The position numbers and the translations under genes were made by a program. Below the pieces are notes generated by a model. It had not been told where the DNA came from, ran no database searches, and saw only the letters and a list, made by a program, of their open reading frames with translations. 64,000 nucleotides of DNA from Magnetococcales bacterium (GTDB taxonomy: Bacteria > Pseudomonadota > Magnetococcia > Magnetococcales > DC0425bin3): assembly GCA_015231175.1 (NCBI GenBank), contig JADGBZ010000004.1:1-64000 (forward strand), given 5' to 3'. Below, one piece after another: positions 1-64,000 of the stretch (position 1 is its first letter; the number at the start of each line of letters is the position of its first letter).

Positions 1-410
1 TGAAATGTGGAGTTTTGTTGGCAACAAGGGCCAACAACGTTGGCTGTGGCATGCGATAGACCATGTTTCTGGACAGGTTTTGGCATATGTATTTGGGCCA
101 CGGCAGGACCAGGCGTTTTTGGAGTTGATGGATTTGTTGGATCCTTTTGGAATTAAAAAGTTTTTTACGGACGACTGGGGATCTTATGGCCGCCACATTC
201 CACCTGGGAAACATGTTGTGGGCAAAAAAGACACATGGAAAATCGAGCGCAAGCACTTGACATTACGAACAAGAATCAAAAGGTTGACACGTAAGACCAT
301 CTGCTTTTCCAAATCAGTTCACATGCACGACATCGTGATCGGCCTTTTTATCAACCGATTCGAGTTTGGTAGGGCTGTGTGACCGCGATCAACCAAGAAG
401 GGACACTACC
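1..410 (+). mobile_element. Right end of an IS1-family insertion sequence, cut by the window edge
   Basis: The element runs off the left edge. It contains the C-terminal part of an InsB-like transposase. A candidate right terminus lies at 401-410 (ggacactacc), about 20 bp past the stop codon. The left inverted repeat is outside the window, so the exact boundary is inferred. It abuts the truncated 3' end of the helicase gene. Confidence 0.7.
2..382 (+). CDS. IS1-family transposase (InsB-like), 5' partial
   Basis: This is the catalytic part of an IS1-type DDE transposase. The reading frame is open to the first base of the window, and the first codons read Glu-Met-Trp, as in the conserved D-E-M/Q-W-S motif. 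Family landmarks follow: QQRWLWHAID, a central TDDWGSYG, and the C-terminal IERKHLTLRTRIKRLTRKT and FSKSVHMHDIVIG blocks. The reading frame ends normally at 380-382, so only the N-terminal portion is missing, probably because of the window edge. It may have disrupted the helicase next door. Confidence 0.85.
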   Translation, partial: EMWSFVGNKGQQRWLWHAIDHVSGQVLAYVFGPRQDQAFLELMDLLDPFGIKKFFTDDWGSYGRHIPPGKHVVGKKDTWKIERKHLTLRTRIKRLTRKTICFSKSVHMHDIVIGLFINRFEFGRAV

Positions 411-478
411 TGAAAAACCTTGCAACGCTCGGTTTCGAGTCTGATGAACTGACACTGCTGCCGCTTTTTGCGTCCCCG

Positions 479-1900
479 TCATATGTCAAGCCTCAAAAAA
501 CTTGAACATCGAGTTTCAAGCTCCTGGATGGTTTGTGCAGCGGTTGCCTGATCGACCAGTTTTTCCGCCCAGGTTTCGTACTCGCCTCCGGTCAGTTCCT
601 CCTGGGCCTCGTCGAGATCGTCCGGAACATCAGTATGATATTCAGCCAGGGTTTCGGCCAATCTGTGACCGCGTTCGACCAGTCGTACATCGTCCCGGCG
701 ACTTTCAAGCCGTTTGCATCGGCGCTTGATGGACTGGTAGATGGCTTCCGGGCTGGAGGCAAGACGACGCTGTAACTGGGTCAAGGCAAATCCGATAGTT
801 CCTTTTCTTTTACCATCAAGTCGATCCGCCCGGTTCATCTCGTTACGGACGTAATCCGTGACATGGGCGTAAAGCATGACCTCCAGGTCGGACAGCTCAT
901 ATTCTGCCGTATAGGCGCGTCGTTCCGGAAACAAAGGGGTACCATCAAACTTGAGCAGATCCTCCTTGACCATACGGCGCATCATGTCGGAGACATCGAC
1001 TTGGTGCGCCCCTTCCCGAAACTTGCCATAAAAGCGGTCACCGTCCAGCAGGGAGAGAAAAAGTTGAAAGTCGGTCTCCTTGCCGTTGTGCGGCGTGGCC
1101 GTCATAAGGAGGAAGTGACGACAAACCGATCCCAGTAACTTACCCAGCTTGAATCGTTTGGTCTCTTTGACCTGCTGGCCATAATAACCGGCAGACATTT
1201 TGTGGGCTTCATCGACGATGATCAGATCCCAATCCGTATGGGTCAATTTGTCCTGGAGTTCATCATTCCTGGAGAGTTGATCCATGCGGACAATGAGCAG
1301 GTTGTGCTCCTCGAAGGCATTTCCCGAAACAGAGGTTTGATCCAGTTCACGACTGAATACTGTGAACTCAATGCTGAATTTTTCGTACATCTCATCTTGC
1401 CACTGCTCCACCAGGCTACCGGGGGCGACGATGAGAACGCGCCTGGCATCCGCCCGTATCAGCAGTTCGCGGATCAGGAGGCCCGCCATGACGGTTTTCC
1501 CGGCCCCCGGGTCATCGGCCAGTACAAATCGTAATGGTTGTTTGGGCAACATGGATTCGTAGACAGCGGTAATTTGGTGCGGCAGAGGTACCACGTTGGA
1601 TGTGTGGACCGCCATCATGGGATCAAACAGGTGTGCCAAACGAATACGGAAGGCCTCGACGCCCAGCTTGAAGTCGACACCCGCTGCATCAAACCCCCAG
1701 GGGCGACCTGTTTGTGCGAGAGTCAAACGCCCCTCATCCGAGCGGAATAACATCTGCTCGCCCAGGTGGCCCTGACTGTTTTTGTAATAGACCGTCAGGG
1801 CGTCCTGGCCAATCAAGTCGACGCTGACGACCCGAACGATTTCCCCATCCTCAATGCCACGGATCTGACAATTTTTTTTAACATCTTCCAGCTTCATCAT
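479..1900 (-). pseudogene. SNF2/DEAD-box-like helicase, C-terminally truncated
   Basis: The 473 codons encode an intact N-terminal region and the first helicase lobe. Walker A reads [10 protein letters not shown], the DEAH box reads VDEAHKMS and motif III reads MTATPHNG. Relatives of this type, including large SNF2-like helicases found alone or in defence islands such as DISARM, are usually about 900-1100 residues and carry a second helicase lobe. That lobe is missing: the frame stops at 479, about 70 bp from the IS1 end. No methylase or other defence partner is nearby. I infer a relic disrupted by IS1. Re-initiation into a functional fragment cannot be excluded. Confidence 0.75.
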
Positions 1901-1906
1901 GGTGTC

Positions 1907-1961
1907 AGGCCTGTTTTTTTTATGAATTGTCCAGGAGCAGGCAGGCTGCTATCAAGCCGCT
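1907..1961. repeat. Left copy of a ~55-bp imperfect direct repeat flanking a palindrome
   Basis: This stretch, from aggcctgttttttt to atcaagccgctg, recurs at 2086-2139 with a few substitutions and small indels. The two copies bracket the palindrome at 1999-2064. It lies just upstream of the helicase start codon. Confidence 0.8.
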
Positions 1962-1998
1962 GGGTCATAGCTTAGGTTGCGACAACCCGCTTATATCT

Positions 1999-2064
1999 CT
2001 GGGAGCGTGGGCGTCTCGCCCGCAAGAGGCGGGTACGATGCGGGCGAGACGCCCGCGCTCCCAG
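1999..2064. repeat. REP-like palindrome
   Basis: Two 26-nt arms (1999-2024 and 2039-2064) are inverted complements with only one internal mismatch and a 14-nt loop. The core gggcgtctcgcccgc is typical of REP-like elements seen in many bacterial genomes. Transcribed, it would form a very stable hairpin between the helicase relic and the peptidase gene. Confidence 0.85.
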
Positions 2065-2085
2065 GGGGTCATCTGGATGCGGTTT

Positions 2086-2139
2086 AGGCCTGTTTTTTTA
2101 CGAATTATCCAGGGACAGGCATGCTGCATCAAGCCACTG
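2086..2139. repeat. Right copy of the ~55-bp direct repeat
   Basis: Partner of 1907-1961. Both copies share the ggcctgttttttt start, the (a/g)aattgtccagg middle and the catcaagcc(a/g)ctg end. Confidence 0.8.
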
Positions 2140-2196
2140 ATTGTATGAATGGTCAAGGGTGGTCCAGGGCCTGTCGCACTGTCCGGATTTTGGCGT

Positions 2197-3501
2197 CTAC
2201 GAGAGTTTTTTCAGCTCAGGCAGCAGGGTGTGGGCATCGGGTCCGACCAGGACGACGACCATGTTGGTGGGGTGGGTCAACTCCCTGGCCAGGGCGGGGA
2301 GGGTGGCGGGGTCGATGGCATTGATTCGTTCCCAGGCCATGGAGAGGGTCTCCACGTCGGCGAAGAGGCGGTCGGCGACGTAGCGTTCCATGAGTTCTGC
2401 CGGGCGATCCAGGGTGGTGGCGATGGCGGCCTGCCAGCGGGTGAGAATGCGGTCCCACTCTTCGGTGGTTGGGGGGCTTTGGCGCAGGTTGGCCAATTCG
2501 TGCAAAATGGCGGCGAACACGGCAGGAAGATTTTCGGGGGAGACAGAGGCGCCGATTTCCAAGGTACCGGCGTCGGAGAGGGCGGTGTAGGAGGCCCAAA
2601 GGTCGTAGACCAACCCCTGTTTTTCGCGGAGCGTGGCCTGGAGGCGGGAGGCGAAACCATCGTCAAGGATGCGCCGCAAGGCCGTCAAAGGGTGGTGATC
2701 CCGTGCCAAAAAACCCTTGGCGCGGAAGAACAGAACGAGGGAGAGTTGGGCGGTTTGATCGTTGACCGCCACCCAGTGCGGTCCCGGGGAGAGAGGGGGA
2801 GGTGGCATGGAGGGTGTGGGGTTGCCCCGGGGCAGATCACCCAAGGCGGCGCGGGTCAGGCGCACGGCCTGCCGGTGTCTGATGGGACCGAAAAAGGCCA
2901 TGGCCATGTTTTGGCCGCAATAGTGCTGGGCGAGGAATGTTCTCAGGCGGTGGGTGTCGAACGTACCGATGGTTTGCCGGGAGCCGAGAACGGAACGGGC
3001 CAACGGGTGATCGGGCCATAATTTTTCACCGGCAAGGATGGCGGGAACGGTGATCTCGCCCTGGTCGTTCTCATCTTCCCGCATTTCGGCGATGACCACC
3101 TGGCGTTCGGTCTCGATGCCGGTGAAGGCGGGCCGGGTGAACATGGCGCAAAAGGCGGCGAACCCGGCCTCCAAAAAAACAGGAGGAAGGGTGATCCAAT
3201 AAGCGTTATACTCCTGGCTGGTGGCGGCGTTCATGTCGGCGGCCATCGCCTCCAGGTGGATGTGGAACGCCGTGGGGTCCGGTATGGGTTCGATGCCCTT
3301 GAACAGCATGTGTTCCAGGAAGTGGGCCATGCCGGCATCGGAAGGGCTTTCAAAGCGGCTGCCGGCCCGCACGAGCAGCGTGGCGCCGACCTCATGCAGC
3401 CATGGCATGGGAAAGGTGCAAACGGTCAGGCCGTTGCGGAGACGGGAGAGCTGAAAGTTTGGTTCCGTGACGAGGGTCGGGCTGGGGACCGGTATGCTCA
3501 A
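2197..3501 (-). CDS. M16 family zinc peptidase (processing-peptidase-like)
   Basis: A 434-residue member of the pitrilysin/insulinase family that cleaves peptides using Zn2+. The inverted zinc motif HFLEH is at residues 60-64, and Glu139 lies 75 residues further on, matching the HxxEH...E spacing of active beta-subunits. Family blocks ASTSQEYNAY-like (92-101) and the C-terminal M16C region follow. Length fits the short bacterial M16B class. There is no obvious signal peptide. It stands alone next to tRNA-Gly, transcribed away from it. Substrate unknown. Confidence 0.9.
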   Translation of the reverse strand: MSIPVPSPTLVTEPNFQLSRLRNGLTVCTFPMPWLHEVGATLLVRAGSRFESPSDAGMAHFLEHMLFKGIEPIPDPTAFHIHLEAMAADMNAATSQEYNAYWITLPPVFLEAGFAAFCAMFTRPAFTGIETERQVVIAEMREDENDQGEITVPAILAGEKLWPDHPLARSVLGSRQTIGTFDTHRLRTFLAQHYCGQNMAMAFFGPIRHRQAVRLTRAALGDLPRGNPTPSMPPPPLSPGPHWVAVNDQTAQLSLVLFFRAKGFLARDHHPLTALRRILDDGFASRLQATLREKQGLVYDLWASYTALSDAGTLEIGASVSPENLPAVFAAILHELANLRQSPPTTEEWDRILTRWQAAIATTLDRPAELMERYVADRLFADVETLSMAWERINAIDPATLPALARELTHPTNMVVVLVGPDAHTLLPELKKLS

Positions 3502-3524
3502 CGTGTCAGTCTGTATGGAGTTGG

Positions 3525-3595
3525 AGCGGGTGAGGGGAATCGAACCCCCGCCTTAAGCTTGGGAAGCTTAGGCCCTACCATTAGACGACACCCGC
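3525..3595 (-). tRNA. tRNA-Gly, anticodon CCC
   Basis: Read on the minus strand, the 7-bp acceptor stem GCGGGTG pairs with CACCCGC, followed by the T discriminator usual in bacterial tRNA-Gly. The anticodon stem TAAGC/GCTTA encloses the loop TTCCCAA, so positions 34-36 are CCC. The T arm contains GGTTCGATTCC. CCA is not encoded. It decodes GGG. Confidence 0.95.
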
Positions 3596-3708
3596 TTGAC
3601 ATGACCCTGGATTGTAGTCGATTTTTTTGGCGGGTCAACTCGGTGTGAACAAAAGAAGTGAAAAACGTCGCTGTGCCGATTCATGACAATTGACTGAACG
3701 ACGAGGAA

Positions 3709-4695
3709 GTGACCGTGACACGGAAACATGCATATCGACTGGGATTTTTGCTCTGGGTTGCCGGCATGGGCATGGCGCATGCGGGTGGGCCGGCATTGCC
3801 CCAGTCCCGGGTTTGTCTTTCCCACTTTCTGGCCCAGGAGTGGGACGAGGCTGTTTCCGTGTGTCGTCCTCTGGCCGAGGAGGGGAACGATCCAGCGGCC
3901 CACTTTGTGATGGGCACCCTGTGGGAGGAGGGGAAGGCCCTGCCGCAGGATTTGGTCAAGGCCCTGCACCACTATACCCTGGCTGCCAAGGCCGGGCGTC
4001 CGGAGGCGCAATTCAATCTGGGGTTGATGTTTCAGCGTGGCCGAGGGGTCAGGCAGGATGCGGACGGGGCGCAGCTCTGGCACCGCCGCTCCGCCGAGCA
4101 GGGATTTGCCCCGGCCATGCACCATCTGGCTTCCCTTTTGCCGTTGACCGAGGCCCAGGCATGGTATCGGCGTGCCGCCGAGGCGGGATATACCCCCTCC
4201 ATGAACAGTCTGGCCCAGTTGTTGTCGCAACTGTCTTCCGAGGGTGGGGAGAGGGAAAAAAATCTGGCCGAGTCGGTCACCTGGTGGCGGCAAGGAGCGG
4301 AAAAAGGGGATGGCGAAAGCGCCTTTTGGTTGGCCTTGGCCCTGATGGAGGGGCGGGGGGTTCCGGCAGATCTGGTTCAGGCGCGGGCATGGCTGGAAAA
4401 GGCGGCGGCCCAGGGCTCCGCCGATGCCCATTTGATGCTGGGGCGGCTCTACCGCTCCGGGCATGGGGTGGCCAAGGATGAAGAAAAATCCGTGGATCAT
4501 TTGCGGCAGGCGGCGGAAAAGGGTTTGGCGCCGGCCCAATACAATCTGGGCATGCTTTTATTGACCGCATCGCCCCGTTTTTCCCGTCGCGACGAGGCCA
4601 TGATCTGGTTGCGTCGTGCGGGTCAGAGTGGATTTCCCCCCGCCGTTGACCTGTTGGATCGGCTGAAGGGGTCATCTGGGTCAGAGACACCCTGA
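3709..4695 (+). CDS. Secreted Sel1-like repeat protein
   Basis: Signal peptide of about 25 residues (hydrophobic GFLLWVAGMGMAHA, likely cut after AHA), then about seven Sel1-type TPR-like repeats of about 36 residues with the A-x-x-x-L-G-x-x-Y/F pattern (for example PEAQFNLGLMFQRGRGV and ADAHLMLGRLYRSGHGV). Such proteins usually act as periplasmic scaffolds. GTG at 3709 follows GAGGAA closely, and the GTG at 3715 would give better Shine-Dalgarno spacing. The stop lies 10 bp before the next gene, so the two are probably co-transcribed. The partner is not predictable. Confidence 0.88.
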   Translation: MTVTRKHAYRLGFLLWVAGMGMAHAGGPALPQSRVCLSHFLAQEWDEAVSVCRPLAEEGNDPAAHFVMGTLWEEGKALPQDLVKALHHYTLAAKAGRPEAQFNLGLMFQRGRGVRQDADGAQLWHRRSAEQGFAPAMHHLASLLPLTEAQAWYRRAAEAGYTPSMNSLAQLLSQLSSEGGEREKNLAESVTWWRQGAEKGDGESAFWLALALMEGRGVPADLVQARAWLEKAAAQGSADAHLMLGRLYRSGHGVAKDEEKSVDHLRQAAEKGLAPAQYNLGMLLLTASPRFSRRDEAMIWLRRAGQSGFPPAVDLLDRLKGSSGSETP

Positions 4696-4705
4696 GTGAC
4701 GTTTT

Positions 4706-5953
4706 GTGGCCAGAATTCTGATCCTGATCGGCAACCATCTGGCGACCGCTCCGCGTCCGCAGAAAGAGGCCATGGCTTTGGTGGCTGCCGGGCACCAGGT
4801 GGAGGTGATGGGTGTCTGGTCCGATGCCGCCGTTGTGGCGCGTGACGAGCTGCTGTTGCGTCGAGGGGTGTGGCGGTTTCAACCAGTGTTGGATTTTCGT
4901 CCCCAGGGGTGGTTGGGCAGGGTCACGCATCTGCGCGTGCGTCTCCTGGCCCGGGTGGCCCGGAAGCTCTATCGAACGACCGGGTTGCTGACGCCTGAAT
5001 TGCTGGGCTACGGCGTGCGGGAGTTGTTGCGGGCGGCTTTGCAGCGGCGGGCCGATTTGACCATTGTGCATGCCGAAGGTGGGTTGTGGATTGGCCAACG
5101 TCTGCTTGCAGCGGGTTTGCGGGTGGGTGTTGATTTTGAGGATTGGTTTTCCGAGGATTTGCCTCCCGAGGTCAACCGGGACCGGCCCATTGCCCACTTG
5201 CGCGTGATGGAGCGGGCGTTGCTGCGCGGCAGTTGTTATGCTCTGGCCACGTCGCAGGCCATGGCCGCAGCTTTGGCGGCTCGTTATGATTTGCCCGCGC
5301 CCAGGGTGGTTTACAACGTTTTTCCCTGGGCGGACCGGGAGACGTTGGACGGAGAGTGTGTGGATCGCTCCCCGGAGCGGCGGGGTGTCTCTCTCCACTG
5401 GTTTTCCCAGACTTTGGGTCCGGGGCGTGGTCTGGAATTCTTATGGGCTGCCTTGCCCTATGTTCAGGCCCCTGTCGAGATCCATCTGCGTGCCGGGGCT
5501 TCGCCGGCGGCGCGGCAGTGGCTGGAGCAAAACGTGGCGCCTGCGTGGCGTTCCCGGGTTGTTGTGCATCCCATCGTTCCCAACCATGCCCTGCTCTCCC
5601 GCATCAGCGAACACGATGTGGGTTTATCTTTGGATGACACGCGCATTTTCAGCCGGGATTTGACGGTGACGAACAAGTTGTTTCAGTATCTTTTGGCTGG
5701 CTTGCCGGTGATTGCCACGGCGACTCGGGGGCAGAGGGAAGTTTTGGGTTCGTTTCCTGCGGCGGGTTGCCTGGTTGCGCCGGGGGATGCCAGAGGGTTG
5801 GCAGCAGCCATTGATGATCTCGCCGGGTGTTCCGAGCGTCTGGTGGCGGGCAAAAAGGCGGCTTTGGCATTGGCCAGAACCCGTTATTGTTGGGAGCTGC
5901 AAGCCCCGGTTGTGCAGGGGGCGGTTGCAGAGGCCTTGCAAAAAAACGATTGA
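4706..5953 (+). CDS. GT-B glycosyltransferase (group 1/GT4-like)
   Basis: 415 residues. The N-terminal Rossmann half starts RILILIGNHLATAPRPQKEAMAL. The C-terminal half has the donor-site region KLFQYLLAGLPVIATATRGQ, which matches the GT4-type F-E-Y-M-A-x-G-x-P-V signature, with a family-like VAPGD segment after it. GTG start at 4706, 10 bp after the Sel1 gene. It probably transfers a sugar from a nucleotide donor during surface glycan synthesis. Acceptor and linkage cannot be read from sequence. The galU-ugd-mutase block 4-8 kb downstream could supply donors. Confidence 0.8.
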   Translation: MARILILIGNHLATAPRPQKEAMALVAAGHQVEVMGVWSDAAVVARDELLLRRGVWRFQPVLDFRPQGWLGRVTHLRVRLLARVARKLYRTTGLLTPELLGYGVRELLRAALQRRADLTIVHAEGGLWIGQRLLAAGLRVGVDFEDWFSEDLPPEVNRDRPIAHLRVMERALLRGSCYALATSQAMAAALAARYDLPAPRVVYNVFPWADRETLDGECVDRSPERRGVSLHWFSQTLGPGRGLEFLWAALPYVQAPVEIHLRAGASPAARQWLEQNVAPAWRSRVVVHPIVPNHALLSRISEHDVGLSLDDTRIFSRDLTVTNKLFQYLLAGLPVIATATRGQREVLGSFPAAGCLVAPGDARGLAAAIDDLAGCSERLVAGKKAALALARTRYCWELQAPVVQGAVAEALQKND

Positions 5954-5965
5954 AAAACCAGTCTT

Positions 5966-7153
5966 TCAAGCGTTGTTCTGTTTGATCCGTCGCCCAAAGG
6001 CCAGCAAACGTTGGCCAACCCTGACGCCCCAGTAGGCCAGTAGAAGGATGGCCAGCAAGGAGGCCACCGGCGCCCAGGCATCTCCCGACAGGATGCCCAG
6101 GGGAACGGCGGTACGCACGCCGGCCACCCCCATCCAAAGGATCAGCAGCAGTGACAACAACCGGTCATGCATGACCAAACCCCCGGAGAAAAAACCCGCC
6201 ACCCGCGCCGTTATCCCCAGAATCATGGTGGTCACTCCACCAGCTGCGATAAGGTGCAACAGGGGATCCAGGGGGGGCATGTTCAGCAGGAACAACGCGC
6301 CTCCAGTCAAGGCTATGGATGCCAGGCCAGCGATCAACGTGACACCGATGGATGCCAGGGGTTGGGTCATCTGCACCGGGAAAAGGCGCGTGGCGAACAT
6401 GAGCCACAGGGTGGCAACGGCCCAAAGCAGGCCTGTCCACGACCAGGGAAGCCAAACCAGAGCAGAACCCCAGGCGGCCAGCCAAGCCATGAACCAGATC
6501 AGGGTGAACAGATAAGCAGGCCTCCCTGTTGGGCGCGTACCCCCCAGAATGTTGGCCACCAGATGCTGAACGATGGCCAGGATGCAGGAGACAGGTCCAG
6601 CCAGGAGGGCGGCCAATGCCCAACCAGGTTCGGCCAGGTTCAGCCAAGGCGCTGCACCCAAACTGGCCACACCGATGACGAGAGGTATGCCCACTGGCAA
6701 AGCACGCTGCCGATCCGCCGTGCGCACCACACCCACCAGAGCGATTGCGGCGCCAATAAAAGATATTGAAATAAGCGTGTTACCGATATATTGGATGGCA
6801 GGTTCCGGCAGGACGCTGAGCAGAAAACCAAACCACAGGGGAAACAACAGGCGCAAGAGGGATGGGGAAGGGGGGGGTGTGCCGCCGATCACATGGGGTC
6901 CAGCCTGAAGGGCAAAGCCGAGGATGTAGGAACCGGCGAACAGGATGAGCTGCATTCTGCCGTGGAGATGGCGCAGTTCCGGGTAGAGGGGTGTCCAGGG
7001 GAGCAGGCCCCATTGTTGACACCAAAGAATGATTCCCAACGAGAATCCGCCTGCCAGGGCGATCAGGCCACTGCCCCAGAAGCGGTGTGCGACGGGTTCC
7101 CGGGTGATCGGGGTGGGGGCGGGAGGTGGAGAGATGGGAAAGAGCGGGATCAT
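5966..7153 (-). CDS. NnrS family multi-spanning membrane protein
   Basis: 395 residues with about 12 hydrophobic segments. Conserved NnrS features are visible: a His-rich HLHGRMQLILFAGSYILGF segment near residue 63 and MILGITARVAGFFSGG near residue 300, equivalent to the family block around VMTRVxxGHTG. NnrS proteins are haem- and copper-associated inner-membrane proteins linked to nitrosative-stress resistance and denitrification. The start codon overlaps the trpA stop (ATGA), so it is translated as the last gene of a trpB-trpA-nnrS unit. That is an unusual partner for tryptophan genes. Confidence 0.8.
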   Translation of the reverse strand: MIPLFPISPPPAPTPITREPVAHRFWGSGLIALAGGFSLGIILWCQQWGLLPWTPLYPELRHLHGRMQLILFAGSYILGFALQAGPHVIGGTPPPSPSLLRLLFPLWFGFLLSVLPEPAIQYIGNTLISISFIGAAIALVGVVRTADRQRALPVGIPLVIGVASLGAAPWLNLAEPGWALAALLAGPVSCILAIVQHLVANILGGTRPTGRPAYLFTLIWFMAWLAAWGSALVWLPWSWTGLLWAVATLWLMFATRLFPVQMTQPLASIGVTLIAGLASIALTGGALFLLNMPPLDPLLHLIAAGGVTTMILGITARVAGFFSGGLVMHDRLLSLLLILWMGVAGVRTAVPLGILSGDAWAPVASLLAILLLAYWGVRVGQRLLAFGRRIKQNNA

Positions 7154-7953
7154 ATGGTTTTGAGTGTTTTGAAAAAGTCCCCTACGGCTTCGGCGCCACC
7201 TGTTCGATGGATTTCGATGGCTGCGGTACCCACCACGGCGATATCGGCTTTGCCGACAAGATTACGAACATCATCGCCGGTTTTGACGCCGAAACCCAGG
7301 GCGAGCGGTACGGAGGTTGCGGCGCGGCAGCGGGCCAGGAAGGCATAGATGGCGCTGTCGAAGGCGGTCTGCCGTCCCGTCACCCCTTTGCGGGCCACGC
7401 AATAACAGAGACCTGCCGCCGCCGCGCCGATCTCGGCCAGGCGTTGTTCCGGGGTGGTTGGGGTCATGAGTTGAATCCAATCGACGCCGACCTCCCGGCA
7501 CAGGGAGATGGCCGATCCTGCCTCATCCAGGGGGAGATCCGGCACGATCAATCCACTGCCACCCAGGGCGGCGGTTTGTCGAATGAAAGGTTCCCAACCA
7601 CGGGCGTGCAAAATGTTGTAGTAGGTCATGAGCAGAAAGGGCACGGCGTGTCGTTGCACCATCTCTCCCAGAAAGGCCAAACCCTCTTCCACCCGAAAGC
7701 CGCGATCCAGGGAGGCCTGATTGGCCATGGCAATGACAGGCCCATCGGCGATCGGTTCGGAAAAGGGAATTTGCAGTTCGATGAGATCAACCCCCTGGGC
7801 CACCATGGCCGCGATGACCCGGCGGTTCTCCTCCAGGGAGGGGTAACCCAGCACGAGATGAGACATCAGCAAGATGGGAGCGGCTCCGTTTTGGCGGCGT
7901 CGGGTCAGGGTGTCACGAAGATGTCTCTCCAGGCTGGTCATTCTGGCGTTCAT
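7150..7953 (-). CDS. trpA: Tryptophan synthase alpha chain
   Basis: Cleaves indole-3-glycerol phosphate to indole and glyceraldehyde-3-phosphate. 267 residues, the usual length. Catalytic Glu59 and Asp70 sit in IELQIPFSEPIADGP, equivalent to E. coli Glu49/Asp60. The family GLIVPDLPLDE and the phosphate-binding GFGVKTGDDV blocks are present. Some usually conserved positions are altered (ELQIPFSEP for ELGIPFSDP; VLGYP for TAGYP), so it belongs to a divergent TrpA branch. ATGA overlaps with trpB upstream and nnrS downstream imply translational coupling. Confidence 0.95.
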   Translation of the reverse strand: MNARMTSLERHLRDTLTRRRQNGAAPILLMSHLVLGYPSLEENRRVIAAMVAQGVDLIELQIPFSEPIADGPVIAMANQASLDRGFRVEEGLAFLGEMVQRHAVPFLLMTYYNILHARGWEPFIRQTAALGGSGLIVPDLPLDEAGSAISLCREVGVDWIQLMTPTTPEQRLAEIGAAAAGLCYCVARKGVTGRQTAFDSAIYAFLARCRAATSVPLALGFGVKTGDDVRNLVGKADIAVVGTAAIEIHRTGGAEAVGDFFKTLKTI

Positions 7954-9194
7954 GTGGCACCTGTTGTGTCTCTGTTTGCATATTGCGTTGCCTTGGCGCG
8001 GATGAAATGCCGCCAGCCGGGATCGTCGATGGCATCGGCCACCGTGAAGATATCCTTATCTCCACGACCGGAGAGATTGATGATCACCACGGCGTCTGGG
8101 GGGAGACGCGGGAGTTCCTTCAAGGCCTGGGCCACGGCATGACTGGACTCCAGGGCGGGGATGATCCCCTCGGCCCGCATGAGTCGTTTGAGCGCGGCGA
8201 CAACCTCGTGATCGGTGGCGGCGGCAAAACGCACCCGACCCGCGTCCCGCAGATGGGACAGGATCGGTGAAACGCCGACATAATCGAGTCCTGCTGCGAC
8301 CGAGTGGGTATCGCGCATTTGGCCATCGGCGTCTTGGAGAAAGTAGGTTTTATAGCCATGGGCGACGCCGATGACCCCGTCTCCGGCCAGGCGGGCGGCA
8401 TGTTTTCCGGTGGCCAGGCCATGCCCGCCCGCTTCGACGCCGACCAGTTCCACCCCGGTATCTTCCAGAAAGGCCTGGAAGATGCCCAGGGCATTGGATC
8501 CCCCGCCGACGCAGGCGTAGATGTGTGTGGGCAAGCGTCCTTCCTGGGCCAGGATTTGCCGTCGGGCCTCTTCACCGATGATGGATTGAAACCAGGCGAC
8601 CATCTCCGGGAAAGGGTGGGCGCCACAGGCGGTTCCCAGGACATAGTGGGTATCATCCATGCTGCCGACCCAGTCGCGCAGGGCCTCGTTGATGGCATCT
8701 TTGAGGGTTTTGGACCCGGAGGTGACCGGAACCACCCGGGCGCCGAGCTGCTCCATCCAGAAGACGTTGGGTCGTTGGCGCTCGACATCTTCGGCGCCCA
8801 TGTAGATGACGCACTCCAGCCCCATGCGGGCGGCCATGGTGGCCGTGGCCATGCCGTGTTGACCGGCGCCGGTCTCGGCAATGACCCGGTGTTTGCCCAT
8901 GCGCTTGACCAAAAGCCCCTGTCCCATGACATTGTTGGCCTTGTGGGCGCCGGTATGGTTCAAATCCTCCCGCTTGATGTAGACCCGGCGCCCGCCAAAC
9001 TCTTGGGAAATGTTTTCAGCCAGGGTGAGTGGCGTGGGTCGTCCCGAATAGTTTTCCATCAGGCGCAGATAATCGTCCCAAAAGGTGGGATCCCTTCTGG
9101 CCGTGCGGTAGGCTTCGGTCAGCTGGCGGAAGGTCTCCCGCAGGATTTCGGGTATGAATGCCCCGCCGAACGCGCCGTGATAGCCTTGAGACAT
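7950..9194 (-). CDS. trpB: Tryptophan synthase beta chain
   Basis: Pyridoxal-phosphate enzyme that condenses indole with serine to make tryptophan, channelled from TrpA. 414 residues. Lys85 in GAHKANN forms the Schiff base, the AETGAGQHG loop carries the catalytic Glu, and the GGGSNA loop binds the cofactor phosphate. The start is preceded by AAGGAG (complement of 9205-9210) at normal spacing. It is the first gene of the operon. No trpF, trpC or leader attenuator is visible nearby, so the other trp genes must lie elsewhere. Confidence 0.97.
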   Translation of the reverse strand: MSQGYHGAFGGAFIPEILRETFRQLTEAYRTARRDPTFWDDYLRLMENYSGRPTPLTLAENISQEFGGRRVYIKREDLNHTGAHKANNVMGQGLLVKRMGKHRVIAETGAGQHGMATATMAARMGLECVIYMGAEDVERQRPNVFWMEQLGARVVPVTSGSKTLKDAINEALRDWVGSMDDTHYVLGTACGAHPFPEMVAWFQSIIGEEARRQILAQEGRLPTHIYACVGGGSNALGIFQAFLEDTGVELVGVEAGGHGLATGKHAARLAGDGVIGVAHGYKTYFLQDADGQMRDTHSVAAGLDYVGVSPILSHLRDAGRVRFAAATDHEVVAALKRLMRAEGIIPALESSHAVAQALKELPRLPPDAVVIINLSGRGDKDIFTVADAIDDPGWRHFIRAKATQYANRDTTGAT

Positions 9195-9563
9195 GGGAAC
9201 ACAACTCCTTGAAAATAAAATATCTGCCCAGCAGAAACGACCAGGACCGGAACCAGTTTAGCCACCAGGTTGGTTGTGTGCCAAGTGGGAATGGAGCGTG
9301 ATGAAAAAAAACCGTAATGATGCGCCCTGCTTTCGCGCCGATTTCCTGATGGTAGGCATAAACATTGCATGCAGACGTTATCTGGTTTTGGGTCACCCAG
9401 ATCCTTCCCGGAAAAGGGTGTTGTGGCGCTTGCGCCGTGGTAAAAGGGGTGTCGCCGCTCTCGATCCGTGGTACAAGGGGGAGGGACGTGTTTTGCCGGA
9501 GGCGGTGGGTTGGATTGAACTGTCGCAACAAGACAAATGGGACAGCATGGGAAGGAGAACAAC
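9195..9563. other. Divergent intergenic region between trpB and a cytochrome c gene
   Basis: 369 bp with no supported gene. It must contain the promoters for both divergent units. The only local structure is a short palindrome (ggcgcttgcgcc, near 9427) between two related tggtaaaaggggtg/tggtacaaggggg tracts. No tRNA-like or tryptophan-codon-rich leader was found. Confidence 0.5.
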
Positions 9564-9977
9564 ATGAACAGAGATTCCCGGGTGGGACCGATTTTGGCTG
9601 GAGCGGTGGCGTTTTTGGGGTTGTCGATCATGTGTACCCCGGCGAGCGCCGGCGAGGGCAGCAAGATTGCTGCGGCCAATGAGACCAGCTTTGCGAACGA
9701 CATTCAGCCGATCCTTGTCTACCGCTGCCTGGAGTGTCACGCGGAGGGGGGAAAAGGTGAGGTCGAGAGTGGTCTGCGCCTGGATACCTACGAAGGGCTC
9801 ATGAAGGGGACCAAAAACGGCAAGATCATCATTCCGGGCAACGCTCTTGCCAGCACGCTCAATCAATTGGTCAGTGGTCAGGCAGCCCTGCGCATGCCGC
9901 ATAACAAAAAACCCTTGACCCCGTGCGAGGTTGAATCCTTCCGACGCTGGATTCAGCAGGGAGCCAAGAACAACTGA
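9564..9977 (+). CDS. Periplasmic single-haem c-type cytochrome domain protein
   Basis: 137 residues from the ATG at 9564, chosen because AAGGAG lies 6 nt upstream. Signal peptide (GAVAFLGLSIMCTPASA, cut after ASA). Haem c site CLECH at residues 55-59 and a probable distal Met111 in RMPHN. The sequence FANDIQPILVYRCLECHAEG resembles the planctomycete-type (PSCyt) cytochrome c domain, which typically precedes other domains. Here it stands alone. Probable small periplasmic electron carrier, partner unknown. Confidence 0.88.
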   Translation: MNRDSRVGPILAGAVAFLGLSIMCTPASAGEGSKIAAANETSFANDIQPILVYRCLECHAEGGKGEVESGLRLDTYEGLMKGTKNGKIIIPGNALASTLNQLVSGQAALRMPHNKKPLTPCEVESFRRWIQQGAKNN

Positions 9978-10069
9978 GGAAGGGGAGATGGTGGCTCGTT
10001 CGCAAGGAAGGGAAAGGTCGATCGACCGGGTGGGACAATGGGTATTCCATGGAAAAGGAAAGAGTCAAT

Positions 10070-10993
10070 ATGAAGATTCGTAAGGCGGTTTTCCCGGTCG
10101 CTGGGCTGGGAACGCGCTTTTTGCCTGCGACCAAGGCCATCCCCAAGGAAATGCTGCCGGTTGTGGACAAACCCTTGATCCAGTACACGGTCGAGGAGGC
10201 CCTGTCGGCTGGTATCGAGGAGATCATTTTTGTGACCAGCCGGGGCAAGACCCCCATGGAGGATCATTTCGACCGGGCGCCGGAACTGGAAGAGAAACTG
10301 CGTTGTCGTGGCCAGATCGAACTTTTGCACCAGATCGAATCCCTGGTGGCTGAGGAGACGTGGTCGGTTTGTTCTGTGCGCCAGTATGATCCGCTGGGGC
10401 TGGGTCACGCGGTCTGGTGCGCCAGGGATCTGGTAGGCGATCAACCGTTCGCGGTTATGCTTCCCGATGACCTGATTCAGCCCGTCCTGCCGGATGGCAC
10501 GCTGGTGCAACCGGTGATGAAGCAGATGGTTGAGCAGTTCCAGCAGGTCCAATCCCCCCTCATGGCGGTGATGGAGGTGCCTGCCGATCATACCAACCGC
10601 TATGGCATCCTCAATCCGGGCGGGCCCCAATCCGCAGCCGGTCTGATTCCGATCAAGGGGTTGGTGGAGAAACCCAAGCCGGCGGATGCCCCCTCACGGA
10701 TGGCCATCATTGGCCGATATATTTTGACGCCGGATATCTTTGGCCTTCTGGGACAGCAGCGCGCCGGTACCGGTGGCGAGATCCAGTTGACCGATGCCAT
10801 GGCTGCCCTGCTGAAAAATCACGACCTGTATGGCTACCGTTTCCAGGGCATTCGCTACGACTGCGGTACCAAGGCGGGTTATCAGATGGGCAATCTCGCC
10901 CTGGCCCTGGAGGTTCCGGAGCTGCGTCGGCATCTGCTCCCCTTCATGCAGGAGCGGTTGGACCATTGGGCCGGTAGGACGCCACCGGCCTGA
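10070..10993 (+). CDS. galU: UTP-glucose-1-phosphate uridylyltransferase
   Basis: Makes UDP-glucose from UTP and glucose-1-phosphate. About 307 residues. Nucleotide-binding signature AVFPVAGLGTRFLPATKA and IPKEMLPVVDKP near the N terminus, and KPLIQYTVEEA after it. The GLVEKPKPADAPS block and the C-terminal region are complete. I chose the ATG at 10070, with AAGGA about 10 nt upstream. An in-frame ATG at 10049 is possible but adds residues not usual for the family. Followed by ugd and a phosphohexomutase, forming a sugar-nucleotide supply unit. Confidence 0.95.
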   Translation: MKIRKAVFPVAGLGTRFLPATKAIPKEMLPVVDKPLIQYTVEEALSAGIEEIIFVTSRGKTPMEDHFDRAPELEEKLRCRGQIELLHQIESLVAEETWSVCSVRQYDPLGLGHAVWCARDLVGDQPFAVMLPDDLIQPVLPDGTLVQPVMKQMVEQFQQVQSPLMAVMEVPADHTNRYGILNPGGPQSAAGLIPIKGLVEKPKPADAPSRMAIIGRYILTPDIFGLLGQQRAGTGGEIQLTDAMAALLKNHDLYGYRFQGIRYDCGTKAGYQMGNLALALEVPELRRHLLPFMQERLDHWAGRTPPA

Positions 10994-11105
10994 AGAGGGG
11001 TGGGGGGTGTGCCTCTGGCGTTATCACTCAACGGGGTGGAGTGGGAACGCTCCATCCGTGTTCAAGTCAACGTAGCTGTTCCGCGCTCCTTCACGAAAAA
11101 TATTG

Positions 11106-11163
11106 ACGTGAAAGACTTTGTCAGGGTCTTTCAATCGTTTTTTGGGTGGTGCTGAGCAGGTAC
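11106..11163. repeat. Short remnant of the dispersed hairpin repeat
   Basis: Contains gtgaaagactttgtcaggg followed by tttcaatcg and gggtggtgctgagcaggtac. These resemble pieces of the left and right ends of the 147-bp repeat, joined head to head. Weak match, internally deleted. Confidence 0.4.
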
Positions 11164-11188
11164 AAGTCAACAGGGAATGCGATCTGAC

Positions 11189-12505
11189 ATGCGTATCACC
11201 ATGATTGGTGCCGGATATGTAGGGCTTGTTTCCGGCGCCTGCTTCTCCGAATTTGGCGTGGATGTCACCTGCCTGGACACGGATGCGGAAAAAATCGCCC
11301 GGTTGCGGCAGGGTCGCATCCCCATTTACGAACCTGGTCTGGACAGGCTTGTGGAGCGCAACAGCCAAGCCGGGCGGCTGCACTTCACCACCGATGCCCC
11401 TACCGCCATTCGTGAAAGCGATGTCGTTTTCATCGCCGTCGGCACGCCTGAGCGGGGCAGCGACGGGGCGGCGGATCTGAGTTATGTCTACGAAGCTGCC
11501 CGCACCGTGGCCAGGCACCTGGACAAATTCACGGTGGTGGTGACCAAATCGACCGTTCCGGTTGGGACCGGCATGGAGGTGGAGAAGATCATCCTGGGGG
11601 AGAATCCCCGCGCCGAGTTTGCCATGGCCTCCAACCCCGAATTTTTGCGGGAAGGGTCCGCCATCGAAGATTTCATGCGGCCCAACCGGGTGGTGATCGG
11701 CGCCAGCGACCAGCGCGCCATCGACATGCTGAAAGATCTGTACCGTCCCCTCTATCTGATTGAGACCCCCATCCTGATCACCAACATTCCCACGGCGGAG
11801 CTGACCAAGTATGCCGCCAATGCCTTTTTGGCCACCAAAATCATGTTTATCAACCAGGTGGCCAATCTGTGCGAAAAGGTGGGGGCGGATGTCCATGGTG
11901 TTGCCCGGGGCATGGGGCTGGATCAGCGCATTGGCAAAAAGTTTTTGCATCCCGGCCCTGGTTTTGGTGGATCCTGTTTTCCCAAGGACACTCTGGCGTT
12001 GGCGACGACGGCCCGGGAGAACGATGAACCCATCACCATCGTGGAGGCGGTGATTGCCGCCAACCGGCACCAGAAGGAGCGCATGGCCAAAAAGATTGAG
12101 CTGGCCATGGAGGGCCAACTGCGCGGCGCTACCATTGCCGTGTTAGGCTTGACCTTCAAGCCCAACACCGATGATATGCGGGACGCACCCTCTCTGACCA
12201 TTCTGCCGGCTCTGTTGCAAGCCGGCGCGCGCTTGCGCGCCTATGATCCGGAGGGCATGGGGGCAGCCCGCAAATATTTGCCCGATATCGAGTATGTGGA
12301 TGGGGTCCATGAGGCCTGCCGGCAGGCGGATGCCATACTCATTCTGACCGAGTGGAACCAGTTTCGGAATCTGGATCTGGAGCGCATCAAGGCGGCCATG
12401 CGTCCGCGTACCGACGGCACCCATGTATTTTGCGATTTTCGTAACATTTATGAACCGGACACCATGCGTCGGGCCGGTTTTCGCTATGTTTGCGTGGGAC
12501 GGTGA
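11189..12505 (+). CDS. ugd: UDP-glucose 6-dehydrogenase
   Basis: Oxidises UDP-glucose to UDP-glucuronate with two NAD+. The Rossmann motif starts immediately (MRITMIGAGYVGLVSGACF). The central FINQVANLCEKVGADV helix and the catalytic cysteine in GFGGSCFPKD are present, and the C-terminal UDP-binding domain contains GLTFKPNTDDMRDAP. I prefer ATG 11189 over 11177 because the AGGGA box is too close to the latter. Its product is the substrate for the ArnA-type dehydrogenase encoded at 32427-33482. The downstream mutase begins 5 bp after the stop. Confidence 0.96.
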   Translation: MRITMIGAGYVGLVSGACFSEFGVDVTCLDTDAEKIARLRQGRIPIYEPGLDRLVERNSQAGRLHFTTDAPTAIRESDVVFIAVGTPERGSDGAADLSYVYEAARTVARHLDKFTVVVTKSTVPVGTGMEVEKIILGENPRAEFAMASNPEFLREGSAIEDFMRPNRVVIGASDQRAIDMLKDLYRPLYLIETPILITNIPTAELTKYAANAFLATKIMFINQVANLCEKVGADVHGVARGMGLDQRIGKKFLHPGPGFGGSCFPKDTLALATTARENDEPITIVEAVIAANRHQKERMAKKIELAMEGQLRGATIAVLGLTFKPNTDDMRDAPSLTILPALLQAGARLRAYDPEGMGAARKYLPDIEYVDGVHEACRQADAILILTEWNQFRNLDLERIKAAMRPRTDGTHVFCDFRNIYEPDTMRRAGFRYVCVGR

Positions 12506-12510
12506 AGGTC

Positions 12511-13908
12511 ATGGTCAATCCGCATATTTTTCGTGAGTACGATATTCGTGGTGTGGCAGGGCGTGATTTGACTCCAGAGGTCATGGTTGCACTCGGGCGT
12601 GTTTTTGCCGCTCTGGCGCGGGAGGCTGGGGGCGCCCGCGCCAACCCTCCGACCGTTGCCCTGGGACGTGATGGGCGTCTCTCCTCGCCTGAACTTGCCC
12701 AGGCGTTGGCTGCCGGTCTGGCGGCTGGGGGCATGGCGGTGATCGATGTGGGTCTGGTGACCAGCCCTGGACTCTACTATGCCACCCACCACTTCCAGAC
12801 GGATGCCGGCATCATGGTCACCGGCAGTCACAATCCGAAAGATCATAATGGCCTGAAAATGATGCGGACGGGGAAATCCCTGTACGGTCCCGACATCCAG
12901 GCCATGCGCCATCTGTTGGAACAGGGCGGCGCCCCCGAAGTATCGGGGGGTTCGATCCGTTCCGAGCCCATCCTCGACTCCTATCTGGCCCGCATGACGG
13001 CGGACTTTCGTCCAGGCCGTCCCATGAAGGTCATCATGGATTGCGGCAATGGTGCAGCCGGGGTGTTGGCGCCTGCCCTGCTGCAACGCCTGCCCGGGAT
13101 TACCGGCGAAGTGCTCTTCGCCGAGGTGGATGGCAACTTTCCCCATCACCATCCTGATCCGACCCTGCCGGAAAATCTGGAACAACTGCGGCAGCGCATG
13201 CAGGAGACCGGGGCGGAACTGGGCATTGCCTTCGATGGCGATGGTGACCGTCTTGGCGCCCTGGATGAGGCCGGGCGCATTGTTTGGGGGGATCGCCTGA
13301 TGATCCTCTTTGCCCGCCAACTGCTCCAGGAGCGTCCCGGCGCCACGGTGATTGGCGATGTCAAATGTTCGCAACTGTTGTTTGACGCCGTGGCTGCGGC
13401 GGGCGGCAAACCCCTCATGTGGAAAACGGGCCACTCCGTGATCAAGGCCAAGATGCGCGAAACCGGCGCCCCCTTGAGCGGTGAGATGAGTGGACACCTC
13501 TTTTTCGCCGATCGCTGGTATGGCTTTGACGATGCGGCCTATGCCGCTGTGCGTCTGATCGAATTGCTGGCTGCGACCCCCTTGACCCTGTCGGCCCGTC
13601 TGGCCGACCTGCCGACGGTCTTCGCCACCCCGGAGTTGCGCATCGACTGCCCGGATGAGAGCAAATTCCAGGTGATGGAACGCATCCTGGCTGCCCAGCA
13701 GGCCGCCGGCAGCGATTTGAGTACGGTGGATGGGGTACGGGTGCGCCTGCCGGACGGCGCCTGGTGGTTGTTGCGGGTCTCCAACACCCAACCAGCCCTG
13801 GTGGCGCGGGTCGAGGCCAAAAGTCGGGCCCGGTTGCTGGAGATCGTGGCCGAACTGACCCGGTTGCTGGCGGCGGAAAACATTCCCTTTCCCAAGTGGC
13901 AGGTGTGA
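12511..13908 (+). CDS. Phosphomannomutase/phosphoglucomutase
   Basis: Alpha-D-phosphohexomutase that interconverts hexose-6- and hexose-1-phosphates. FREYDIRGVAG opens the protein. The phosphoserine loop is TGSHNPKDHNGLK, the metal loop is FDGDGDRLG, the sugar-binding loop contains GEMSGHLFF and the phosphate-binding loop is RVSNTQPALVARVE. About 465 residues, close to AlgC/ManB-type enzymes. A GTG at 12502 overlapping the ugd stop is an alternative start. With galU and ugd it completes a glucose-6-P to UDP-GlcA route and may also feed mannose-1-P. Confidence 0.93.
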   Translation: MVNPHIFREYDIRGVAGRDLTPEVMVALGRVFAALAREAGGARANPPTVALGRDGRLSSPELAQALAAGLAAGGMAVIDVGLVTSPGLYYATHHFQTDAGIMVTGSHNPKDHNGLKMMRTGKSLYGPDIQAMRHLLEQGGAPEVSGGSIRSEPILDSYLARMTADFRPGRPMKVIMDCGNGAAGVLAPALLQRLPGITGEVLFAEVDGNFPHHHPDPTLPENLEQLRQRMQETGAELGIAFDGDGDRLGALDEAGRIVWGDRLMILFARQLLQERPGATVIGDVKCSQLLFDAVAAAGGKPLMWKTGHSVIKAKMRETGAPLSGEMSGHLFFADRWYGFDDAAYAAVRLIELLAATPLTLSARLADLPTVFATPELRIDCPDESKFQVMERILAAQQAAGSDLSTVDGVRVRLPDGAWWLLRVSNTQPALVARVEAKSRARLLEIVAELTRLLAAENIPFPKWQV

Positions 13909-14042
13909 AGATCTTCATGCTTGGCGGGACACGGAGCGATCAGACCGGGCTGCCTCTTGGTATTGGGAAGTCCGAATTGAAGAGCCGGTCTTGATAACGA
14001 TGCATTTGCTGTTTTGGAGTACGACCACTCCCGATAAGGGGG

Positions 14043-14180
14043 ATGCGCTTCGGAAAAGAGATGGAGGTAAACGGTAGTACGTTTGTTACTCCACTTGATC
14101 CAGAGATAGGGTCGGTGTTTTCCAAGGTGCCGGATTTAGTCATGAATCATGTCAGGAAGGCCATGGAACGTGGTTTCTAA
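14043..14180 (+). CDS. Possible small protein overlapping the next gene
   Basis: An open frame of 45 codons (MRFGKEMEVNGSTFVTPLDP... ending VRKAMERGF) lies in the 240-bp gap after the mutase. It overlaps the first 32 bases of the next gene in another frame. A purine-rich GGAAAAGAG precedes an internal ATG at 14061. I recognise no family. The rest of the gap (13909-14042) shows nothing I can name. Low confidence; it may be leader sequence. Confidence 0.25.
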   Translation: MRFGKEMEVNGSTFVTPLDPEIGSVFSKVPDLVMNHVRKAMERGF

Positions 14181-15273
14181 AATATCCAACCTGACTTTGT
14201 TGGGCGTCGATGGCAGTGCTTTACCCAACCTGACCTTGTTGGGTATCAATGGTAGTGCTTTTGAGGCTTGCGGGGAGGAGAACCTGTTGGTGTCCACACC
14301 ACGGGGTGCTGCTCGTTTGGAGCCGGATGGTGTTTTGGTGGACGAGGTTGGCCGGGAAGACCTGGACGAGTTGTTCGACATGGGCTTGGTCACCCTGCTG
14401 AAAGAGGATGTGTCCTTCCCGAAGGTGGCTGGTCTCAAGGGTATGACCATGCGGCGGCATTTTCTTGAAAGCTACCAGAAAATGGTCGGATGCTCGTTTC
14501 CAAGTCTTTCAAGTCCATCGTTGACGTTACATTCGTTGCGAAAAACGGATAGTTTTTTGACAGTCGCTCCCTGTGAGGGGCTTCGCTTGGTTCGCGAGAA
14601 TGCGGCAAGTCAAGTTCAATCGAAGATCAAGGAGCTTGTTTCAGGGGCAATGACGGGCCGTTTGGGAGAAATAGCCGAGGATTTGGAACAGCTTGCCGAA
14701 TTGGGATCCGATGTGGTCTGGCCTCGCCACGGCGAGATTCACCTTTTGTTTCTCGGCATGGTGGCCTTGGCGCGTGGGGAAAAAGAGGATGGGGCCCATC
14801 TGCAATGGCGCTTGTTTCAGTTTCGTGTCAAGCCGGTATTTCCTCAACTTACTTTCGACGCTTTCAAAAAAAAGACGGAAGATGTTCTGAGCCGTTGGAA
14901 AGCTGAGTTTCTCTCCGGCAAGGTGGTGCTCGTTCGTACAGGAAAAGATGCCGATCAAGGTGCTGCTCCGACCGATCCTACACGGAAGCCTCCCCGTCAA
15001 TTCCGTGATCGTGCCCGTCGGGCTCATGTCCGTCAACTCCTTGCTCGTGTCCGTCGGGTTCAGAAAGGACGACAGATGCGTGTCACTGTGATGGGAAAAG
15101 CAGTGGATGACGCCAACGTGGTTGTTCTTCCGAAGGGTGAGGGGAAGTCCGTCAAGTTGCTTGAAAAACATGTGCGCAATCAACAATATATCGCATGTTC
15201 CCAGAGGAAGGGTGTGTTGATGACTGGGCATTTTCGGAAGACGGGTCCGAAAGATATGCCGTCCAAGGTGTGA
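14149..15273 (+). CDS. Hypothetical protein with an N-terminal 13-residue tandem repeat
   Basis: 374 residues, no family recognised. Residues 13-38 contain two near-identical 13-residue units (PNLTLLGINGSAF-like). An acidic segment (DEVGREDLDELFDMG) follows, then a helical middle (residues 140-260) and a strongly basic linker (RDRARRAHVRQLLARVRRVQKGR) before a lysine-rich C terminus. No signal peptide or membrane segment. No convincing Shine-Dalgarno, so the start is uncertain. Codon choice looks less GC-biased than in neighbours, which may mean transfer or decay. Confidence 0.5.
   Translation: MSGRPWNVVSKISNLTLLGVDGSALPNLTLLGINGSAFEACGEENLLVSTPRGAARLEPDGVLVDEVGREDLDELFDMGLVTLLKEDVSFPKVAGLKGMTMRRHFLESYQKMVGCSFPSLSSPSLTLHSLRKTDSFLTVAPCEGLRLVRENAASQVQSKIKELVSGAMTGRLGEIAEDLEQLAELGSDVVWPRHGEIHLLFLGMVALARGEKEDGAHLQWRLFQFRVKPVFPQLTFDAFKKKTEDVLSRWKAEFLSGKVVLVRTGKDADQGAAPTDPTRKPPRQFRDRARRAHVRQLLARVRRVQKGRQMRVTVMGKAVDDANVVVLPKGEGKSVKLLEKHVRNQQYIACSQRKGVLMTGHFRKTGPKDMPSKV
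14186..14263 (+). repeat. Two 39-bp tandem units inside the hypothetical gene
   Basis: Units 14186-14224 and 14225-14263 share ccaacctgac(t/c)ttgttggg and tggcagtgcttt-like ends with a few mostly silent changes. They encode a 13-residue duplication. Confidence 0.85.
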
Positions 15274-15303
15274 CATGTGTGGTGGTTGTGAGTGAACTCT
15301 GTC

Positions 15304-16278
15304 ATGGATCAGCAACAAAATATTGGCCTGCACGTCTCTTTCGCCGGCCTCACCCTGGCGACGCCCCTGGTTTTGCTGTCGGGTTGTGTGGGCTTTGGCG
15401 AGGATTTGCTTGCGTTGGAGGGGTTTGATTTCAGCCAGATTGGCGCCATTTGCCTGAAGGGTACCACTTTGGAGCCGCGACGTGGCAATCCGCCCCATCG
15501 TCTGGCCGAGACGACAGGTGGGCTTTTGAATGCCATCGGTTTACAAAACCCCGGGGCGCGTCATGTGACCGGGAGCATCCTGCCCCGATTGTTGGCGCAG
15601 CTTCGGGCTCGTGCCGATGGCCAGGGGGTGCATCTGATCGCCAACGTGGCCGGCGCCACCACGGATGAGTACGCCGAAGTGGCGCGCATCTTTGACGACA
15701 GCCCGGTGGCGGCTTTGGAGATCAACATCTCCTGCCCCAATGTCAAGGAGGGGGGGATGGCCTTCGGGTCCGATCCGCGCATGGCGGCGCAGGTGGTGGC
15801 AGCCGTGCGACGGGTTACTCGCAAACCCATCATCACCAAGCTCTCCCCGAACGTGACCAGCATTCGCACGATTGCCCGCGCCGCCCTGGAGGCCGGAACC
15901 GATGCCTTTGCCGCCATCAATACCTTGACCGGCATGGCGATCGATCGCCACACCCGCCGGCCTGTTTTGGCAAACGTCACGGGAGGGTTGTCCGGTGCGG
16001 CGATCAAGCCGGTGGCCTTGCTCAAGGTGTGGGAAGTCTACCAGGAGGTCGCCCCCCACCACTGCCCGATCATCGGTCAGGGAGGGGTGGTCAACGCTGA
16101 TGATGCCGTGGATTTTTTGATCGTCGGCGCCACGGCTGTTGGTTTGGGTACCGTGCTTTTTCGTCATCCACTGGTGGCTGGTGACATCAACCAGGGCATG
16201 CACTCCTACCTGAACCAACACAACCTGAAGCATGTCGGCGAGGTGACCGGGACACTCCGCGTCTGCATGCCCCCCTGA
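15304..16278 (+). CDS. pyrD: Dihydroorotate dehydrogenase, class 1B type catalytic subunit
   Basis: Oxidises dihydroorotate to orotate in pyrimidine synthesis, using FMN. Class 1 features: EINISCPNVKEGG with a catalytic Cys rather than Ser, and TLTGMAIDRHTRRPVLANVTGGLSG typical of the 1B subgroup. The FMN phosphate loop contains GQGGVVNADDAVDFLIVGA. GTG at 15292 is an alternative start. Class 1B enzymes normally work with a PyrK iron-sulfur/FAD subunit that passes electrons to NAD+, and no pyrK is adjacent here. Confidence 0.92.
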   Translation: MDQQQNIGLHVSFAGLTLATPLVLLSGCVGFGEDLLALEGFDFSQIGAICLKGTTLEPRRGNPPHRLAETTGGLLNAIGLQNPGARHVTGSILPRLLAQLRARADGQGVHLIANVAGATTDEYAEVARIFDDSPVAALEINISCPNVKEGGMAFGSDPRMAAQVVAAVRRVTRKPIITKLSPNVTSIRTIARAALEAGTDAFAAINTLTGMAIDRHTRRPVLANVTGGLSGAAIKPVALLKVWEVYQEVAPHHCPIIGQGGVVNADDAVDFLIVGATAVGLGTVLFRHPLVAGDINQGMHSYLNQHNLKHVGEVTGTLRVCMPP

Positions 16279-16406
16279 CTTTCAACAAGGAGAGGCAAGG
16301 GGGGTTCATGCAAACACGGACCGGGTGGTTTCCGACCGGAGAAAGGGGTTGCGTGGCGACCTGTTTGTTTACCGCGCAGGGGTTGGGCTGGCCCCGATCA
16401 CCACCA

Positions 16407-16613
16407 TCACTCGGTGTCGTCATCCTCCAATGCCCGCAGAAAAAGGGAGTGAAAATCGGACCGCTCATCGTCCGTGCTTCGTTGGTGGCTTTGTGGACGT
16501 TGAGGTTCCCGGCCATGGGTTCCCGATGCCTTTTGCACCACGCTGCCCTGATTTCGTTGTCGAGCCAATGTGCCATACAACACGGCCATACCGGCCTGGG
16601 ATACGCTCCACAT
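16407..16613 (-). CDS. Small hypothetical protein
   Basis: 68 residues (MWSVSQAGMAVLYGTLARQRN..., ending ALEDDDTE). The ATG at 16611-16613 is preceded by GAAGGAGAAGCAC on the minus strand, a strong Shine-Dalgarno at good spacing, which is the main reason to call it. An N-terminal hydrophobic patch is followed by a polar, basic then acidic tail. I recognise no family. The rest of the 16279-16879 gap shows no other supportable feature. Confidence 0.5.
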   Translation of the reverse strand: MWSVSQAGMAVLYGTLARQRNQGSVVQKASGTHGREPQRPQSHQRSTDDERSDFHSLFLRALEDDDTE

Positions 16614-16879
16614 GTGCTTCTCCTTCCTGCCTTCAGTCGAGAGAGTCTCTTGAGGATTAAGATCGGTTCTCCCGTGGAAAGATGAAGCGAAATATTGCAA
16701 CAATCCTTGCCCCCATGCCACGCCGTTTGCTACCCTCCGGCAGGGGGGTAGCGGGACGGGGCCTGCTTTTTTCCCCGTGCGGGACAGCGTGCAAACGCTC
16801 CGAAAACTTGTGTCCACGGGATGGTTTCCTTGTTTATAACTTCCATATGGAAATGACTTACGGAAAGGACAGGTAACAA

Positions 16880-18277
16880 ATGAGGCGTTTTTCTTGGTCT
16901 TGTTTTCTTGGGTTGGGATTGGTGCTCCCCTTTTCTTCCGCTGCATTTGCAACTTCTACAACATGGACCAATCCCTACACCAATGAAGTCATCAGCTATT
17001 CGCCTGACCAACTTCTTCAGCCGGGCAACTCCATGACGCTATCGGGCAACAAGGGGACAACTTTTACCTCGTCATTCGATCAGTCTGGTACGTTGATCAC
17101 CTTTACGGGTCAGATTTACACCGAGAATGGTCTTTATGCCATTCCAGCTGGTTGTACCTATAATACGACGACCGGTTCCCTCAGTTCGGCCTGTCCAAAT
17201 GTGGACATATTCTCCAAAATGTACGGTCCTTCTTCCTCTTCTTCTTCTTCTTCTTCCGCTCTGTCCCATTATCCCTCCACGGAGGTGGTGGCGCCTCAGG
17301 AGCTGCGAACCGCTGTGACCCAAACCACCAACCAGATCGCCAATCGCGTGGCCACGATCATCCGTGGCAGTGTTTTTGGCTCGCAACGCTCCAGGCAGAC
17401 CGGCCCCCAGGCCAGCCTCGCCGATGAGAACAAGGCAATGGCATCCCTCGCGTCGGAACTCTCCTCCCCTGTGGGCAGGGCGAAAAACACGTTCGATGGA
17501 AACGTCACCGGCGTGGCCGCAGGCAGTGCTCCGGGGGGACACTACGGCCTCTGGACGAATGGATCCTACACCTCCGCATCCGATGACAGTGTGGACTCAA
17601 ACTCCCGTTCCGGGTTGGGTGAATTCCTTCTGGGTGGAGATATCAAGCTGAATCCAAAAATAGTGCTTGGGTTGGCACTCAATGCCGAAAAAATGTCGGT
17701 AAATACCTATTTCAACAACGGCAGGCTCAAATCGGAAGGCTTCGGCGTGACCCCCTATGCGGGATACAAGTTGAACGACAGTATTTATTTCAGCATGCTC
17801 TTGGGCTATACCAACCTCAAGTACGATCAAAAGGTTGCCGGGGTCAACAGCTCTCCGCGTGGTGACCGGTATTTCTATACCATTCGCTCGGACTATTATC
17901 AGCCTCTGGATGCTGAAGCAAGCCTCAATCTGTATGCCGGTCTGGTAGGCGCATCCGAAACCCTGAAGGCCTACACGGACAATGCCGGGACTTCGTTCAA
18001 CAAGAAGACAACCCGCCTGAACCAGTTCAATACGGGCATCGAACTGGCACGTGTTGTTGCCAACCGCTTCGAACCGTTCGCCAACGCGGGATTCGAGTAC
18101 GATTTCAGCCACACCACCATCCTTGGCCAGAGTTATGACACCACCGGTTATAGATTTGGTGCTGGAGTGCGCATTGACATCAACGATTCTCTCAAGGGTG
18201 AGGTCTCTGCAGCCGCTGGTATAAGGGCCAACTCAGACGATGAGACGATTGCCGGCAACCTGCGCTACGAGTTCTGA
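16880..18277 (+). CDS. Outer-membrane beta-barrel protein (autotransporter-like)
   Basis: 465 residues. Signal peptide (FLGLGLVLPFSSAAFA). A short Thr/Ser/Asn-rich exported region follows, then a nine-serine run (residues about 117-125), a helical linker and a roughly 260-residue C-terminal barrel. The barrel shows alternating aromatic strands (GLWTNGSYTS, GVTPYAGYKL, FANAGFEYDF) and ends in Phe (NLRYEF), the signal read by the BAM complex. The barrel region resembles autotransporter-type domains, but the passenger is very small. AAAGGA lies upstream of the ATG. Probably monocistronic, ending at a strong hairpin. Confidence 0.8.
   Translation: MRRFSWSCFLGLGLVLPFSSAAFATSTTWTNPYTNEVISYSPDQLLQPGNSMTLSGNKGTTFTSSFDQSGTLITFTGQIYTENGLYAIPAGCTYNTTTGSLSSACPNVDIFSKMYGPSSSSSSSSSALSHYPSTEVVAPQELRTAVTQTTNQIANRVATIIRGSVFGSQRSRQTGPQASLADENKAMASLASELSSPVGRAKNTFDGNVTGVAAGSAPGGHYGLWTNGSYTSASDDSVDSNSRSGLGEFLLGGDIKLNPKIVLGLALNAEKMSVNTYFNNGRLKSEGFGVTPYAGYKLNDSIYFSMLLGYTNLKYDQKVAGVNSSPRGDRYFYTIRSDYYQPLDAEASLNLYAGLVGASETLKAYTDNAGTSFNKKTTRLNQFNTGIELARVVANRFEPFANAGFEYDFSHTTILGQSYDTTGYRFGAGVRIDINDSLKGEVSAAAGIRANSDDETIAGNLRYEF
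17230..17256 (+). repeat. TCT microsatellite encoding the poly-serine run
   Basis: A run of TCT/TCC triplets within the barrel gene encodes nine consecutive serines. Slippage in whole triplets would change linker length without a frameshift. Confidence 0.8.
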
Positions 18278-18289
18278 TCCCCCAAATTT

Positions 18290-18332
18290 CAGTGTCCCCC
18301 CCCCCCCCGGCTTTTGGCGGGGGGGGGCACTG
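18290..18332 (+). terminator. Long GC hairpin after the barrel gene, candidate terminator
   Basis: cagtgt followed by a run of 13 C, ccgg-type centre and a run of 9 G followed by cactg make a very stable stem with a short loop about 13 bp after the stop codon. There is no clean T tract, so it may act as an mRNA 3' stabiliser as much as a terminator. The C/G homopolymers are of unequal length and prone to slippage. Confidence 0.6.
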
Positions 18333-18437
18333 GGGGCATTGGGCTCCGACTGTTCCGGGCCTCATGGGTTCTTTTGAAAATAAACGGGTTACACAATTGG
18401 CTGTCATCGCGTAACTTGTTTATTTTACTTGAACTAT

Positions 18438-18509
18438 CCTTGGACGTGGAATAGTCGAAGCCCGGCGCCTTCCCTACAATCCGTCCTGGAACGGTCGAAG
18501 CCCGGCGCC
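18438..18509. repeat. Two-unit direct repeat after the EF-G-like gene
   Basis: gtcgaagcccggcgcc occurs at 18454-18469 and 18494-18509, a 40-bp period, with related upstream bases (ccttggacgtgga and ccgtcctgga). It lies just beyond the stop codon of the minus-strand EF-G gene. Function unknown. Confidence 0.75.
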
Positions 18510-18520
18510 GGAATGAGTGG

Positions 18521-20596
18521 TTACCCGGCTTTTTTGCCTTCCAGAACTTTGCGGGCAATGTGGCTGGGGACCTCCTGGTAGGTGCCGATCCGCATGGTGT
18601 AGAGTCCACGTCCGGAGGTGATGGCATTCAGGACGTTGCCATAGTCCAAGACTTCGGCCATGGGAACATCCGCATGGATGACCTGGGCTCCAGAGCGGGA
18701 AACGACCCCTGTAATCCGGCCCCGGCGGCTGTTGAGATCACCGATGACATCGCCAACCACCTCATCGGGCACGGTCACATCCATTTTCATGACGGGTTCC
18801 AGGATGACGGCCCCACCCTCCTCCATCCCTTTTTTGAAGGCCATGGCGCCGGCGATGCGAAAGGCATTGTCGGATGAGTCCACCGAGTGGTGGCTGCCAT
18901 CGACCAGACGCACTTTGAAATCCACCACCGGATAACCGCCGGCGGTACCGGCGGAGAGGGATTCGCGAATGCCTTTCTCGACCGAGGGGATGAACTGGCG
19001 GGGGATGACACCGCCGACGATGGCATCTTCAAAGACGAAGCCTGCATCGCGGGGCAGAGGTTCCATCTCGATCCAGCAGTCACCGAACTGGCCACGCCCG
19101 CCGGTCTGTTTTTTGAGCCGTCCCTGGACCCGCACTTTGCGGGTGATGGTCTCTCGATAGGGAACCCGGGGTGTTTTCAGAGTGGCCACGGCGCCAAACT
19201 TGCGCTTGAGGCGATCCAGGGCCACAGCCAGATGGGTCTGGCCCATGCCGGCCAGGATCATCTCATGGGTCTCCTGGTCGCGATAAAAATGCAAGGTGGG
19301 ATCCTCTTCGACCAGGCGTCCCAGACCCGTGGAGACCTTGTCTTCCGTTTTGGTGTCCACCTCCACGGCAAAGGCCAGGGGGGGGTCGATATATTTGACC
19401 CGTTCATAGTTGATAGGGTGATCCATGGCGCAGAGGGTGTCGCCGGTTTGGGTATGGGCCAGTTTGGCAATGGCTCCCATATCGCCGGCGGAGAGCCGAT
19501 CCACGGGTTGCATCTCCTTGCCCATCAACTTGAACAAACGTCCCCCTTTTTCCTTGTGTTGGCGTGTGCTGTTGTAGATCTCCTTTTCCGCTTCCAGGAT
19601 GCCGGAGAAGACGCGCAGCACGGAGAGTTTGCCCGAATAGGGATCGATGGTGGTTTTGAACACCACAGCCGAGAAGGGATCCGTGGCTATGGGCTTGCGT
19701 GTCTCTTCCTGGTTGTTGTGTTCGGGATTTTTGCCGACGATGGGTTTGATGATCGCCTTGTCCTGGGGATTGGGCAGGTAATAAAGAAAGCCGTTGGCCA
19801 GGGCGCGCACCCCGATGTTGGCCAGGGCCGATCCGCAAAACACCGGCAGCAGGCGCCGGGTCAGGAGGGCTTCCTTCAAGCCCTGGTGCAGGACATCATC
19901 GGGTGGGGATTGGTTGTCTTCCAAAAATTTTTCCAGGAGTTGGTCATCGGCTTCGACAATTTTTTCGACCAATTGCTGCCGGTAGTGTTCGGCGTCGGCA
20001 CGGGCGGAGGCGGGAAGGTCGATCTGGGTAAAAACGCCCTCCCTGGCCGACCAGGCCGTCATGGGGATCAGGTCGACGATGCCCATGAACGTTTCGCCGC
20101 TGCCGATGGGAATGGTCAGGGGCAGTGTGGCGATGTTCAGTGATGTTTCGATTTCACCCAGGGTGCGGATGAAGTTTGCCCGGGGTTTGTCCATTTCGTT
20201 GATGAAGCCAAGGGCTGGCACCAGGGCATCGCGGATCATGCTGGCGAGTCGTTCGGTTTCAGGTTTGATCCCCGACTCGCCGGAAAAGATGAGGACGGCC
20301 CCTCCCACCACCGACAAAACGCCCCGGGTGGCTTCCAAAAAATCGATATAGCCGGGGGTGTCCACCAGGTTGACCGCACAATCCCGCCAGGTGAAGTGGG
20401 CCACGTGGGGTGTGGTGGTGATGTGCCGGGCCACCTCTTCCGGTTCGGTGCTCATCACGGTGGTGCCTCGTTCCACCGCACCGCGTTTGGTAATGGATTT
20501 GGCGTTGAACAACAATGTCTCGGCCAGAGTTGTCTTGCCGCCGCCGCCGTGGGCGATCAGGGCGATATTGCGAAGCATGCGATTGTCGGTGGTCAT
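18521..20596 (-). CDS. Elongation factor G-like GTPase (EF-G2 type paralogue)
   Basis: 691 residues with the full five-domain EF-G layout. The P loop AHGGGGKTTLAE is the variant seen in EF-G2/FusA2 proteins rather than canonical GHVDHGKTT. G3 is DTPG. The G4 motif reads NEMD instead of NKMD, a departure at a residue that contacts guanine. Domain IV and V blocks (GGRGQFGDCWIEMEP, SGRGLYTMRIGTYQEVP) are intact. It is not beside rpsL/rpsG/tuf, which supports a paralogue, not the housekeeping factor. Role in translocation, recycling or stress is not known here. Confidence 0.88.
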   Translation of the reverse strand: MTTDNRMLRNIALIAHGGGGKTTLAETLLFNAKSITKRGAVERGTTVMSTEPEEVARHITTTPHVAHFTWRDCAVNLVDTPGYIDFLEATRGVLSVVGGAVLIFSGESGIKPETERLASMIRDALVPALGFINEMDKPRANFIRTLGEIETSLNIATLPLTIPIGSGETFMGIVDLIPMTAWSAREGVFTQIDLPASARADAEHYRQQLVEKIVEADDQLLEKFLEDNQSPPDDVLHQGLKEALLTRRLLPVFCGSALANIGVRALANGFLYYLPNPQDKAIIKPIVGKNPEHNNQEETRKPIATDPFSAVVFKTTIDPYSGKLSVLRVFSGILEAEKEIYNSTRQHKEKGGRLFKLMGKEMQPVDRLSAGDMGAIAKLAHTQTGDTLCAMDHPINYERVKYIDPPLAFAVEVDTKTEDKVSTGLGRLVEEDPTLHFYRDQETHEMILAGMGQTHLAVALDRLKRKFGAVATLKTPRVPYRETITRKVRVQGRLKKQTGGRGQFGDCWIEMEPLPRDAGFVFEDAIVGGVIPRQFIPSVEKGIRESLSAGTAGGYPVVDFKVRLVDGSHHSVDSSDNAFRIAGAMAFKKGMEEGGAVILEPVMKMDVTVPDEVVGDVIGDLNSRRGRITGVVSRSGAQVIHADVPMAEVLDYGNVLNAITSGRGLYTMRIGTYQEVPSHIARKVLEGKKAG

Positions 20597-20646
20597 CTTC
20601 TTTGTCTCCCCAAAAAGATTCGTAATCGTTCAGAGACCCCTGGACC

Positions 20647-20812
20647 GTAACCATTCACCATTCACCATTCAGCTCGGCGCCCGAAAACGAATCGGGGCCC
20701 AGGGGGCTGGCTCTCTGGCAGGTCCAGGACAGAGTCCTGGTGGGGTTCGGGGCGAAGCCCTGACAAAGGCTTTCATGTCCGGGTTTTTCTTGCAAGGGTG
20801 TTGGATAGTGAC
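20647..20812 (+). repeat. Dispersed hairpin repeat, forward copy
   Basis: Starts gtaaccattcacc, followed by two extra attcacc-type units, then carries the three hairpins (ccagggggctggctctctgg, ccaggacagagtcctgg and cggggcgaagccc) and ends ...gatagtgac. It fills most of the 317-bp gap between the EF-G-like gene and mrp. Confidence 0.85.
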
Positions 20813-20913
20813 GATGGCCTTGGCTGCGCACCTGACCTTGACTCGATGGTGCAGGGGAGTATGCTTCAATTCCTACTGATTTAGTATGGTTTAACCAGCA
20901 AAAGGAGAACACC

Positions 20914-21783
20914 ATGTCGGATACACGACCCGGCTCGATGCAGGATGCAGCCCAGCATGGCGGTCAGGGGGGATTGTTGCCGGGGGTACGCAACGTCATT
21001 GCCGTGGCTTCGGGCAAGGGGGGGGTGGGCAAATCCACCACGGCGGTCAATCTGGCTCTGGCTCTGCATCAGAGTGGCGCCACAGTGGGCATTCTGGATG
21101 CCGATGTTTATGGTCCCAGCCTGCCGCGTATGTTGAACGTGCCGCGCATGCCCAACGACAGTGAGGGGGGGGAGAACGGCATTTTGCCGGTGGTGGTGTA
21201 TGGCATCAAGGCCATTTCCATGGGCTTTTTTGTTCCCGAGGGGGCCCCCATGGTTTGGCGGGGTCCGATGGTGGGCATGGCTGTCGAGCAGTTGTTGCGT
21301 GATGTTGACTGGGGCGTATTGGACTATTTGGTGGTGGACCTTCCTCCCGGAACGGGGGATGCGCAGTTGACTTTGACGCAAAAGGTGCCTCTGACCGGCG
21401 TGGTGATTGTCTCCACGCCGCAGGATGTGGCCCTGTCCGATGTGAGGAAGGGGATCAACATGTTTCGCAAGGTCGACGTGCCGGTATTGGGGATCATCGA
21501 AAACATGTCCTACCACATTTGTTCCAACTGTGGTCACCGGGCGGAGATTTTTTCTCATGGCGGGGCGCGCCGGCAGGCGGAGTCGGAGGGGATGACCTTC
21601 CTTGGCGAGATTCCCCTGGACCAGGAGATTCGCGAGGATGCCGATAGCGGCCAGCCGATTGTTGTGGCGCGTCCGGATGCGCCGCAGAGTGTCATTTATC
21701 GGCAGATTGCGGCGGCTGTGGTGGCACGTGTGGAGGAGATCAATCTTGAGAAGGGGGATGCGCCCCGTATTGTTGTCGAGTAA
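20914..21783 (+). CDS. mrp: Mrp/NBP35-type iron-sulfur cluster carrier ATPase
   Basis: 289 residues. Deviant Walker A GKGGVGKSTTAVNLA, switch I DADVYGPSLP, Walker B VDLPPGTGDAQLT, and the cluster-binding CSNC motif in SYHICSNCGHR. Family members bind and transfer [4Fe-4S] clusters in the cytoplasm. The N-terminal MIP18-like domain present in many homologues is absent; only about 25 residues precede the ATPase fold. AAGGAG lies upstream of the ATG. Flanked on both sides by dispersed repeats. Confidence 0.93.
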   Translation: MSDTRPGSMQDAAQHGGQGGLLPGVRNVIAVASGKGGVGKSTTAVNLALALHQSGATVGILDADVYGPSLPRMLNVPRMPNDSEGGENGILPVVVYGIKAISMGFFVPEGAPMVWRGPMVGMAVEQLLRDVDWGVLDYLVVDLPPGTGDAQLTLTQKVPLTGVVIVSTPQDVALSDVRKGINMFRKVDVPVLGIIENMSYHICSNCGHRAEIFSHGGARRQAESEGMTFLGEIPLDQEIREDADSGQPIVVARPDAPQSVIYRQIAAAVVARVEEINLEKGDAPRIVVE

Positions 21784-21875
21784 GGATTGAAAAACGGGGA
21801 TGGAGGTCCAGGAGGAAGGGCTGCGCCCTTCCTCCAGGTGGGGTTTGGGGCGAAGCCCCGAAAAAAATACGACCG
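21784..21875 (+). repeat. Dispersed repeat, variant with a long hairpin (type 2), forward
   Basis: Begins right after the mrp stop. ggattgaaaaacggggatgg leads into a 25-nt palindrome (ggaggaagggc, loop, gcccttcctcc) and then the shared ggcgaagcccc hairpin. A near-identical copy is at 30636-30735. Confidence 0.8.
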
Positions 21876-21888
21876 CACAGACCACCCT

Positions 21889-22170
21889 TCATGCGGTTTT
21901 TGCCATGCTGGGTGATTGCCAGGAGGCAGCTTTTCCCGTGGCCAACCAGTATGCGTATTCCGGTGCCAGACCAAAGCCGCAGGGCCAGGCAAAGGTAGGT
22001 CACTCATCAAGGGAGACGTGGCGAAACTCCTCCAGGTTGCGAAGAGGCGCGGCGGCTGGGACCATGTGAACCAGCTCTGCCAGGTCGGCCACGCCACTTT
22101 CGCCAGAGTTGTAAAGTCAGGCGCAACTGATAGTCCCCCACATACTCCACGGCTTGCAGGCAATGGGCAT
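21889..22170 (-). pseudogene. DUF2442-family gene, frameshifted
   Basis: Three reading frames must be joined to recover the family pattern: QAVEYVGDYQLRLT, then NSGESGVADLAELV and PLRNLEEFRHVSLDE, then TFAWPCGFGLAPEYAYWLA and the tail. A good Shine-Dalgarno (GAGGAGG) precedes the original ATG at 22168-22170. DUF2442 proteins are small and often sit next to DUF4160 in pairs with toxin-antitoxin-like organisation. Frameshifts between segments make this copy inactive. Confidence 0.7.
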
Positions 22171-22191
22171 GGCACACCTCCTCAGACCAAA

Positions 22192-22262
22192 GGATCCACT
22201 TTGTGGAACTCATTGAAATACATGAGTACCACAATACCAAGGAATCTTGAAATTTCGGACAC
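22192..22262 (-). pseudogene. DUF4160-family remnant (N-terminal fragment)
   Basis: GTG start then SEISRFLGIVVLMYFNE matches the conserved start of DUF4160 (ISRFxGIVIxMYxNxH), but the protein stops after about 23 codons, before the PPHFH motif. It is the partner relic of the broken DUF2442 gene just downstream. Confidence 0.6.
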
Positions 22263-22315
22263 AAAAAACCACCGCTCTCAGGATATGTTGACCGTCCGTA
22301 TACGCTGTTGGCTCC

Positions 22316-24385
22316 TTAATTTTTATCCAGATATTTGAGCGGATTGTAAGGTTTGATGCTCTTGCGCAATTCAAAGTGCAACCGGGGCGTGGTGGCGCGT
22401 CCAGATTGTCCAGAGTGGGCGATCACATCTCCGGCCTGAACTCTCTGGCCCCGGTTGACTGCGATGTTGCTGTTGTGGGCATAGGCGGTCATGTACCCTC
22501 CCGCATGCCGGACGATGATCATGTTGCCATAACCGGGCAGACTGTTGTCGGCATAGGCGACAACGCCGCCGGCAGCTGCCTTGACCGGTGTTCCAACCGG
22601 TACGGCGATATCGATCCCGTTGTTTTGCATCCCTTTGCGGCGTCCAAAATGGCTCACCACCTTGCCACCCTCGACGGGCCAGAGCCAATCCCTGGGTGTG
22701 CCGGACCTTGAGCCCAGGCGGCGGTTGTTGTGGTGGTTGGTCTCTTCTTCAGGTTCCGCTTTTTCTTCATCCTGCTGTCCGCTGCGGTCATGGGTGGGCA
22801 GGGAAGCGACCACTGTTGTGGCGGGTGCGGCGGCGGCGCTCCTGGCCTGGTCTGCCTGACCGGACCCTTTGGTCTCTTCGGCTGGGGCCTGACGGGAGGT
22901 TTGTCGTGTGTCGGAACCCTGGGCATGGGCTTGATCAGGTCTGGTACGGTTGTGGGCGCCTTGGTTGTGGGCCTGGGTTGCGGCGCGGGATTGGCGGTCG
23001 GCAATGGCCTTGCTTTTGGTTTCGGCGGCAGAGTGGGCTTGGGCAGCGATCCTGGTCTCGGCAGCGATTTTTGCCTTGGCTTCGGCGGCTGACTCGGCTT
23101 CGGCGGCCTCCTTGGCCTGGGCAGCCTGGGCAGCTTTTGCCCGGGTCACCCTGCTGTTGTCGTTCCTCTTGACCACTGCATCGCCAGGAACCTGGTTTCT
23201 GCCTCCGGTCTGAGTGGAACTCTCGGTGCGTGCCGTGGTGGCTTCATCCTGCTTCCCGGTTGCATCCGGGTTTTTGTCACTCCCCTTGTGTCCCGTCCTG
23301 GCTTGGGGATCGGCTTGACCGGCAGGGGAAGAGGGGTGCCGACTCTGGGCTGGGGTGGTTTTGTTTTGGGTCTCGATCGGCGCAACAGGGTGCTCCCCTT
23401 TGGCCGCCGTCTGGGGTGTGTACCCGGGTTTTTCCACGGGAGATTTGCCGGGAACGGGGGTTGGTTTTCCATGGGGGGCCATGTTGGATGCAACGGCTGT
23501 TTTTTCTTTTGCGGCGGAAGGGGTTGCGGCTGCGGTGGCCGCTTCGGCGGAGGCGCTGCGCGCCGTCGTGGCGGCGGCATGGGCGCCGGCTGTTGTTGGG
23601 GATGGGACCACAGCGGTGGCAGAGGAGCCGGCATGCGTGGCGCCGCTCGCTGTGGCCAGGGCAGCGCCGGTGGTGGCGAGGAGAGGAGCCCGTGCTTTTG
23701 TCGAAGCCGCTGTCTTGTCACCGCGAGTGGTTTGGTTCGGGGTGGATTTTGCCGACGGGGGTGGTGGGGCTACCCCGACTCCCGGGGCTGCGGGAGGTTG
23801 ACCGGGTGATGCCGACGGGTTGGTGTGCTCTCCCGGGGGTGGCATGAGATCGGACTTTTCAATGGTCGCAGGGCGCTCGACAATGGACGGGGCGGCGATC
23901 ATGCTGCCAGCGTCGGAAATCTCTTTTTCACTTCCGAGGGGTGTTTCGGCAGGGGTCTCGCTGGGGGCGGCGTCCTCCCCAGGTGCTTCTCCCGGGGGTG
24001 GTTGGCGCCATTTTTTGTGTCGTCTGGAGACTGCGGTCTCTTGGCCGGGCGGGGGCGTGACCACCAATTTTTGGCCGAGCAGCAGGAGGTCGGGATCGTT
24101 GATTTTGTTCCAGGCGGCCAGTTGTTCCACATCCACGCCATGGACCACCGCGATGGCCCACAGGGTATCCCCGGCCTGGACGGTGTATGTGCCCGAAGCG
24201 GAGCGGCTGATGCGTTGAGTTGGGGCGGGTGGGGTATCCCATGCCAGGGGCGGTCCGTTGGCGATACGGATGGGGGCCCGTTCGCGCCCGGGCCGATCCC
24301 GCAGTGGATCGGCAGATTGGCAGCCACTCAACACCACCAGGGCTGTCAGGATACCAACACCGTAAGTCAGATGGGTTACTTTCAT
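22316..24385 (-). CDS. nlpD: NlpD-like lipoprotein, LysM and degenerate LytM (M23) domains
   Basis: 689 residues, much longer than typical NlpD (about 380). Lipobox LSGC at residues 19-22 after a hydrophobic signal. LysM at about 67-112 (YTVQAGDTLWAIAVVHGVD). A roughly 400-residue Ala/Thr/Pro/Lys-rich linker, then the M23 domain at about 570-689. The first zinc ligand is replaced (NNGIDIAVPVG lacks His), as in E. coli NlpD, which activates an amidase and is not itself an enzyme. The final RLHFELR is kept. Follows surE-pcm, the classic order. The linker may span the periplasm. Confidence 0.92.
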   Translation of the reverse strand: MKVTHLTYGVGILTALVVLSGCQSADPLRDRPGRERAPIRIANGPPLAWDTPPAPTQRISRSASGTYTVQAGDTLWAIAVVHGVDVEQLAAWNKINDPDLLLLGQKLVVTPPPGQETAVSRRHKKWRQPPPGEAPGEDAAPSETPAETPLGSEKEISDAGSMIAAPSIVERPATIEKSDLMPPPGEHTNPSASPGQPPAAPGVGVAPPPPSAKSTPNQTTRGDKTAASTKARAPLLATTGAALATASGATHAGSSATAVVPSPTTAGAHAAATTARSASAEAATAAATPSAAKEKTAVASNMAPHGKPTPVPGKSPVEKPGYTPQTAAKGEHPVAPIETQNKTTPAQSRHPSSPAGQADPQARTGHKGSDKNPDATGKQDEATTARTESSTQTGGRNQVPGDAVVKRNDNSRVTRAKAAQAAQAKEAAEAESAAEAKAKIAAETRIAAQAHSAAETKSKAIADRQSRAATQAHNQGAHNRTRPDQAHAQGSDTRQTSRQAPAEETKGSGQADQARSAAAAPATTVVASLPTHDRSGQQDEEKAEPEEETNHHNNRRLGSRSGTPRDWLWPVEGGKVVSHFGRRKGMQNNGIDIAVPVGTPVKAAAGGVVAYADNSLPGYGNMIIVRHAGGYMTAYAHNSNIAVNRGQRVQAGDVIAHSGQSGRATTPRLHFELRKSIKPYNPLKYLDKN

Positions 24386-24471
24386 AGACTCGACTTTGAT
24401 CCCGTGCGGATCGATCCCTGTCAGATGGTGTCCAAAAGCATTTGGGCCGGTTTTTTAATTCCTGGTCGGCT

Positions 24472-25167
24472 TCAATGCCATCCTTGGGCGCCGAGCAGGG
24501 GGACGAAACAGCATGGCTCCAGGATTTCCCGGATCTCGCCGTGGCGATGATTGACGATGCGGAGTAGTTGTTGTTGTTCCTGGCTGCCCATGGGGATGAC
24601 CATCACGCCACCGAGGGTGAGTTGCTGCATCAGGGTCTGTGGGACGACCGGGGCGCCTGCCGTGACCATGATCCGGTCAAACTGGCGCTCTTCCGGCCAG
24701 CCGAGGGAACCATCCCCCATCAGGCAGGTGACGTTGTGCAGCCCCATGCTTCGCAGCCGCCGAGCGGCCAGATGGGCCAGTTCGGGCAGGCGCTCGATGG
24801 TATGGACGTGGTGGCCCAGGCGGGCCAGGATGGCGGTCTGGTAGCCGGAGCCGGTGCCGATCTCCAAGATATTCTCCTGGCCGGTCAGGCGCAGGGCTTC
24901 GGTCATGCGGGCGACGGTGTAGGGGCGTGAGAGGGTTTGTTTTTCGCCGATGGGCAGGGTGACATCGCCGTAGGCACGCTCTTCCAGGGCTTCATCGACA
25001 AAAAGATGACGGGGAAGTTCCCGCATCACGGCCAGCACCTGCGGGTCGCTGATGCCACGCCCTTCAAGCTGTTCGCGCACCATGTGTTCCTGGGCGCGAC
25101 TGGGGAGAAACCCGTTGCGGCGTTGGGGGGGAGCCGGGTGGGATTGTGTTAAAGAAAAGTGGGCCAT
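24472..25167 (-). CDS. pcm: Protein-L-isoaspartate O-methyltransferase
   Basis: Repairs isoaspartyl residues by methylating them with S-adenosylmethionine. 231 residues. SAM-binding LEIGTGSGYQTAILA, then VHTIERLPELA, and the downstream GGVMVIPMGS. The start overlaps the end of surE by 19 bp, supporting coupled translation. An internal Met at 25083 is a possible later start. Middle gene of the merR-surE-pcm-nlpD unit. Confidence 0.95.
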   Translation of the reverse strand: MAHFSLTQSHPAPPQRRNGFLPSRAQEHMVREQLEGRGISDPQVLAVMRELPRHLFVDEALEERAYGDVTLPIGEKQTLSRPYTVARMTEALRLTGQENILEIGTGSGYQTAILARLGHHVHTIERLPELAHLAARRLRSMGLHNVTCLMGDGSLGWPEERQFDRIMVTAGAPVVPQTLMQQLTLGGVMVIPMGSQEQQQLLRIVNHRHGEIREILEPCCFVPLLGAQGWH

Positions 25168-25886
25168 TTGGCGAGTTCTTCCATGGCTTCGTCAAAAAAG
25201 GCATCGATATGCAGCGGTGTGACCGAGACATGGCCTGCCGCTACGGCCTGAAAATCTTCCATGTAACGTTTTTCGCTGGCGCCAGGATGGGGCCGCCAAA
25301 AGGCGGCACCCGTCACGGGACCGCCGGCAACCCGGGAGGGACGTGGACGGCGTCCGGTGCGTGTGACAACAGGGGTCTTGATAGCAAAAATCGGGCCATT
25401 TGGAACATTGATGTTCAGGAAGGTGGAGCGGGGGAGGAGGCGTGTGCGCCACTGACCGGCCAGGACGGTGGCAAAACGAGCGGCGGTTTCAAAATGCCAG
25501 GGGGGCTCGCCGGCCAGGGAGATGGCAAGGGCCGGAATGCCATGCAGGACAGCTTCGCGGGCAGCGCCGACGGTGCCGGAGTAGTAGATATCTTCGGCCA
25601 GATTGGCCCCGGCATTGATGCCGGTGATCACCAGATCGGGCAGGGTTGGCAGGATTTGCCGGACGCCTACCTGGATACAGTCGGCGGGTGTGCCATCGAG
25701 GCCGTACCAGCGTTCGCCATAGTCGGTGGCCTGGAGGGTGCGTTCCACGGTGATGGCATGGGAGGTGCCGCTGCGGTTGCGGTCCGGGGCCACCACGGTC
25801 ACCTCTCCGAGGCGGGTCACCGCCTCGGCCAGTGCTTTCAGGCCGGGGGATTGGATGCCATCATCGTTGGCTATGAGGATTTGCAT
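25149..25886 (-). CDS. surE: 5'-nucleotidase SurE
   Basis: Metal-dependent nucleoside monophosphate phosphatase. 245 residues. Asp8-Asp9 in ILIANDDG, the Ser/Thr loop in NRSGTSHAIT and Asn in GINAGANLAEDIYYSGTVGAA are the metal and substrate residues of the family. Starts 12 bp after the merR-like gene and overlaps pcm. Confidence 0.96.
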   Translation of the reverse strand: MQILIANDDGIQSPGLKALAEAVTRLGEVTVVAPDRNRSGTSHAITVERTLQATDYGERWYGLDGTPADCIQVGVRQILPTLPDLVITGINAGANLAEDIYYSGTVGAAREAVLHGIPALAISLAGEPPWHFETAARFATVLAGQWRTRLLPRSTFLNINVPNGPIFAIKTPVVTRTGRRPRPSRVAGGPVTGAAFWRPHPGASEKRYMEDFQAVAAGHVSVTPLHIDAFFDEAMEELAKWPTFL

Positions 25887-25898
25887 GGCATGCTCGCA

Positions 25899-26234
25899 TC
25901 AGGGGCTTCCTGGCCTGGAGTGGGTCAGCAGGCGATGGAGATCCAGCAATTCACGATGGATCTCCCGCAGGGTGTCATGGGGTGGCAGCATACTCTCCTG
26001 GCGCAGATATTCCCGGACACCGGAGATGGTCAATCTTTGTTTGTAGAGCAGGTGGCGGACGCGCAGCAGCAGATCCACATCCTGCCGTCGGTAGATGCGC
26101 CGGTGACCGATGCGTCTCAGGGGGCGGATTTGGGGGAACTCCTTCTCCCAATACCGGAGCACATGCGGCGCCACGCCCAGGATGGCGGCCACCTCGCCCA
26201 TGTCGAGGAAGCTTCTGTCAGGCAGCATTGTCAT
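25899..26234 (-). CDS. MerR-family transcriptional regulator, small
   Basis: 111 residues. An N-terminal winged helix-turn-helix of MerR type (FLDMGEVAAILGVAPHVLRYWEKEF and GHRRIYRRQDVDLLLRVRHLLY), followed by a short coiled segment. There is no effector domain. Proteins of this length in proteobacteria often follow ihfA, but here it heads the surE-pcm-nlpD operon. The start is uncertain (MLPDRS at 26228 is equally possible). Target genes unknown. Confidence 0.88.
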   Translation of the reverse strand: MTMLPDRSFLDMGEVAAILGVAPHVLRYWEKEFPQIRPLRRIGHRRIYRRQDVDLLLRVRHLLYKQRLTISGVREYLRQESMLPPHDTLREIHRELLDLHRLLTHSRPGSP

Positions 26235-26383
26235 TCAGCCATTTGCTCGATGGTGTGGATCCCCCCAATTCCCCGAGGCTACGGGAAACCCTGTATTTCG
26301 TCAACCGTAACCATTCAGCACCCAGGGCAATCGCATGTGACATGGACCCACCCGGGGCCATGATCGCCTTTTGGAATGGGGGT

Positions 26384-26615
26384 CTAGTGGCTCAACCGAC
26401 ATGATTTGAAGTGTTCACTTTTCGTGACTATTCTGCACTCTTTCAAGAAAAGCTTGGAAATGAAAGCCTTTGTCAGGGCTTCGCCCCGAACCCCACCAGG
26501 GCGCTGCCCTGGACAAAGCCAGGGAGCCAGCCCCCTGGACCCCGTTTCATGGTTGAGCTGTTCCTGGAGCATTGGAACATTTCTGCACATCAAATCAACA
26601 CGGTTGAGCCACTAG
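26384..26615. mobile_element. 232-bp element with 15-bp perfect terminal inverted repeats
   Basis: CTAGTGGCTCAACCG at 26384-26398 and its exact inverse complement at 26601-26615. Between them sits a reversed copy of the dispersed hairpin repeat. No coding capacity. It truncates the TolC-like gene: the stop codon TAG lies in the right terminal repeat. Non-autonomous (MITE-like) element, by inference. Confidence 0.7.
26424..26551 (-). repeat. Dispersed hairpin repeat, reverse copy, nested in the 232-bp element
   Basis: gtgactattctgcac start, then tcagggcttcgcccc, ccagggcgctgccctgg and ccagggagccagccccctgg in reverse order. The right terminal inverted repeat has been lost. The middle hairpin uses GGGC/GCCC pairs where most copies use GGAC/GTCC. 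A lone repeat end (gtaaccattcagcaccc) also occurs near 26302. Confidence 0.8.
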
Positions 26616-27511
26616 AGTTGCAGCATGAGGGAGTCCGTTTGACTGCGTCCGCCCAACCACTGGGGGGGAGCCGAGTTGTTCTGGTGGTTGCGGGCGGCAA
26701 CGAGATCCAGGGTGGGCAGATGGCCGGCCCTGGCCTTGCTGACGCCATCGTGGGCAATCTCCTTGTCAAGACGGGCTTCAAGCAGGCCTGGATTGCTTTG
26801 CAGGGCGTTGGCGATCCAGGCGGTGATGTCGTCGGGGTCCGGGTGGTGCAGGGGAATCGGCTCGGGCAGAGGTTGCAACCGGGTGAGATACTGGCTGGTT
26901 CCGACAATCTCATGCAGAGCTTCCTCAGCGTTTTCCACGGCGTTGGCCGCATCGATGACACCGGTCTGGGCCAAATCATGGCCGGCCTGGGCCTCAAAGA
27001 GATCCGTGCGGATGGCGGAGCCCACACGCAGGCGCTCCTTGACCATCTCCAGGCGCACGGCCATGGTTTTCTTTTCCGCTTCGTTCACAGCCAGGGTCTC
27101 CCAGGCCAGGAGCAGATCGAAATAACGCTGCGCCACACGCATCACCAGACCTTGTTCGGCGGTGGCATAAGCCAGGATGGCTTTTTCCTGTTCCTTCTCC
27201 GCCTGGCGTAAATCCACGATGTTGTCCCAGTGGAAAAGTGGCACATTCAGTGTCAGGGTCTGGGCCGTCACGCCATAGCTTGTGGGAAAGGTCTCCCGTT
27301 GCTTCATGCTGGCTGCACTGGCCTGGGCCGACAGGGAGGGAAGCAGCCTGGCGAGACTTTGGGGGCGACGCTCCATGGCCACCATTTTTTGTTCCCTGGC
27401 CATCTGAAATGCAGCGTCCCGGATGGATGCGAGTTGGTAGAGTTGGGGAAGGGTCACCACATCCGCAGCGGCGGTCTGGGCACACAAGCCAAGGCAATCC
27501 AATATCAGCAT
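26612..27511 (-). pseudogene. TolC-like outer-membrane efflux protein, C-terminally truncated
   Basis: 299 codons. The first alpha/beta barrel half of a TolC fold is visible: VTLPQLYQLASIRD start, repeated coiled-coil helices (RQAEKEQEKAILAYATAEQGLVMRVAQRYFDLLLA, NEAEKKTMAVRLEMVKERLRVG, DLFEAQAGHDLAQ), then the second half begins. Full proteins are about 430-450 residues. This one stops at TAG inside the terminal repeat of the 232-bp element, and the N terminus lacks a normal signal peptide and abuts another repeat copy. Probably inactive. Confidence 0.75.
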
Positions 27512-27567
27512 CCATGTTCAATATCTCACGCGACGCCTCCTTGTTGAGTTTCTCATGGCGCTTTGAA

Positions 27568-27650
27568 ATGGGGGTCCAGGGGACTGGCTCCCTGGCAAAC
27601 CCAGGACAGAGTCCTGGTGGGGCTCGAAACAAAGCCCTGACAAGACAGGG
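27568..27650 (+). repeat. Dispersed hairpin repeat, partial forward copy
   Basis: gggggtccaggggactggctccctgg, then ccaggacagagtcctgg, then a decayed third hairpin (ggctcgaaacaaagccctgac). Both terminal inverted repeats are missing. Lies between the TolC relic and bioC. Confidence 0.75.
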
Positions 27651-27666
27651 TGCCGACTGGCGACGA

Positions 27667-28563
27667 CTAAAATTTGACCCCACAGGTACGTGACCGGCGT
27701 TTATGGTGATCCATGCGGCAGGCGTGCCCAAAATAGACCTCCAGGGTCGCCTGTATGGATCCGTCGGGTTGGGGATAAAGGCTGCGGTAGATCGCTTCCA
27801 GCTCGTGCACAAACCCCTTGCCGGTCAGACCAGGGTGGCGGACGTGGTGATGGTTGCCTGCCCCCAGATGCTTAAGTCGCCGGAGAAGATCGGAGACCGA
27901 AGGGAAGGCAAGACGGTGATAATCCCGGTCCATCACCGGGATGGCCAGGCCGCTGGCGATCAGGTCATCGCCAACCCGGCGCATGTCCGGTGTTGCCAAG
28001 ACGCGGGGCCACATGCGACCATGGCGTTGCTGATCGAGCGTGGCCAGGGCGCGGCGCAACTCCTTCAGGGTTTCGTCGCCGCAGGTGGTGAAAAGAAACA
28101 TGCCCTCGGGGCGCAAAACGCGGCGCACCTCCCGGAAGACAGGCCCGGGCTCGGCACACCAGTGCAGGGCCATGTTGGAAATCACCAGATCGAAGCTGGC
28201 GTCAGCTAGGGGCAGGTGGGCCAGGTCGGCGGTCAGGGCGGGGTGCGGAGCCTCCCCCGGGTTGGGGTGCGGCGGAAAGCGACGTGGCGTGACCGGATCC
28301 AGGCCCACCCGCGTCAGGGAGGCTTGGGGCCAGCGGCTGTGCGACAGTGCGGCAACGACCCCGCTCCGGTCGCCCAAATCGAGGATATGGCCAGGTTGCA
28401 GGCGGATATCTTCCAGGCGGGCCACCAGGGCCGTGGCAATCTGTGCCAATGGCTCCGTGGCGTCCGCCCGGGCCAGAGCGCACCACAGCCGCCCCCGATC
28501 CACCAGGGACAATGGAGGAGAAAAGTCCGGTTCGCAGTCGTGATACGAGGAGTATGCATTCAT
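27667..28563 (-). CDS. bioC: Malonyl-ACP O-methyltransferase (BioC-like)
   Basis: SAM-dependent methyltransferase that starts pimeloyl synthesis for biotin by masking malonyl-ACP as a methyl ester. About 298 residues. Motif I is ILDLGDRSGVVAAL. The BioC-like block SNMALHWCAEPGPVFREVRRVLRPEGMFLFTTCGDETLKELRRA is present in order. Motif I reads DLGDRSG, a variant of D-x-G-x-G-x-G. The ATGs at 28563 and 28569 both overlap the start region of divergent comF. No other bio genes are next to it, so a related methyltransferase role remains possible. Confidence 0.8.
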   Translation of the reverse strand: MNAYSSYHDCEPDFSPPLSLVDRGRLWCALARADATEPLAQIATALVARLEDIRLQPGHILDLGDRSGVVAALSHSRWPQASLTRVGLDPVTPRRFPPHPNPGEAPHPALTADLAHLPLADASFDLVISNMALHWCAEPGPVFREVRRVLRPEGMFLFTTCGDETLKELRRALATLDQQRHGRMWPRVLATPDMRRVGDDLIASGLAIPVMDRDYHRLAFPSVSDLLRRLKHLGAGNHHHVRHPGLTGKGFVHELEAIYRSLYPQPDGSIQATLEVYFGHACRMDHHKRRSRTCGVKF

Positions 28564-29368
28564 GACCATAGCCGCTTTATTGTGCCATAGATTGAATGAG
28601 GGGAGAAGTTTTTTTCAACGGGTCCACACGAGCGGGCAACAGGGGTGGAGGTTGCTCCTTGACCTTCTCTTTCCTTCCCGGTGCCCGGTTTGTCAGACCT
28701 CCGTCGCCACACCTCACACGCTGTGCCGGGCTTGTGAACAGGATTTGCCGGCCAGGCCGGACGCCTTTTGCCGGCGTTGTGGGGAGATGACGGAGCAACC
28801 GATGCAGACCTGTAGCGCCTGCCAGGATGTGGCATGGGCGCCAGATGGTTTTTATTGTGCCTTCGTTTTTGAGGATCGCGTGCGAACATTGTTGCATGCT
28901 TTCAAATACAAGGATCAGGGACATCTGGCCAAGATGCTGGGTGGCCTGTGTTGGGAGCGTCTTGGCCCTGATTTACAACAGGAAACACTGGATGTGGTCA
29001 TTCCCATGCCGTTGCACTGGCGGCGTTTGTGGTGGCGGCGCTACAATCAGTCCGCCTTGTTGGCCAGGGTGTTGTCCCATCACCTTGGCAAACCCATGGA
29101 TACCGGAGGCCTGATACGGCGGCGCAACACCATCCCACAAGCCAATCTGGATGCTGGCGGTCGCCGGGAAAATGTGCGCGGGGCATTCCTGGCGGATGCC
29201 AGGCGGGTCCAGGGGAGGCAGGTGCTGCTCGTGGATGATGTGACCACCACGGGAGCCACCTTGACAGCGGCTGCGTTTGCCCTGAAGCATGCCGGGGCCA
29301 GGCGGGTGGTTGTCGTGGTTTTGGCGAGGGCCTTGCCGACCCATGGCGTGGTGTCGTCCATGGGTTGA
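28562..29368 (+). CDS. comF: ComF family phosphoribosyltransferase-like protein
   Basis: 268 residues. N-terminal zinc-binding cysteine pairs (RCPVC, CRAC, FCRRC, CSAC) and a type I phosphoribosyltransferase fold with PRPP motif VLLVDDVTTTGATL near residue 225. ComF proteins are tied to DNA uptake in naturally competent bacteria. The annotated ATG overlaps bioC's start codon on the other strand, leaving no promoter space. A start near 28652 (LLLDLLFPSRCPVC, after GGTGGAGG) would match typical ComF N termini better. Followed 150 bp later by grxC. Confidence 0.87.
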   Translation: MTIAALLCHRLNEGRSFFQRVHTSGQQGWRLLLDLLFPSRCPVCQTSVATPHTLCRACEQDLPARPDAFCRRCGEMTEQPMQTCSACQDVAWAPDGFYCAFVFEDRVRTLLHAFKYKDQGHLAKMLGGLCWERLGPDLQQETLDVVIPMPLHWRRLWWRRYNQSALLARVLSHHLGKPMDTGGLIRRRNTIPQANLDAGGRRENVRGAFLADARRVQGRQVLLVDDVTTTGATLTAAAFALKHAGARRVVVVVLARALPTHGVVSSMG

Positions 29369-29518
29369 CCCAGGTCGTGCGATGCCAAGAAGGTCTTGCG
29401 TACCCAAATGCTTGTCGACCGTGGTAGAGTGTCTCCCCTGATGCAGTGTCTCCCCTGATGCCTTGTTTTGCCGGTCACTTATAAACTGTGCCCTGGATCC
29501 AATTCGAAGGAGAAAGCC

Positions 29519-29779
29519 ATGCCCGAGATTGTCATCTACTCCACCACCACCTGTCCCTACTGTGTGAAGGCCAAAATGCTTTTGGACAAAAAGAAGGCCA
29601 CCTACCAGGAGATCAATTTGACTTTGGATCCCAGCCGCCGGGATGAAATGCTCAAACGGGCCCAAGGCCGCAAGACCGTACCGCAGATTTTTATCGGGGA
29701 TCACCATGTGGGAGGGTGCGACGACCTGTATGCCCTGGAGTCGGAAGGTAAACTGGATGCCCTCCTGGGGCGTGGATAG
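29519..29779 (+). CDS. grxC: Glutaredoxin 3 (GrxC type)
   Basis: 86-residue dithiol glutaredoxin with CPYC active site (Cys12, Cys15), TVPQIFIGDHHVGG substrate/glutathione-binding loop and GCDDLYALE. Start at 29519, with AAGGAG 7 nt upstream. The nitrilase-family gene follows after 5 bp, so the two are co-transcribed. Reduces disulfides and mixed glutathione disulfides in the cytoplasm. Confidence 0.95.
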   Translation: MPEIVIYSTTTCPYCVKAKMLLDKKKATYQEINLTLDPSRRDEMLKRAQGRKTVPQIFIGDHHVGGCDDLYALESEGKLDALLGRG

Positions 29780-29784
29780 ACACC

Positions 29785-30633
29785 ATGGCTGGCAACCCGA
29801 TCATTCCCGATGCGCGGTCGGTTTTGGCGGCGGTGATCCAGCTTTGTTCCGGATCGGACCGGGCGGCCAATCTGGACCGGGCTGGCCGTCTCATGGACCG
29901 GGCCGTGGACCGGGGCGCTGAACTACTCGTATTGCCGGAAAATTTTTCTTTCATGGGGCAGACGGAAGAGGAAAAACGCCGCCATCGGGAGGATCCAGAG
30001 GCCAGCCCGTCTCTGCAATTCTTGGTGGAGCTGGCCAGACGGCGGCGCGTCTGGATTGTGGGAGGATCGATTCCCATGCTGGTTGCCGGGCAGGAGAAAA
30101 GCACGAGCAGTTGTTGTCTCCTCGATCCGCACGGCGAGATCCGCGCCCGCTATGACAAGATCCATCTTTTCGACGTGCGCCTTGGATCGGGTGAACCCTA
30201 TCAAGAGTCGGCGGTGATCGTGCCGGGGCGAACCCCGCTCTGTGGCGATACCCCTTTTGGCCGGATCGGGTTGTCCATCTGTTACGATCTGCGCTTTCCG
30301 GAACTGTACCGACGGCTGGTGTCGGCGGGAGCGACCTTGTTGACCGTTCCCTCCGCCTTCACCCTGACGACCGGGAAGGATCATTGGGAGTTGTTGCTGC
30401 GGGCCAGGGCAGTGGAAAATTTTGCTTATGTCCTGGCGCCCAACCAGGGAGGGGTCCACCCGGGTGGCCGCCGCACCTACGGGCACTCCATGATCGTCGA
30501 TCCCTGGGGGAGTGTCATCGCCCGCTGCCCCGATGGAGAAGGGTTTGCCATGGCGGAACTGGATCCGGTCCGGGTTTCGACTTGTCGGGAACAGATACCC
30601 TGCCTGGCGCATCGTGTTCTTGCGGACCGATAA
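29785..30633 (+). CDS. Carbon-nitrogen hydrolase, Nit1/deaminated-glutathione amidase-like
   Basis: 282 residues with the nitrilase triad Glu52 (LPENFSF), Lys125 (YDKIHLFDV) and Cys166 (SICYDLRFPELYR). The YDKIHLFDV and CYDLRFPELYR context points to the Nit1 branch, whose members hydrolyse deaminated glutathione. Adjacency to glutaredoxin fits a glutathione-related repair function. Complete, cytoplasmic. Omega-amidase activity is the main alternative. Confidence 0.88.
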   Translation: MAGNPIIPDARSVLAAVIQLCSGSDRAANLDRAGRLMDRAVDRGAELLVLPENFSFMGQTEEEKRRHREDPEASPSLQFLVELARRRRVWIVGGSIPMLVAGQEKSTSSCCLLDPHGEIRARYDKIHLFDVRLGSGEPYQESAVIVPGRTPLCGDTPFGRIGLSICYDLRFPELYRRLVSAGATLLTVPSAFTLTTGKDHWELLLRARAVENFAYVLAPNQGGVHPGGRRTYGHSMIVDPWGSVIARCPDGEGFAMAELDPVRVSTCREQIPCLAHRVLADR

Positions 30634-30635
30634 AC

Positions 30636-30735
30636 GATTGAAAGACTGGGATGGAGGTCCAGGAGGAAGGGCTGCGCCCTTCCTCCTGGTGGGGTTCGGG
30701 GCGAAGCCCTGACAATATCTTTCATGTCAAAGCTT
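30636..30735 (+). repeat. Dispersed repeat, type 2 long-hairpin variant, forward
   Basis: cgattgaaagactgggatgg, the 25-nt ggaggaagggc/gcccttcctcc palindrome and cggggcgaagccctgac. Nearly identical to 21784-21875. Sits directly after the nitrilase gene stop. Confidence 0.85.
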
Positions 30736-30763
30736 TCCATTTGGACTTTGCCGAGGTTGACCC

Positions 30764-31150
30764 ATGATTATCAAAACCCTGAGCATCACCTGCGATTTGT
30801 TCGACGCCATCCCCCGCATCCAGGCACAGTTGGGAGCGGCTGGATTTACAGCGGATTTTCTCCCCCTGTTGCGGCACATCCACGACAATCTGGCCCAGGG
30901 CCCCAACCCGGATATCAGCACTCCCCTGGTGGATGCACTTGATTGGGGGTTCCACAGCCCCATTCAACCCGTCGTGGAGACCATCATTCAGGCTCAACGT
31001 TTCGACTGGCGTTTCATCACCGGGCGACGGCGCCGTTTCAAGGCATTGGCGCCCGGGCAGCCGGTGGCGCCGAATCTGGCAACCCTGTGGCAACGCGCCC
31101 TGGAGAAATCCACAGCCTGCATGGCCCATTACGGCAGCGCTTCCTCCTGA
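30764..31150 (+). CDS. Hypothetical protein
   Basis: 128 residues (MIIKTLSITCDLFDAIPRIQ...). Predicted mostly alpha-helical with a basic patch GRRRRFKA near residue 90. No signal peptide, no motif I can name. CGAGG precedes the ATG at 30764. The two small unknown genes here (this one and 31182-31436) converge. Confidence 0.55.
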   Translation: MIIKTLSITCDLFDAIPRIQAQLGAAGFTADFLPLLRHIHDNLAQGPNPDISTPLVDALDWGFHSPIQPVVETIIQAQRFDWRFITGRRRRFKALAPGQPVAPNLATLWQRALEKSTACMAHYGSASS

Positions 31151-31181
31151 GAGGCGTTGGATCCGCAGGACGGGCAGGCTG

Positions 31182-31436
31182 TCAATCCAATGGCTGGTCC
31201 ATACCCGTGATCCGATCAAAAATATGGTGTTCGGCATAGAGTTTCCAGAAATGGTAACGCTGGGCGTAGGGATCCGCCACTTGAACGCGGCATATCCCCC
31301 ATGTTTTTTCCAACAAGGATGGGTCTGCGAGGGCCGCACGGCGCAAGACTGCCCAGTCGTTGCGACCACCCCGGGCAATGACATCATCAATGGCCGCAAG
31401 GGTGAATGTCTGGTGATTCAAATGCCGATGTTGCAT
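31182..31436 (-). CDS. Small conserved-looking hypothetical protein
   Basis: 84 residues from ATG 31436. The helical segment IDDVIARGGRNDWAVLRRAALADPSLLEKTW and ADPYAQRYHFWKLYAEHH look like a conserved small family, but I cannot name it. The open frame extends upstream into a repeat copy (31443-31505), so upstream codons are probably not native and the true N terminus may have been replaced. Confidence 0.5.
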   Translation of the reverse strand: MQHRHLNHQTFTLAAIDDVIARGGRNDWAVLRRAALADPSLLEKTWGICRVQVADPYAQRYHFWKLYAEHHIFDRITGMDQPLD

Positions 31437-31442
31437 GGTCGT

Positions 31443-31505
31443 GACGATCCTGAACGCACCGGGGCCCAGGGGGCTGGCTACCTGGCAGGTCCAGGACGCG
31501 GTTCT
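31443..31505 (+). repeat. Dispersed hairpin repeat, partial forward copy
   Basis: accggggcccagggggctggctacctggcaggtccaggac-type core without terminal repeats. It overlaps the 3' end of the arnD-like gene and supplies its last codons. Confidence 0.7.
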
Positions 31506-32413
31506 CCTTTTGGAACCAAAGGCCCCTGAATGGCCAGGTCTCCCGAGCGGCCCTCCACCTGACCCCATGTCACAGTGTGCAAGGGGAGATGTTCACCTGC
31601 CAGACGGCCATGGAGATCGGCCAAGGTGCCGATGACACAACCCGCTTGTCGCCACCCTCGCAAGAGGGCCTCCATGACCGGGAGCAACTTCATCCCCTCC
31701 AGCTCGGCGTGCAAAGTATAGACGTGACCCTGCGGACGAGGTGCCTGACTGGCGGCGAGAAGGTGTTGGGCAACATTGTCCGGGGTCAAACCATTCCTTC
31801 CGATCAACTCGTCCAGGGTGGGAAGGGTGGTGGGGAGTTGTACACAGGTGGAGCGGATACCCTGCATGAACGGCAGAAAGGGGTGGGTGCCACGGGTATC
31901 GCTGGCGTGGGAAAATCCGCCGCTCTCCTCCAGAGCCAGGGTGTGGGGGTTGACCTGCCATCCGGCAGCGCCATGCACCTGGGCCGGGTGGCCGAAAACC
32001 TCTTGATAGACGGCCTGGGCCTTGGCCATTTCGTGTTGCGTCCAGGTGTGATCCTGGCGGGCAACGTGGTCCTGCCAATAGACGTGATCGTGACAGTGGA
32101 CGCCGGTTTCGTGCCCAGCCAGGGCTGTGGTGCGCAACACATCGCCGGCCTGACGGCCAATATGGGGGCCAGGCAGGAGAACCCCATACAGCACGGTTTT
32201 GAGGCCATAGTGGCTCAATACCGAAGTACGCCCAACCTTGTTCAAAAACCCCCGGCGAAAGACGCGCCGCAGGGCACGTCCGGTGTGGTCAGGCCCCAGA
32301 CTGAAAAGAAACGTGGCGCGGACCTCATGGCGGTCGAACAGACGCAACAGCGCCGGCACCCCTTCCCGGGTACCGCGAAAGGTATCCACGTCAACCTTGA
32401 GGGCGATATGCAT
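31478..32413 (-). CDS. arnD: ArnD-type polysaccharide deacetylase
   Basis: 311 residues. NodB-like fold with metal/catalytic motif LKVDVDTFRG near the N terminus, HETGVHCHDHVYWQDH with the zinc-ligand histidines, and TLHAELEG late in the protein. Matches ArnD, the inner-membrane-associated deformylase that makes undecaprenyl-phosphate L-Ara4N from its formyl derivative. Starts 13 bp after the ArnA-type dehydrogenase gene. The last roughly 15 codons run into a repeat copy, so the native C terminus has been altered. Confidence 0.85.
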   Translation of the reverse strand: MHIALKVDVDTFRGTREGVPALLRLFDRHEVRATFLFSLGPDHTGRALRRVFRRGFLNKVGRTSVLSHYGLKTVLYGVLLPGPHIGRQAGDVLRTTALAGHETGVHCHDHVYWQDHVARQDHTWTQHEMAKAQAVYQEVFGHPAQVHGAAGWQVNPHTLALEESGGFSHASDTRGTHPFLPFMQGIRSTCVQLPTTLPTLDELIGRNGLTPDNVAQHLLAASQAPRPQGHVYTLHAELEGMKLLPVMEALLRGWRQAGCVIGTLADLHGRLAGEHLPLHTVTWGQVEGRSGDLAIQGPLVPKGEPRPGPAR

Positions 32414-32426
32414 GACCTACTCCCGC

Positions 32427-33482
32427 CTACCCCCCTTCGTGATCGTCCAACAGGGAACCAGCCTGTTCCACTTCGTGGCGATAGGTATCAAAAATCTTGC
32501 GCAGGGAACTCCGGAGCGTGATGCGGGGTTGCCAATGCAAATCCTGTTGAATGTTTTCGATCCAAGGCACGCGGGTCTGGATATCCTGATACCCCTCCCC
32601 ATAGTACTCTTTGGCTTGGACATCGACCAGGCGGACACTTTTCAATCCAGACTCGTATTCCGGGAACTCGGCTGCGGTTTCGAGCATAACCTCGGCCAGT
32701 TCGCGGATGGAGATGTCATTTTCCGGGTTGCCGATGTTGTATATTTTCCCCCTGGCCACCCCTTGAGGATTGCGGATGACTTCCATGAGAGCATGGATGC
32801 CGTCGTCAATATCGGTAAAGCAGCGCCGTTGCAGGCCGCCATCCACCAGGGAGATGGGCTCCCCCCGGGCGATATGGCCCAAAAACTGGGTCACCACGCG
32901 GGAGCTGCCCTCCTTGGGGGTGTGCAAATTGTCGAGCCCCGGTCCGATCCAGTTGAAAGGACGAAACAAAGTAAAATCCAGCTCCCGCTCCATGCCGTAG
33001 GCCCAGATGACCCGATCCATCAATTGTTTGGCACAGGAGTAGATCCAGCGTTGTTTGGTGATGGGCCCCAACACCAGGTGCGACAGATCCGGGTGGAAAG
33101 CGGCATCGGAACACATACCGTAGACTTCGGAGGTGGAGGGAAAGATCACCCGCTTCTTGTGGTTGACGCAGGCGCGCACGATGTGCAGGTTGGCCTCGAA
33201 GTCCAGTTCAAAGACCTGGAGCGGGTGCCGTACATAGGCTGCCGGCGTGGCGATGGCCACCAGAGGCAGAATGACGTCGCATTTTTTTATGTGGTACTCC
33301 ATCCACTCCCGGTTGATGGAGATATCCCCCTCGAAAAAATGAAATTGTGGATGGGACAGGAGCGCCTCCACCCGATCGGTGTGCATGTCCATGCCGTAGA
33401 CGTGCCACGGCGTGGTGCGCAAAATCCGGTGTGAGAGGTGGTGACCGATAAAGCCGTTGACACCGAAAATCAATATTTTCAC
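32427..33482 (-). CDS. ArnA-type UDP-glucuronate decarboxylating dehydrogenase, single domain
   Basis: 351 residues. Short-chain extended dehydrogenase: GVNGFIGHHL nucleotide motif, Thr-Ser near STSEVYGM and Tyr-x-x-x-Lys in YSCAKQL. Closely follows the C-terminal half of E. coli ArnA, which converts UDP-GlcA to UDP-4-keto-pentose. The N-terminal formyltransferase half is missing. With arnD it suggests an L-Ara4N-type lipid A pathway, but arnB, arnC and arnT are not in the window. ugd at 11189 could supply UDP-GlcA. Confidence 0.87.
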   Translation of the reverse strand: MKILIFGVNGFIGHHLSHRILRTTPWHVYGMDMHTDRVEALLSHPQFHFFEGDISINREWMEYHIKKCDVILPLVAIATPAAYVRHPLQVFELDFEANLHIVRACVNHKKRVIFPSTSEVYGMCSDAAFHPDLSHLVLGPITKQRWIYSCAKQLMDRVIWAYGMERELDFTLFRPFNWIGPGLDNLHTPKEGSSRVVTQFLGHIARGEPISLVDGGLQRRCFTDIDDGIHALMEVIRNPQGVARGKIYNIGNPENDISIRELAEVMLETAAEFPEYESGLKSVRLVDVQAKEYYGEGYQDIQTRVPWIENIQQDLHWQPRITLRSSLRKIFDTYRHEVEQAGSLLDDHEGG

Positions 33483-33513
33483 AGAGATGGCTCACCCAGG
33501 CTTGAGAAGAAAG

Positions 33514-33660
33514 GCAACTATTCACCACTTGGCAACGAAGCGGGGTCCAGGGGGCTGGCTCCCTGGCAGGTCCAGGACAGAGTCCTGGTGGGGTTCGGGG
33601 CGAAGCCCTGACAAAAGCTTTCATATCCAAGCCTTTCCTGAAAGGGTGCTGAATAGTTAC
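33514..33660 (+). repeat. Dispersed hairpin repeat, intact 147-bp forward copy
   Basis: Begins gcaactattcaccac and ends gtgctgaatagttac, with all three hairpins intact. One of three full-length copies with the same 147-bp length (others 36720-36866 and 36874-37020). Between the ArnA-type gene and the HU-kinase gene. Confidence 0.9.
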
Positions 33661-33701
33661 GAAGAAAGTATCTGTTCAGCACCGAAAGCGCCCAATCTTT
33701 A

Positions 33702-35132
33702 TCAGGTCGCCGGCGCCTTGGGAAGAGTCACCGTGATGGTGGTGCCCTCTTCCTCGGAGGAGCGCATGGTGATGTGTCCATGTTGGGTTTTGGCGATCAG
33801 CATGGCCGAATAGGTACCCAGACCAGTCCCTGTTGATTTGCCGGAGGTCACATACTTTTCAAAAAACCGGGAGCGAATTTCCTCCGGGACGGCGCCAAAA
33901 TTGTGTATGGTCACCATCACGTTTTCTGCGTGCCCAAACAGGATGGTGATGGGATGCTTTTTGGGGGAGGCCTCCAGGGCGTTTTTGAACACGTTGGTAA
34001 ACATCGAATAGCTGAGCAACTCCTCGCCCCAGAAGAAACACGTATCACTCTCCTCGACAGGGCGGTCATCGATTCGCATCCTCAACTCGACCTGCTTGTA
34101 TTTGATCTGGGCCTTGGCATCGAGCACAATACTGCGCATGATGGAGATCAGATCGATGGATGCAGGGTTGAGTTGGTAGCTGCCCCTCTCCATTCTGAGG
34201 ATACCCAGGGAGAGGTTGACCATGTTGATGGCCCGATAGCCAAGATCTTTGATGATGTGGACGGTGCTCTTGTGTTCCGAGGCCAGGGTGTCCGCCTGTT
34301 CCAGAAAGTCGGCAAAACTGATGATGCCGTTGATGGGTGACTTGAGATCGTGGCGGGTGATGTTTTCAACGTCTTTTTTGAGGGCCTCGGTTGCCTTCAG
34401 GACGGCCAGTTCCTCCCTGGCCACAGCAGAGGCCTTTTCTTCCGTCAAATCCCGGGAGTAACCCACCGACCCCATGACGTTGCCGTTTTTGTCGCGCAGC
34501 AACAGGGCCGTGACCCGGGCGGGAAACTCCTCGCCGTTTTTTTTCCGACCGGTGATCTCACCGATAAAATGGCCTTGGGTGCGCATCTTCTCGCCCACAG
34601 CCAGAAACTCCTCTTCGCGGGCATAGAGCTGGGCGATGGACATGTTCGCCATTTCTTGCGGCGTATAGCCGTAGACCTTTTGCGCCGCCTTGTTGACGAT
34701 CTTGATTTTACGTTGGGCATCCACGGAGACGATCATGTCCGCAGCCAGGTCGATGATGGCGTCGGTGTATTCCGTCTCCTCGACGAGGAGATCCATGGAT
34801 GCCGCGTGGATTTGCCGGTCGTCTTGCGCTGCACAGATATTCCAGCGATCCTCCATGGAGCCTGGCGGTCGAGCCGGATCGGATTTTTCCGGGGTGAAAG
34901 TCACCACCCGGCACGCTGGCAGGTTGATCTCTTCACCTGAATGGTGCAGCCGGATGTTCCGTGCCTGACGGTCCACGGTAGAGAACGTTCCGAAACCTTC
35001 GAGGGTGACCTGGATTCCCTCCTCCAGGCTGTGCCGAATGTTGCGCGTGACGGCCTTGACGGCTTGGGCAGCCTGCTCCAGGCTTAACCCGGTGTCACGG
35101 GCGACTTGCGCTATGAGTTCGGATGGATCCAT
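33702..35132 (-). CDS. HU/IHF-domain fused PAS sensor histidine kinase
   Basis: 476 residues from ATG 35132, where family similarity begins. Residues 1-85 are a complete HU/IHF-type DNA-binding domain (MDPSELIAQVARDTGLS, VTLEGFGTF, GEEINLPACRVVTFTPEK). PAS follows at about 122-235 (ADMIVSVDAQRKIKIVNKAA). The H box is TRHDLKSPING with phosphorylatable His261. HATPase N box has Asn384, G1-like HNFG at 410-413 and G2 GTGLG at 435-439. No receiver domain and no response regulator adjacent, no membrane segment, so cytoplasmic. The HU part may place the kinase on DNA or be its regulated part. Confidence 0.9.
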   Translation of the reverse strand: MDPSELIAQVARDTGLSLEQAAQAVKAVTRNIRHSLEEGIQVTLEGFGTFSTVDRQARNIRLHHSGEEINLPACRVVTFTPEKSDPARPPGSMEDRWNICAAQDDRQIHAASMDLLVEETEYTDAIIDLAADMIVSVDAQRKIKIVNKAAQKVYGYTPQEMANMSIAQLYAREEEFLAVGEKMRTQGHFIGEITGRKKNGEEFPARVTALLLRDKNGNVMGSVGYSRDLTEEKASAVAREELAVLKATEALKKDVENITRHDLKSPINGIISFADFLEQADTLASEHKSTVHIIKDLGYRAINMVNLSLGILRMERGSYQLNPASIDLISIMRSIVLDAKAQIKYKQVELRMRIDDRPVEESDTCFFWGEELLSYSMFTNVFKNALEASPKKHPITILFGHAENVMVTIHNFGAVPEEIRSRFFEKYVTSGKSTGTGLGTYSAMLIAKTQHGHITMRSSEEEGTTITVTLPKAPAT

Positions 35133-35153
35133 GGCCTGCCTTCCCACTCTGAA

Positions 35154-35245
35154 CATGAAAGCCTTCGTCAGGGTCTCGCACCGAACCCCGCCAGGAAAAG
35201 GGCGCGGCCATCCCTCCTGGACCTCCATTCCGGTTCCCCTGGAGT
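35154..35245 (-). repeat. Dispersed repeat, degenerate reverse copy upstream of the HU-kinase gene
   Basis: gaacatgaaagccttcgtcagggtctcgcaccgaaccccgccagg followed by a partly decayed long hairpin (ccatccctcctggacctcc). Type 2 features with mismatches. It lies upstream of the HU-kinase start codon. Confidence 0.65.
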
Positions 35246-35296
35246 ATACCCCCCGGATGGGGGAGAATCCAACGCCCTGCATCGACCCGCCGCATG

Positions 35297-35923
35297 TCAT
35301 CCGCCGAAGGTCGCCACAAAGCGTTGCCAGTCGGCAGGGGTATCCACATCCCATCGCAGGGGCAGTTCGTGCCACGACCAACCCAGGACGCCGAATCGTT
35401 CCCGCGTAGCCAGGGCCACGGTTGGTGTACTCCAGGCCATGCCCCGAAAGAGGGAGGGGTCGGTTTGGCGCAAGCCCAGCAGGAGGTAACCTCCATCTTC
35501 GGTCGGTCCGAGAACGGCAGGGTGTGTGGTCAGGGCCTGTGCAGCGGCATCCAGATCGGTCAAAGTCAGGGAGACGGCATCACCGCCGATCAGCAGCATG
35601 GCGGGCGACTCCGCCAGAGCGGCCCGGGTGATGGCCGCCATGCGCTCGCCCAGATCTCCCGATGGTTGCAGACGCAACTGCCCGACTTGGGCCAGGTTGG
35701 CACAGGCGGGATGCGTGGTGTTGGGGGTACACCACAACCGAAACAGGCGATCGGGTCCGGCAGCGCACCAGGCACGGGCTTTTGCCACCACGTGTGCCAG
35801 CAACCTGGCATGAGCATGGGCCGCTCCCTCCGCTCCCAGCATCGGCATCAAACGGGTTTTGACCAGACCGGGTTGCGGCACCTTGGCCATGAGGTTCAAA
35901 GAGATGTAAGCCGAGCGCACCAT
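35297..35923 (-). CDS. TIGR04282/DUF2064-type glycosyltransferase-like protein
   Basis: 208 residues with the N-terminal nucleotidyl-sugar-like block NLMAKVPQPGLVKTRLMP, central LLIGGDAVSLT and PTEDGGYLLLGL, and the C-terminal WDVDTPADW. This matches the TIGR04282 (DUF2064) family, small GT-A-fold proteins reported in arsenosugar and other glycan contexts. The substrate here is unknown. Starts 13 bp after the ThiF-like gene. Confidence 0.85.
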   Translation of the reverse strand: MVRSAYISLNLMAKVPQPGLVKTRLMPMLGAEGAAHAHARLLAHVVAKARAWCAAGPDRLFRLWCTPNTTHPACANLAQVGQLRLQPSGDLGERMAAITRAALAESPAMLLIGGDAVSLTLTDLDAAAQALTTHPAVLGPTEDGGYLLLGLRQTDPSLFRGMAWSTPTVALATRERFGVLGWSWHELPLRWDVDTPADWQRFVATFGG

Positions 35924-35936
35924 GGTCGCGAGGGTG

Positions 35937-36677
35937 TCATGACCCGGAGGAAAACGGGGCAGCCTTCACCATGCTCCAAGTCGCTGTCGCTGCATCAAAA
36001 AACTGGAGGGTCTGGTCCGGCGATGGCATGCCAAGCACCACCTTGATAACCTCGCTTGCCGCTGCATTGGCCACCAATCCCGCCAAAACGGATCTCTGCC
36101 CATCTGGCGAAACATCCTGACCGAAAACAGTTTTTTGTTGGACCAGCAAGCTCTCTTCCACCCCGGAAAGGGATCTCTCTCCCCCATGGAGCGTGAACAC
36201 CGCGCCCCAGAGCATCTCCCTGCGAGCAACGATCAGGGGCAACGCTCGTTCCCGGCACATCCGGGCCAAAATGCGCGTGCTTTCCGGTCGATTGCCACAG
36301 TCGAGAAGCAGTTGGCAGCCAGCCAGCCAGGGTGTGGCCATGCCCTCGGTCCAGTGCGCCACCACCGAGGTTATCTGGACATCCGGGTTCAAGTTGTGGA
36401 GCGCATGGGCCGCAGCAAGGGATTTGGGGGAACCGATCTGCGATCTGGCGTAAACGACTGCGTGTTCGGGTGTGGCCGCTGTCACCGCCGCACCATCGAT
36501 CAGGGTGATGTGGCCCACGCCGGCAGCCGCCAGGTACAGTGCCGCGACCGAACCCAACGCACCCGTCCCCAGCACCACCACCCCAGCCGCCAACAATCGC
36601 GCCTGCCCCAGACCACCGATCTCACGCAGCATGATCTGCCGCGAGTACCGCTCCATCTGACTTTCGGTAAAATCCAT
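35937..36677 (-). CDS. ThiF/MoeB/HesA-like E1 superfamily protein, degenerate
   Basis: 246 residues. Fold landmarks of E1-like adenylation enzymes are present: RYSRQIMLREIGGLGQARL, the Rossmann GTGALGSVAALYLAAAGVG and LIDGAAV. The ATP-contacting stretch that is normally D-x-x-x-x-x-x-N-L-x-R-Q reads ATPEHAVVYA here, so the usual Asn, Arg and Gln are absent. There is no CxxC zinc site. Probably a non-adenylating paralogue or one with altered chemistry. Next to a TIGR04282 gene. The start lies next to repeat sequence (TGGTAACC). Confidence 0.75.
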   Translation of the reverse strand: MDFTESQMERYSRQIMLREIGGLGQARLLAAGVVVLGTGALGSVAALYLAAAGVGHITLIDGAAVTAATPEHAVVYARSQIGSPKSLAAAHALHNLNPDVQITSVVAHWTEGMATPWLAGCQLLLDCGNRPESTRILARMCRERALPLIVARREMLWGAVFTLHGGERSLSGVEESLLVQQKTVFGQDVSPDGQRSVLAGLVANAAASEVIKVVLGMPSPDQTLQFFDAATATWSMVKAAPFSSGS

Positions 36678-36719
36678 GGTAACCGTTCAGCACCCATCCA
36701 AAAAAAGCTTGAAAAAAAG

Positions 36720-36866
36720 GTAACCATTCACCACCCTTGCAAGAAAAGCTTGGACATGGAAGCCTTTGTCAGGGCTTCGCCCCGAACCCCACCAGGACTC
36801 TGTCCTGGACCTGCCAGGGAGCCAGCCCCCTGGACCCCGATTCGTTGGCGGGTGGTGAATAGTTAC
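36720..36866 (-). repeat. Dispersed hairpin repeat, intact 147-bp reverse copy
   Basis: gtaaccattcaccaccc at the left and gggtggtgaatagttac at the right form the 17-bp terminal inverted repeat with one mismatch. A partial left end of another copy (gtaaccgttcagcaccc to gaaaaaaag) precedes it at 36679-36719. Confidence 0.92.
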
Positions 36867-36873
36867 AAAAAAA

Positions 36874-37020
36874 GTAACTATTCAGCACCCTTTCAAAAAA
36901 AGCCTGGATATGAAAGCCTTTGTCAGGGCTTCGCCCCGAACCCCACCAGGACTCTGTCCTGGACCTGCCAGGGAGCCAGCCCCCTGGACCCCGATTCGTG
37001 GTCGGGTGGTGAATAGTTAC
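36874..37020 (-). repeat. Dispersed hairpin repeat, second intact 147-bp reverse copy in tandem
   Basis: Begins gtaactattcagcaccc only 7 bp after the previous copy and ends gggtggtgaatagttac. Same orientation and the same internal hairpins. Together they fill the gap between the SUMF1 and ThiF-like genes. Confidence 0.92.
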
Positions 37021-37028
37021 GAAAGATA

Positions 37029-37850
37029 TCACTCCCCTTTGGGTCGGGCAGCGCTGCGGGCGACGCGGAAACCAAGGCTTTCTCTCCGCTCCTCCCCGGA
37101 AATGCCGCCCCGATTGGCACATCGTACATACCACGAAGTGCCATCCCAGGAACCCCCGCGATAAACACGGTTGGAATTGTTCTCTTCGTACAGAGGATCC
37201 ACGGGTGCGTGTTTTTTGTAGGCCTGTTCCTGGTAGGCATCCTGGACGAACTCCCAGATATTACCCAATATGTCATGCAGACCGAAAGCGTTGGGGCGCA
37301 ACTGGCCCACCGGGTGCATTTCGTTGCGGGAGTCGCCGTCAAACCATGCATAGAGGCTCATTTCATCGACTCGGTTTCCCCAGAAACGCGACGTTGTCGA
37401 TCCGGCCCGGCAGGCATACTCCCACTCGGCCTCCGTGGGCAAACGGTAGGTTGTGGTCTTTTCCATGATGTTCAGACGCCGGATAAACTCCTGCACATCA
37501 CTCCAGCTCACCTGATCGACGGGAAGATCCCGTGCCCTGAATTTGCTGGGGTTCTCTTGCATCACAGCCACCCATTGTGCCTGCGTCACCTCATACTTGC
37601 CCAGGTAGAATGGTTTGCCGATAGTGACACGATGCTGCGGCATCTCATCGGGGAAGGCCTCGGCATCAAAATTTTTGTCGGAACCCATCATGAAGGTTCC
37701 GGATGGTATCAGAACGAACTCCATGCCAAGGCGATTGGCATAGACCTTGACAGACTCGGTGCGCACCGGCCCATGTCCAGTTGGTTGCGCTGCAACCGAC
37801 GCGGCAGCAACCAACCAACCAAAAAGAGTCAAGCAACAAAACCGTTTCAT
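37029..37850 (-). CDS. Secreted SUMF1/formylglycine-generating-enzyme-like domain protein
   Basis: 273 residues. Signal peptide (CCLTLFGWLVAAASVAA), then one SUMF1 domain from about residue 40: EFVLIPSGTFMMGSD, LGKYEVTQAQW, LPVDQVSWSDVQEFIRRLN, RLPTEAEWEYACRAG, GLHDILGNIWEFVQD and RVYRGGSW. True FGE copper-site cysteines are not evident, so it probably belongs to the large group of non-FGE SUMF1/C-type-lectin-like exported proteins. No sulfatase is nearby. Transcribed after the PP-loop gene with a 52-bp gap. Confidence 0.88.
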   Translation of the reverse strand: MKRFCCLTLFGWLVAAASVAAQPTGHGPVRTESVKVYANRLGMEFVLIPSGTFMMGSDKNFDAEAFPDEMPQHRVTIGKPFYLGKYEVTQAQWVAVMQENPSKFRARDLPVDQVSWSDVQEFIRRLNIMEKTTTYRLPTEAEWEYACRAGSTTSRFWGNRVDEMSLYAWFDGDSRNEMHPVGQLRPNAFGLHDILGNIWEFVQDAYQEQAYKKHAPVDPLYEENNSNRVYRGGSWDGTSWYVRCANRGGISGEERRESLGFRVARSAARPKGE

Positions 37851-37902
37851 GTCCGTATGACGCCAACGTACTGGAAGAACAAGTGATCCCTGGGAGAATG
37901 GC

Positions 37903-38943
37903 TCAGATGTACCATGTGTCAGGAATGGTCTCCGGTGCCAGAGGTGCGACCACCTGGCGGGTTGTCTCCTCTCCGCAGGTCATTTCCATGGTGACCTCTG
38001 GAAGATGCCGCCCCTTGCCATAACGGGCGACAAGACGGCAGAGCAAATGGACGCCATCCTGGTCTGGCGTCCCCTCCACCAGTGCCAGGGGGCCGGGAAG
38101 ATCCGGCGCATGCACCATGATCCGACCGTGCCGAAAACCCCGCAAAAAATTGTTCTCGGTCTCATCGCGACCGATGATCACCTTGTATGCCGGGTCGGGG
38201 CGCAGATGGCGTCCGGCCTTGAGCAGAAGAATATCGTCCAGGGTGTATTGTTTGCTGCCGCGCGTGTGCCAGAGGTCGCGCAAACGGCTGGCATAATTTT
38301 CATCGGTCAAAAAACAGCAGCCGCCCGATGGCGAGGGGTAATCCGTGATGCCAAAATGGGCGGCCAAATCCATTTGCGGCGTGCGGGTGCGGCCCGAAAA
38401 ACCCAGCAGGCGCGAACGATCCACCCAACCCCGCTTTTCCGGTTCGGTGATCGGCAGCCGCAAGGCGCAGAGAGGTCGCAGCAACCATCCCTCCGCTCCG
38501 GCATCGCGGGAAATCACTGGCATGGTGTCCTTGCGTTGACTCATGGGACGCTGTCCGACCACCTCGCCGGTGAATAGAAAGTCAAACCCGAGCCTCTCCT
38601 TGATCTCCATGGCCTTTTTGACCATGAAAACCTTGCAGTCCAGACAAGGGTTGAGATTTTTGCCATAGCCATAGCGGGGCTGCGTGACAATCTGCACATA
38701 GGGTTCGGAGATATCCACCATATGCAATTTGATACCCAGCGCCTTGGCGGCGTGCAAGGCATCGTGCCGAGGGGGTGGAGCGCCCTCCCTGGGATTGCGA
38801 ATCGCCCCCGTATGAGACTGGATGCAAAAGCCGGTGAAAAAATTGACACACTCCACGACGATGCCCTGTTCCTGGAGCACACGCACGGCCAGCGTGCTGT
38901 CCAAACCTCCCGATAAAAGTCCAAGGGCGCGAATTTCGGACAT
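37903..38943 (-). CDS. PP-loop ATPase, MnmA/ThiI-like tRNA thiolation protein
   Basis: 346 residues. N-terminal PP-loop GLLSGGLDSTLAVRVL binds ATP. NPCLDCKVFM contains a CxxC pair, and GGCCFL a second cysteine pair. These fit a sulfur-transferring tRNA-thiouridylase-type enzyme, although it is distinct from canonical MnmA and ThiI (no THUMP or rhodanese domain). The C-terminal half carries an AYKVIIGRDETENNFL block. Lies 36 bp after hemB, on the same strand. Confidence 0.8.
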   Translation of the reverse strand: MSEIRALGLLSGGLDSTLAVRVLQEQGIVVECVNFFTGFCIQSHTGAIRNPREGAPPPRHDALHAAKALGIKLHMVDISEPYVQIVTQPRYGYGKNLNPCLDCKVFMVKKAMEIKERLGFDFLFTGEVVGQRPMSQRKDTMPVISRDAGAEGWLLRPLCALRLPITEPEKRGWVDRSRLLGFSGRTRTPQMDLAAHFGITDYPSPSGGCCFLTDENYASRLRDLWHTRGSKQYTLDDILLLKAGRHLRPDPAYKVIIGRDETENNFLRGFRHGRIMVHAPDLPGPLALVEGTPDQDGVHLLCRLVARYGKGRHLPEVTMEMTCGEETTRQVVAPLAPETIPDTWYI

Positions 38944-38979
38944 TTTTTGCTCCTTATGTCCGTTGCGGAAGGTGCATGT

Positions 38980-39969
38980 TCACCCCTGCAACAGTCGGGC
39001 GGCGTGCAGGGCGTGGTAGGTCAGGATCAAATCCGCCCCGGCTCGCCGGAAAGCAGTCATGATCTCCAAAACGATCCGATCCTCATGGATCCAACCCTGG
39101 CTGGCAGCGGCCTTGACCATGGCATATTCGCCGCTGACATTGTAGACAGCCAGGGGAAGATCAAACCGGTCGCGCATCTCCCGCAGGATATCCAGGTAGG
39201 CGAGACCGGGTTTGACCATGACCATGTCCGCTCCCTCGGCAACATCGAGGGTCACCTCCCGGAGGGCCTCGCGGCGATTGGCGGGATCCATCTGGTAGGT
39301 GCGCCGATCGCCGAATTGTGGCGTGCTGTCGGCTGCATCGCGAAAAGGTCCATAAAATGCGGAGGCGTATTTGGCAGCATAGGACATGATGGGCACATGC
39401 GTCGATCGGGCACCATCCAGACCGCGACGAATGGCAGCCACCATGCCATCCATCATGCCCGATGGCGCCACCATGTCCACCCCAGCCCGGGCATGCGTCA
39501 CGGCGGATTGGCTCAACCTCTCCAGGGTGGCATCGTTGTCCACATCCCCTGCCTGGATGACACCACAGTGACCATGGCTGGTGTACTCACAAAAACAAAG
39601 GTCGGATATGACGAACAGATCCGGTTGGGCATCTTTGATGGCACGAATGGCCCGCTGGATGATGCCGGTATCCTGACAGGCATCTTCCCCCAATGGATCC
39701 TTCCGCTCCGGGATACCAAAAAGGATCACACCTCCCAGCCCCGCCTCGACGGCGGAGCGCGCCAGCAGCAAGGTTTGATCAATGGATCGTTGCTCCACCC
39801 CAGGCATGGATGGAACAGGCCGTCGAACCCCGTCGCCTGGCACCACAAACAGAGGCAAAATCAGGTCGCTCGGCTGCACCAGGGTCTCTCGTACCAAACG
39901 TCGGACCGACTCCGTGCGACGCAAGCGGCGCGGACGATGGCAGAGAGGGGCGGCTGTTGAGTCGGGCAT
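38980..39969 (-). CDS. hemB: Delta-aminolevulinic acid dehydratase (porphobilinogen synthase)
   Basis: Condenses two 5-aminolevulinate molecules in haem synthesis. 329 residues from ATG 39969. Schiff-base Lys200 ([18 protein letters not shown]) and Lys253 ([11 protein letters not shown]). Cys125, Cys127 and Cys135 in [12 protein letters not shown] form the zinc site, so this is the Zn-dependent type. An upstream extension is open but has no family similarity. Middle of the minus-strand run between the SET and PP-loop genes. Confidence 0.97.
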
Positions 39970-40114
39970 GATCGGATACTCCAGACAATAAACGCCCTCC
40001 GTCTGCGGTGAACGCATGGCGCCACAGGATGCCCATCCCGGCGCCATCCGGCAAGAGTCCATGATGACCGGAATGGCGCAAGCCCCTGCCTCGAAGCGGA
40101 ACAAACCCCCTGGC

Positions 40115-40654
40115 CTATCGAGCCAGAGGCATCTCCAGATGGACAGCGGGAAATCCGGCGCCCTCATTGCCGGATCCAACAGTTGCATGCCCGGGGGAGT
40201 CTGCACGGTTGCCCTCAGGGTGAAAAACGACACCAACGATGGCGCGGAGCCGTTTCCGCTCTGCAAGCGTCAGATGGCGATAACCGGAGATGGCGCCAAA
40301 ACACCCGGGTTCGCCGCACTGGCACTCAAAGGGGGAGGCCATATCCCATTCCGTCGTCAGATAGTTGAAGGTGATCTCCTCACCAACCGCTATGGGACGC
40401 AGCGTTCTCACCGACAGGGATGAAAAGTCAATACAACAGTTTGGTTCACACGAATGATTGATGAACCCCCATTGCTTCCCCTCGGGGAGCATGTGGCGCC
40501 CGTTGCCCAACTGCAAGGTATACCTGGACGGACGATCCACCTCGCGACCGGACAGAGGCAACACGGCCTCGCCTTCGCGGAGGGGCACTTTGGTAAAAAC
40601 CGCCTTGCCAACCTCCCGCTCACGAATTTCAATTTTCTCCAACCAACCGGTCAT
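40115..40654 (-). CDS. SET-domain protein lysine methyltransferase
   Basis: 179 residues, a compact SET fold. SAM and lysine-channel motifs [11 protein letters not shown] (about 64-74) and [13 protein letters not shown] (about 91-103). A post-SET cysteine cluster CQCGEPGC binds zinc. Bacterial SET proteins are uncommon; some methylate histone-like or ribosomal proteins. An HU-type protein is encoded 5 kb away, but no link is shown. Starts 34 bp after the decarboxylase gene. Confidence 0.85.
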
Positions 40655-40688
40655 TCATTCGCTCCTGCTTAGGTGTCATTAGGTGGCA

Positions 40689-41918
40689 TCATGAGGACGT
40701 GGCATCCACGGTCATGAGCCGAAAAGCGCCATATCCGTTGAACCGCGTGGCCAACTCAAGGGAATAGGCGCCGAGGCAACCAACTTCTAGCCAATCTTCA
40801 GCCGCCATGTCGAGAGGCAACCGATAGGGTCCAGGAAAAAAATCATTGCTGTCACAGGTGGGACCGGCAAGGGAATACTCCTCCATCGGAACCATCGCCC
40901 CGTCATCCACCTTCCCCGCCCGGATGATACGCCGCACCGGATGCATGGCGCGCATCCACCACAGCTCGGAGAGCAAACCATGTTTCCCATCACCCAGAAC
41001 CAACTGGTTACCCTTGCGTGCGATCACCTGAACCGCCACGCTGCCCGCATGGGCCACGACGCAGCGTCCGGGTTCGCTCTGCACGATCAGGGAAGGTTCC
41101 CATGCGTCCTGCGCCCGTGTGAGGGCTTCTCCAATACTGGCGCCAAACAGGTCCAGAGAGGGTTCGGAATCACCATAGCGGGCCGGAAAGCCGCCACCCA
41201 CATCGAGAACCGACAGGGGAATGGCCATCTCCCTGACAAGTTGGGCCACTTCGGCAATGGCGGTTGCATAGGCTTGCGGCTCCAGGCACTGACTGCCGAC
41301 ATGAAACGTCAGCCCGCAGGCGATACCGCCAGCGACGATACGGGCCAGCAAATGTTTGGTTTCGTCCCGTGTGGCCCCAAACTTACCACTCATATCATAA
41401 ACGGCTCGTCCCCGACTGACCTTCATTCTGACGATGAAACACAAGCCATGAACACCTTGTGTGGCGGAAAGCAACCTGTCCAGTTCATCCTGGGAATCGA
41501 GGGCAAAGGTCGTCACGCCCAGGCTCACGGCTTTCTGGATCTCGTCCCTGCTCTTCACGGGATTCATGAAAGCGCAGGTTGCATGGGGCGCCACCTTGCG
41601 CACTGCGAGGAGCTCTTCCAGGGATGCGACATCAAAATGTGTCACCCCCTGGAGGGCCATTCTTGACAGGAGATCAGGATGGGAATTGGCCTTGACGGCG
41701 TAATGAGGAAGAGGCAAAGCCGCAAGGGTGGTGTGGATCAGGCGGGACAAGGTATTCAGGTTCAGGCAAAACAGCGCTCCCCCGGTTGGTTCCCGGACGA
41801 TGCGTTCGGCAAGAACCAGCCGACTACCCCAATCGACCCCCGCCGTCCTGATGGGCACGCAGGAGCCTGGAATGTCGGAATTTTTGTTGAGAATTCCTGA
41901 GTAGACCATTGAGTCCAT
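40689..41918 (-). CDS. Group IV PLP-dependent decarboxylase, ornithine decarboxylase-like
   Basis: About 409 residues. Lys76 in HYAVKANSHPDLL forms the PLP Schiff base. HVGSQ, DVGGGFPARYGD and QSEPGRCVV are the cofactor-binding blocks, and Cys356-Asp357 in GPTCDSNDFF are the catalytic pair from the partner subunit. Most like eukaryotic/alphaproteobacterial ornithine (or lysine) decarboxylase for putrescine or cadaverine. The start at 41918 follows GAGGAG closely; Met at 41909 is equally possible. Confidence 0.9.
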   Translation of the reverse strand: MDSMVYSGILNKNSDIPGSCVPIRTAGVDWGSRLVLAERIVREPTGGALFCLNLNTLSRLIHTTLAALPLPHYAVKANSHPDLLSRMALQGVTHFDVASLEELLAVRKVAPHATCAFMNPVKSRDEIQKAVSLGVTTFALDSQDELDRLLSATQGVHGLCFIVRMKVSRGRAVYDMSGKFGATRDETKHLLARIVAGGIACGLTFHVGSQCLEPQAYATAIAEVAQLVREMAIPLSVLDVGGGFPARYGDSEPSLDLFGASIGEALTRAQDAWEPSLIVQSEPGRCVVAHAGSVAVQVIARKGNQLVLGDGKHGLLSELWWMRAMHPVRRIIRAGKVDDGAMVPMEEYSLAGPTCDSNDFFPGPYRLPLDMAAEDWLEVGCLGAYSLELATRFNGYGAFRLMTVDATSS

Positions 41919-42049
41919 GAACTCCTCTGCACCCTCGCCAGGTTTCATGCAACGGGCGCTCCGGCGGTGTCCCGCCACTTTTCTCAAAACCGGCCCTTGA
42001 TTCCTTGGCCAGATTTCCAGGGATCCCCCTGTTGCCGGAATCCGACTGC

Positions 42050-45000
42050 CTAGACCTTTCTTTCAGCTGCTCGAAGACGTTGGGACATGCTGCGCAACAG
42101 AACAGTACCAATACTGGGAAACGTTTCGAGCAGGTGGCTGAAACTCCGGGATGAGAGACGCAACAACCGGGTTTCTTCGAGAACTGCACAACTGGCGGAA
42201 CGGGGTTCATTGTCCAACAGCGACATCTCGCCGATGCCCGCGCCGGGGCCGAATCGTCCCACCTCTTTTTCCTGCACTGTCACAGCAACCAGGCCCGATT
42301 GCACGATGAAGAAAGCGTCCCCCTGATCTCCTTGTTGAAACACTATTTCCCCGGGAAGACAGACCCTCGTGTCGAACAATTCCGCCATGATCGCCAAATA
42401 GTCCGCAGGGACATCCTGGAACAGAGGGACTTTGCTCAAAAAAGAGACCTGCGAAATGATCTCGAAGGCGTTTGTTTCCTGTGCAGCCATGCCGCCCCCC
42501 TCTCTCTCGTGATTCGCTCCATCATACAGCACGACCCGGTTCAGCCACTTCTCCGCAACGAGGAGTTCATCCGGCGCGGAATGATCGGCTCTACCAGGCG
42601 TTGCAGGTTCAGCCAGCAGAAACCTGTTGAGTAGCGGCAACACCAACCCTTGGTCATGCCGATTCAGCATCGTTTCCAGCAGTTCCATGGAGTTGGCTTG
42701 TTTGGTTCCCTGAGTGCCGCACACCTGTCTCCAGATATTAAACACCTTTTCACGCTCATACATCAATGCCAGCAACCCAAAAAGCAGTTCGAAGCGCAGC
42801 CGCAGGTGATCCTGGTAAAGCCGGGCGATAAACGGGTCTCTGGGTATCGAGGTCTCCCAGATGGTCAGAAGCCACTGGATGCTGTGGCAATGTTTCTGAA
42901 ATATGGGAAGCCATGGAGCCGTGTCATAACGATTGCGGTTGCTTTTGCTCATCAGCCAGTTCAGGGCCTTTGCTGCTGTCAGGGCCTCGATGACACCGCG
43001 CTTTCCTGTGCAGTGCGCCAGGAGGGTGACCTCTGCCTCATTCCCACCGATCTCCCCCAGAACAGACAGCAAGGTCAATCGATCGATCACACTCAAATGG
43101 TCGCCATGCAACAGCACCGCCAATGACGGCACCCCTTCCTGGGGCATTTTCATCAACGCCATGATGACGGCATCACGTTGCTGGGAATCGTGCAACAAGT
43201 GTATCAGATCGGGGATCAGATCAGGATCACGCAACCAGCGCACAGCGCACACCGCCGTCTGTCTCACAGTATCCGAGACATCTTTGAGTAATCCTCTGAG
43301 CAATCTTCCCGAGCCGTTGCCACCCATGGCTTGCAGGATCGCAACCGCCTCCACCCGACGTTCCGGGCGATTGTCGTTCACCAGGCTATGAAAACGATGG
43401 AAGGCCATCATGCGCTGGTCCAGTTCCCCGCGTAACGCCAGGCAACTGGTGGCTGCGACCCGCACTTCTTGATGGGGAGACTCCATGTAGGCGGCGGGAG
43501 AGGGCACGGCGGTGAGAGCCCGCAGCCGGCAGATGCTTCGAATGGCTGTGGCAACCACTGCGGGGCGAGGATCTTTCAGTGCCTCCAACAAGTGGGTTTG
43601 CTGGGTCTGTGGCAGCAATTTCAGCGCCGCAGTCGCCAGCGCCGGATCGGCGCTTTTTGCAAGCAGGAGCACCTGGGGTTGAAATGGATCCACTCCGTGT
43701 TTCTCCAGATTCTGGAGCAAAAACTCGATGGCTGCCTTGTCACTCCCCTCCAGCAGGGTGCGCACCGCCGTTTGCCCTTCTGGACTTGCAAACAAGCGAG
43801 CCAGGCTGTCCTGATCCGTAAACGGTGATGCCAGAGAGGATTCCAGAGCCCTGCGGTATTGGGGAATCAAACGCACCAACAACGTGACACAAAGCCCCCC
43901 CAACAAAATGATCAGCAACGAGGAGGCGATATGACCGAGCCCAATCAGGCCCAGCAGCAACAACATCACCCCGCCAATCCCCTGCCCTAACGGCGCCATG
44001 GCCCCGCCCATCAGGGGTTGAGCCCTGTCGCGAACACGGCTGTTCAAGGGATAAAACAGCAGCTCCCGTGTCGGGACATCAAGCGTCTCGTCAAAGGAGG
44101 AAAAAACAAACAAAACGGCGGCGGCTGTCATCAGGGACGGAGACAGCATGAAAACCAGACTGGCGATGAGCAGCATGATCGGGTTGATCATCAAGCTGCG
44201 CAAAATGCCAAACTTGCGCAGCAACATGGAAACCAACCCGAACTGGATGACTATCTGGACCAGCCCCAGAAAACCATAGAACTGGCCGTAAAAGACGCAC
44301 ATCTCCACCTTGTTGAGGGTACTGCTTGCTATCGATTTTACTTGGAAATCGGCAACAACCGTCATGGAAAATACTGCAATGACAACAAAATATATAAGAA
44401 CAATGTAACGGTTCTTCAATAGAGACGAGAACGGCGCCTGTCGGCCCGATGCATCTTCATCGCCCTCCCCCGAAGAGTGCCCCAGAGGTTGGTGAAAGTG
44501 ACTGATGACCACGGGGAAGATGGCCACCACCACCAGAAGGGGGGCACAGAGCAGCAACAGATCCTCAGGCGAAAAGATCCCCAGTAAACCCTCTACACCG
44601 TAACCCATGACCAGGGTGCCCAACGGCAACCCGCCGTTGATGTACCCGAACAGGCGCCGAGCATCGCGAGAGTTGAAGTAGCTGCCGATGAAAGTATAAA
44701 AAAACGTGGTCAGAACCTGCCCGCCGACAAAAGTCCAGATGGCAAGAAGAAAATACAACACCTCGCGTTTTGGGTCCAACAACAGCCAAAAAATGACGAT
44801 GGTGGCCGCCAGGCCGAGCCCTACGATCAGAAACAATCGTTCCGGGGAATACCTTTGTTGCAGATGCCCTACCAACGTGGCAACCAGGGCCGTCGCGCAT
44901 GCAATGCCTATACAGAGCCATGGCAGCATCGTTTTGGAGCGTTCCGGTCCCAGACTGGACAGAAACAGCGTATCACCCAGGGTTACTCCCAGGGTAAAAT

Positions 45001-45262
45001 AGATGCTGATGACGAACAACAACAGAAAAAAGGCCTGTACGCGCCAAAACTCGGCAGACCTTATCTGAAAAAGTGTCTGGAAGAGTGTACGAACCAGGGG
45101 AGTATCTCCGAAGTGGAAAAAGGAATGCGGAAGGCGACCATGCCGCCCACACTCCCTGCACACAGGGCAAAGGCACTCCAGAGGCACCGGGAGAAGATGC
45201 ACCCCTGCTGGCGATCTGCGGGGCGCATGATGCTCCGTCAGAATCTCCCTGTCAACGTGCAT
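42050..45262 (-). CDS. ATP/ADP translocase-like membrane protein with HEAT repeats and cNMP-binding domain
   Basis: 1070 residues in three parts. About 12 membrane segments lie at roughly 70-470 (nucleotide-translocase/MFS-like). HEAT-type helical repeats lie at about 490-830. A cyclic-nucleotide-binding domain is at about 925-1060 with FQQGDQGDAFFIVQSG and GIGEMSLLDNEPRSASCAV, which keeps the phosphate-cassette Glu and Arg. Family members with this layout occur in several free-living bacteria and probably are not energy parasites' ATP importers. A cyclase is encoded 1.3 kb away. The N-terminal 50 residues look non-native, so the true start may be later. Confidence 0.82.
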   Translation of the reverse strand: MHVDREILTEHHAPRRSPAGVHLLPVPLECLCPVCRECGRHGRLPHSFFHFGDTPLVRTLFQTLFQIRSAEFWRVQAFFLLLFVISIYFTLGVTLGDTLFLSSLGPERSKTMLPWLCIGIACATALVATLVGHLQQRYSPERLFLIVGLGLAATIVIFWLLLDPKREVLYFLLAIWTFVGGQVLTTFFYTFIGSYFNSRDARRLFGYINGGLPLGTLVMGYGVEGLLGIFSPEDLLLLCAPLLVVVAIFPVVISHFHQPLGHSSGEGDEDASGRQAPFSSLLKNRYIVLIYFVVIAVFSMTVVADFQVKSIASSTLNKVEMCVFYGQFYGFLGLVQIVIQFGLVSMLLRKFGILRSLMINPIMLLIASLVFMLSPSLMTAAAVLFVFSSFDETLDVPTRELLFYPLNSRVRDRAQPLMGGAMAPLGQGIGGVMLLLLGLIGLGHIASSLLIILLGGLCVTLLVRLIPQYRRALESSLASPFTDQDSLARLFASPEGQTAVRTLLEGSDKAAIEFLLQNLEKHGVDPFQPQVLLLAKSADPALATAALKLLPQTQQTHLLEALKDPRPAVVATAIRSICRLRALTAVPSPAAYMESPHQEVRVAATSCLALRGELDQRMMAFHRFHSLVNDNRPERRVEAVAILQAMGGNGSGRLLRGLLKDVSDTVRQTAVCAVRWLRDPDLIPDLIHLLHDSQQRDAVIMALMKMPQEGVPSLAVLLHGDHLSVIDRLTLLSVLGEIGGNEAEVTLLAHCTGKRGVIEALTAAKALNWLMSKSNRNRYDTAPWLPIFQKHCHSIQWLLTIWETSIPRDPFIARLYQDHLRLRFELLFGLLALMYEREKVFNIWRQVCGTQGTKQANSMELLETMLNRHDQGLVLPLLNRFLLAEPATPGRADHSAPDELLVAEKWLNRVVLYDGANHEREGGGMAAQETNAFEIISQVSFLSKVPLFQDVPADYLAIMAELFDTRVCLPGEIVFQQGDQGDAFFIVQSGLVAVTVQEKEVGRFGPGAGIGEMSLLDNEPRSASCAVLEETRLLRLSSRSFSHLLETFPSIGTVLLRSMSQRLRAAERKV

Positions 45263-45307
45263 TGGTCAGAATGACATGGAGTTCTCACAACAATCCCACA
45301 CCCTTTT

Positions 45308-45415
45308 TCAGTACCCTTGCAAGAAAAGCCTGGATATGAAGGCCTTTATCAGGGCTTCGCTCCGAACCATGCCAGGGTGCCATCCCCCTGGATCCTCGCC
45401 CACGATGGCGGGAGA
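45308..45415 (-). repeat. Dispersed hairpin repeat, degenerate reverse copy
   Basis: cagtacccttgcaagaaaagcc, ggcctttatcagggcttcgctccgaacc and ccatccccctggatcc match the reverse repeat, with the middle hairpin lost. It lies in the 341-bp gap between two divergent genes. The rest (45416-45603) holds the PP2C promoter region and ribosome binding site. Confidence 0.7.
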
Positions 45416-45603
45416 TGCGGGAAGCGTCAAACTCCCGCTCAGTGGGTTGTAAAGGAGTGGGGGTGTCGGCAAAAGTCCTTGGTAATTCGACCGACATTCC
45501 TGCATACTTGCAGATGCTGTTAAAAGGGAGGGCCGTGTGGTAGGCTGTCGCCCGGTAGAGTGTTGCACTCCCGTGGCTCAGAGGAATCCCAGGAGAAGGA
45601 TGC

Positions 45604-46461
45604 ATGAGGCAACTGGTGGCGAGTTGTATAAAGGCAGCAGGTCGCACGGATGTGGGTTGTGTCCGTACCCTCAACGAGGACAATTTTTGGATCGATGAAA
45701 TGTCCGGCCTGCTCCTGGTCGCCGATGGGATGGGTGGGCACGATGCGGGCGAAGTGGCCAGCAGCCACGTTGTCGAGTCCATGCTCGACATGCTGAAGCA
45801 ACCCATGCCGGGAAACGCGGAAAATAAAGGTGAATATGGCGATCAGGAAGATGATGGTGAGATCGTCACCCTCTCCCCGGACGAGGTGGCCGAAGAGCTG
45901 GCCAGCGAGATGGAACAGCAGGAAAAAAAGATCGTCCAGAAGGTCCAACGCGCCATTGCTCAGACCAATCTCCTCGTCAACAACATTAACCAGGACCGGG
46001 GCTATCCGGAAGGATCCGGCATGGGCTCCACCCTGGTGGGATTTTGGGCGCCGCCAGGAAGCATGCGGGGCGTGGTGTTCCACGTCGGCGACAGCCGGCT
46101 CTACCTCATGCGCCAGGGTCAGCTCAAGAGTGTCACCCAGGATCATACCCTCTACCAGCAATGGCTGGATTTTGGCTCCAAGGGACAGCCGCCAGCCCAG
46201 AACGTGATTCTGCAAGCCATGGGGCCTGTGGAGCAGGTCATGCCGGATGTGCAAACCCTGGATCTACAGCCGAAAGACCTGATTCTCATGTGCTCCGATG
46301 GCTTGACGGGTATGCTCGCCGACGCCACCCTTGCAAAGATTTTGTCGACCGCCAACGAAAAAAATCTGCAAGAAGTGTGCAATCGTCTGGTCGATATGGC
46401 CAAGGAAAAGGGTGGCAAGGACAACATCACCGTGATTTTGGCCTGGATCTCGAAGCCGTGA
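45604..46461 (+). CDS. PP2C-type serine/threonine protein phosphatase
   Basis: 285 residues. Metal- and phosphate-binding motifs in order: GRTDVGCVRTLNEDNF, LLLVADGMGGHDAGEVAS, GMGSTLVGF, VFHVGDSRLYLMR, LILMCSDGLTGML and KDNITVIL. A 45-residue acidic insertion (about 70-115) is unusual for bacterial Stp/PrpC. AGGAGAAGGA lies upstream of the ATG. Bacterial PP2C enzymes typically oppose Ser/Thr kinases. No kinase is adjacent, but the next gene carries an FHA domain that would read phosphothreonine. Confidence 0.92.
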   Translation: MRQLVASCIKAAGRTDVGCVRTLNEDNFWIDEMSGLLLVADGMGGHDAGEVASSHVVESMLDMLKQPMPGNAENKGEYGDQEDDGEIVTLSPDEVAEELASEMEQQEKKIVQKVQRAIAQTNLLVNNINQDRGYPEGSGMGSTLVGFWAPPGSMRGVVFHVGDSRLYLMRQGQLKSVTQDHTLYQQWLDFGSKGQPPAQNVILQAMGPVEQVMPDVQTLDLQPKDLILMCSDGLTGMLADATLAKILSTANEKNLQEVCNRLVDMAKEKGGKDNITVILAWISKP

Positions 46462-46581
46462 TAAATGCCGGCATCAGGGTCGGTTGCGTGTTCGCGCCGG
46501 CAAAAGCAGAATGGGTCATATCGGGAATGTTTGAACCATGGCAAGGGTAACACCGGAAGGGGGGATCGTTGAGGAGGCATC

Positions 46582-47496
46582 GTGAGAGAAAATAAGCGTC
46601 TTTCCATCATGTTCGCCGATATTGCCGGCAGCACCCGCCTCTACGAGCAGTTGGGTGACGCCAAGGCGCGGGAGATCACCTCCCGGTGCATCCAGCTCAT
46701 GAGCGGCATTGTGGCGAAGTACCGTGGACGGGTGGTCAAAACCATCGGGGATGAAGTGATGTGTACCTTCCCCACTGCCGACGATGCCGGTGAGGCTGCC
46801 ATCCGCATGCAGGAGGATCTGGCAGCCCAGGCCGACTCTTTCGAGGCCACGGTCAAGATACGCATCGGTTTTCATTTCGGGGATGTGATCGAAGAGAGTG
46901 ACGCCGCCCGGGCCGATGTGTTTGGCGATGCTGTCAATCTGGCGGCACGCATGGCTGCCCAATCCAAGGCCGACCAGATCATCACCACCGGCGAAACTTT
47001 GGAACAGATGAACCCGGGCCTGCGCATCAACAGCCGCATGCTGATCTCGACAACCGTCAAGGGCAAACAAAAACCCGTCGACATCTACGAACTCACCTGG
47101 GGCGAAGAGGAGGAGTTGACGGTCATGGGCGGCATCGGGCTGGGGGTTGGCGTCCCCAAGGCACCCAAGATCATTCTGACCGTCTCCTACCAGGGGCAGG
47201 ACATTGTCGTAGGGGAAGATCTGGGCTCCATGACCATGGGACGCGGCAAACAAAACAACCTCATGGTGCCGGACACCATGGCCTCCCGTACCCATGCCAA
47301 AATTGAATTTCGCCGGGACCGTTTCCTGATCATCGACCAAAGCACCAATGGCACCTACGTCACGGCCAGCAATGGCGAAACCTCTTTCGTCCACCGTGAC
47401 GAGCGGCGCCTGTCCGACGAAGGGGTGATCGGTCTTGGCCAAAAGGTCCATGCCGGTCATGACATGGCTGTGAGCTATAAAATTGGCATGAGTTGA
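46582..47496 (+). CDS. Class III adenylate cyclase with C-terminal FHA domain
   Basis: 304 residues. Catalytic domain at 1-165: metal ligands Asp13 (FADIAGSTRLYE) and Asp57 (KTIGDEVMC), adenine-selective Lys53, and transition-state Asn119/Arg123 in FGDAVNLAARM. An FHA domain at about 205-300 has GRGKQNN, SRTHAKIEF and STNGTYV. The key residues are kept, so cAMP synthesis is likely. FHA would couple it to Thr phosphorylation. GTG start with GAGGAGG upstream. Soluble, 120 bp after the PP2C gene. Confidence 0.92.
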   Translation: MRENKRLSIMFADIAGSTRLYEQLGDAKAREITSRCIQLMSGIVAKYRGRVVKTIGDEVMCTFPTADDAGEAAIRMQEDLAAQADSFEATVKIRIGFHFGDVIEESDAARADVFGDAVNLAARMAAQSKADQIITTGETLEQMNPGLRINSRMLISTTVKGKQKPVDIYELTWGEEEELTVMGGIGLGVGVPKAPKIILTVSYQGQDIVVGEDLGSMTMGRGKQNNLMVPDTMASRTHAKIEFRRDRFLIIDQSTNGTYVTASNGETSFVHRDERRLSDEGVIGLGQKVHAGHDMAVSYKIGMS

Positions 47497-47539
47497 CCCT
47501 CTGGGCATCACCGATCGGCACCCGGCAATGGCTCGGGGT

Positions 47540-47600
47540 TCAGGTGGATTCGGGATCCAGGGGCGTGGCCTCCTGGCAGGCCTTAGGGGAGTGATGGCCT
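47540..47600 (+). repeat. Dispersed hairpin repeat, degenerate forward fragment
   Basis: gattcgggatccaggggcgtggcctcctggcaggcc resembles the first hairpin of the repeat with substitutions, and the rest is lost. Just upstream of a glycosyltransferase gene. Confidence 0.5.
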
Positions 47601-47616
47601 GCACCGGGGGTGCCGT

Positions 47617-48735
47617 GTGAGTGTCCTGTCGTACCGAATCCTGCATACCGAGGCCTCCCTGGGGCTTGGAGGTCAGGAGATCCGCATTTTGACCGAATTG
47701 GCGGGTCTGATCGGTCGCAACCACCAGGCAACCCTGGTTTGTCCACCCTCCTCCCGCATTCGCGACGAGGCGTTGCGCATGGGTCTGCCGGCGACGGCTT
47801 TACCCATAGGCCGCAAAAATCTGGCAGGATTGCGGAGCATGTCGGCCTGGTTGCGTCACCATCCCGTGGACGTGGTGATCAGTCATAGTTCCACAGACAG
47901 TTGGTTGACGGCTTTGGCCACCCGATTTTTGCATCCACGGCCCTTCTTGATACGGGTGCGGCATATCTCCACGCCGGTGCATGACAATCTGCCCACCCGT
48001 TGGCTGTATCAGAAGGCTGCCGGACATGTCATCACCACGGGCGAATGCATTCGCCGACAATTGATCGACCAGCGGGGGCATCCGCCGGAGAGGGTCACCT
48101 CCATTCCCACCGGCATCGACCTGGCCCGGTTCACCCCCGGTGACCGCGTTGCGGCGCGTCATCAGCTTGGTTTGCCCCGCGAGCCCTTTCTGGTGGGAAT
48201 CGTGGCCAGCATGCGGGATTGGAAGGGGCACCAGATCCTTTTGGAAGCCTTCAAGGCGTGGGCAAGGCCCGATACGCGGCTGGTCATCGTCGGTGAGGGG
48301 GATCGCTGGGTCGAGATCAAACGCCGCATCGCCGAGCTTGACCTGGGTGAGCTGGTTTTCATGCCTGGCAATCAAGCCGACGTGGCGCCCTGGTTGCAAG
48401 CCCTGGATCTCTTCGTCCTGCCCTCCCTGGCCAACGAGGGTGTTCCTCAGGTGATTCTTCAGGCCATGGCTTGTGGTCTGCCCGTGATCGGCAGTGCCAT
48501 AGGTGGCATACCGGAGGTGATCGACCATGGAATGACGGGTCTGTTGGTACCGCCCGGGGATGTCCATGCCCTGCGGCAGGCACTGGTCGGATTGATGGAC
48601 CATCCCGAACAACGTCTCTCTTTGGGTCTCGCTGCCCAACGCAGTGCAACGCCCCGTTTCGGTGTGGAGGTCATGTTGGACCACACCGAGGAGCTGTTGC
48701 ACTCTTGCTTGAGGCAAAACAAAAAATCGTGGTAA
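47617..48735 (+). CDS. GT4-family glycosyltransferase
   Basis: 372 residues, GT-B fold. N-terminal EASLGLGGQEIRILTELAGL, which is typical of lipopolysaccharide-type GT4 enzymes. The C-terminal donor-binding motif is VLPSLANEGVPQVILQAMACGLPVIGS with the E-x7-E pattern. GTG start. The gene ends W-stop (KKSW, then TAA), and the TAA belongs to the terminal repeat of the following element, so the native tail may differ. Likely in envelope or surface polysaccharide assembly. Confidence 0.88.
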   Translation: MSVLSYRILHTEASLGLGGQEIRILTELAGLIGRNHQATLVCPPSSRIRDEALRMGLPATALPIGRKNLAGLRSMSAWLRHHPVDVVISHSSTDSWLTALATRFLHPRPFLIRVRHISTPVHDNLPTRWLYQKAAGHVITTGECIRRQLIDQRGHPPERVTSIPTGIDLARFTPGDRVAARHQLGLPREPFLVGIVASMRDWKGHQILLEAFKAWARPDTRLVIVGEGDRWVEIKRRIAELDLGELVFMPGNQADVAPWLQALDLFVLPSLANEGVPQVILQAMACGLPVIGSAIGGIPEVIDHGMTGLLVPPGDVHALRQALVGLMDHPEQRLSLGLAAQRSATPRFGVEVMLDHTEELLHSCLRQNKKSW

Positions 48736-48856
48736 CTATTCACCATCCGGCCACGAATCGGGGTCCAGGGGGCTGGCTCCCTGGCGGGGTTCGGGGCGAA
48801 GCCCTGACAAAGGCTTTCATGTCCAAGCTTTTCTTGAATGGGTGGTGAATAGTTAC
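48732..48856 (+). repeat. Dispersed hairpin repeat, 125-bp forward copy lacking the middle hairpin
   Basis: gtaactattcaccat start and gtggtgaatagttac end are intact, but 22 bp spanning exactly the middle hairpin are absent (gctccctggcggggttcggg). Otherwise like the 147-bp copies. Confidence 0.9.
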
Positions 48857-48870
48857 AAATCGTGACACAA

Positions 48871-50040
48871 TCAACGCTGCAACAGAGAGACGATTTCGCC
48901 GATCCTGTTCGTGAATGTATGGTTTTTTATGACATTTTCATACCCCTGGCGCGCGATTCTTTCCCTGGCCAGCGGATTGTTTTCGTAGAAGCGGATTTTG
49001 TCGAGCAGTTCATCAACGTTCGCATACATCTCCAGGTCCACCCCTTCCCGAAACACCTGGGAGAGAGTCTCCTGCCGATTGGCCAGGAGAAATCCACGGG
49101 CAAACAAAACATTGAAGATCCGGTCGCTGAGACCGTCCAGGCTGTAAATCCTGGAAATGGAAAGATTGATACGACTCTCCGCAAAAACCCGTCCCGAGTC
49201 TTTGTACTGATCGCACAAGCCATGGTAGTGAATGTTGGGCATGTCTGATTCAGCCCAATCCGCTGGTCCAAAAACGTCAAGATGGGGAATGGCTTGAAAA
49301 AAATATTGTCTCTGCATGAAGGCCACTTCCTTGGCCAATAAGGCAGGAATATTGATGGCCGCAAAACCATGAAAAACACTGTCGATGCTGCGAATGTATT
49401 GAGTCACTCTTTCCGACAGTTCTGGCAGAATATACTGAAATTTCTTGGATGCATCAGACTGCAAATTCAAAATTCTCGAAAAAATATGCATCAATCTGTC
49501 AGCAAGAAGCTGAATCTCTGGCAAAGAATCGACAAATCTTTCCTTCATTTCTGAGATAAATTGACGATAGTAATTGTTTTCACCCAACTCAATCGTGCCA
49601 ACAAAAGTAACGCCATATTTTTTTTCAACGCTCACGTGATCGACAGGAGTGATATTGCATACATTGAGAAAATACTCCGACCGCACACCGATCCTTTTCA
49701 GGTAGGCAACATCTTCTGTATACGTACAAAAAACATAATCATTATCAGCAAACATCTCCCTGGGCCATCGGTCGTGTTCGATCATCTTATCGACAAGCCA
49801 ATGAAAGACCGGAATGCTCAACGTGGAGCCCATACGAGAGACGTATGGGGAAAAAACCGGATGACACAAGATAAAATCCGGATGGAACCGGTTAACCAAT
49901 GCCAAAATGTTGGTCAAATCCTCGTGGGTTTCGCAATACTCGGCAGCCACTTCAAGACCATTTTCGACACACGCCCTTGAGATATCATCGTAGTACTTGT
50001 AAGACCGGAATTTGACCAGGAGGCAACGTTTTGGTTTCAT
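48871..50040 (-). CDS. CgeB-like glycosyltransferase
   Basis: About 389 residues from MKPKRCLLVKFRS at 50040. An N-terminal Rossmann-like half (ILCHPVFSPYVSRMGSTL, VFHWLVDKMIEHDRWPREMFADNDYVFC) and a C-terminal glycosyltransferase-1-like half with SLDGLSDRIFNVLFARGFLLANRQE and DELLDKIRFYENNPLARERIARQGYE. This matches the CgeB pattern used for spore or surface polysaccharides. Base composition looks lower in GC than neighbours, and the gene faces the other way, so transfer is plausible. Acceptor unknown. Confidence 0.75.
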   Translation of the reverse strand: MKPKRCLLVKFRSYKYYDDISRACVENGLEVAAEYCETHEDLTNILALVNRFHPDFILCHPVFSPYVSRMGSTLSIPVFHWLVDKMIEHDRWPREMFADNDYVFCTYTEDVAYLKRIGVRSEYFLNVCNITPVDHVSVEKKYGVTFVGTIELGENNYYRQFISEMKERFVDSLPEIQLLADRLMHIFSRILNLQSDASKKFQYILPELSERVTQYIRSIDSVFHGFAAINIPALLAKEVAFMQRQYFFQAIPHLDVFGPADWAESDMPNIHYHGLCDQYKDSGRVFAESRINLSISRIYSLDGLSDRIFNVLFARGFLLANRQETLSQVFREGVDLEMYANVDELLDKIRFYENNPLARERIARQGYENVIKNHTFTNRIGEIVSLLQR

Positions 50041-50174
50041 GGCCACACTTCGAATGGTGTTGCACGACACGAGGAATTGCCACAGGATGGATCGCAAAAA
50101 AGACGCCATAACTGGCGAAACAGCAAACGGAGCACGGCATCAATCTTGCGAAGACTCCCCATGTGCAAATTCCC

Positions 50175-50312
50175 GCAACGATTCAGCACCCTTGCAAGAA
50201 AAGCCCGGATATGAAAGCCTTTGTCAGGGCTTCGCCCCAAACCCCACCAGGACACTGTCCTGGACCTGCCAGGGAGCCAGCCCCCTGGACCCCGATTCGT
50301 TTTGATCGTTAC
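50175..50312 (-). repeat. Dispersed hairpin repeat, 138-bp reverse copy
   Basis: gcaacgattcagcaccc to cgattcgttttgatcgttac. The middle hairpin reads ccaggacactgtcctgg. The right end is directly followed by the ribosome-binding site (gaggaa) of the TPR-CgeB gene. Confidence 0.9.
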
Positions 50313-50326
50313 GAGGAATTCTGCCC

Positions 50327-52348
50327 ATGACGCGGCAAAAGGAGCAACCAGAGGTCAACCCGGCCCCCATGGATATGACTCGTATCATTGAAGAGATACG
50401 CAAGCTGGATGGCCTTGTCCAGGCCGGACGTATGGATGAAGCCATCCGCGTCGGTGAAAATGTGCTGGCCTCTTTACCGGACAACGTGGAGATCATCTCT
50501 CTCCTGGCCGACATCCACTGGCAAAACGGCGCCCTCGATGAGGCGGAAAAATTGCTGTTGCGCGGCCTGGAACGGGCTCCGAACCATGCACAACTCCACC
50601 TGCGCATGGGGGATATCGCCAGAACCCGTGGACAAATCGACACGGCCATGGCTTGTTACCGGGAGAGTGTCCGCCTTGATCCCAACAGCGTGGACGGGCA
50701 TTTTCAATACGGGGCCCTCCTCGCACGCAAGGAACGCTATGCCGAGGCCATCTCCGCATTGCAACGCGCCCTGAACATCAAACCGGACCTGATTGAAGCC
50801 CACCAGTTGCTGGTCATCCTCTTCCGCCGCGAAAACAAAATTATCCTGGCCAATGTACACGCCTTGCTGCACGACCATTACCAAACCACAGGTTCGCGCC
50901 AATACGACGGGAATCTGATTCAGGACACCTACTTTCTGGATACGCAAAGAGCCCTGGAGAAGGCTCGGCAGGGTTTACTGCTCCCTTCCAACCGGGAGGC
51001 ACCCATCCAGCAGATCTGCTACCATCATGATGCCAGCACAGATCCTGGTCCAGACACCCTCGTTCACCTCCCCTTGAATCGCGTCCCGGCTTTTTTTTTC
51101 GATTACCATCTGCGCCCCCCTACCACGGTCGACTTCGATCCAACCGACTCCTTGCAGGTGCAAATGGCCCTTGCAGTCGCCAAAAGTGTCGACAGATCCG
51201 TCATATTACGCACTTCGACCATCCAGACCACCGTGACGCTCAACATCCATCAGGCGCCCGAGTTTGAGCCGGGGGAACCCTTGAGCGTCTTCATGTTTGT
51301 CAGCCGAAACAACACGGTCGCCGCAACTGAAACAAACCATATCGCCAAGGCCCTTGCCAGACAGGGGTGCCGGGTTCATTGCGAAACCGAAAAAAATGGC
51401 ATGGAAATTTTGGATACCTACCGCCTGCTCAAGTCGTTCTACGCCTTCAATCCGCATGTGACGATCCATTTCAACCACGCCAATCATGCGCATCTGCATG
51501 CGGATGTGTTCAATATCATCTGGTATCAGGATCCCGCACAGGCCATGCAGGGCGGCAAGCCTCCTGTCTGGCGCAAACGCGACATTATCCTCTCCTCATC
51601 CCCCGTGATCGATACCTGGTTACAGCAGTGTGGAGCCCGGGAGATCCACCGTCAAAACCGCTGTTTCGACCTCACACCCTACATAAACACGACCCCCTGT
51701 ACAGAGCGGCGCAAGGTGGTTTTTGTCGGCCATGCGCACCACCACTACCTGCATGCATTGCCCCGCGACAAGGTGGAACCCATTGCCCAGATCCTGAACA
51801 ACGTATTTGACCGCGGTGTGGCCTTGCCCGACGCGACACTACATGAACTGGCCGCACGAACCCAGTTTTCCTACACCGCAATCACCCATTTCATCTACCC
51901 GTATGTGGTGTGTCATCGCTCCATCCTATGGTTGTGTGAATGGGCACGGGAACTCGATATCGACCTGGAAATTTATGGCCAGTTTTGGGATGAACTCCCC
52001 GAAGTGGCACCCTTTCATCGTGGTGTGCTCTCCAATCCCCAGGCCGTTTCCGCCGTCTACAACCAGGCCCGTTACGCCTTGATCACCGACCCGGGCCAGC
52101 TCCAGACACAAAATCTGGCGGAAATCACCGCGTGCGGTTGTATCCCCATCGTTTACGACATCCGGGTATGCGTCCCCCCTCCCCATTGGGATGATGCCAT
52201 CCTCTATTTCCGCACCCGGGATGATTTGCGGCAATGTTTGACCCAAACACCCCCTCAGGAACCGGCAACGATTGCCCAATCCCTCTCCTGCGACTCCCTG
52301 GCCCAGCGCATTGTCGGTTGGGTCAGGCAGGCAACCACCAACATTTAA
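50327..52348 (+). CDS. TPR-CgeB-like glycosyltransferase, paralogue 1
   Basis: 673 residues. Residues about 15-185 form TPR repeats (ALDEAEKLLLRGLERAPNHAQLHLRMGDIA and neighbours). The rest is a glycosyltransferase-like half with VFNIIWYQDP, WRKRDIILSSSP, RRKVVFVGHAHHHYLHALP, HFIYPYVV and the donor-site-like EITACGCIPIVYD. TPR modules in this setting often bind protein acceptors, so protein glycosylation is an inference. It is closely related to the gene at 52660-54678. The stop is followed by a repeat copy flanked by duplications. Confidence 0.75.
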   Translation: MTRQKEQPEVNPAPMDMTRIIEEIRKLDGLVQAGRMDEAIRVGENVLASLPDNVEIISLLADIHWQNGALDEAEKLLLRGLERAPNHAQLHLRMGDIARTRGQIDTAMACYRESVRLDPNSVDGHFQYGALLARKERYAEAISALQRALNIKPDLIEAHQLLVILFRRENKIILANVHALLHDHYQTTGSRQYDGNLIQDTYFLDTQRALEKARQGLLLPSNREAPIQQICYHHDASTDPGPDTLVHLPLNRVPAFFFDYHLRPPTTVDFDPTDSLQVQMALAVAKSVDRSVILRTSTIQTTVTLNIHQAPEFEPGEPLSVFMFVSRNNTVAATETNHIAKALARQGCRVHCETEKNGMEILDTYRLLKSFYAFNPHVTIHFNHANHAHLHADVFNIIWYQDPAQAMQGGKPPVWRKRDIILSSSPVIDTWLQQCGAREIHRQNRCFDLTPYINTTPCTERRKVVFVGHAHHHYLHALPRDKVEPIAQILNNVFDRGVALPDATLHELAARTQFSYTAITHFIYPYVVCHRSILWLCEWARELDIDLEIYGQFWDELPEVAPFHRGVLSNPQAVSAVYNQARYALITDPGQLQTQNLAEITACGCIPIVYDIRVCVPPPHWDDAILYFRTRDDLRQCLTQTPPQEPATIAQSLSCDSLAQRIVGWVRQATTNI

Positions 52349-52355
52349 AGCATCG
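52320..52355 (+). repeat. Left copy of a ~36-bp duplication spanning the end of paralogue 1
   Basis: The last codons of the gene, stop and catcg (ggtcaggcaggcaaccacc, then acatttaaagcatcg) recur at 52480-52516 as gggtcagccaggcaagcaac, then agcatttaaagcatcg. The two copies bracket a dispersed repeat. Confidence 0.8.
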
Positions 52356-52479
52356 ACCACCCGGCCACGCATCGGGGTCCAGGGAGCTGGCTCCCTGGCA
52401 GGGCCTAAGACAGTGTCCTGGTGGGGTTCGGGGTGAAGCCCTGACAAAGGCTTTCATATCCAGGCATTTCTTGAACGGT
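52356..52479 (+). repeat. Dispersed hairpin repeat, forward copy inside a flanking duplication
   Basis: accacccggccacgcatcgg start, ccagggagctggctccctgg (first hairpin fully paired), a mismatched middle hairpin and cggggtgaagccctgac. Both outer terminal repeats are lost. Flanked by the 36-bp duplication at 52320 and 52480. Confidence 0.85.
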
Positions 52480-52516
52480 CGGGTCAGCCAGGCAAGCAAC
52501 AGCATTTAAAGCATCG
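52480..52516 (+). repeat. Right copy of the ~36-bp duplication
   Basis: Partner of 52320-52355. Imperfect (about five differences), which suggests either an old duplication or selection acting on neither copy. Confidence 0.8.
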
Positions 52517-52550
52517 GTACATTAATTGCGTGCCCAGGGTCTCAGAACGG

Positions 52551-52649
52551 ATGCCCGGAAATGCGGTTCGTGCCTCTGAACAGATGCCCGGAAATGCGGT
52601 TCGTGCCTCTGAACAGATGCCCGGAAACGCAGATTGTGCCTCTAAAAGG
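52551..52649 (+). repeat. Three 33-bp tandem units in the leader of the second TPR-CgeB gene
   Basis: Units at 52551-52583, 52584-52616 and 52617-52649. The first two are identical (atgcccggaaatgcggttcg, then tgcctctgaacag). The third diverges and provides the aaaagga ribosome-binding site of the gene. A degenerate fourth unit may precede them (from about 52530). Confidence 0.9.
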
Positions 52650-52659
52650 AAAAGCAGCC

Positions 52660-54678
52660 ATGACAAAACAGGAGATGGAAAGTTCAGTCGTTCCTGACGG
52701 GTCACCTCCACTCCGGCAATTGATACAAAATTTACAAGAGGTTCCTCACCTTGTCGCAGCAGGATCGTTGGACGAAGCCAGCGATATCTGCGAAAGAGTT
52801 TTGCGTGTCTGGCCCGACAAGATCGATATTTTAATTTACCTGGCTGAAATATATATGCAGAAAGGATCCCACGACCGAGCCGAAGAACTTATCACCCAAG
52901 GTTTGCAGCAAGCGCCACGGGAGGCCCTACTACACCTGATGATGGGGGAGATTGCCAACTCACGTCACGACATCGACAAGGCCATGTCGCACTTTCTGGA
53001 GGCTGACCGCCTGGATCCCGACAGCGTGAATGGACAATACCAATGTGGCACCATCCTGGCCGAACGCGAGCGCCACGAAGAGGCCATAGCCGCTTTCCAA
53101 CAGGTCTTGGAGCGCAAACCGGACATGGCCGAGGCACACCAGTCCATTGCGCATGTCTTCAATGTGGTCGGGGCGGAAATTCTGGCCCATGTGCATTTGC
53201 GCCTGCATGACCACTTCAAACAACCGGAACAACCTTTATATCCAGCGCATCAGATCGGGGATACCTTTTTCCTGGATGGTAAAAAAGCCCTGGCGGCTGC
53301 CCACGCCCATGCAACATTCAAGTTCAGAAACTATTTCCAGGTGCAGCGACTCTGCTACCACTCCAGCCCGGCCATCGCCGAAACACACCTGGACAATCTG
53401 ATCTACATTCCCACATCCAACATCGCCCATTTTTTTCTGGAAACCCGCTTCCGCCCGCCGACCATCATCGATTTTGACCCCGGAGATCCCTTCCAGGTGA
53501 CCATCGCCCTGAAGGTGGCCGAGGTGATCAACATGATTCCCAGGTTGAGCATGAGCGCCATGCAGCAGGCGATCTCCCAATATCAACGTCCGGGACTGGA
53601 TTTTGCGACCACACCCTGGCGCGTCTACATCTCGACCTCGCGTTGGTCGACCGTCATGCAATATGCCTCCCGTAACATGGCCCAGGCCCTGGAACGCCAA
53701 GGTTGCAAAGTCTCGTTTGCCATTGAAAACGACGAACGGGAAGTTTTGAACGCATGGCACGTGACCATGCAGACTCTCGATTATAACCCCCACATTGTCT
53801 TCAATATCAACTATCAGAATAATCTACACCTGCTACCGGATGTGTTCAATATCGTCTGGTATCAGGATCCGATGGCGGAGATTCGTCGCGAAGAACCCCT
53901 CCCCTGGCGCAAGCGCGATATCGTCTTTTGTGCCTATCCCTGCTTTGACGACATGATCCGCAAGACAGGGGTGCAACAGGTCCACCGCCAGGATTTGTGC
54001 GTCGATTTGAATTGCTTCGGCATGACCCAACCCCGTGCGGAACGTCGCAAGGTCGTCTTCCTGGGTAGCTCCCAGCACCGTTTCCTGAACGGCGTGCCCG
54101 GAGAAGATGTGGTTGTACGCGAATTGACCGAAATGGTCGAACAAGGGATGGTCATCACGGAGCCCCATATCCAGGATCTGGTTGCGCGCACCCGCATCCC
54201 CTATATCCACCTGACTCAATACCTCTACCCTTACGTGGTCCGCAGTCGTGCCGTTGAGTGGCTTTGCGCGTTGGCGCCGGAGTTGGAGTGGGAAGTCGAG
54301 ATCTACGGTCGTCACTGGGATGAGGTACCCAACGTCGCCCCCTTTTTTCGCGGCGAGGTTCCCCACGGTGCTGCCGTCGCCGAAGTCTACAACCAATCCC
54401 GTTACGCCCTGGCGGCCCATCCACAGATGGTCAAGTCACAAAGGTTGGCAGAGATCTCCGCCTGCGGTTGTATCCCGGTCCTCTTCGACGACCGCATCCA
54501 CGCAGAAGGCCCCCTGTGGGAAGATGAAATCCTCTTCTTCAAAACCAAGGCCGAATTGCGCGAACGCCTGCACCAGGAACCCAAAAACGACCCCTCCACC
54601 ATCGCCCAGGCCTATACCTACGATGCATTTGCCAAACGTATCCTGCACATGGTGCGCGAGTCGCTGAACATGACGTAA
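52660..54678 (+). CDS. TPR-CgeB-like glycosyltransferase, paralogue 2
   Basis: 672 residues from ATG 52660, with AAGGA 9 nt upstream. An in-frame extension to 52561 is just the tandem repeat. Same layout as its neighbour: TPR repeats at about 20-190, then the glycosyltransferase half with VFNIVWYQDP, WRKRDIVFCAYP, RRKVVFLGSSQHRFLNGVP, QYLYPYVV and EISACGCIPVLFD. The two genes clearly arose by tandem duplication and have diverged. Probable protein- or glycan-directed transferase. The acceptor is unknown. Confidence 0.75.
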   Translation: MTKQEMESSVVPDGSPPLRQLIQNLQEVPHLVAAGSLDEASDICERVLRVWPDKIDILIYLAEIYMQKGSHDRAEELITQGLQQAPREALLHLMMGEIANSRHDIDKAMSHFLEADRLDPDSVNGQYQCGTILAERERHEEAIAAFQQVLERKPDMAEAHQSIAHVFNVVGAEILAHVHLRLHDHFKQPEQPLYPAHQIGDTFFLDGKKALAAAHAHATFKFRNYFQVQRLCYHSSPAIAETHLDNLIYIPTSNIAHFFLETRFRPPTIIDFDPGDPFQVTIALKVAEVINMIPRLSMSAMQQAISQYQRPGLDFATTPWRVYISTSRWSTVMQYASRNMAQALERQGCKVSFAIENDEREVLNAWHVTMQTLDYNPHIVFNINYQNNLHLLPDVFNIVWYQDPMAEIRREEPLPWRKRDIVFCAYPCFDDMIRKTGVQQVHRQDLCVDLNCFGMTQPRAERRKVVFLGSSQHRFLNGVPGEDVVVRELTEMVEQGMVITEPHIQDLVARTRIPYIHLTQYLYPYVVRSRAVEWLCALAPELEWEVEIYGRHWDEVPNVAPFFRGEVPHGAAVAEVYNQSRYALAAHPQMVKSQRLAEISACGCIPVLFDDRIHAEGPLWEDEILFFKTKAELRERLHQEPKNDPSTIAQAYTYDAFAKRILHMVRESLNMT

Positions 54679-54929
54679 CATTTTTTGGGGCTCTACCCCA
54701 AACCCGCAAGGGCGCTGCCCTCGACCCGTATATGGACCCACCCCTGATTGCAAGGCGGAATCGACTCTTGACAGCACAGACGAGGGGTAAGATTGCACCC
54801 GTATATTCGGCCTCTCAGTGGGGATCTTCATGTTTGATCCCCGGGCCATGATGGGAATCGCGCTCCCTCCCCCAGATCGCCAGGACGACCTTAAAAGTGC
54901 CTGCGGGTCAAACGGGTTCGGAAGGAGCC
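54679..54929. other. Intergenic remnant region with a partial repeat
   Basis: About 250 bp after the TPR-CgeB gene. 54685-54731 carries a degenerate reverse repeat fragment (ttggggctctaccccaa hairpin and gggcgctgccct). Beyond that no gene or motif I can support before the IS110 relic. Confidence 0.5.
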
Positions 54930-55230
54930 GGTCCAACCTGTCTTGCCGTCATCGGCGTCTCGCCGCTTCGCAATCTCCGGCAGGATCTCCAAAGTCAAAA
55001 CGTTGCTCCGCCAGAATCCCTCGCGCCTGGTTCCCCATCGCCGTCCGATTCTTGACCAACCGTTGCCGAATCCGGTGCAAGAACTGCATCCCCTGCTGTT
55101 CAACCGTCTTCACCCCCACAAACCGCATCTGGGGCCGTGTTCTCTACACGATCTTCCCACGGCTATCCATCCCGGTAATCTGGAAAACAGGCTTGGCAAG
55201 GTCGATACCGATTGTCGTAATATTTATCCT
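54930..55230 (-). pseudogene. IS110/IS1111-family transposase relic
   Basis: Minus-strand conceptual translation gives ITTIGIDLAKPVFQITGMD, the DEDD-transposase start, then a stop. After a large internal deletion it continues MRFVGVKTVEQQGMQFLHRIRQRLVKNRTAMGNQARGILAEQRFDFGD, the second conserved block. Frame shifts and stops make it dead. No ends recognised. Confidence 0.65.
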
Positions 55231-55318
55231 GGACGCTCCCTCTCTCAATGTGACTGGTTTGGTACTGCTTTCCAGTGTGGCCCATCAGAAGCTGAATTTG
55301 AAGAGGGGTGGGTCCATC

Positions 55319-55377
55319 CCATCACCAGGGAGCCAGCCCCCTGGACCCCGATTCGTTACCGGGGGGTAAATCGTTAC
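55319..55377 (-). repeat. Dispersed hairpin repeat, truncated reverse copy
   Basis: ccagggagccagccccctgg, ccccgattcgttaccg and ggggtaaatcgttac: only the first hairpin and one terminal repeat remain. It ends 3 bp before the AAGGAG of the hydrate-repair gene. Confidence 0.75.
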
Positions 55378-55390
55378 GCAAGGAGATCCT

Positions 55391-56980
55391 ATGACCCCAT
55401 TGTTGACGGGCGCCCAAATGGCGGCGGTGGATCGTCGCACGATCGAGGAGTTGGGATTGCCAGGAATCGTGTTGATGGAGAATGCGGGAGCCGGTGTGGT
55501 GGAGACCCTGCGCCAGCATGTGCCGGATCTGCTGCAACGGCGTGTGGTGGTGGTGGCAGGCCTGGGCAACAATGGTGGGGATGGCTTTGTTGTGGCGCGG
55601 CGCCTACTTCAGTCTGGTGTGGCAGTCCAGGTGTTTCTGCTGGGCGAGGGGGATCGTCTGCGCGGCGATGCCTTGACGAATCATCGTGTGTACCAGGGTT
55701 TGCAGGGAGCATGTCGACAGGTGACCAGTTCGGATGATCTGCCTGGCTTGCGCCATGCCCTGAGCCATGCCGGCGTGGTGGTGGATGCTCTATTTGGCAC
55801 GGGGCTGCAACGGGAGATCACCGGCCTGTTTGCCGAGGTGGTCACAGCGATCAATCAATCCGGCAAGCTGGTGCTGGCCGTGGATCTTCCGTCGGGTGTG
55901 GCGGCGGATGATGGCCGGGTGTTGGGTGTTGCCGTGCGGGCCCATTGGACGGTGACTTTCGCTGCGGAAAAAATCGGTCACCGGACTCACCCGGGTGCGG
56001 CCCTTTGTGGGGTGATCACTGTTGTTCCCATCGGCATTCCAGAGCGTTATCTGGCCCATCCGGGACACCGTGTGGCGCGCAATCGGATGACCGATCTGGT
56101 AATTCCCGCACGTGCCCCGGATGGGCACAAAGGGCGTTTTGGGCATGTGTTGATTTTGGCCGGCAGTCGTGGCAAGACCGGCGCGGCGGTTCTTGCCACC
56201 CGTGGGGCGTTGCGCACCGGGCCGGGGTTGGTGACCCTGGCCATGCCGGAAACGGCGCTCTCTTTGGTCGCTCCGGCGTTGGTCGAGGCGATGACCCTCC
56301 CTTTGCCTGTCGCGGCCACGACACACGAAGACCTTGTGGGTGATGTTGTTCCCTCTGTGGTGACCGGCGCCGGGGTGCAGCCTGATGCCATGGCCATGGG
56401 GCCGGGTTTGGGGAGGAGTCCGGGTGTTCTGGCTGCCCTGTGCGCCCTCTGTAGACGCTTTGACGTGCCGACGGTTTTGGATGCCGATGCCCTCAATGTT
56501 TTGGCCTCTGACCCAGGTATGATTGCAGCGTTGGTTCAGGGACGCCAAACCCCCTTGGTGCTGACCCCCCATCCTGGTGAAATGGCGCGTCTGGTACACA
56601 GTGACACAGCCACTGTGCAACGGGATCGACTGGGTATGGCGACCCGGTGTGCGACGGACTGGGGCGTCTGGATTGTTCTGAAAGGGGCTGGCACGGTGAT
56701 TGCCGCGCCCAGCGGGGATGCCTGGGTCAACGACACCGGCAATCCTGGCATGGCTGCCGGTGGCAGCGGGGATCTATTGACCGGCATCATCGTTGGACTT
56801 TTGGCCCAGGGGTGGCCGGTGGCCAGTGCGGTGCGTGGTGGTGTGTGGCTGCATGGCGCCGCTGGAGATGCCGCTGCCGTAGTGTGTGGCGCTGGAGCTG
56901 TCGGCATGGTGGCCTCCGATCTGCTGCCGCATGTGCGGCGCCTGCGTAACGAGGTGTTCGACAACTTGGAAGCTTGGTAA
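55391..56980 (+). CDS. nnrD: Bifunctional NAD(P)H-hydrate epimerase/dehydratase
   Basis: 529 residues. The N-terminal epimerase half (YjeF-N) has LMENAGAGVVE and VVVVAGLGNNGGDGFVVARRL. The C-terminal dehydratase half (kinase-like) has GHVLILAGSRGKTGAAVLATRGALRTG, PTVLDADALNVLA, VLTPHPGEMARL and GNPGMAAGGSGDLLTGII. Repairs damaged NADHX/NADPHX in the cytoplasm. AAGGAG at normal spacing before ATG 55391. The stop TAA sits in the terminal repeat of the next element (EAW, stop), so the C-terminal residue may be non-native. Confidence 0.95.
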   Translation: MTPLLTGAQMAAVDRRTIEELGLPGIVLMENAGAGVVETLRQHVPDLLQRRVVVVAGLGNNGGDGFVVARRLLQSGVAVQVFLLGEGDRLRGDALTNHRVYQGLQGACRQVTSSDDLPGLRHALSHAGVVVDALFGTGLQREITGLFAEVVTAINQSGKLVLAVDLPSGVAADDGRVLGVAVRAHWTVTFAAEKIGHRTHPGAALCGVITVVPIGIPERYLAHPGHRVARNRMTDLVIPARAPDGHKGRFGHVLILAGSRGKTGAAVLATRGALRTGPGLVTLAMPETALSLVAPALVEAMTLPLPVAATTHEDLVGDVVPSVVTGAGVQPDAMAMGPGLGRSPGVLAALCALCRRFDVPTVLDADALNVLASDPGMIAALVQGRQTPLVLTPHPGEMARLVHSDTATVQRDRLGMATRCATDWGVWIVLKGAGTVIAAPSGDAWVNDTGNPGMAAGGSGDLLTGIIVGLLAQGWPVASAVRGGVWLHGAAGDAAAVVCGAGAVGMVASDLLPHVRRLRNEVFDNLEAW

Positions 56981-57168
56981 CCATTCGCCACCCGGCCACG
57001 AATCGGGGTCCAGGGGGCTGGCTCCCTGGCTTTGTCCAGGGCAGCGCCCTGGTGGGGTTCGGGGCGAAGCCCTGACAAAGGCCTTTATTTCCAAGCTTTT
57101 CTTGAAGGCGAAGCCTTGATAAAGGCTTACCTGTCCAGGCTTTTCTTGAAAGAGTGCGGCATAGTCAC
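56977..57168 (+). repeat. Dispersed hairpin repeat, composite forward copy
   Basis: gtaaccattcgccacccggcc start, hairpins ccagggggctggctccctgg, ccagggcagcgccctgg (the GGGC/GCCC variant) and cggggcgaagccc. The 3' end is partly duplicated (two ttcttgaa blocks at about 57099 and 57149) and ends catagtcac. Confidence 0.88.
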
Positions 57169-57188
57169 GCTCGGTTGGTCCACTGGTG

Positions 57189-58076
57189 TCAGGGTTTATC
57201 CTGACGATAGCCTGTCTGGATCGCTAGCGTGGCTGGGTGGTTGACCTGTCGTTCGACCGTGATGGCAAAATAATCTGCAAGCACTTTGTGGGTATGGCCT
57301 ATGATCTCCACGCGATGTTGGAGAACGATATCATCCTCGATGATGCTTGGACTACAGAAAAAGCCGACGCCAGCTTGCCCAAATGCCTTCATCAAGGCCG
57401 AGTCCTGAAATTCAGCGACGATCTTTGGGGTGATGTTCAATCCATCCAGCCAGTGGATGATTTCACCTCTGATGGCATTTGTATTGGTCGGCAGGAGCAA
57501 CGGCGCATGATCGAGTCGCGCCGGAAAGAGGCCCGGATAACGTTCCACAAGCGCCGATGTGCCAAAGAAGGTGAGGCCGCTGGCGCCGAGAGGGTGGTGA
57601 AAAAGGCGAATGGGTGAGTGAGATCGAATCGGTCCGTCGGCCAGCACCATGTCCAGTTTGTGAAGAGCGAGATCCGCCAGTAGATTTTCCAGCCTGCCTT
57701 CATGACAAGTCAATTGCACTTCCCGTTCACAGTGTAAGGCGGGCTCCAGAAGACGGTAGGCAATGAGCTTGGGCACCACTTCCGCAACGCCGACATGGAA
57801 GCGAATCGGACGTTTCGTCGGCATTCCCTTGAGCGACTCCTCCAACTCATTGCCGAGCAGAAACATGTCATTGGCATAGTCGAATGCGACCCTTCCGGCG
57901 TCGGTCAACTCCAAACGGCGACCGATGCGGGCAAACAGTTGCAACCCCAGCACCTCTTCCAAGGCTTGAATCTGGGTACTCAAAGTTTGCGGTCTCAGAT
58001 GCAGCAGCTTGCAGGCCTTCGTGATGCTGCCGGCCTGGGCCACCTTCCAAAAATAGTGCAGGTGTTTGTAGTTCAT
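57189..58076 (-). CDS. LysR-family regulator, NhaR-like
   Basis: 295 residues. N-terminal winged helix-turn-helix (LHYFWKVAQAGSITKACKLLHLRPQTLSTQIQALEEVLGLQLF) matching NhaR-type activators more than generic LysR proteins, followed by a periplasmic-binding-like effector domain. NhaR regulates Na+/H+ antiport and some surface genes. No antiporter is adjacent, so its targets are unknown. Divergent from the isocitrate dehydrogenase gene. Confidence 0.87.
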   Translation of the reverse strand: MNYKHLHYFWKVAQAGSITKACKLLHLRPQTLSTQIQALEEVLGLQLFARIGRRLELTDAGRVAFDYANDMFLLGNELEESLKGMPTKRPIRFHVGVAEVVPKLIAYRLLEPALHCEREVQLTCHEGRLENLLADLALHKLDMVLADGPIRSHSPIRLFHHPLGASGLTFFGTSALVERYPGLFPARLDHAPLLLPTNTNAIRGEIIHWLDGLNITPKIVAEFQDSALMKAFGQAGVGFFCSPSIIEDDIVLQHRVEIIGHTHKVLADYFAITVERQVNHPATLAIQTGYRQDKP

Positions 58077-58522
58077 GACCGATATTCTAAAATATATGAT
58101 AATTTATAAGAGATTATCTGATTTGACTGAATGGCGCAATCGTCTACCTTGTCGAAGTCGGGTGGTCCGGGTAGGAAACTTGATGCAAAGGTATGACAAG
58201 GCGGGCTTGTGTGTGACATGAGATGTTGTGAAGCGAAGACGAAACAGGGTAGTCTTGACGGCGCAATCGGGACAGAGGGGGGCGTGCGCGGGATGATCGG
58301 TGGATGGTGCGTGCCTTTGTGATGCCCGAGCGCTCAGAGTCATCATAACGAAGTCGAGGCCGTGGCGACGATCACGGGCACCCGTACAGGCCGGCGTGAA
58401 CAGCTCATTGGTTCTGGAGACTCTTGGCAGTGTGTCGCCTCACTTTCCAGGTGCCATGCAGTCGGTGAGGGGTTCGCGCCTGCGAGTACCAGGCAACATG
58501 TTTGAATCGGGAGGAACGGAAG
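58077..58522. other. Divergent intergenic region between the LysR gene and isocitrate dehydrogenase
   Basis: 446 bp without a supported gene. The LysR-proximal 40 bp is very AT-rich (ctaaaatatatgataattta around 58086-58106), suiting its promoter and autoregulatory sites. The remainder is GC-rich and may hold the isocitrate dehydrogenase promoter. No strong hairpin was seen. Confidence 0.5.
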
Positions 58523-60760
58523 ATGTCAAACCAGAACACAGAGGCGCATGTGGATATCATTTATACCAAGGTTGATGAGGCTCCGGAACTGGCAAGCGGG
58601 TCTTTTCTTCCCATAATCAAAGCATTTACTCGTCCGGCTGGTGTCACCATAGGAACGAAAGATATTTCATTGGCAGGGCGCATCATCGCAAGTTTTCCTG
58701 AAAAACTCTCTGCCGCCCAACAGCAACCTGACGACTTGGCGGAGCTTGGCAAACTTGTCAAAACTCCAGAAGCCAATGTCATCAAGCTGCCCAATGTCAG
58801 CGCCTCGGTTCCCCAGCTCAAGGAAGCGATCAAAGAACTGAAAGCCCAGGGTTACGATCTTCCAGACTATCCGGAAAATCCGCAAACGGATGCCGAGCGC
58901 GACGCCAAGGCCCGCTACGATAAAGTCAAGGGGAGTGCTGTCAATCCCGTCATCCGGGAGGGCAACTCGGACCGTCGGGCGCCGCTTTCGGTCAAAGAGT
59001 TTGCCAAGAAAAATCCCCACAAGATGGGCGCCTGGTCTCCCGACTCCAAAACCCACGTCGTGTCCATGCAGAGCGGGGATTTTCGTTCCAACGAAAAGTC
59101 GCTGACGGTTGCAGCCGCTTCGGCTGGCCCTGCACGGATCGAGTTTGTCGATGGCGGCAAGGTGCAGGTGCTGAAGGATAAAGTGTCTCTAAAAGCTGGT
59201 GACGTGATCGACGGCACATTCATGAGCATTGCCGCCTTGCGCACCTTCCTTGATGAACAGGTCAAGGATGCCAAGAAACAGGGGGTGCTTTTCTCCCTGC
59301 ACATGAAGGCCACCATGATGAAGGTCTCCGATCCCATGATTTTTGGTCATGCGGTGACGGTCTTTTTCAGGGATGTGTTCGAGAAACACGCCGCCCAGAT
59401 CAAAGATCTTGGCGTGGATGTCAATAATGGTTTTGGCGATCTGATGGCCAAGATCGGCAAACTGCCGGAAGACAAACGGAAAGCGATCGAAGCGGATATC
59501 CAGGCCTGCATGGCCAAACAACCCGCCCTGTACATGGTGGACTCTGGCAAGGGGATCACCAACCTGCATGTGCCCAGCGACATCATTATCGATGCCTCCA
59601 TGCCGGCCATGATTCGCAACAGTGGCAAAGGGTGGGGACCGGATGGCAAGGAACATGACACCAAGGCGGTCATTCCGGACAGCAGTTACTCCTGGGTTTA
59701 TGACGAGACCATCAACTTTTGCAAGCAGCATGGGGCCTTCAATCCCGCGACCATGGGCACTGTTCCCAACGTGGGCTTGATGGCGCAGAAGGCGGAGGAG
59801 TATGGTTCCCACAACACCACTTTCAAGGCTCCCGGCAATGGGACGATCCGGATCGTCGATGCGGCTGGCAAGACCCTGATGGAACACAACGTCGAAAGTG
59901 GTGACATCTGGCGCATGTGCCAAACCACGGATGCTGCCATTCGTGACTGGGTGAAGCTGGCGGTGACCCGCTCCAGACTCTCCAACACGCCGGCCTATTT
60001 TTGGCTGGACAAGGATCGCGCCCACGATGCCCAGTTGATCGGCAAGGCGGAAGTCTATCTGAAGGATCACGACACCTCCGGATTGGATATTCGTATCTTG
60101 TCGCCGCGTGAAGCCACCCGTGTCTCTTTGACCCGCATGAAAAATGGTCAGGATACCATCTCGGTTACCGGCAACGTGTTGCGCGACTATCTGACCGACC
60201 TGTTCCCCATCATGGAGTTGGGAACCAGCGCCAAAATGCTCTCCATCGTGCCCCTCATGCAGGGTGGTGGGCTCTTTGAAACCGGCGCTGGTGGTTCTGC
60301 ACCCAAACATGTGCAGCAGTTTGTGAAAGAGGGGCATCTGCGGTGGGACTCACTGGGTGAGTTTTCGGCATTGGGCGCCTCCCTGGAGCATCTGAGCCAC
60401 ACCAAGAAAAATCCAAAGGCGGCGGTTTTGGCCAAAGCCCTGGATTTGGCCATCGGCAAACTCTTGGACAACAATATGTCTCCCGGGCGGGCCGTGGGCG
60501 AAGTGGACAACCGGGGCAGTCATTTCTATATTGCCATGCACTGGGCACAAGCGATGGCTGACCAGAATGACGACGCTGATCTCAAAAAGCATTTTGCGCC
60601 CATTGCCAAGAAGTTGAAGGAAAATGAGGCCAAAATCTGGGAGGAGCTGAAGAGTGGGCAGGGCAAGGGCATGGATTTGGGTGGTTACTACCACACCGAT
60701 CCGACGAAAGTGGCCAAGGCCCAACGGCCCAGCCCAACCTTGAACGCCATCATCGGCTGA
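58523..60760 (+). CDS. Isocitrate dehydrogenase (NADP+), monomeric type
   Basis: Converts isocitrate to 2-oxoglutarate with NADP+. 745 residues from ATG 58523, matching the roughly 740-residue monomeric family (distinct from dimeric Icd). GAGGAA lies 6 nt upstream. Family blocks include [97 protein letters not shown] and [15 protein letters not shown] near the C terminus. Isolated promoter region upstream. Citrate synthase lies 1.9 kb downstream. Confidence 0.97.
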
Positions 60761-60849
60761 GTTTCAAGGTGGGTGGTTGTCTGCCCGAATGCATGTGCAA
60801 TACAGGTTGCTGACCGCAAGACACGCCTCGGCGCCTGACAGGGAGTAGA

Positions 60850-60967
60850 GGGATGGAACAGGAGGAGGGGTGCGCCCCTTCCTCCTGGGCCTCTGCCCCG
60901 GTCGATTCACCACTTGGCCACGCTCGGGTCCAGGGTGCTGGCTCCCTGGCCGGTTTGTATAACTATT
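60850..60967 (+). repeat. Composite dispersed repeat fragments (type 2 hairpin plus type 1 core)
   Basis: A 26-nt hairpin (ggaggaggggtgcgccccttcctcc) typical of the type 2 variant, then cggtcgattcaccacttggccacgc and ccagggtgctggctccctgg from the type 1 element, followed by decayed sequence. Fills most of the gap after isocitrate dehydrogenase. Confidence 0.75.
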
Positions 60968-60987
60968 ATTTTCATGTTGTCGCGCCA

Positions 60988-61016
60988 CCCTCTTCTTCCA
61001 GGCTGGAAGAAGAGGG
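60988..61016. terminator. Perfect short hairpin between convergent genes
   Basis: ccctcttcttcc and ggaagaagaggg form a 12-bp perfect stem with a 5-nt loop. It sits between the convergent isocitrate dehydrogenase and dynamin-like genes, the right place for a shared terminator. There is no T tract in either direction, so termination would need other help. Confidence 0.5.
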
Positions 61017-61041
61017 TATGCCTGTGTGCCGGAAGGTGAGG

Positions 61042-62535
61042 TCAGGAGTGGGCCTGGGGATTCTGCTCGCCGGCCCGACCCGATGGGTTGGTGAACTGGT
61101 CGTTCAGATCCTGGACGTAAAGATCGGCGTCCTTCAGGACGCTCTGGATCATTTTTTCGCTTCGGCTGCCCCACCCGGCGGGTGTCAACGTCAGGATGGA
61201 ACGGAAGGGCCGTGTGCTTCTCTGAAAGGCGCGGGTCAGGAAGTCACGGATGTCGGGTTTTTGGATATCGCGCAGGGCGTTGTTCAAAGTTAGTTTCGCC
61301 ACGGAGCGCCGGACCAGGACGTGGACGGAACCCAGGATGCCGAGAACGACCAGGGCCGCAGCGAGGATGCCAGCCTGGTGCAGACCCCAAGCCTGCGGGG
61401 ACCACTCCGTGGAGAGCAGGGATTCGAGCCAGAGACCCGGGGAGGTGTGGGCGCCCTGGGCGGTCGAAAAATAGAGACCAAGAATGCCCAGGATGGCAAG
61501 AAGGATGGCGTCGGTGACCAGGACATTTTTGCGCCAACTGCGCAACATCTCCCGCACCCGGGGAACGGTCTCGTTTTCGATCAATTTTGCCGTATGGTCC
61601 AGCACGCCGATGATCCTATAGGCCCGCTCGATCTCGACCCGGTTGAAACGCTGGATGATCTCGTCCATGTCTTCGTTGCGTTTGGCTTCGTAGCGGGACT
61701 TCAGGACGGGGTCGGGGATGGGGTTGGCGCAATCCAGGTTGTAGATTTGGTAGAAGCGGCCTGCTGTCAATCCAGATTGGGCCAGGGCCCGTTGCCAGGC
61801 GGCGACCACCTCTTCAAGGTTGTCTTCGCGGACGGTGCAGTCAACCTGGTTCAGGACGAACAGAAATTTGTTGGAATCATGGCGATTGATGGTTTTGGCC
61901 ACCAGGTGATCCAGGGTGTCCCGCATGGCACCGGGTTCGGGATGCCGGGCATCGAAAAAAACCATAACAAGATCGGAAAGATTGATGATATGATCCGTGA
62001 TGCGCAGGGTGGAAGTGCGCTGGGCGTCGGCATCGAACCCGGGAGAGTCGATGACGATGCGTCCACGCAGTTTCTCTGTCGGGCAGGTTTTGAGCTGGAG
62101 ATAGGCGTCGATGCGCCGTCCTTCCCCGGAAACCACCTGTTCGATCTCGTGACTGATCTGGTAGAACGGAAACCTTGGATCGGCATCCAGGGCCAACCCG
62201 GGCAGGGTATGGACCTTCTCCTCGTTGCTGTAGCAGATGACCGTGAATTTGTCGTCCACCGCCTGGTTGCCGGTTCGTTGCAGGGGCATCTCCAGAAAGT
62301 GATTAATAAAGGTCGATTTTCCGGCGCTGAAGGTACCGAGAATCGAAATCAGCGGCCACCAAGGAACCCGTGTGGCAAAGGACTCCTCCGGGTTGAGGAT
62401 CCCCATCCGGTAGGCAACCCGATCAAGTTCCCGAAAGCTCTGTACCACCTTGAGCAGGATCGGATTCTCCTCCTTCAGGTGTTTTTCCAGGCTGTTGAGC
62501 CTGCGGTCAATCTGCGTGTTGTTGCTTGCTGACAT
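61042..62535 (-). CDS. Dynamin-like GTPase with C-terminal membrane segments
   Basis: About 497 residues from ATG 62535. GTPase motifs: G1 GTFSAGKST at 67-75, G3 DSPG, G4-like NQVD with VLNQVDCTVRED. Two C-terminal hydrophobic segments (VLVTDAILLAILGILGLYF and GILAAALVVLGILGSVHVLV) would anchor it in the inner membrane. Helical middle as in bacterial dynamin-like proteins that remodel membranes. Placed between isocitrate dehydrogenase and citrate synthase, with no partner dynamin. Upstream residues to 62658 are probably not coding. Confidence 0.8.
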   Translation of the reverse strand: MSASNNTQIDRRLNSLEKHLKEENPILLKVVQSFRELDRVAYRMGILNPEESFATRVPWWPLISILGTFSAGKSTFINHFLEMPLQRTGNQAVDDKFTVICYSNEEKVHTLPGLALDADPRFPFYQISHEIEQVVSGEGRRIDAYLQLKTCPTEKLRGRIVIDSPGFDADAQRTSTLRITDHIINLSDLVMVFFDARHPEPGAMRDTLDHLVAKTINRHDSNKFLFVLNQVDCTVREDNLEEVVAAWQRALAQSGLTAGRFYQIYNLDCANPIPDPVLKSRYEAKRNEDMDEIIQRFNRVEIERAYRIIGVLDHTAKLIENETVPRVREMLRSWRKNVLVTDAILLAILGILGLYFSTAQGAHTSPGLWLESLLSTEWSPQAWGLHQAGILAAALVVLGILGSVHVLVRRSVAKLTLNNALRDIQKPDIRDFLTRAFQRSTRPFRSILTLTPAGWGSRSEKMIQSVLKDADLYVQDLNDQFTNPSGRAGEQNPQAHS

Positions 62536-62695
62536 GAAAGTCTCCACAAGTCCGGGGGGAAACGATGCGGGAAGTGACTCTTTTCTGGTATAACCTGAAA
62601 GCCTGGGGGACTCAACCGATCGAGATTCGCGGATAGAACACCGAACCTCCCCAATCACCCCACCCTCTTTTTAGAGCAAAAATTGGAGTGACGCT

Positions 62696-63994
62696 ATGGA
62701 TAGGAATTCCCTGACAATTCGAGACAACCGCACTGGCAAGGAGGTGACGCTGCCGGTCAGAGAGGGTTCCGAAGGGCCGCCCGTTGTAGAAATTAGCAAT
62801 ATTTTCAAGGAATTCGGACTTTTTACCTTAGACCCCGGGTTTCGTTCCACAGCCTCCTGCGAGAGCGAAATCACCTTCATCGATGGGGATCAGGGCATTT
62901 TGTTGCACCGGGGCTATCCGATCGAGCAGTTGGCGGAGAAGAGCAGCTACCTGGAGGTATGCCATCTCCTGCTGTTTGGTCATTTGCCTACGGCAACCGA
63001 ATTTGCCGAATTCAAGCACCTGGTGACGCACCACTCCATGATTCATGAACAACTGCAAAAGTTCTATCAGGGGTTTCGGCGGGATGCGCACCCCATGGCC
63101 ATCATGGTGGGGGTGGTGGGTGCGCTATCGTCGTTCTACCACGACTCCCTGGATATTGCGAACCCCCGGCATCGGGAGATTGCCGCCTACCGGCTGATTG
63201 CCAAGATGCCGACGATCGCCGCATTTTCCCACAAGTATTCCGTCGGGCAACCTTTCATGTATCCCCAGAACAGCCTGGGATACGTGGAAAATCTTCTGCA
63301 CATGATGTTTGCCGTGCCATGTGATACATACCACGTCTCTCCGGTGTTGGCGCGGGCGATGGAAAAGATCATGATTCTGCATGCCGACCATGAACAGAAC
63401 GCTTCCACCTCCACGGTCCGTTTGGCAGGCTCGTCGCTGGCTAATCCTTTCGCTGCCGTGTCGGCGGGCATCGGCGCCCTGTGGGGACCGGCGCACGGCG
63501 GTGCCAACGAGGCTGTGCTGGGCATGTTGCAGGAGATTGGCCACCCGGATCACATTGGCAGTTACATCAAACGGGCGAAAGATCCCAGTGATTCGTTCCG
63601 CCTGATGGGGTTTGGCCATCGCGTCTACAAAAACTATGATCCACGGGCCAAAATTTTGCGGGTGGCGGCCCATGAGGTTCTCCAGGAACTGGATCGCAAA
63701 AATGATCCACGCCTGCAGATTGCCCTCCAGTTGGAAAAGATTGCTCTGGAAGATGACTATTTCATCAAGAAGAAGCTCTACCCGAATGTCGATTTTTATT
63801 CGGGCATCATTTTGTCGGCCATAGGCGTTCCCACCAGCATGTTTACGGTGATGTTCGCCCTGGCCCGTTCCGTTGGTTGGATGAGTCAGTGGATGGAGAT
63901 GATGTCCGAAAAGGGACAGTCCATCGGTCGTCCGCGCCAGTTGTATACCGGGGCGAAGAGACGGGACTACGTACCCATCGAAAATCGCGGCTGA
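62696..63994 (+). CDS. gltA: Citrate synthase
   Basis: Condenses oxaloacetate and acetyl-CoA in the TCA cycle. 432 residues, the Gram-negative hexameric type (N-terminal beta-strand domain [15 protein letters not shown]). Catalytic His in [16 protein letters not shown], His of [11 protein letters not shown], and Asp of NVDFYSGI. The protein is complete, ending 6 bp before the window edge. GGAG lies 8 nt upstream of ATG 62696. Divergent from the dynamin-like gene over 160 bp that must hold both promoters. Confidence 0.97.
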
Positions 63995-64000
63995 AATTGA

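Follow-up and report, generated by a model that had tools for sequence, protein, structure and literature searches.

Histidine kinases gain inputs by exchanging their N-terminal modules, as a rule either domains that sense a ligand or anchors in the membrane. A kinase and a DNA-binding-type domain can also share one chain, as in the hybrid two-component systems (e.g., the HTCS of Bacteroides), which contain a receiver and a C-terminal AraC-type helix-turn-helix. HU itself is a small, free nucleoid protein whose usual task is to fold bacterial DNA; HU-fold domains within larger proteins are found in the HU-HIG and HU-CCDC81 families (PF18291 and PF18175). For a soluble signaling protein on the nucleoid, the closest described case is FrzCD of Myxococcus xanthus, a soluble, dimeric cytoplasmic chemoreceptor bound to DNA, for which the nucleoid serves as scaffold (PMC12077210).

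Here, we describe a gene from a 64,000-nt stretch of Magnetococcales DNA (the window) in which a domain of the HU/IHF type precedes a PAS histidine kinase. Pfam-A returns neither a receiver nor a C-terminal helix-turn-helix in this chain, which sets it apart from the HTCS, and no match to an MCP signaling domain. The HU-HIG and HU-CCDC81 models match below threshold (24.7 and 24.1 bits against cut-offs of 26.2 and 35); the fused domain fits classical HU far better (70.6 bits), and its partner is a kinase. In contrast to the protein described here, FrzCD is not itself a kinase: as a chemoreceptor, it passes its signal on to one. FrzCD and the HU-kinase are not homologous as a whole. Their likeness, a soluble dimeric signaling protein with a DNA-binding part, is one of mechanism only and would apply if the explanation favored below holds.

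We found no published HU-kinase fusion in an open-access library of papers, and the main text of a 2015 survey of two-component domain organization mentions neither IHF nor histone-like domains. This agrees with the initial annotation of the locus, which did not recognize the architecture as a described system. As far as searched, HU is an unreported N-terminal module for a histidine kinase. A module of this type would put the sensor on the chromosome and provide a small system in which to study whether bacterial signaling originates from, or concerns, the state of the nucleoid.

Architecture of the HU-Kinase Gene

The gene and its parts are arranged in the window as follows.

33702..35132, minus strand: HU-PAS-HisKA-HATPase_c histidine kinase, predicted to be soluble, 476 aa (frame, Pfam-A, comparison with the second species)
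35133..35152, minus strand: upstream region with the ribosome-binding-like sequence GGGAAGG (read from the sequence)
34884..35132, minus strand: HU/IHF-fold domain, residues 1-83 (PF00216, 1.3e-19; AF2 pLDDT; Foldseek)
34896..34982, minus strand: β-arm region, residues 51-79, tip R-L-H-H-S-G-E-E compared with R-N-P-x-T-G (alignment)
34788..34883, minus strand: linker, residues 84-115, with the invariant core DRWNIC...QDDR (two-species comparison)
34428..34787, minus strand: PAS sensor domain, approximately residues 116-235 (Pfam-A)
34188..34415, minus strand: DHp/HisKA dimerization and phosphoacceptor region, residues ~240-315 (Pfam-A, homolog alignment)
about 34350-34352, minus strand: His261, in the H-box of HisKA
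33714..34010, minus strand: HATPase_c catalytic domain, residues 375-473 (Pfam-A)
within 33714..34010, minus strand: HATPase_c boxes, N box NVFKNALEAS, F box RFFEKY, G2 box GTGLGTYSA

HU and kinase lie in a single unbroken frame of 476 codons plus stop, as initially annotated with the right coordinates, strand and frame. The start codon is the ATG at 35132, with the GGGAAGG sequence 5' of it. The frame is open further upstream, as far as a TTG at 35381. In the homolog from a second species of the genus (genome G002), an in-frame stop lies one codon ahead of that gene's own ATG, which is equivalent in position to 35132. Hence, the start is placed at 35132.

PF00216 matches residues 1-83 with 70.6 bits against a cut-off of 22.4 (1.3e-19), followed by PAS (~130-231), HisKA (260-309) and HATPase_c (375-473) in Pfam-A. 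NCBIfam is concordant, with IHF-alpha and HU-beta models at 1-83 and sensor kinase models over 115-473. The largest 19-residue Kyte-Doolittle mean is 1.06, too little hydrophobicity for a membrane anchor, and from its sequence the protein is soluble and devoid of a membrane segment. The gene is flanked by a NAD-dependent epimerase and a DUF2064 protein (Pfam-A). No receiver adjoins it in the window (Pfam-A), and none is recognized beside the G002 copy. The earlier observations that the kinase has neither an anchor nor a neighboring response regulator were borne out in the window.

Conservation of the Fusion in a Second Species

The G002 gene is likewise 476 codons long and aligns without a gap to the window gene, with 67% identity overall. 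Its HU part is 66% identical and scores 69.9 bits with PF00216. Conservation is unevenly spread over the protein. The PAS domain is the most conserved (79% identical in the two species), and among the remaining segments the arm (residues 51-79) reaches 76%, residues 1-50 60% and the linker between HU and PAS 50%. In the HU part, differences at codon positions 1, 2 and 3 amount to 0.20, 0.22 and 0.64, and in every segment of the gene third codon positions take most of the differences. Selection was judged by these position-wise differences and by NG86, in which dS is saturated in parts. The lack of any indel in 476 codons, together with changes mostly at third positions, shows that the fusion is under selection.

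The G002 gene lies next to rnhB and a gene for a 574-aa protein, neighbors that differ from the flanks in the window. Thus, the HU-kinase gene has stayed whole while its surroundings were rearranged. The 574-aa protein (L049:1484-3208, minus strand) is encoded directly downstream of the G002 gene and has a low-complexity middle rich in Pro, Ser and Gly. Pfam yields no significant match to it, and it is not found beside the window copy.

The HU-kinase fusion is a true gene. The alternative, in which separate genes for a free HU and a kinase were merged artificially by frameshift or misassembly, has next to no probability. The genome is a draft of 175 contigs, and beyond that no point supports an artifact; the same 476-codon gene recurs free of indels in a second species, in another neighborhood and with an excess of third-position change. 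A sequencing error joining two genes, which the initial annotation had named in advance as refuting its reading, is excluded by the gap-free G002 gene.

Retained and Lost Features of the HU Domain

The fused domain aligns with E. coli HU-beta over 83 residues without a gap. AF2 models it, from a two-sequence alignment, in the helix-helix-arm order with pLDDT of about 81-92 over residues 1-80, and Foldseek matches the model with probability 1.00 to solved HU/IHF structures including 4qjn and 3rhi. Fold and length register over residues 1-83 are therefore those of free HU/IHF proteins. Both species keep Gly46-Phe47-Gly48, the residues Phe47, Phe50 and Phe79 of the hydrophobic dimer core, the arm residues Arg55, Arg58 and Arg61, and a Lys or Arg at position 83.

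The fused domain differs from free HU/IHF by its position N-terminal to a kinase and by several losses common to both species. The RNP tip of the arm is altered to R-L-H or R-I-H, followed by H-[S/T]-G-E-E, so that the intercalating Pro63 is replaced by His and Asn62 by Leu or Ile. The RNP motif is present in each of the genome's four free HU/IHF proteins. Val45 is replaced by Glu. Lys3 and Lys18 are lost; of the two species, one has Pro and the other Arg at position 3. Helix 3 is lacking: the PF00216 match stops at position 83 of 90, and the AF2 model has no helix at 83-92. The net charge of residues 1-83 is -2, compared with +2 to +7 in a set of free proteins comprising E. coli HU/IHF, B. 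stearothermophilus HU and the four free proteins of this genome.

In HU, Pro63 is the intercalating residue, Arg55, Arg58 and Arg61 are needed for binding, and Gly46 and Lys83 form with Val45 the phosphate lock and pivot (PMC6523023; PMC9578482). Judged by these published roles, the domain has kept most of the contacts to the DNA backbone and lost the parts that produce a kink. The changes at Pro63, Asn62, Val45, Lys3 and Lys18 and the net charge of -2 predict weaker DNA binding, possibly none. The HU domain had first been described as complete. This holds for its fold, its core and Arg55, Arg58 and Arg61; it does not hold for RNP/Pro63, Val45, Lys3, Lys18 and helix 3, nor for its charge, which is net acidic.

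The arm is the best-conserved stretch of the HU domain, which suggests that it has some function. Metal binding by the conserved His63, His64 and Cys74 was considered and rejected, as a long distance is expected between the tip of the arm and its base. An HU fold devoid of its bending tip, with phosphate-contact arginines retained under selection, provides a natural test of which function each part of HU serves.

Kinase Core and HU-less Relatives

The kinase part looks functional from its sequence. H261, in the normal HDLKSP phosphorylation site reported initially and within the HisKA match (260-309), is invariant in 10 homologs. N380/N384, F423-F424 and G435-G439 of the N, F and G2 boxes are invariant in the same 10 homologs. 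At the position of the G1 box DxGxG, the protein reads HNFGAVP. A similar HNxGxVP is found across relatives L008-L018, and Asn411-x-Gly413 is invariant in the whole subfamily; hence, the G1 variant is probably a family trait rather than decay. AF2 models of the full-length protein are poor outside the HU part (mean pLDDT 42), and the linker between HU and PAS is of low confidence in low-depth models.

In this order, the subfamily to which the kinase core is assigned is much expanded. The nearest HU-less relatives of the core, the predicted soluble orphan kinases L008-L015 of the same order, are 48-52% identical from about residue 104-117 onward. They share the PAS-DHp-CA core (~50% over 117-473), the RHD[LM]KSP motif, the N, F and G2 boxes and the G1-like HN.G.VP. 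They differ in their N-termini, which are short or unrelated and never HU. Of the more distant relatives, L016 and L017 have receivers, and L018 has a longer N-terminus that resembles a sensor. HU is thus one more module at a module-swapping site of the subfamily.

No receiver was recognized beside L008-L015. Five of these genes from another genus (L009, L011, L012, L013 and L014) repeatedly lie, by eye, beside murJ/mviN-like or ispH-like genes, and a murJ-kinase-ispH neighborhood is possibly conserved among the HU-less relatives.

Occurrence of the Fusion

Across 48 genomes of the order, 248 HU matches were obtained (128 and 120), with frame length taken from stop to stop; only the fusions of the window and G002 lie in frames exceeding 254 codons. 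Neither the third species of the genus (G001, genome 76% complete) nor the other genus of the family (G003) yielded the fusion. No other full-length match to the protein was obtained among 60 relatives, nor among the matches listed for 399 genomes of the phylum. These 399 genomes were also searched with a model built from the fused HU and its linker; among the best matches listed, only the window and G002 show long uninterrupted frames, a search that could miss independent fusions carrying a different HU. Three genomes have many HU/IHF-type genes for a single bacterium (16, 11 and 10 matches in G013, G036 and G045, respectively).

With the HU domain as query, a scan that required exact short peptides returned solely an ordinary IHF-beta of Herbaspirillum from 84,980 species genomes. 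IMG/VR gave no match, and the names of the plasmid matches listed are those of ordinary kinases. One of the candidates, a Priestia plasmid protein (matching residues 5-471, 22%), was rejected as a HU-kinase: it has two PAS domains and no HU. Within the sampled genomes of the order, the HU-kinase fusion is confined to one genus. Independent HU-kinase fusions may occur outside the order, where the searches covered the best matches listed or needed close similarity.

Possible Roles of the HU Module

HU and the DHp helices are both obligate twofold dimers in established structures. Hence, their fusion is stoichiometrically natural. We favor, at roughly even confidence, the explanation that the HU dimer serves as an address tag that places a soluble PAS kinase on the nucleoid, either by touching DNA weakly and without kinking it or by pairing with free HU there. 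In one genus, an N-terminal HU derived from free HU would have been added to a soluble orphan PAS histidine kinase. HU and DHp dimers would then combine into one symmetric homodimer, whose two HU arms might hold the DNA backbone or minor groove weakly through Arg55, Arg58, Arg61 and Lys/Arg83. Such docking would lack the proline-driven kink. Alternatively, the fused HU might pair with free HU on DNA. With PAS sensor and kinase thus located on the nucleoid, PAS would sense a cytoplasmic cue and govern autophosphorylation at His261, from which the phosphate may pass to an unlinked receiver. The HU fold and profile, the retention of Arg55, Arg58, Arg61, Gly46 and Lys/Arg83, the 76% identity of the arm, the intact H, N, F and G2 boxes of the kinase, the lack of a membrane anchor and the precedent of FrzCD support this tether; the changes of Pro63, Asn62, Val45, Lys3 and Lys18 and the charge of -2 count against it. 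The same acidic charge, together with Glu45 and the loss of Pro63, Lys3, Lys18 and helix 3, would be expected of the main rival to a DNA tether, docking on protein only. There, the HU part would not bind DNA and would act as a dimerization or docking module that steadies the kinase dimer or binds a protein, possibly free HU/IHF subunits, via the altered arm. That the new tip R[LI]HH[ST]GEE is itself conserved is consistent with such a role. However, a pure dimerization module would need none of the retained Arg55, Arg58 and Arg61 or the basic residue 83, and we regard this rival as somewhat unlikely, with a substantial chance of being right.

The HU part might also act directly on signaling. 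If DNA were the input, the HU dimer would grip DNA without a kink, read its structure (nicks, bends), supercoiling or compaction, and signal via the linker and PAS to the DHp helices so as to switch autophosphorylation. HU occupies the site of other N-terminal modules in the kinase family, and DNA shape guides binding by HU-type proteins (PMC6523023). Yet the poorly conserved linker (50%) and its low model confidence argue against tight mechanical coupling, and PAS, at 79%, is the more conserved sensor; this reading is doubtful. If true, the protein would be a two-component sensor with the chromosome itself as stimulus, a direct sensor of nucleoid state. The reverse direction, in which the state of the kinase controls the HU part and alters local DNA shape, draws on the covalent joining of the domains only, and the bending apparatus (tip proline and RNP motif) is missing in both species. 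A kinase should, moreover, be much scarcer in the cell than HU, which counts against kinase-controlled DNA shaping. We consider it very improbable, and control of DNA bending by the kinase, raised in the initial annotation, is the least likely of the options given there, as the RNP motif and the intercalating proline are lost. With the kinking parts lost and the domain net acidic, a tether without kinking, or docking and dimerization, fits better.

A Dispersed Repeat Around the Gene

Copies of a dispersed repeat bracket the HU-kinase gene and lie in the window as follows.

33516..33660, plus strand: full repeat copy, 41 nt past the stop codon of the HU-kinase gene
35150..35243, minus strand: diverged partial copy directly upstream of the HU-kinase gene
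36720-36864 and 36874-37018, minus strand: repeat copies

The repeat is ~145-154 bp long, and its copies are usually >90% identical. Its matches in the genome number at least 50, with 674 candidates at first look. A core of ~67 bp is common to the same genus and to a distant genus of the order (G036). In several spurious ORFs, the repeat translates as KAFVRASPRTPPGLCPGPAREPAPWTP. It resembles a small mobile element or one of the REP/MITE kind. At window positions 36713-37020, two copies lie in tandem (154 bp, 94% identical) and adjoin a gene of the FGE-sulfatase type at 37029-37850.
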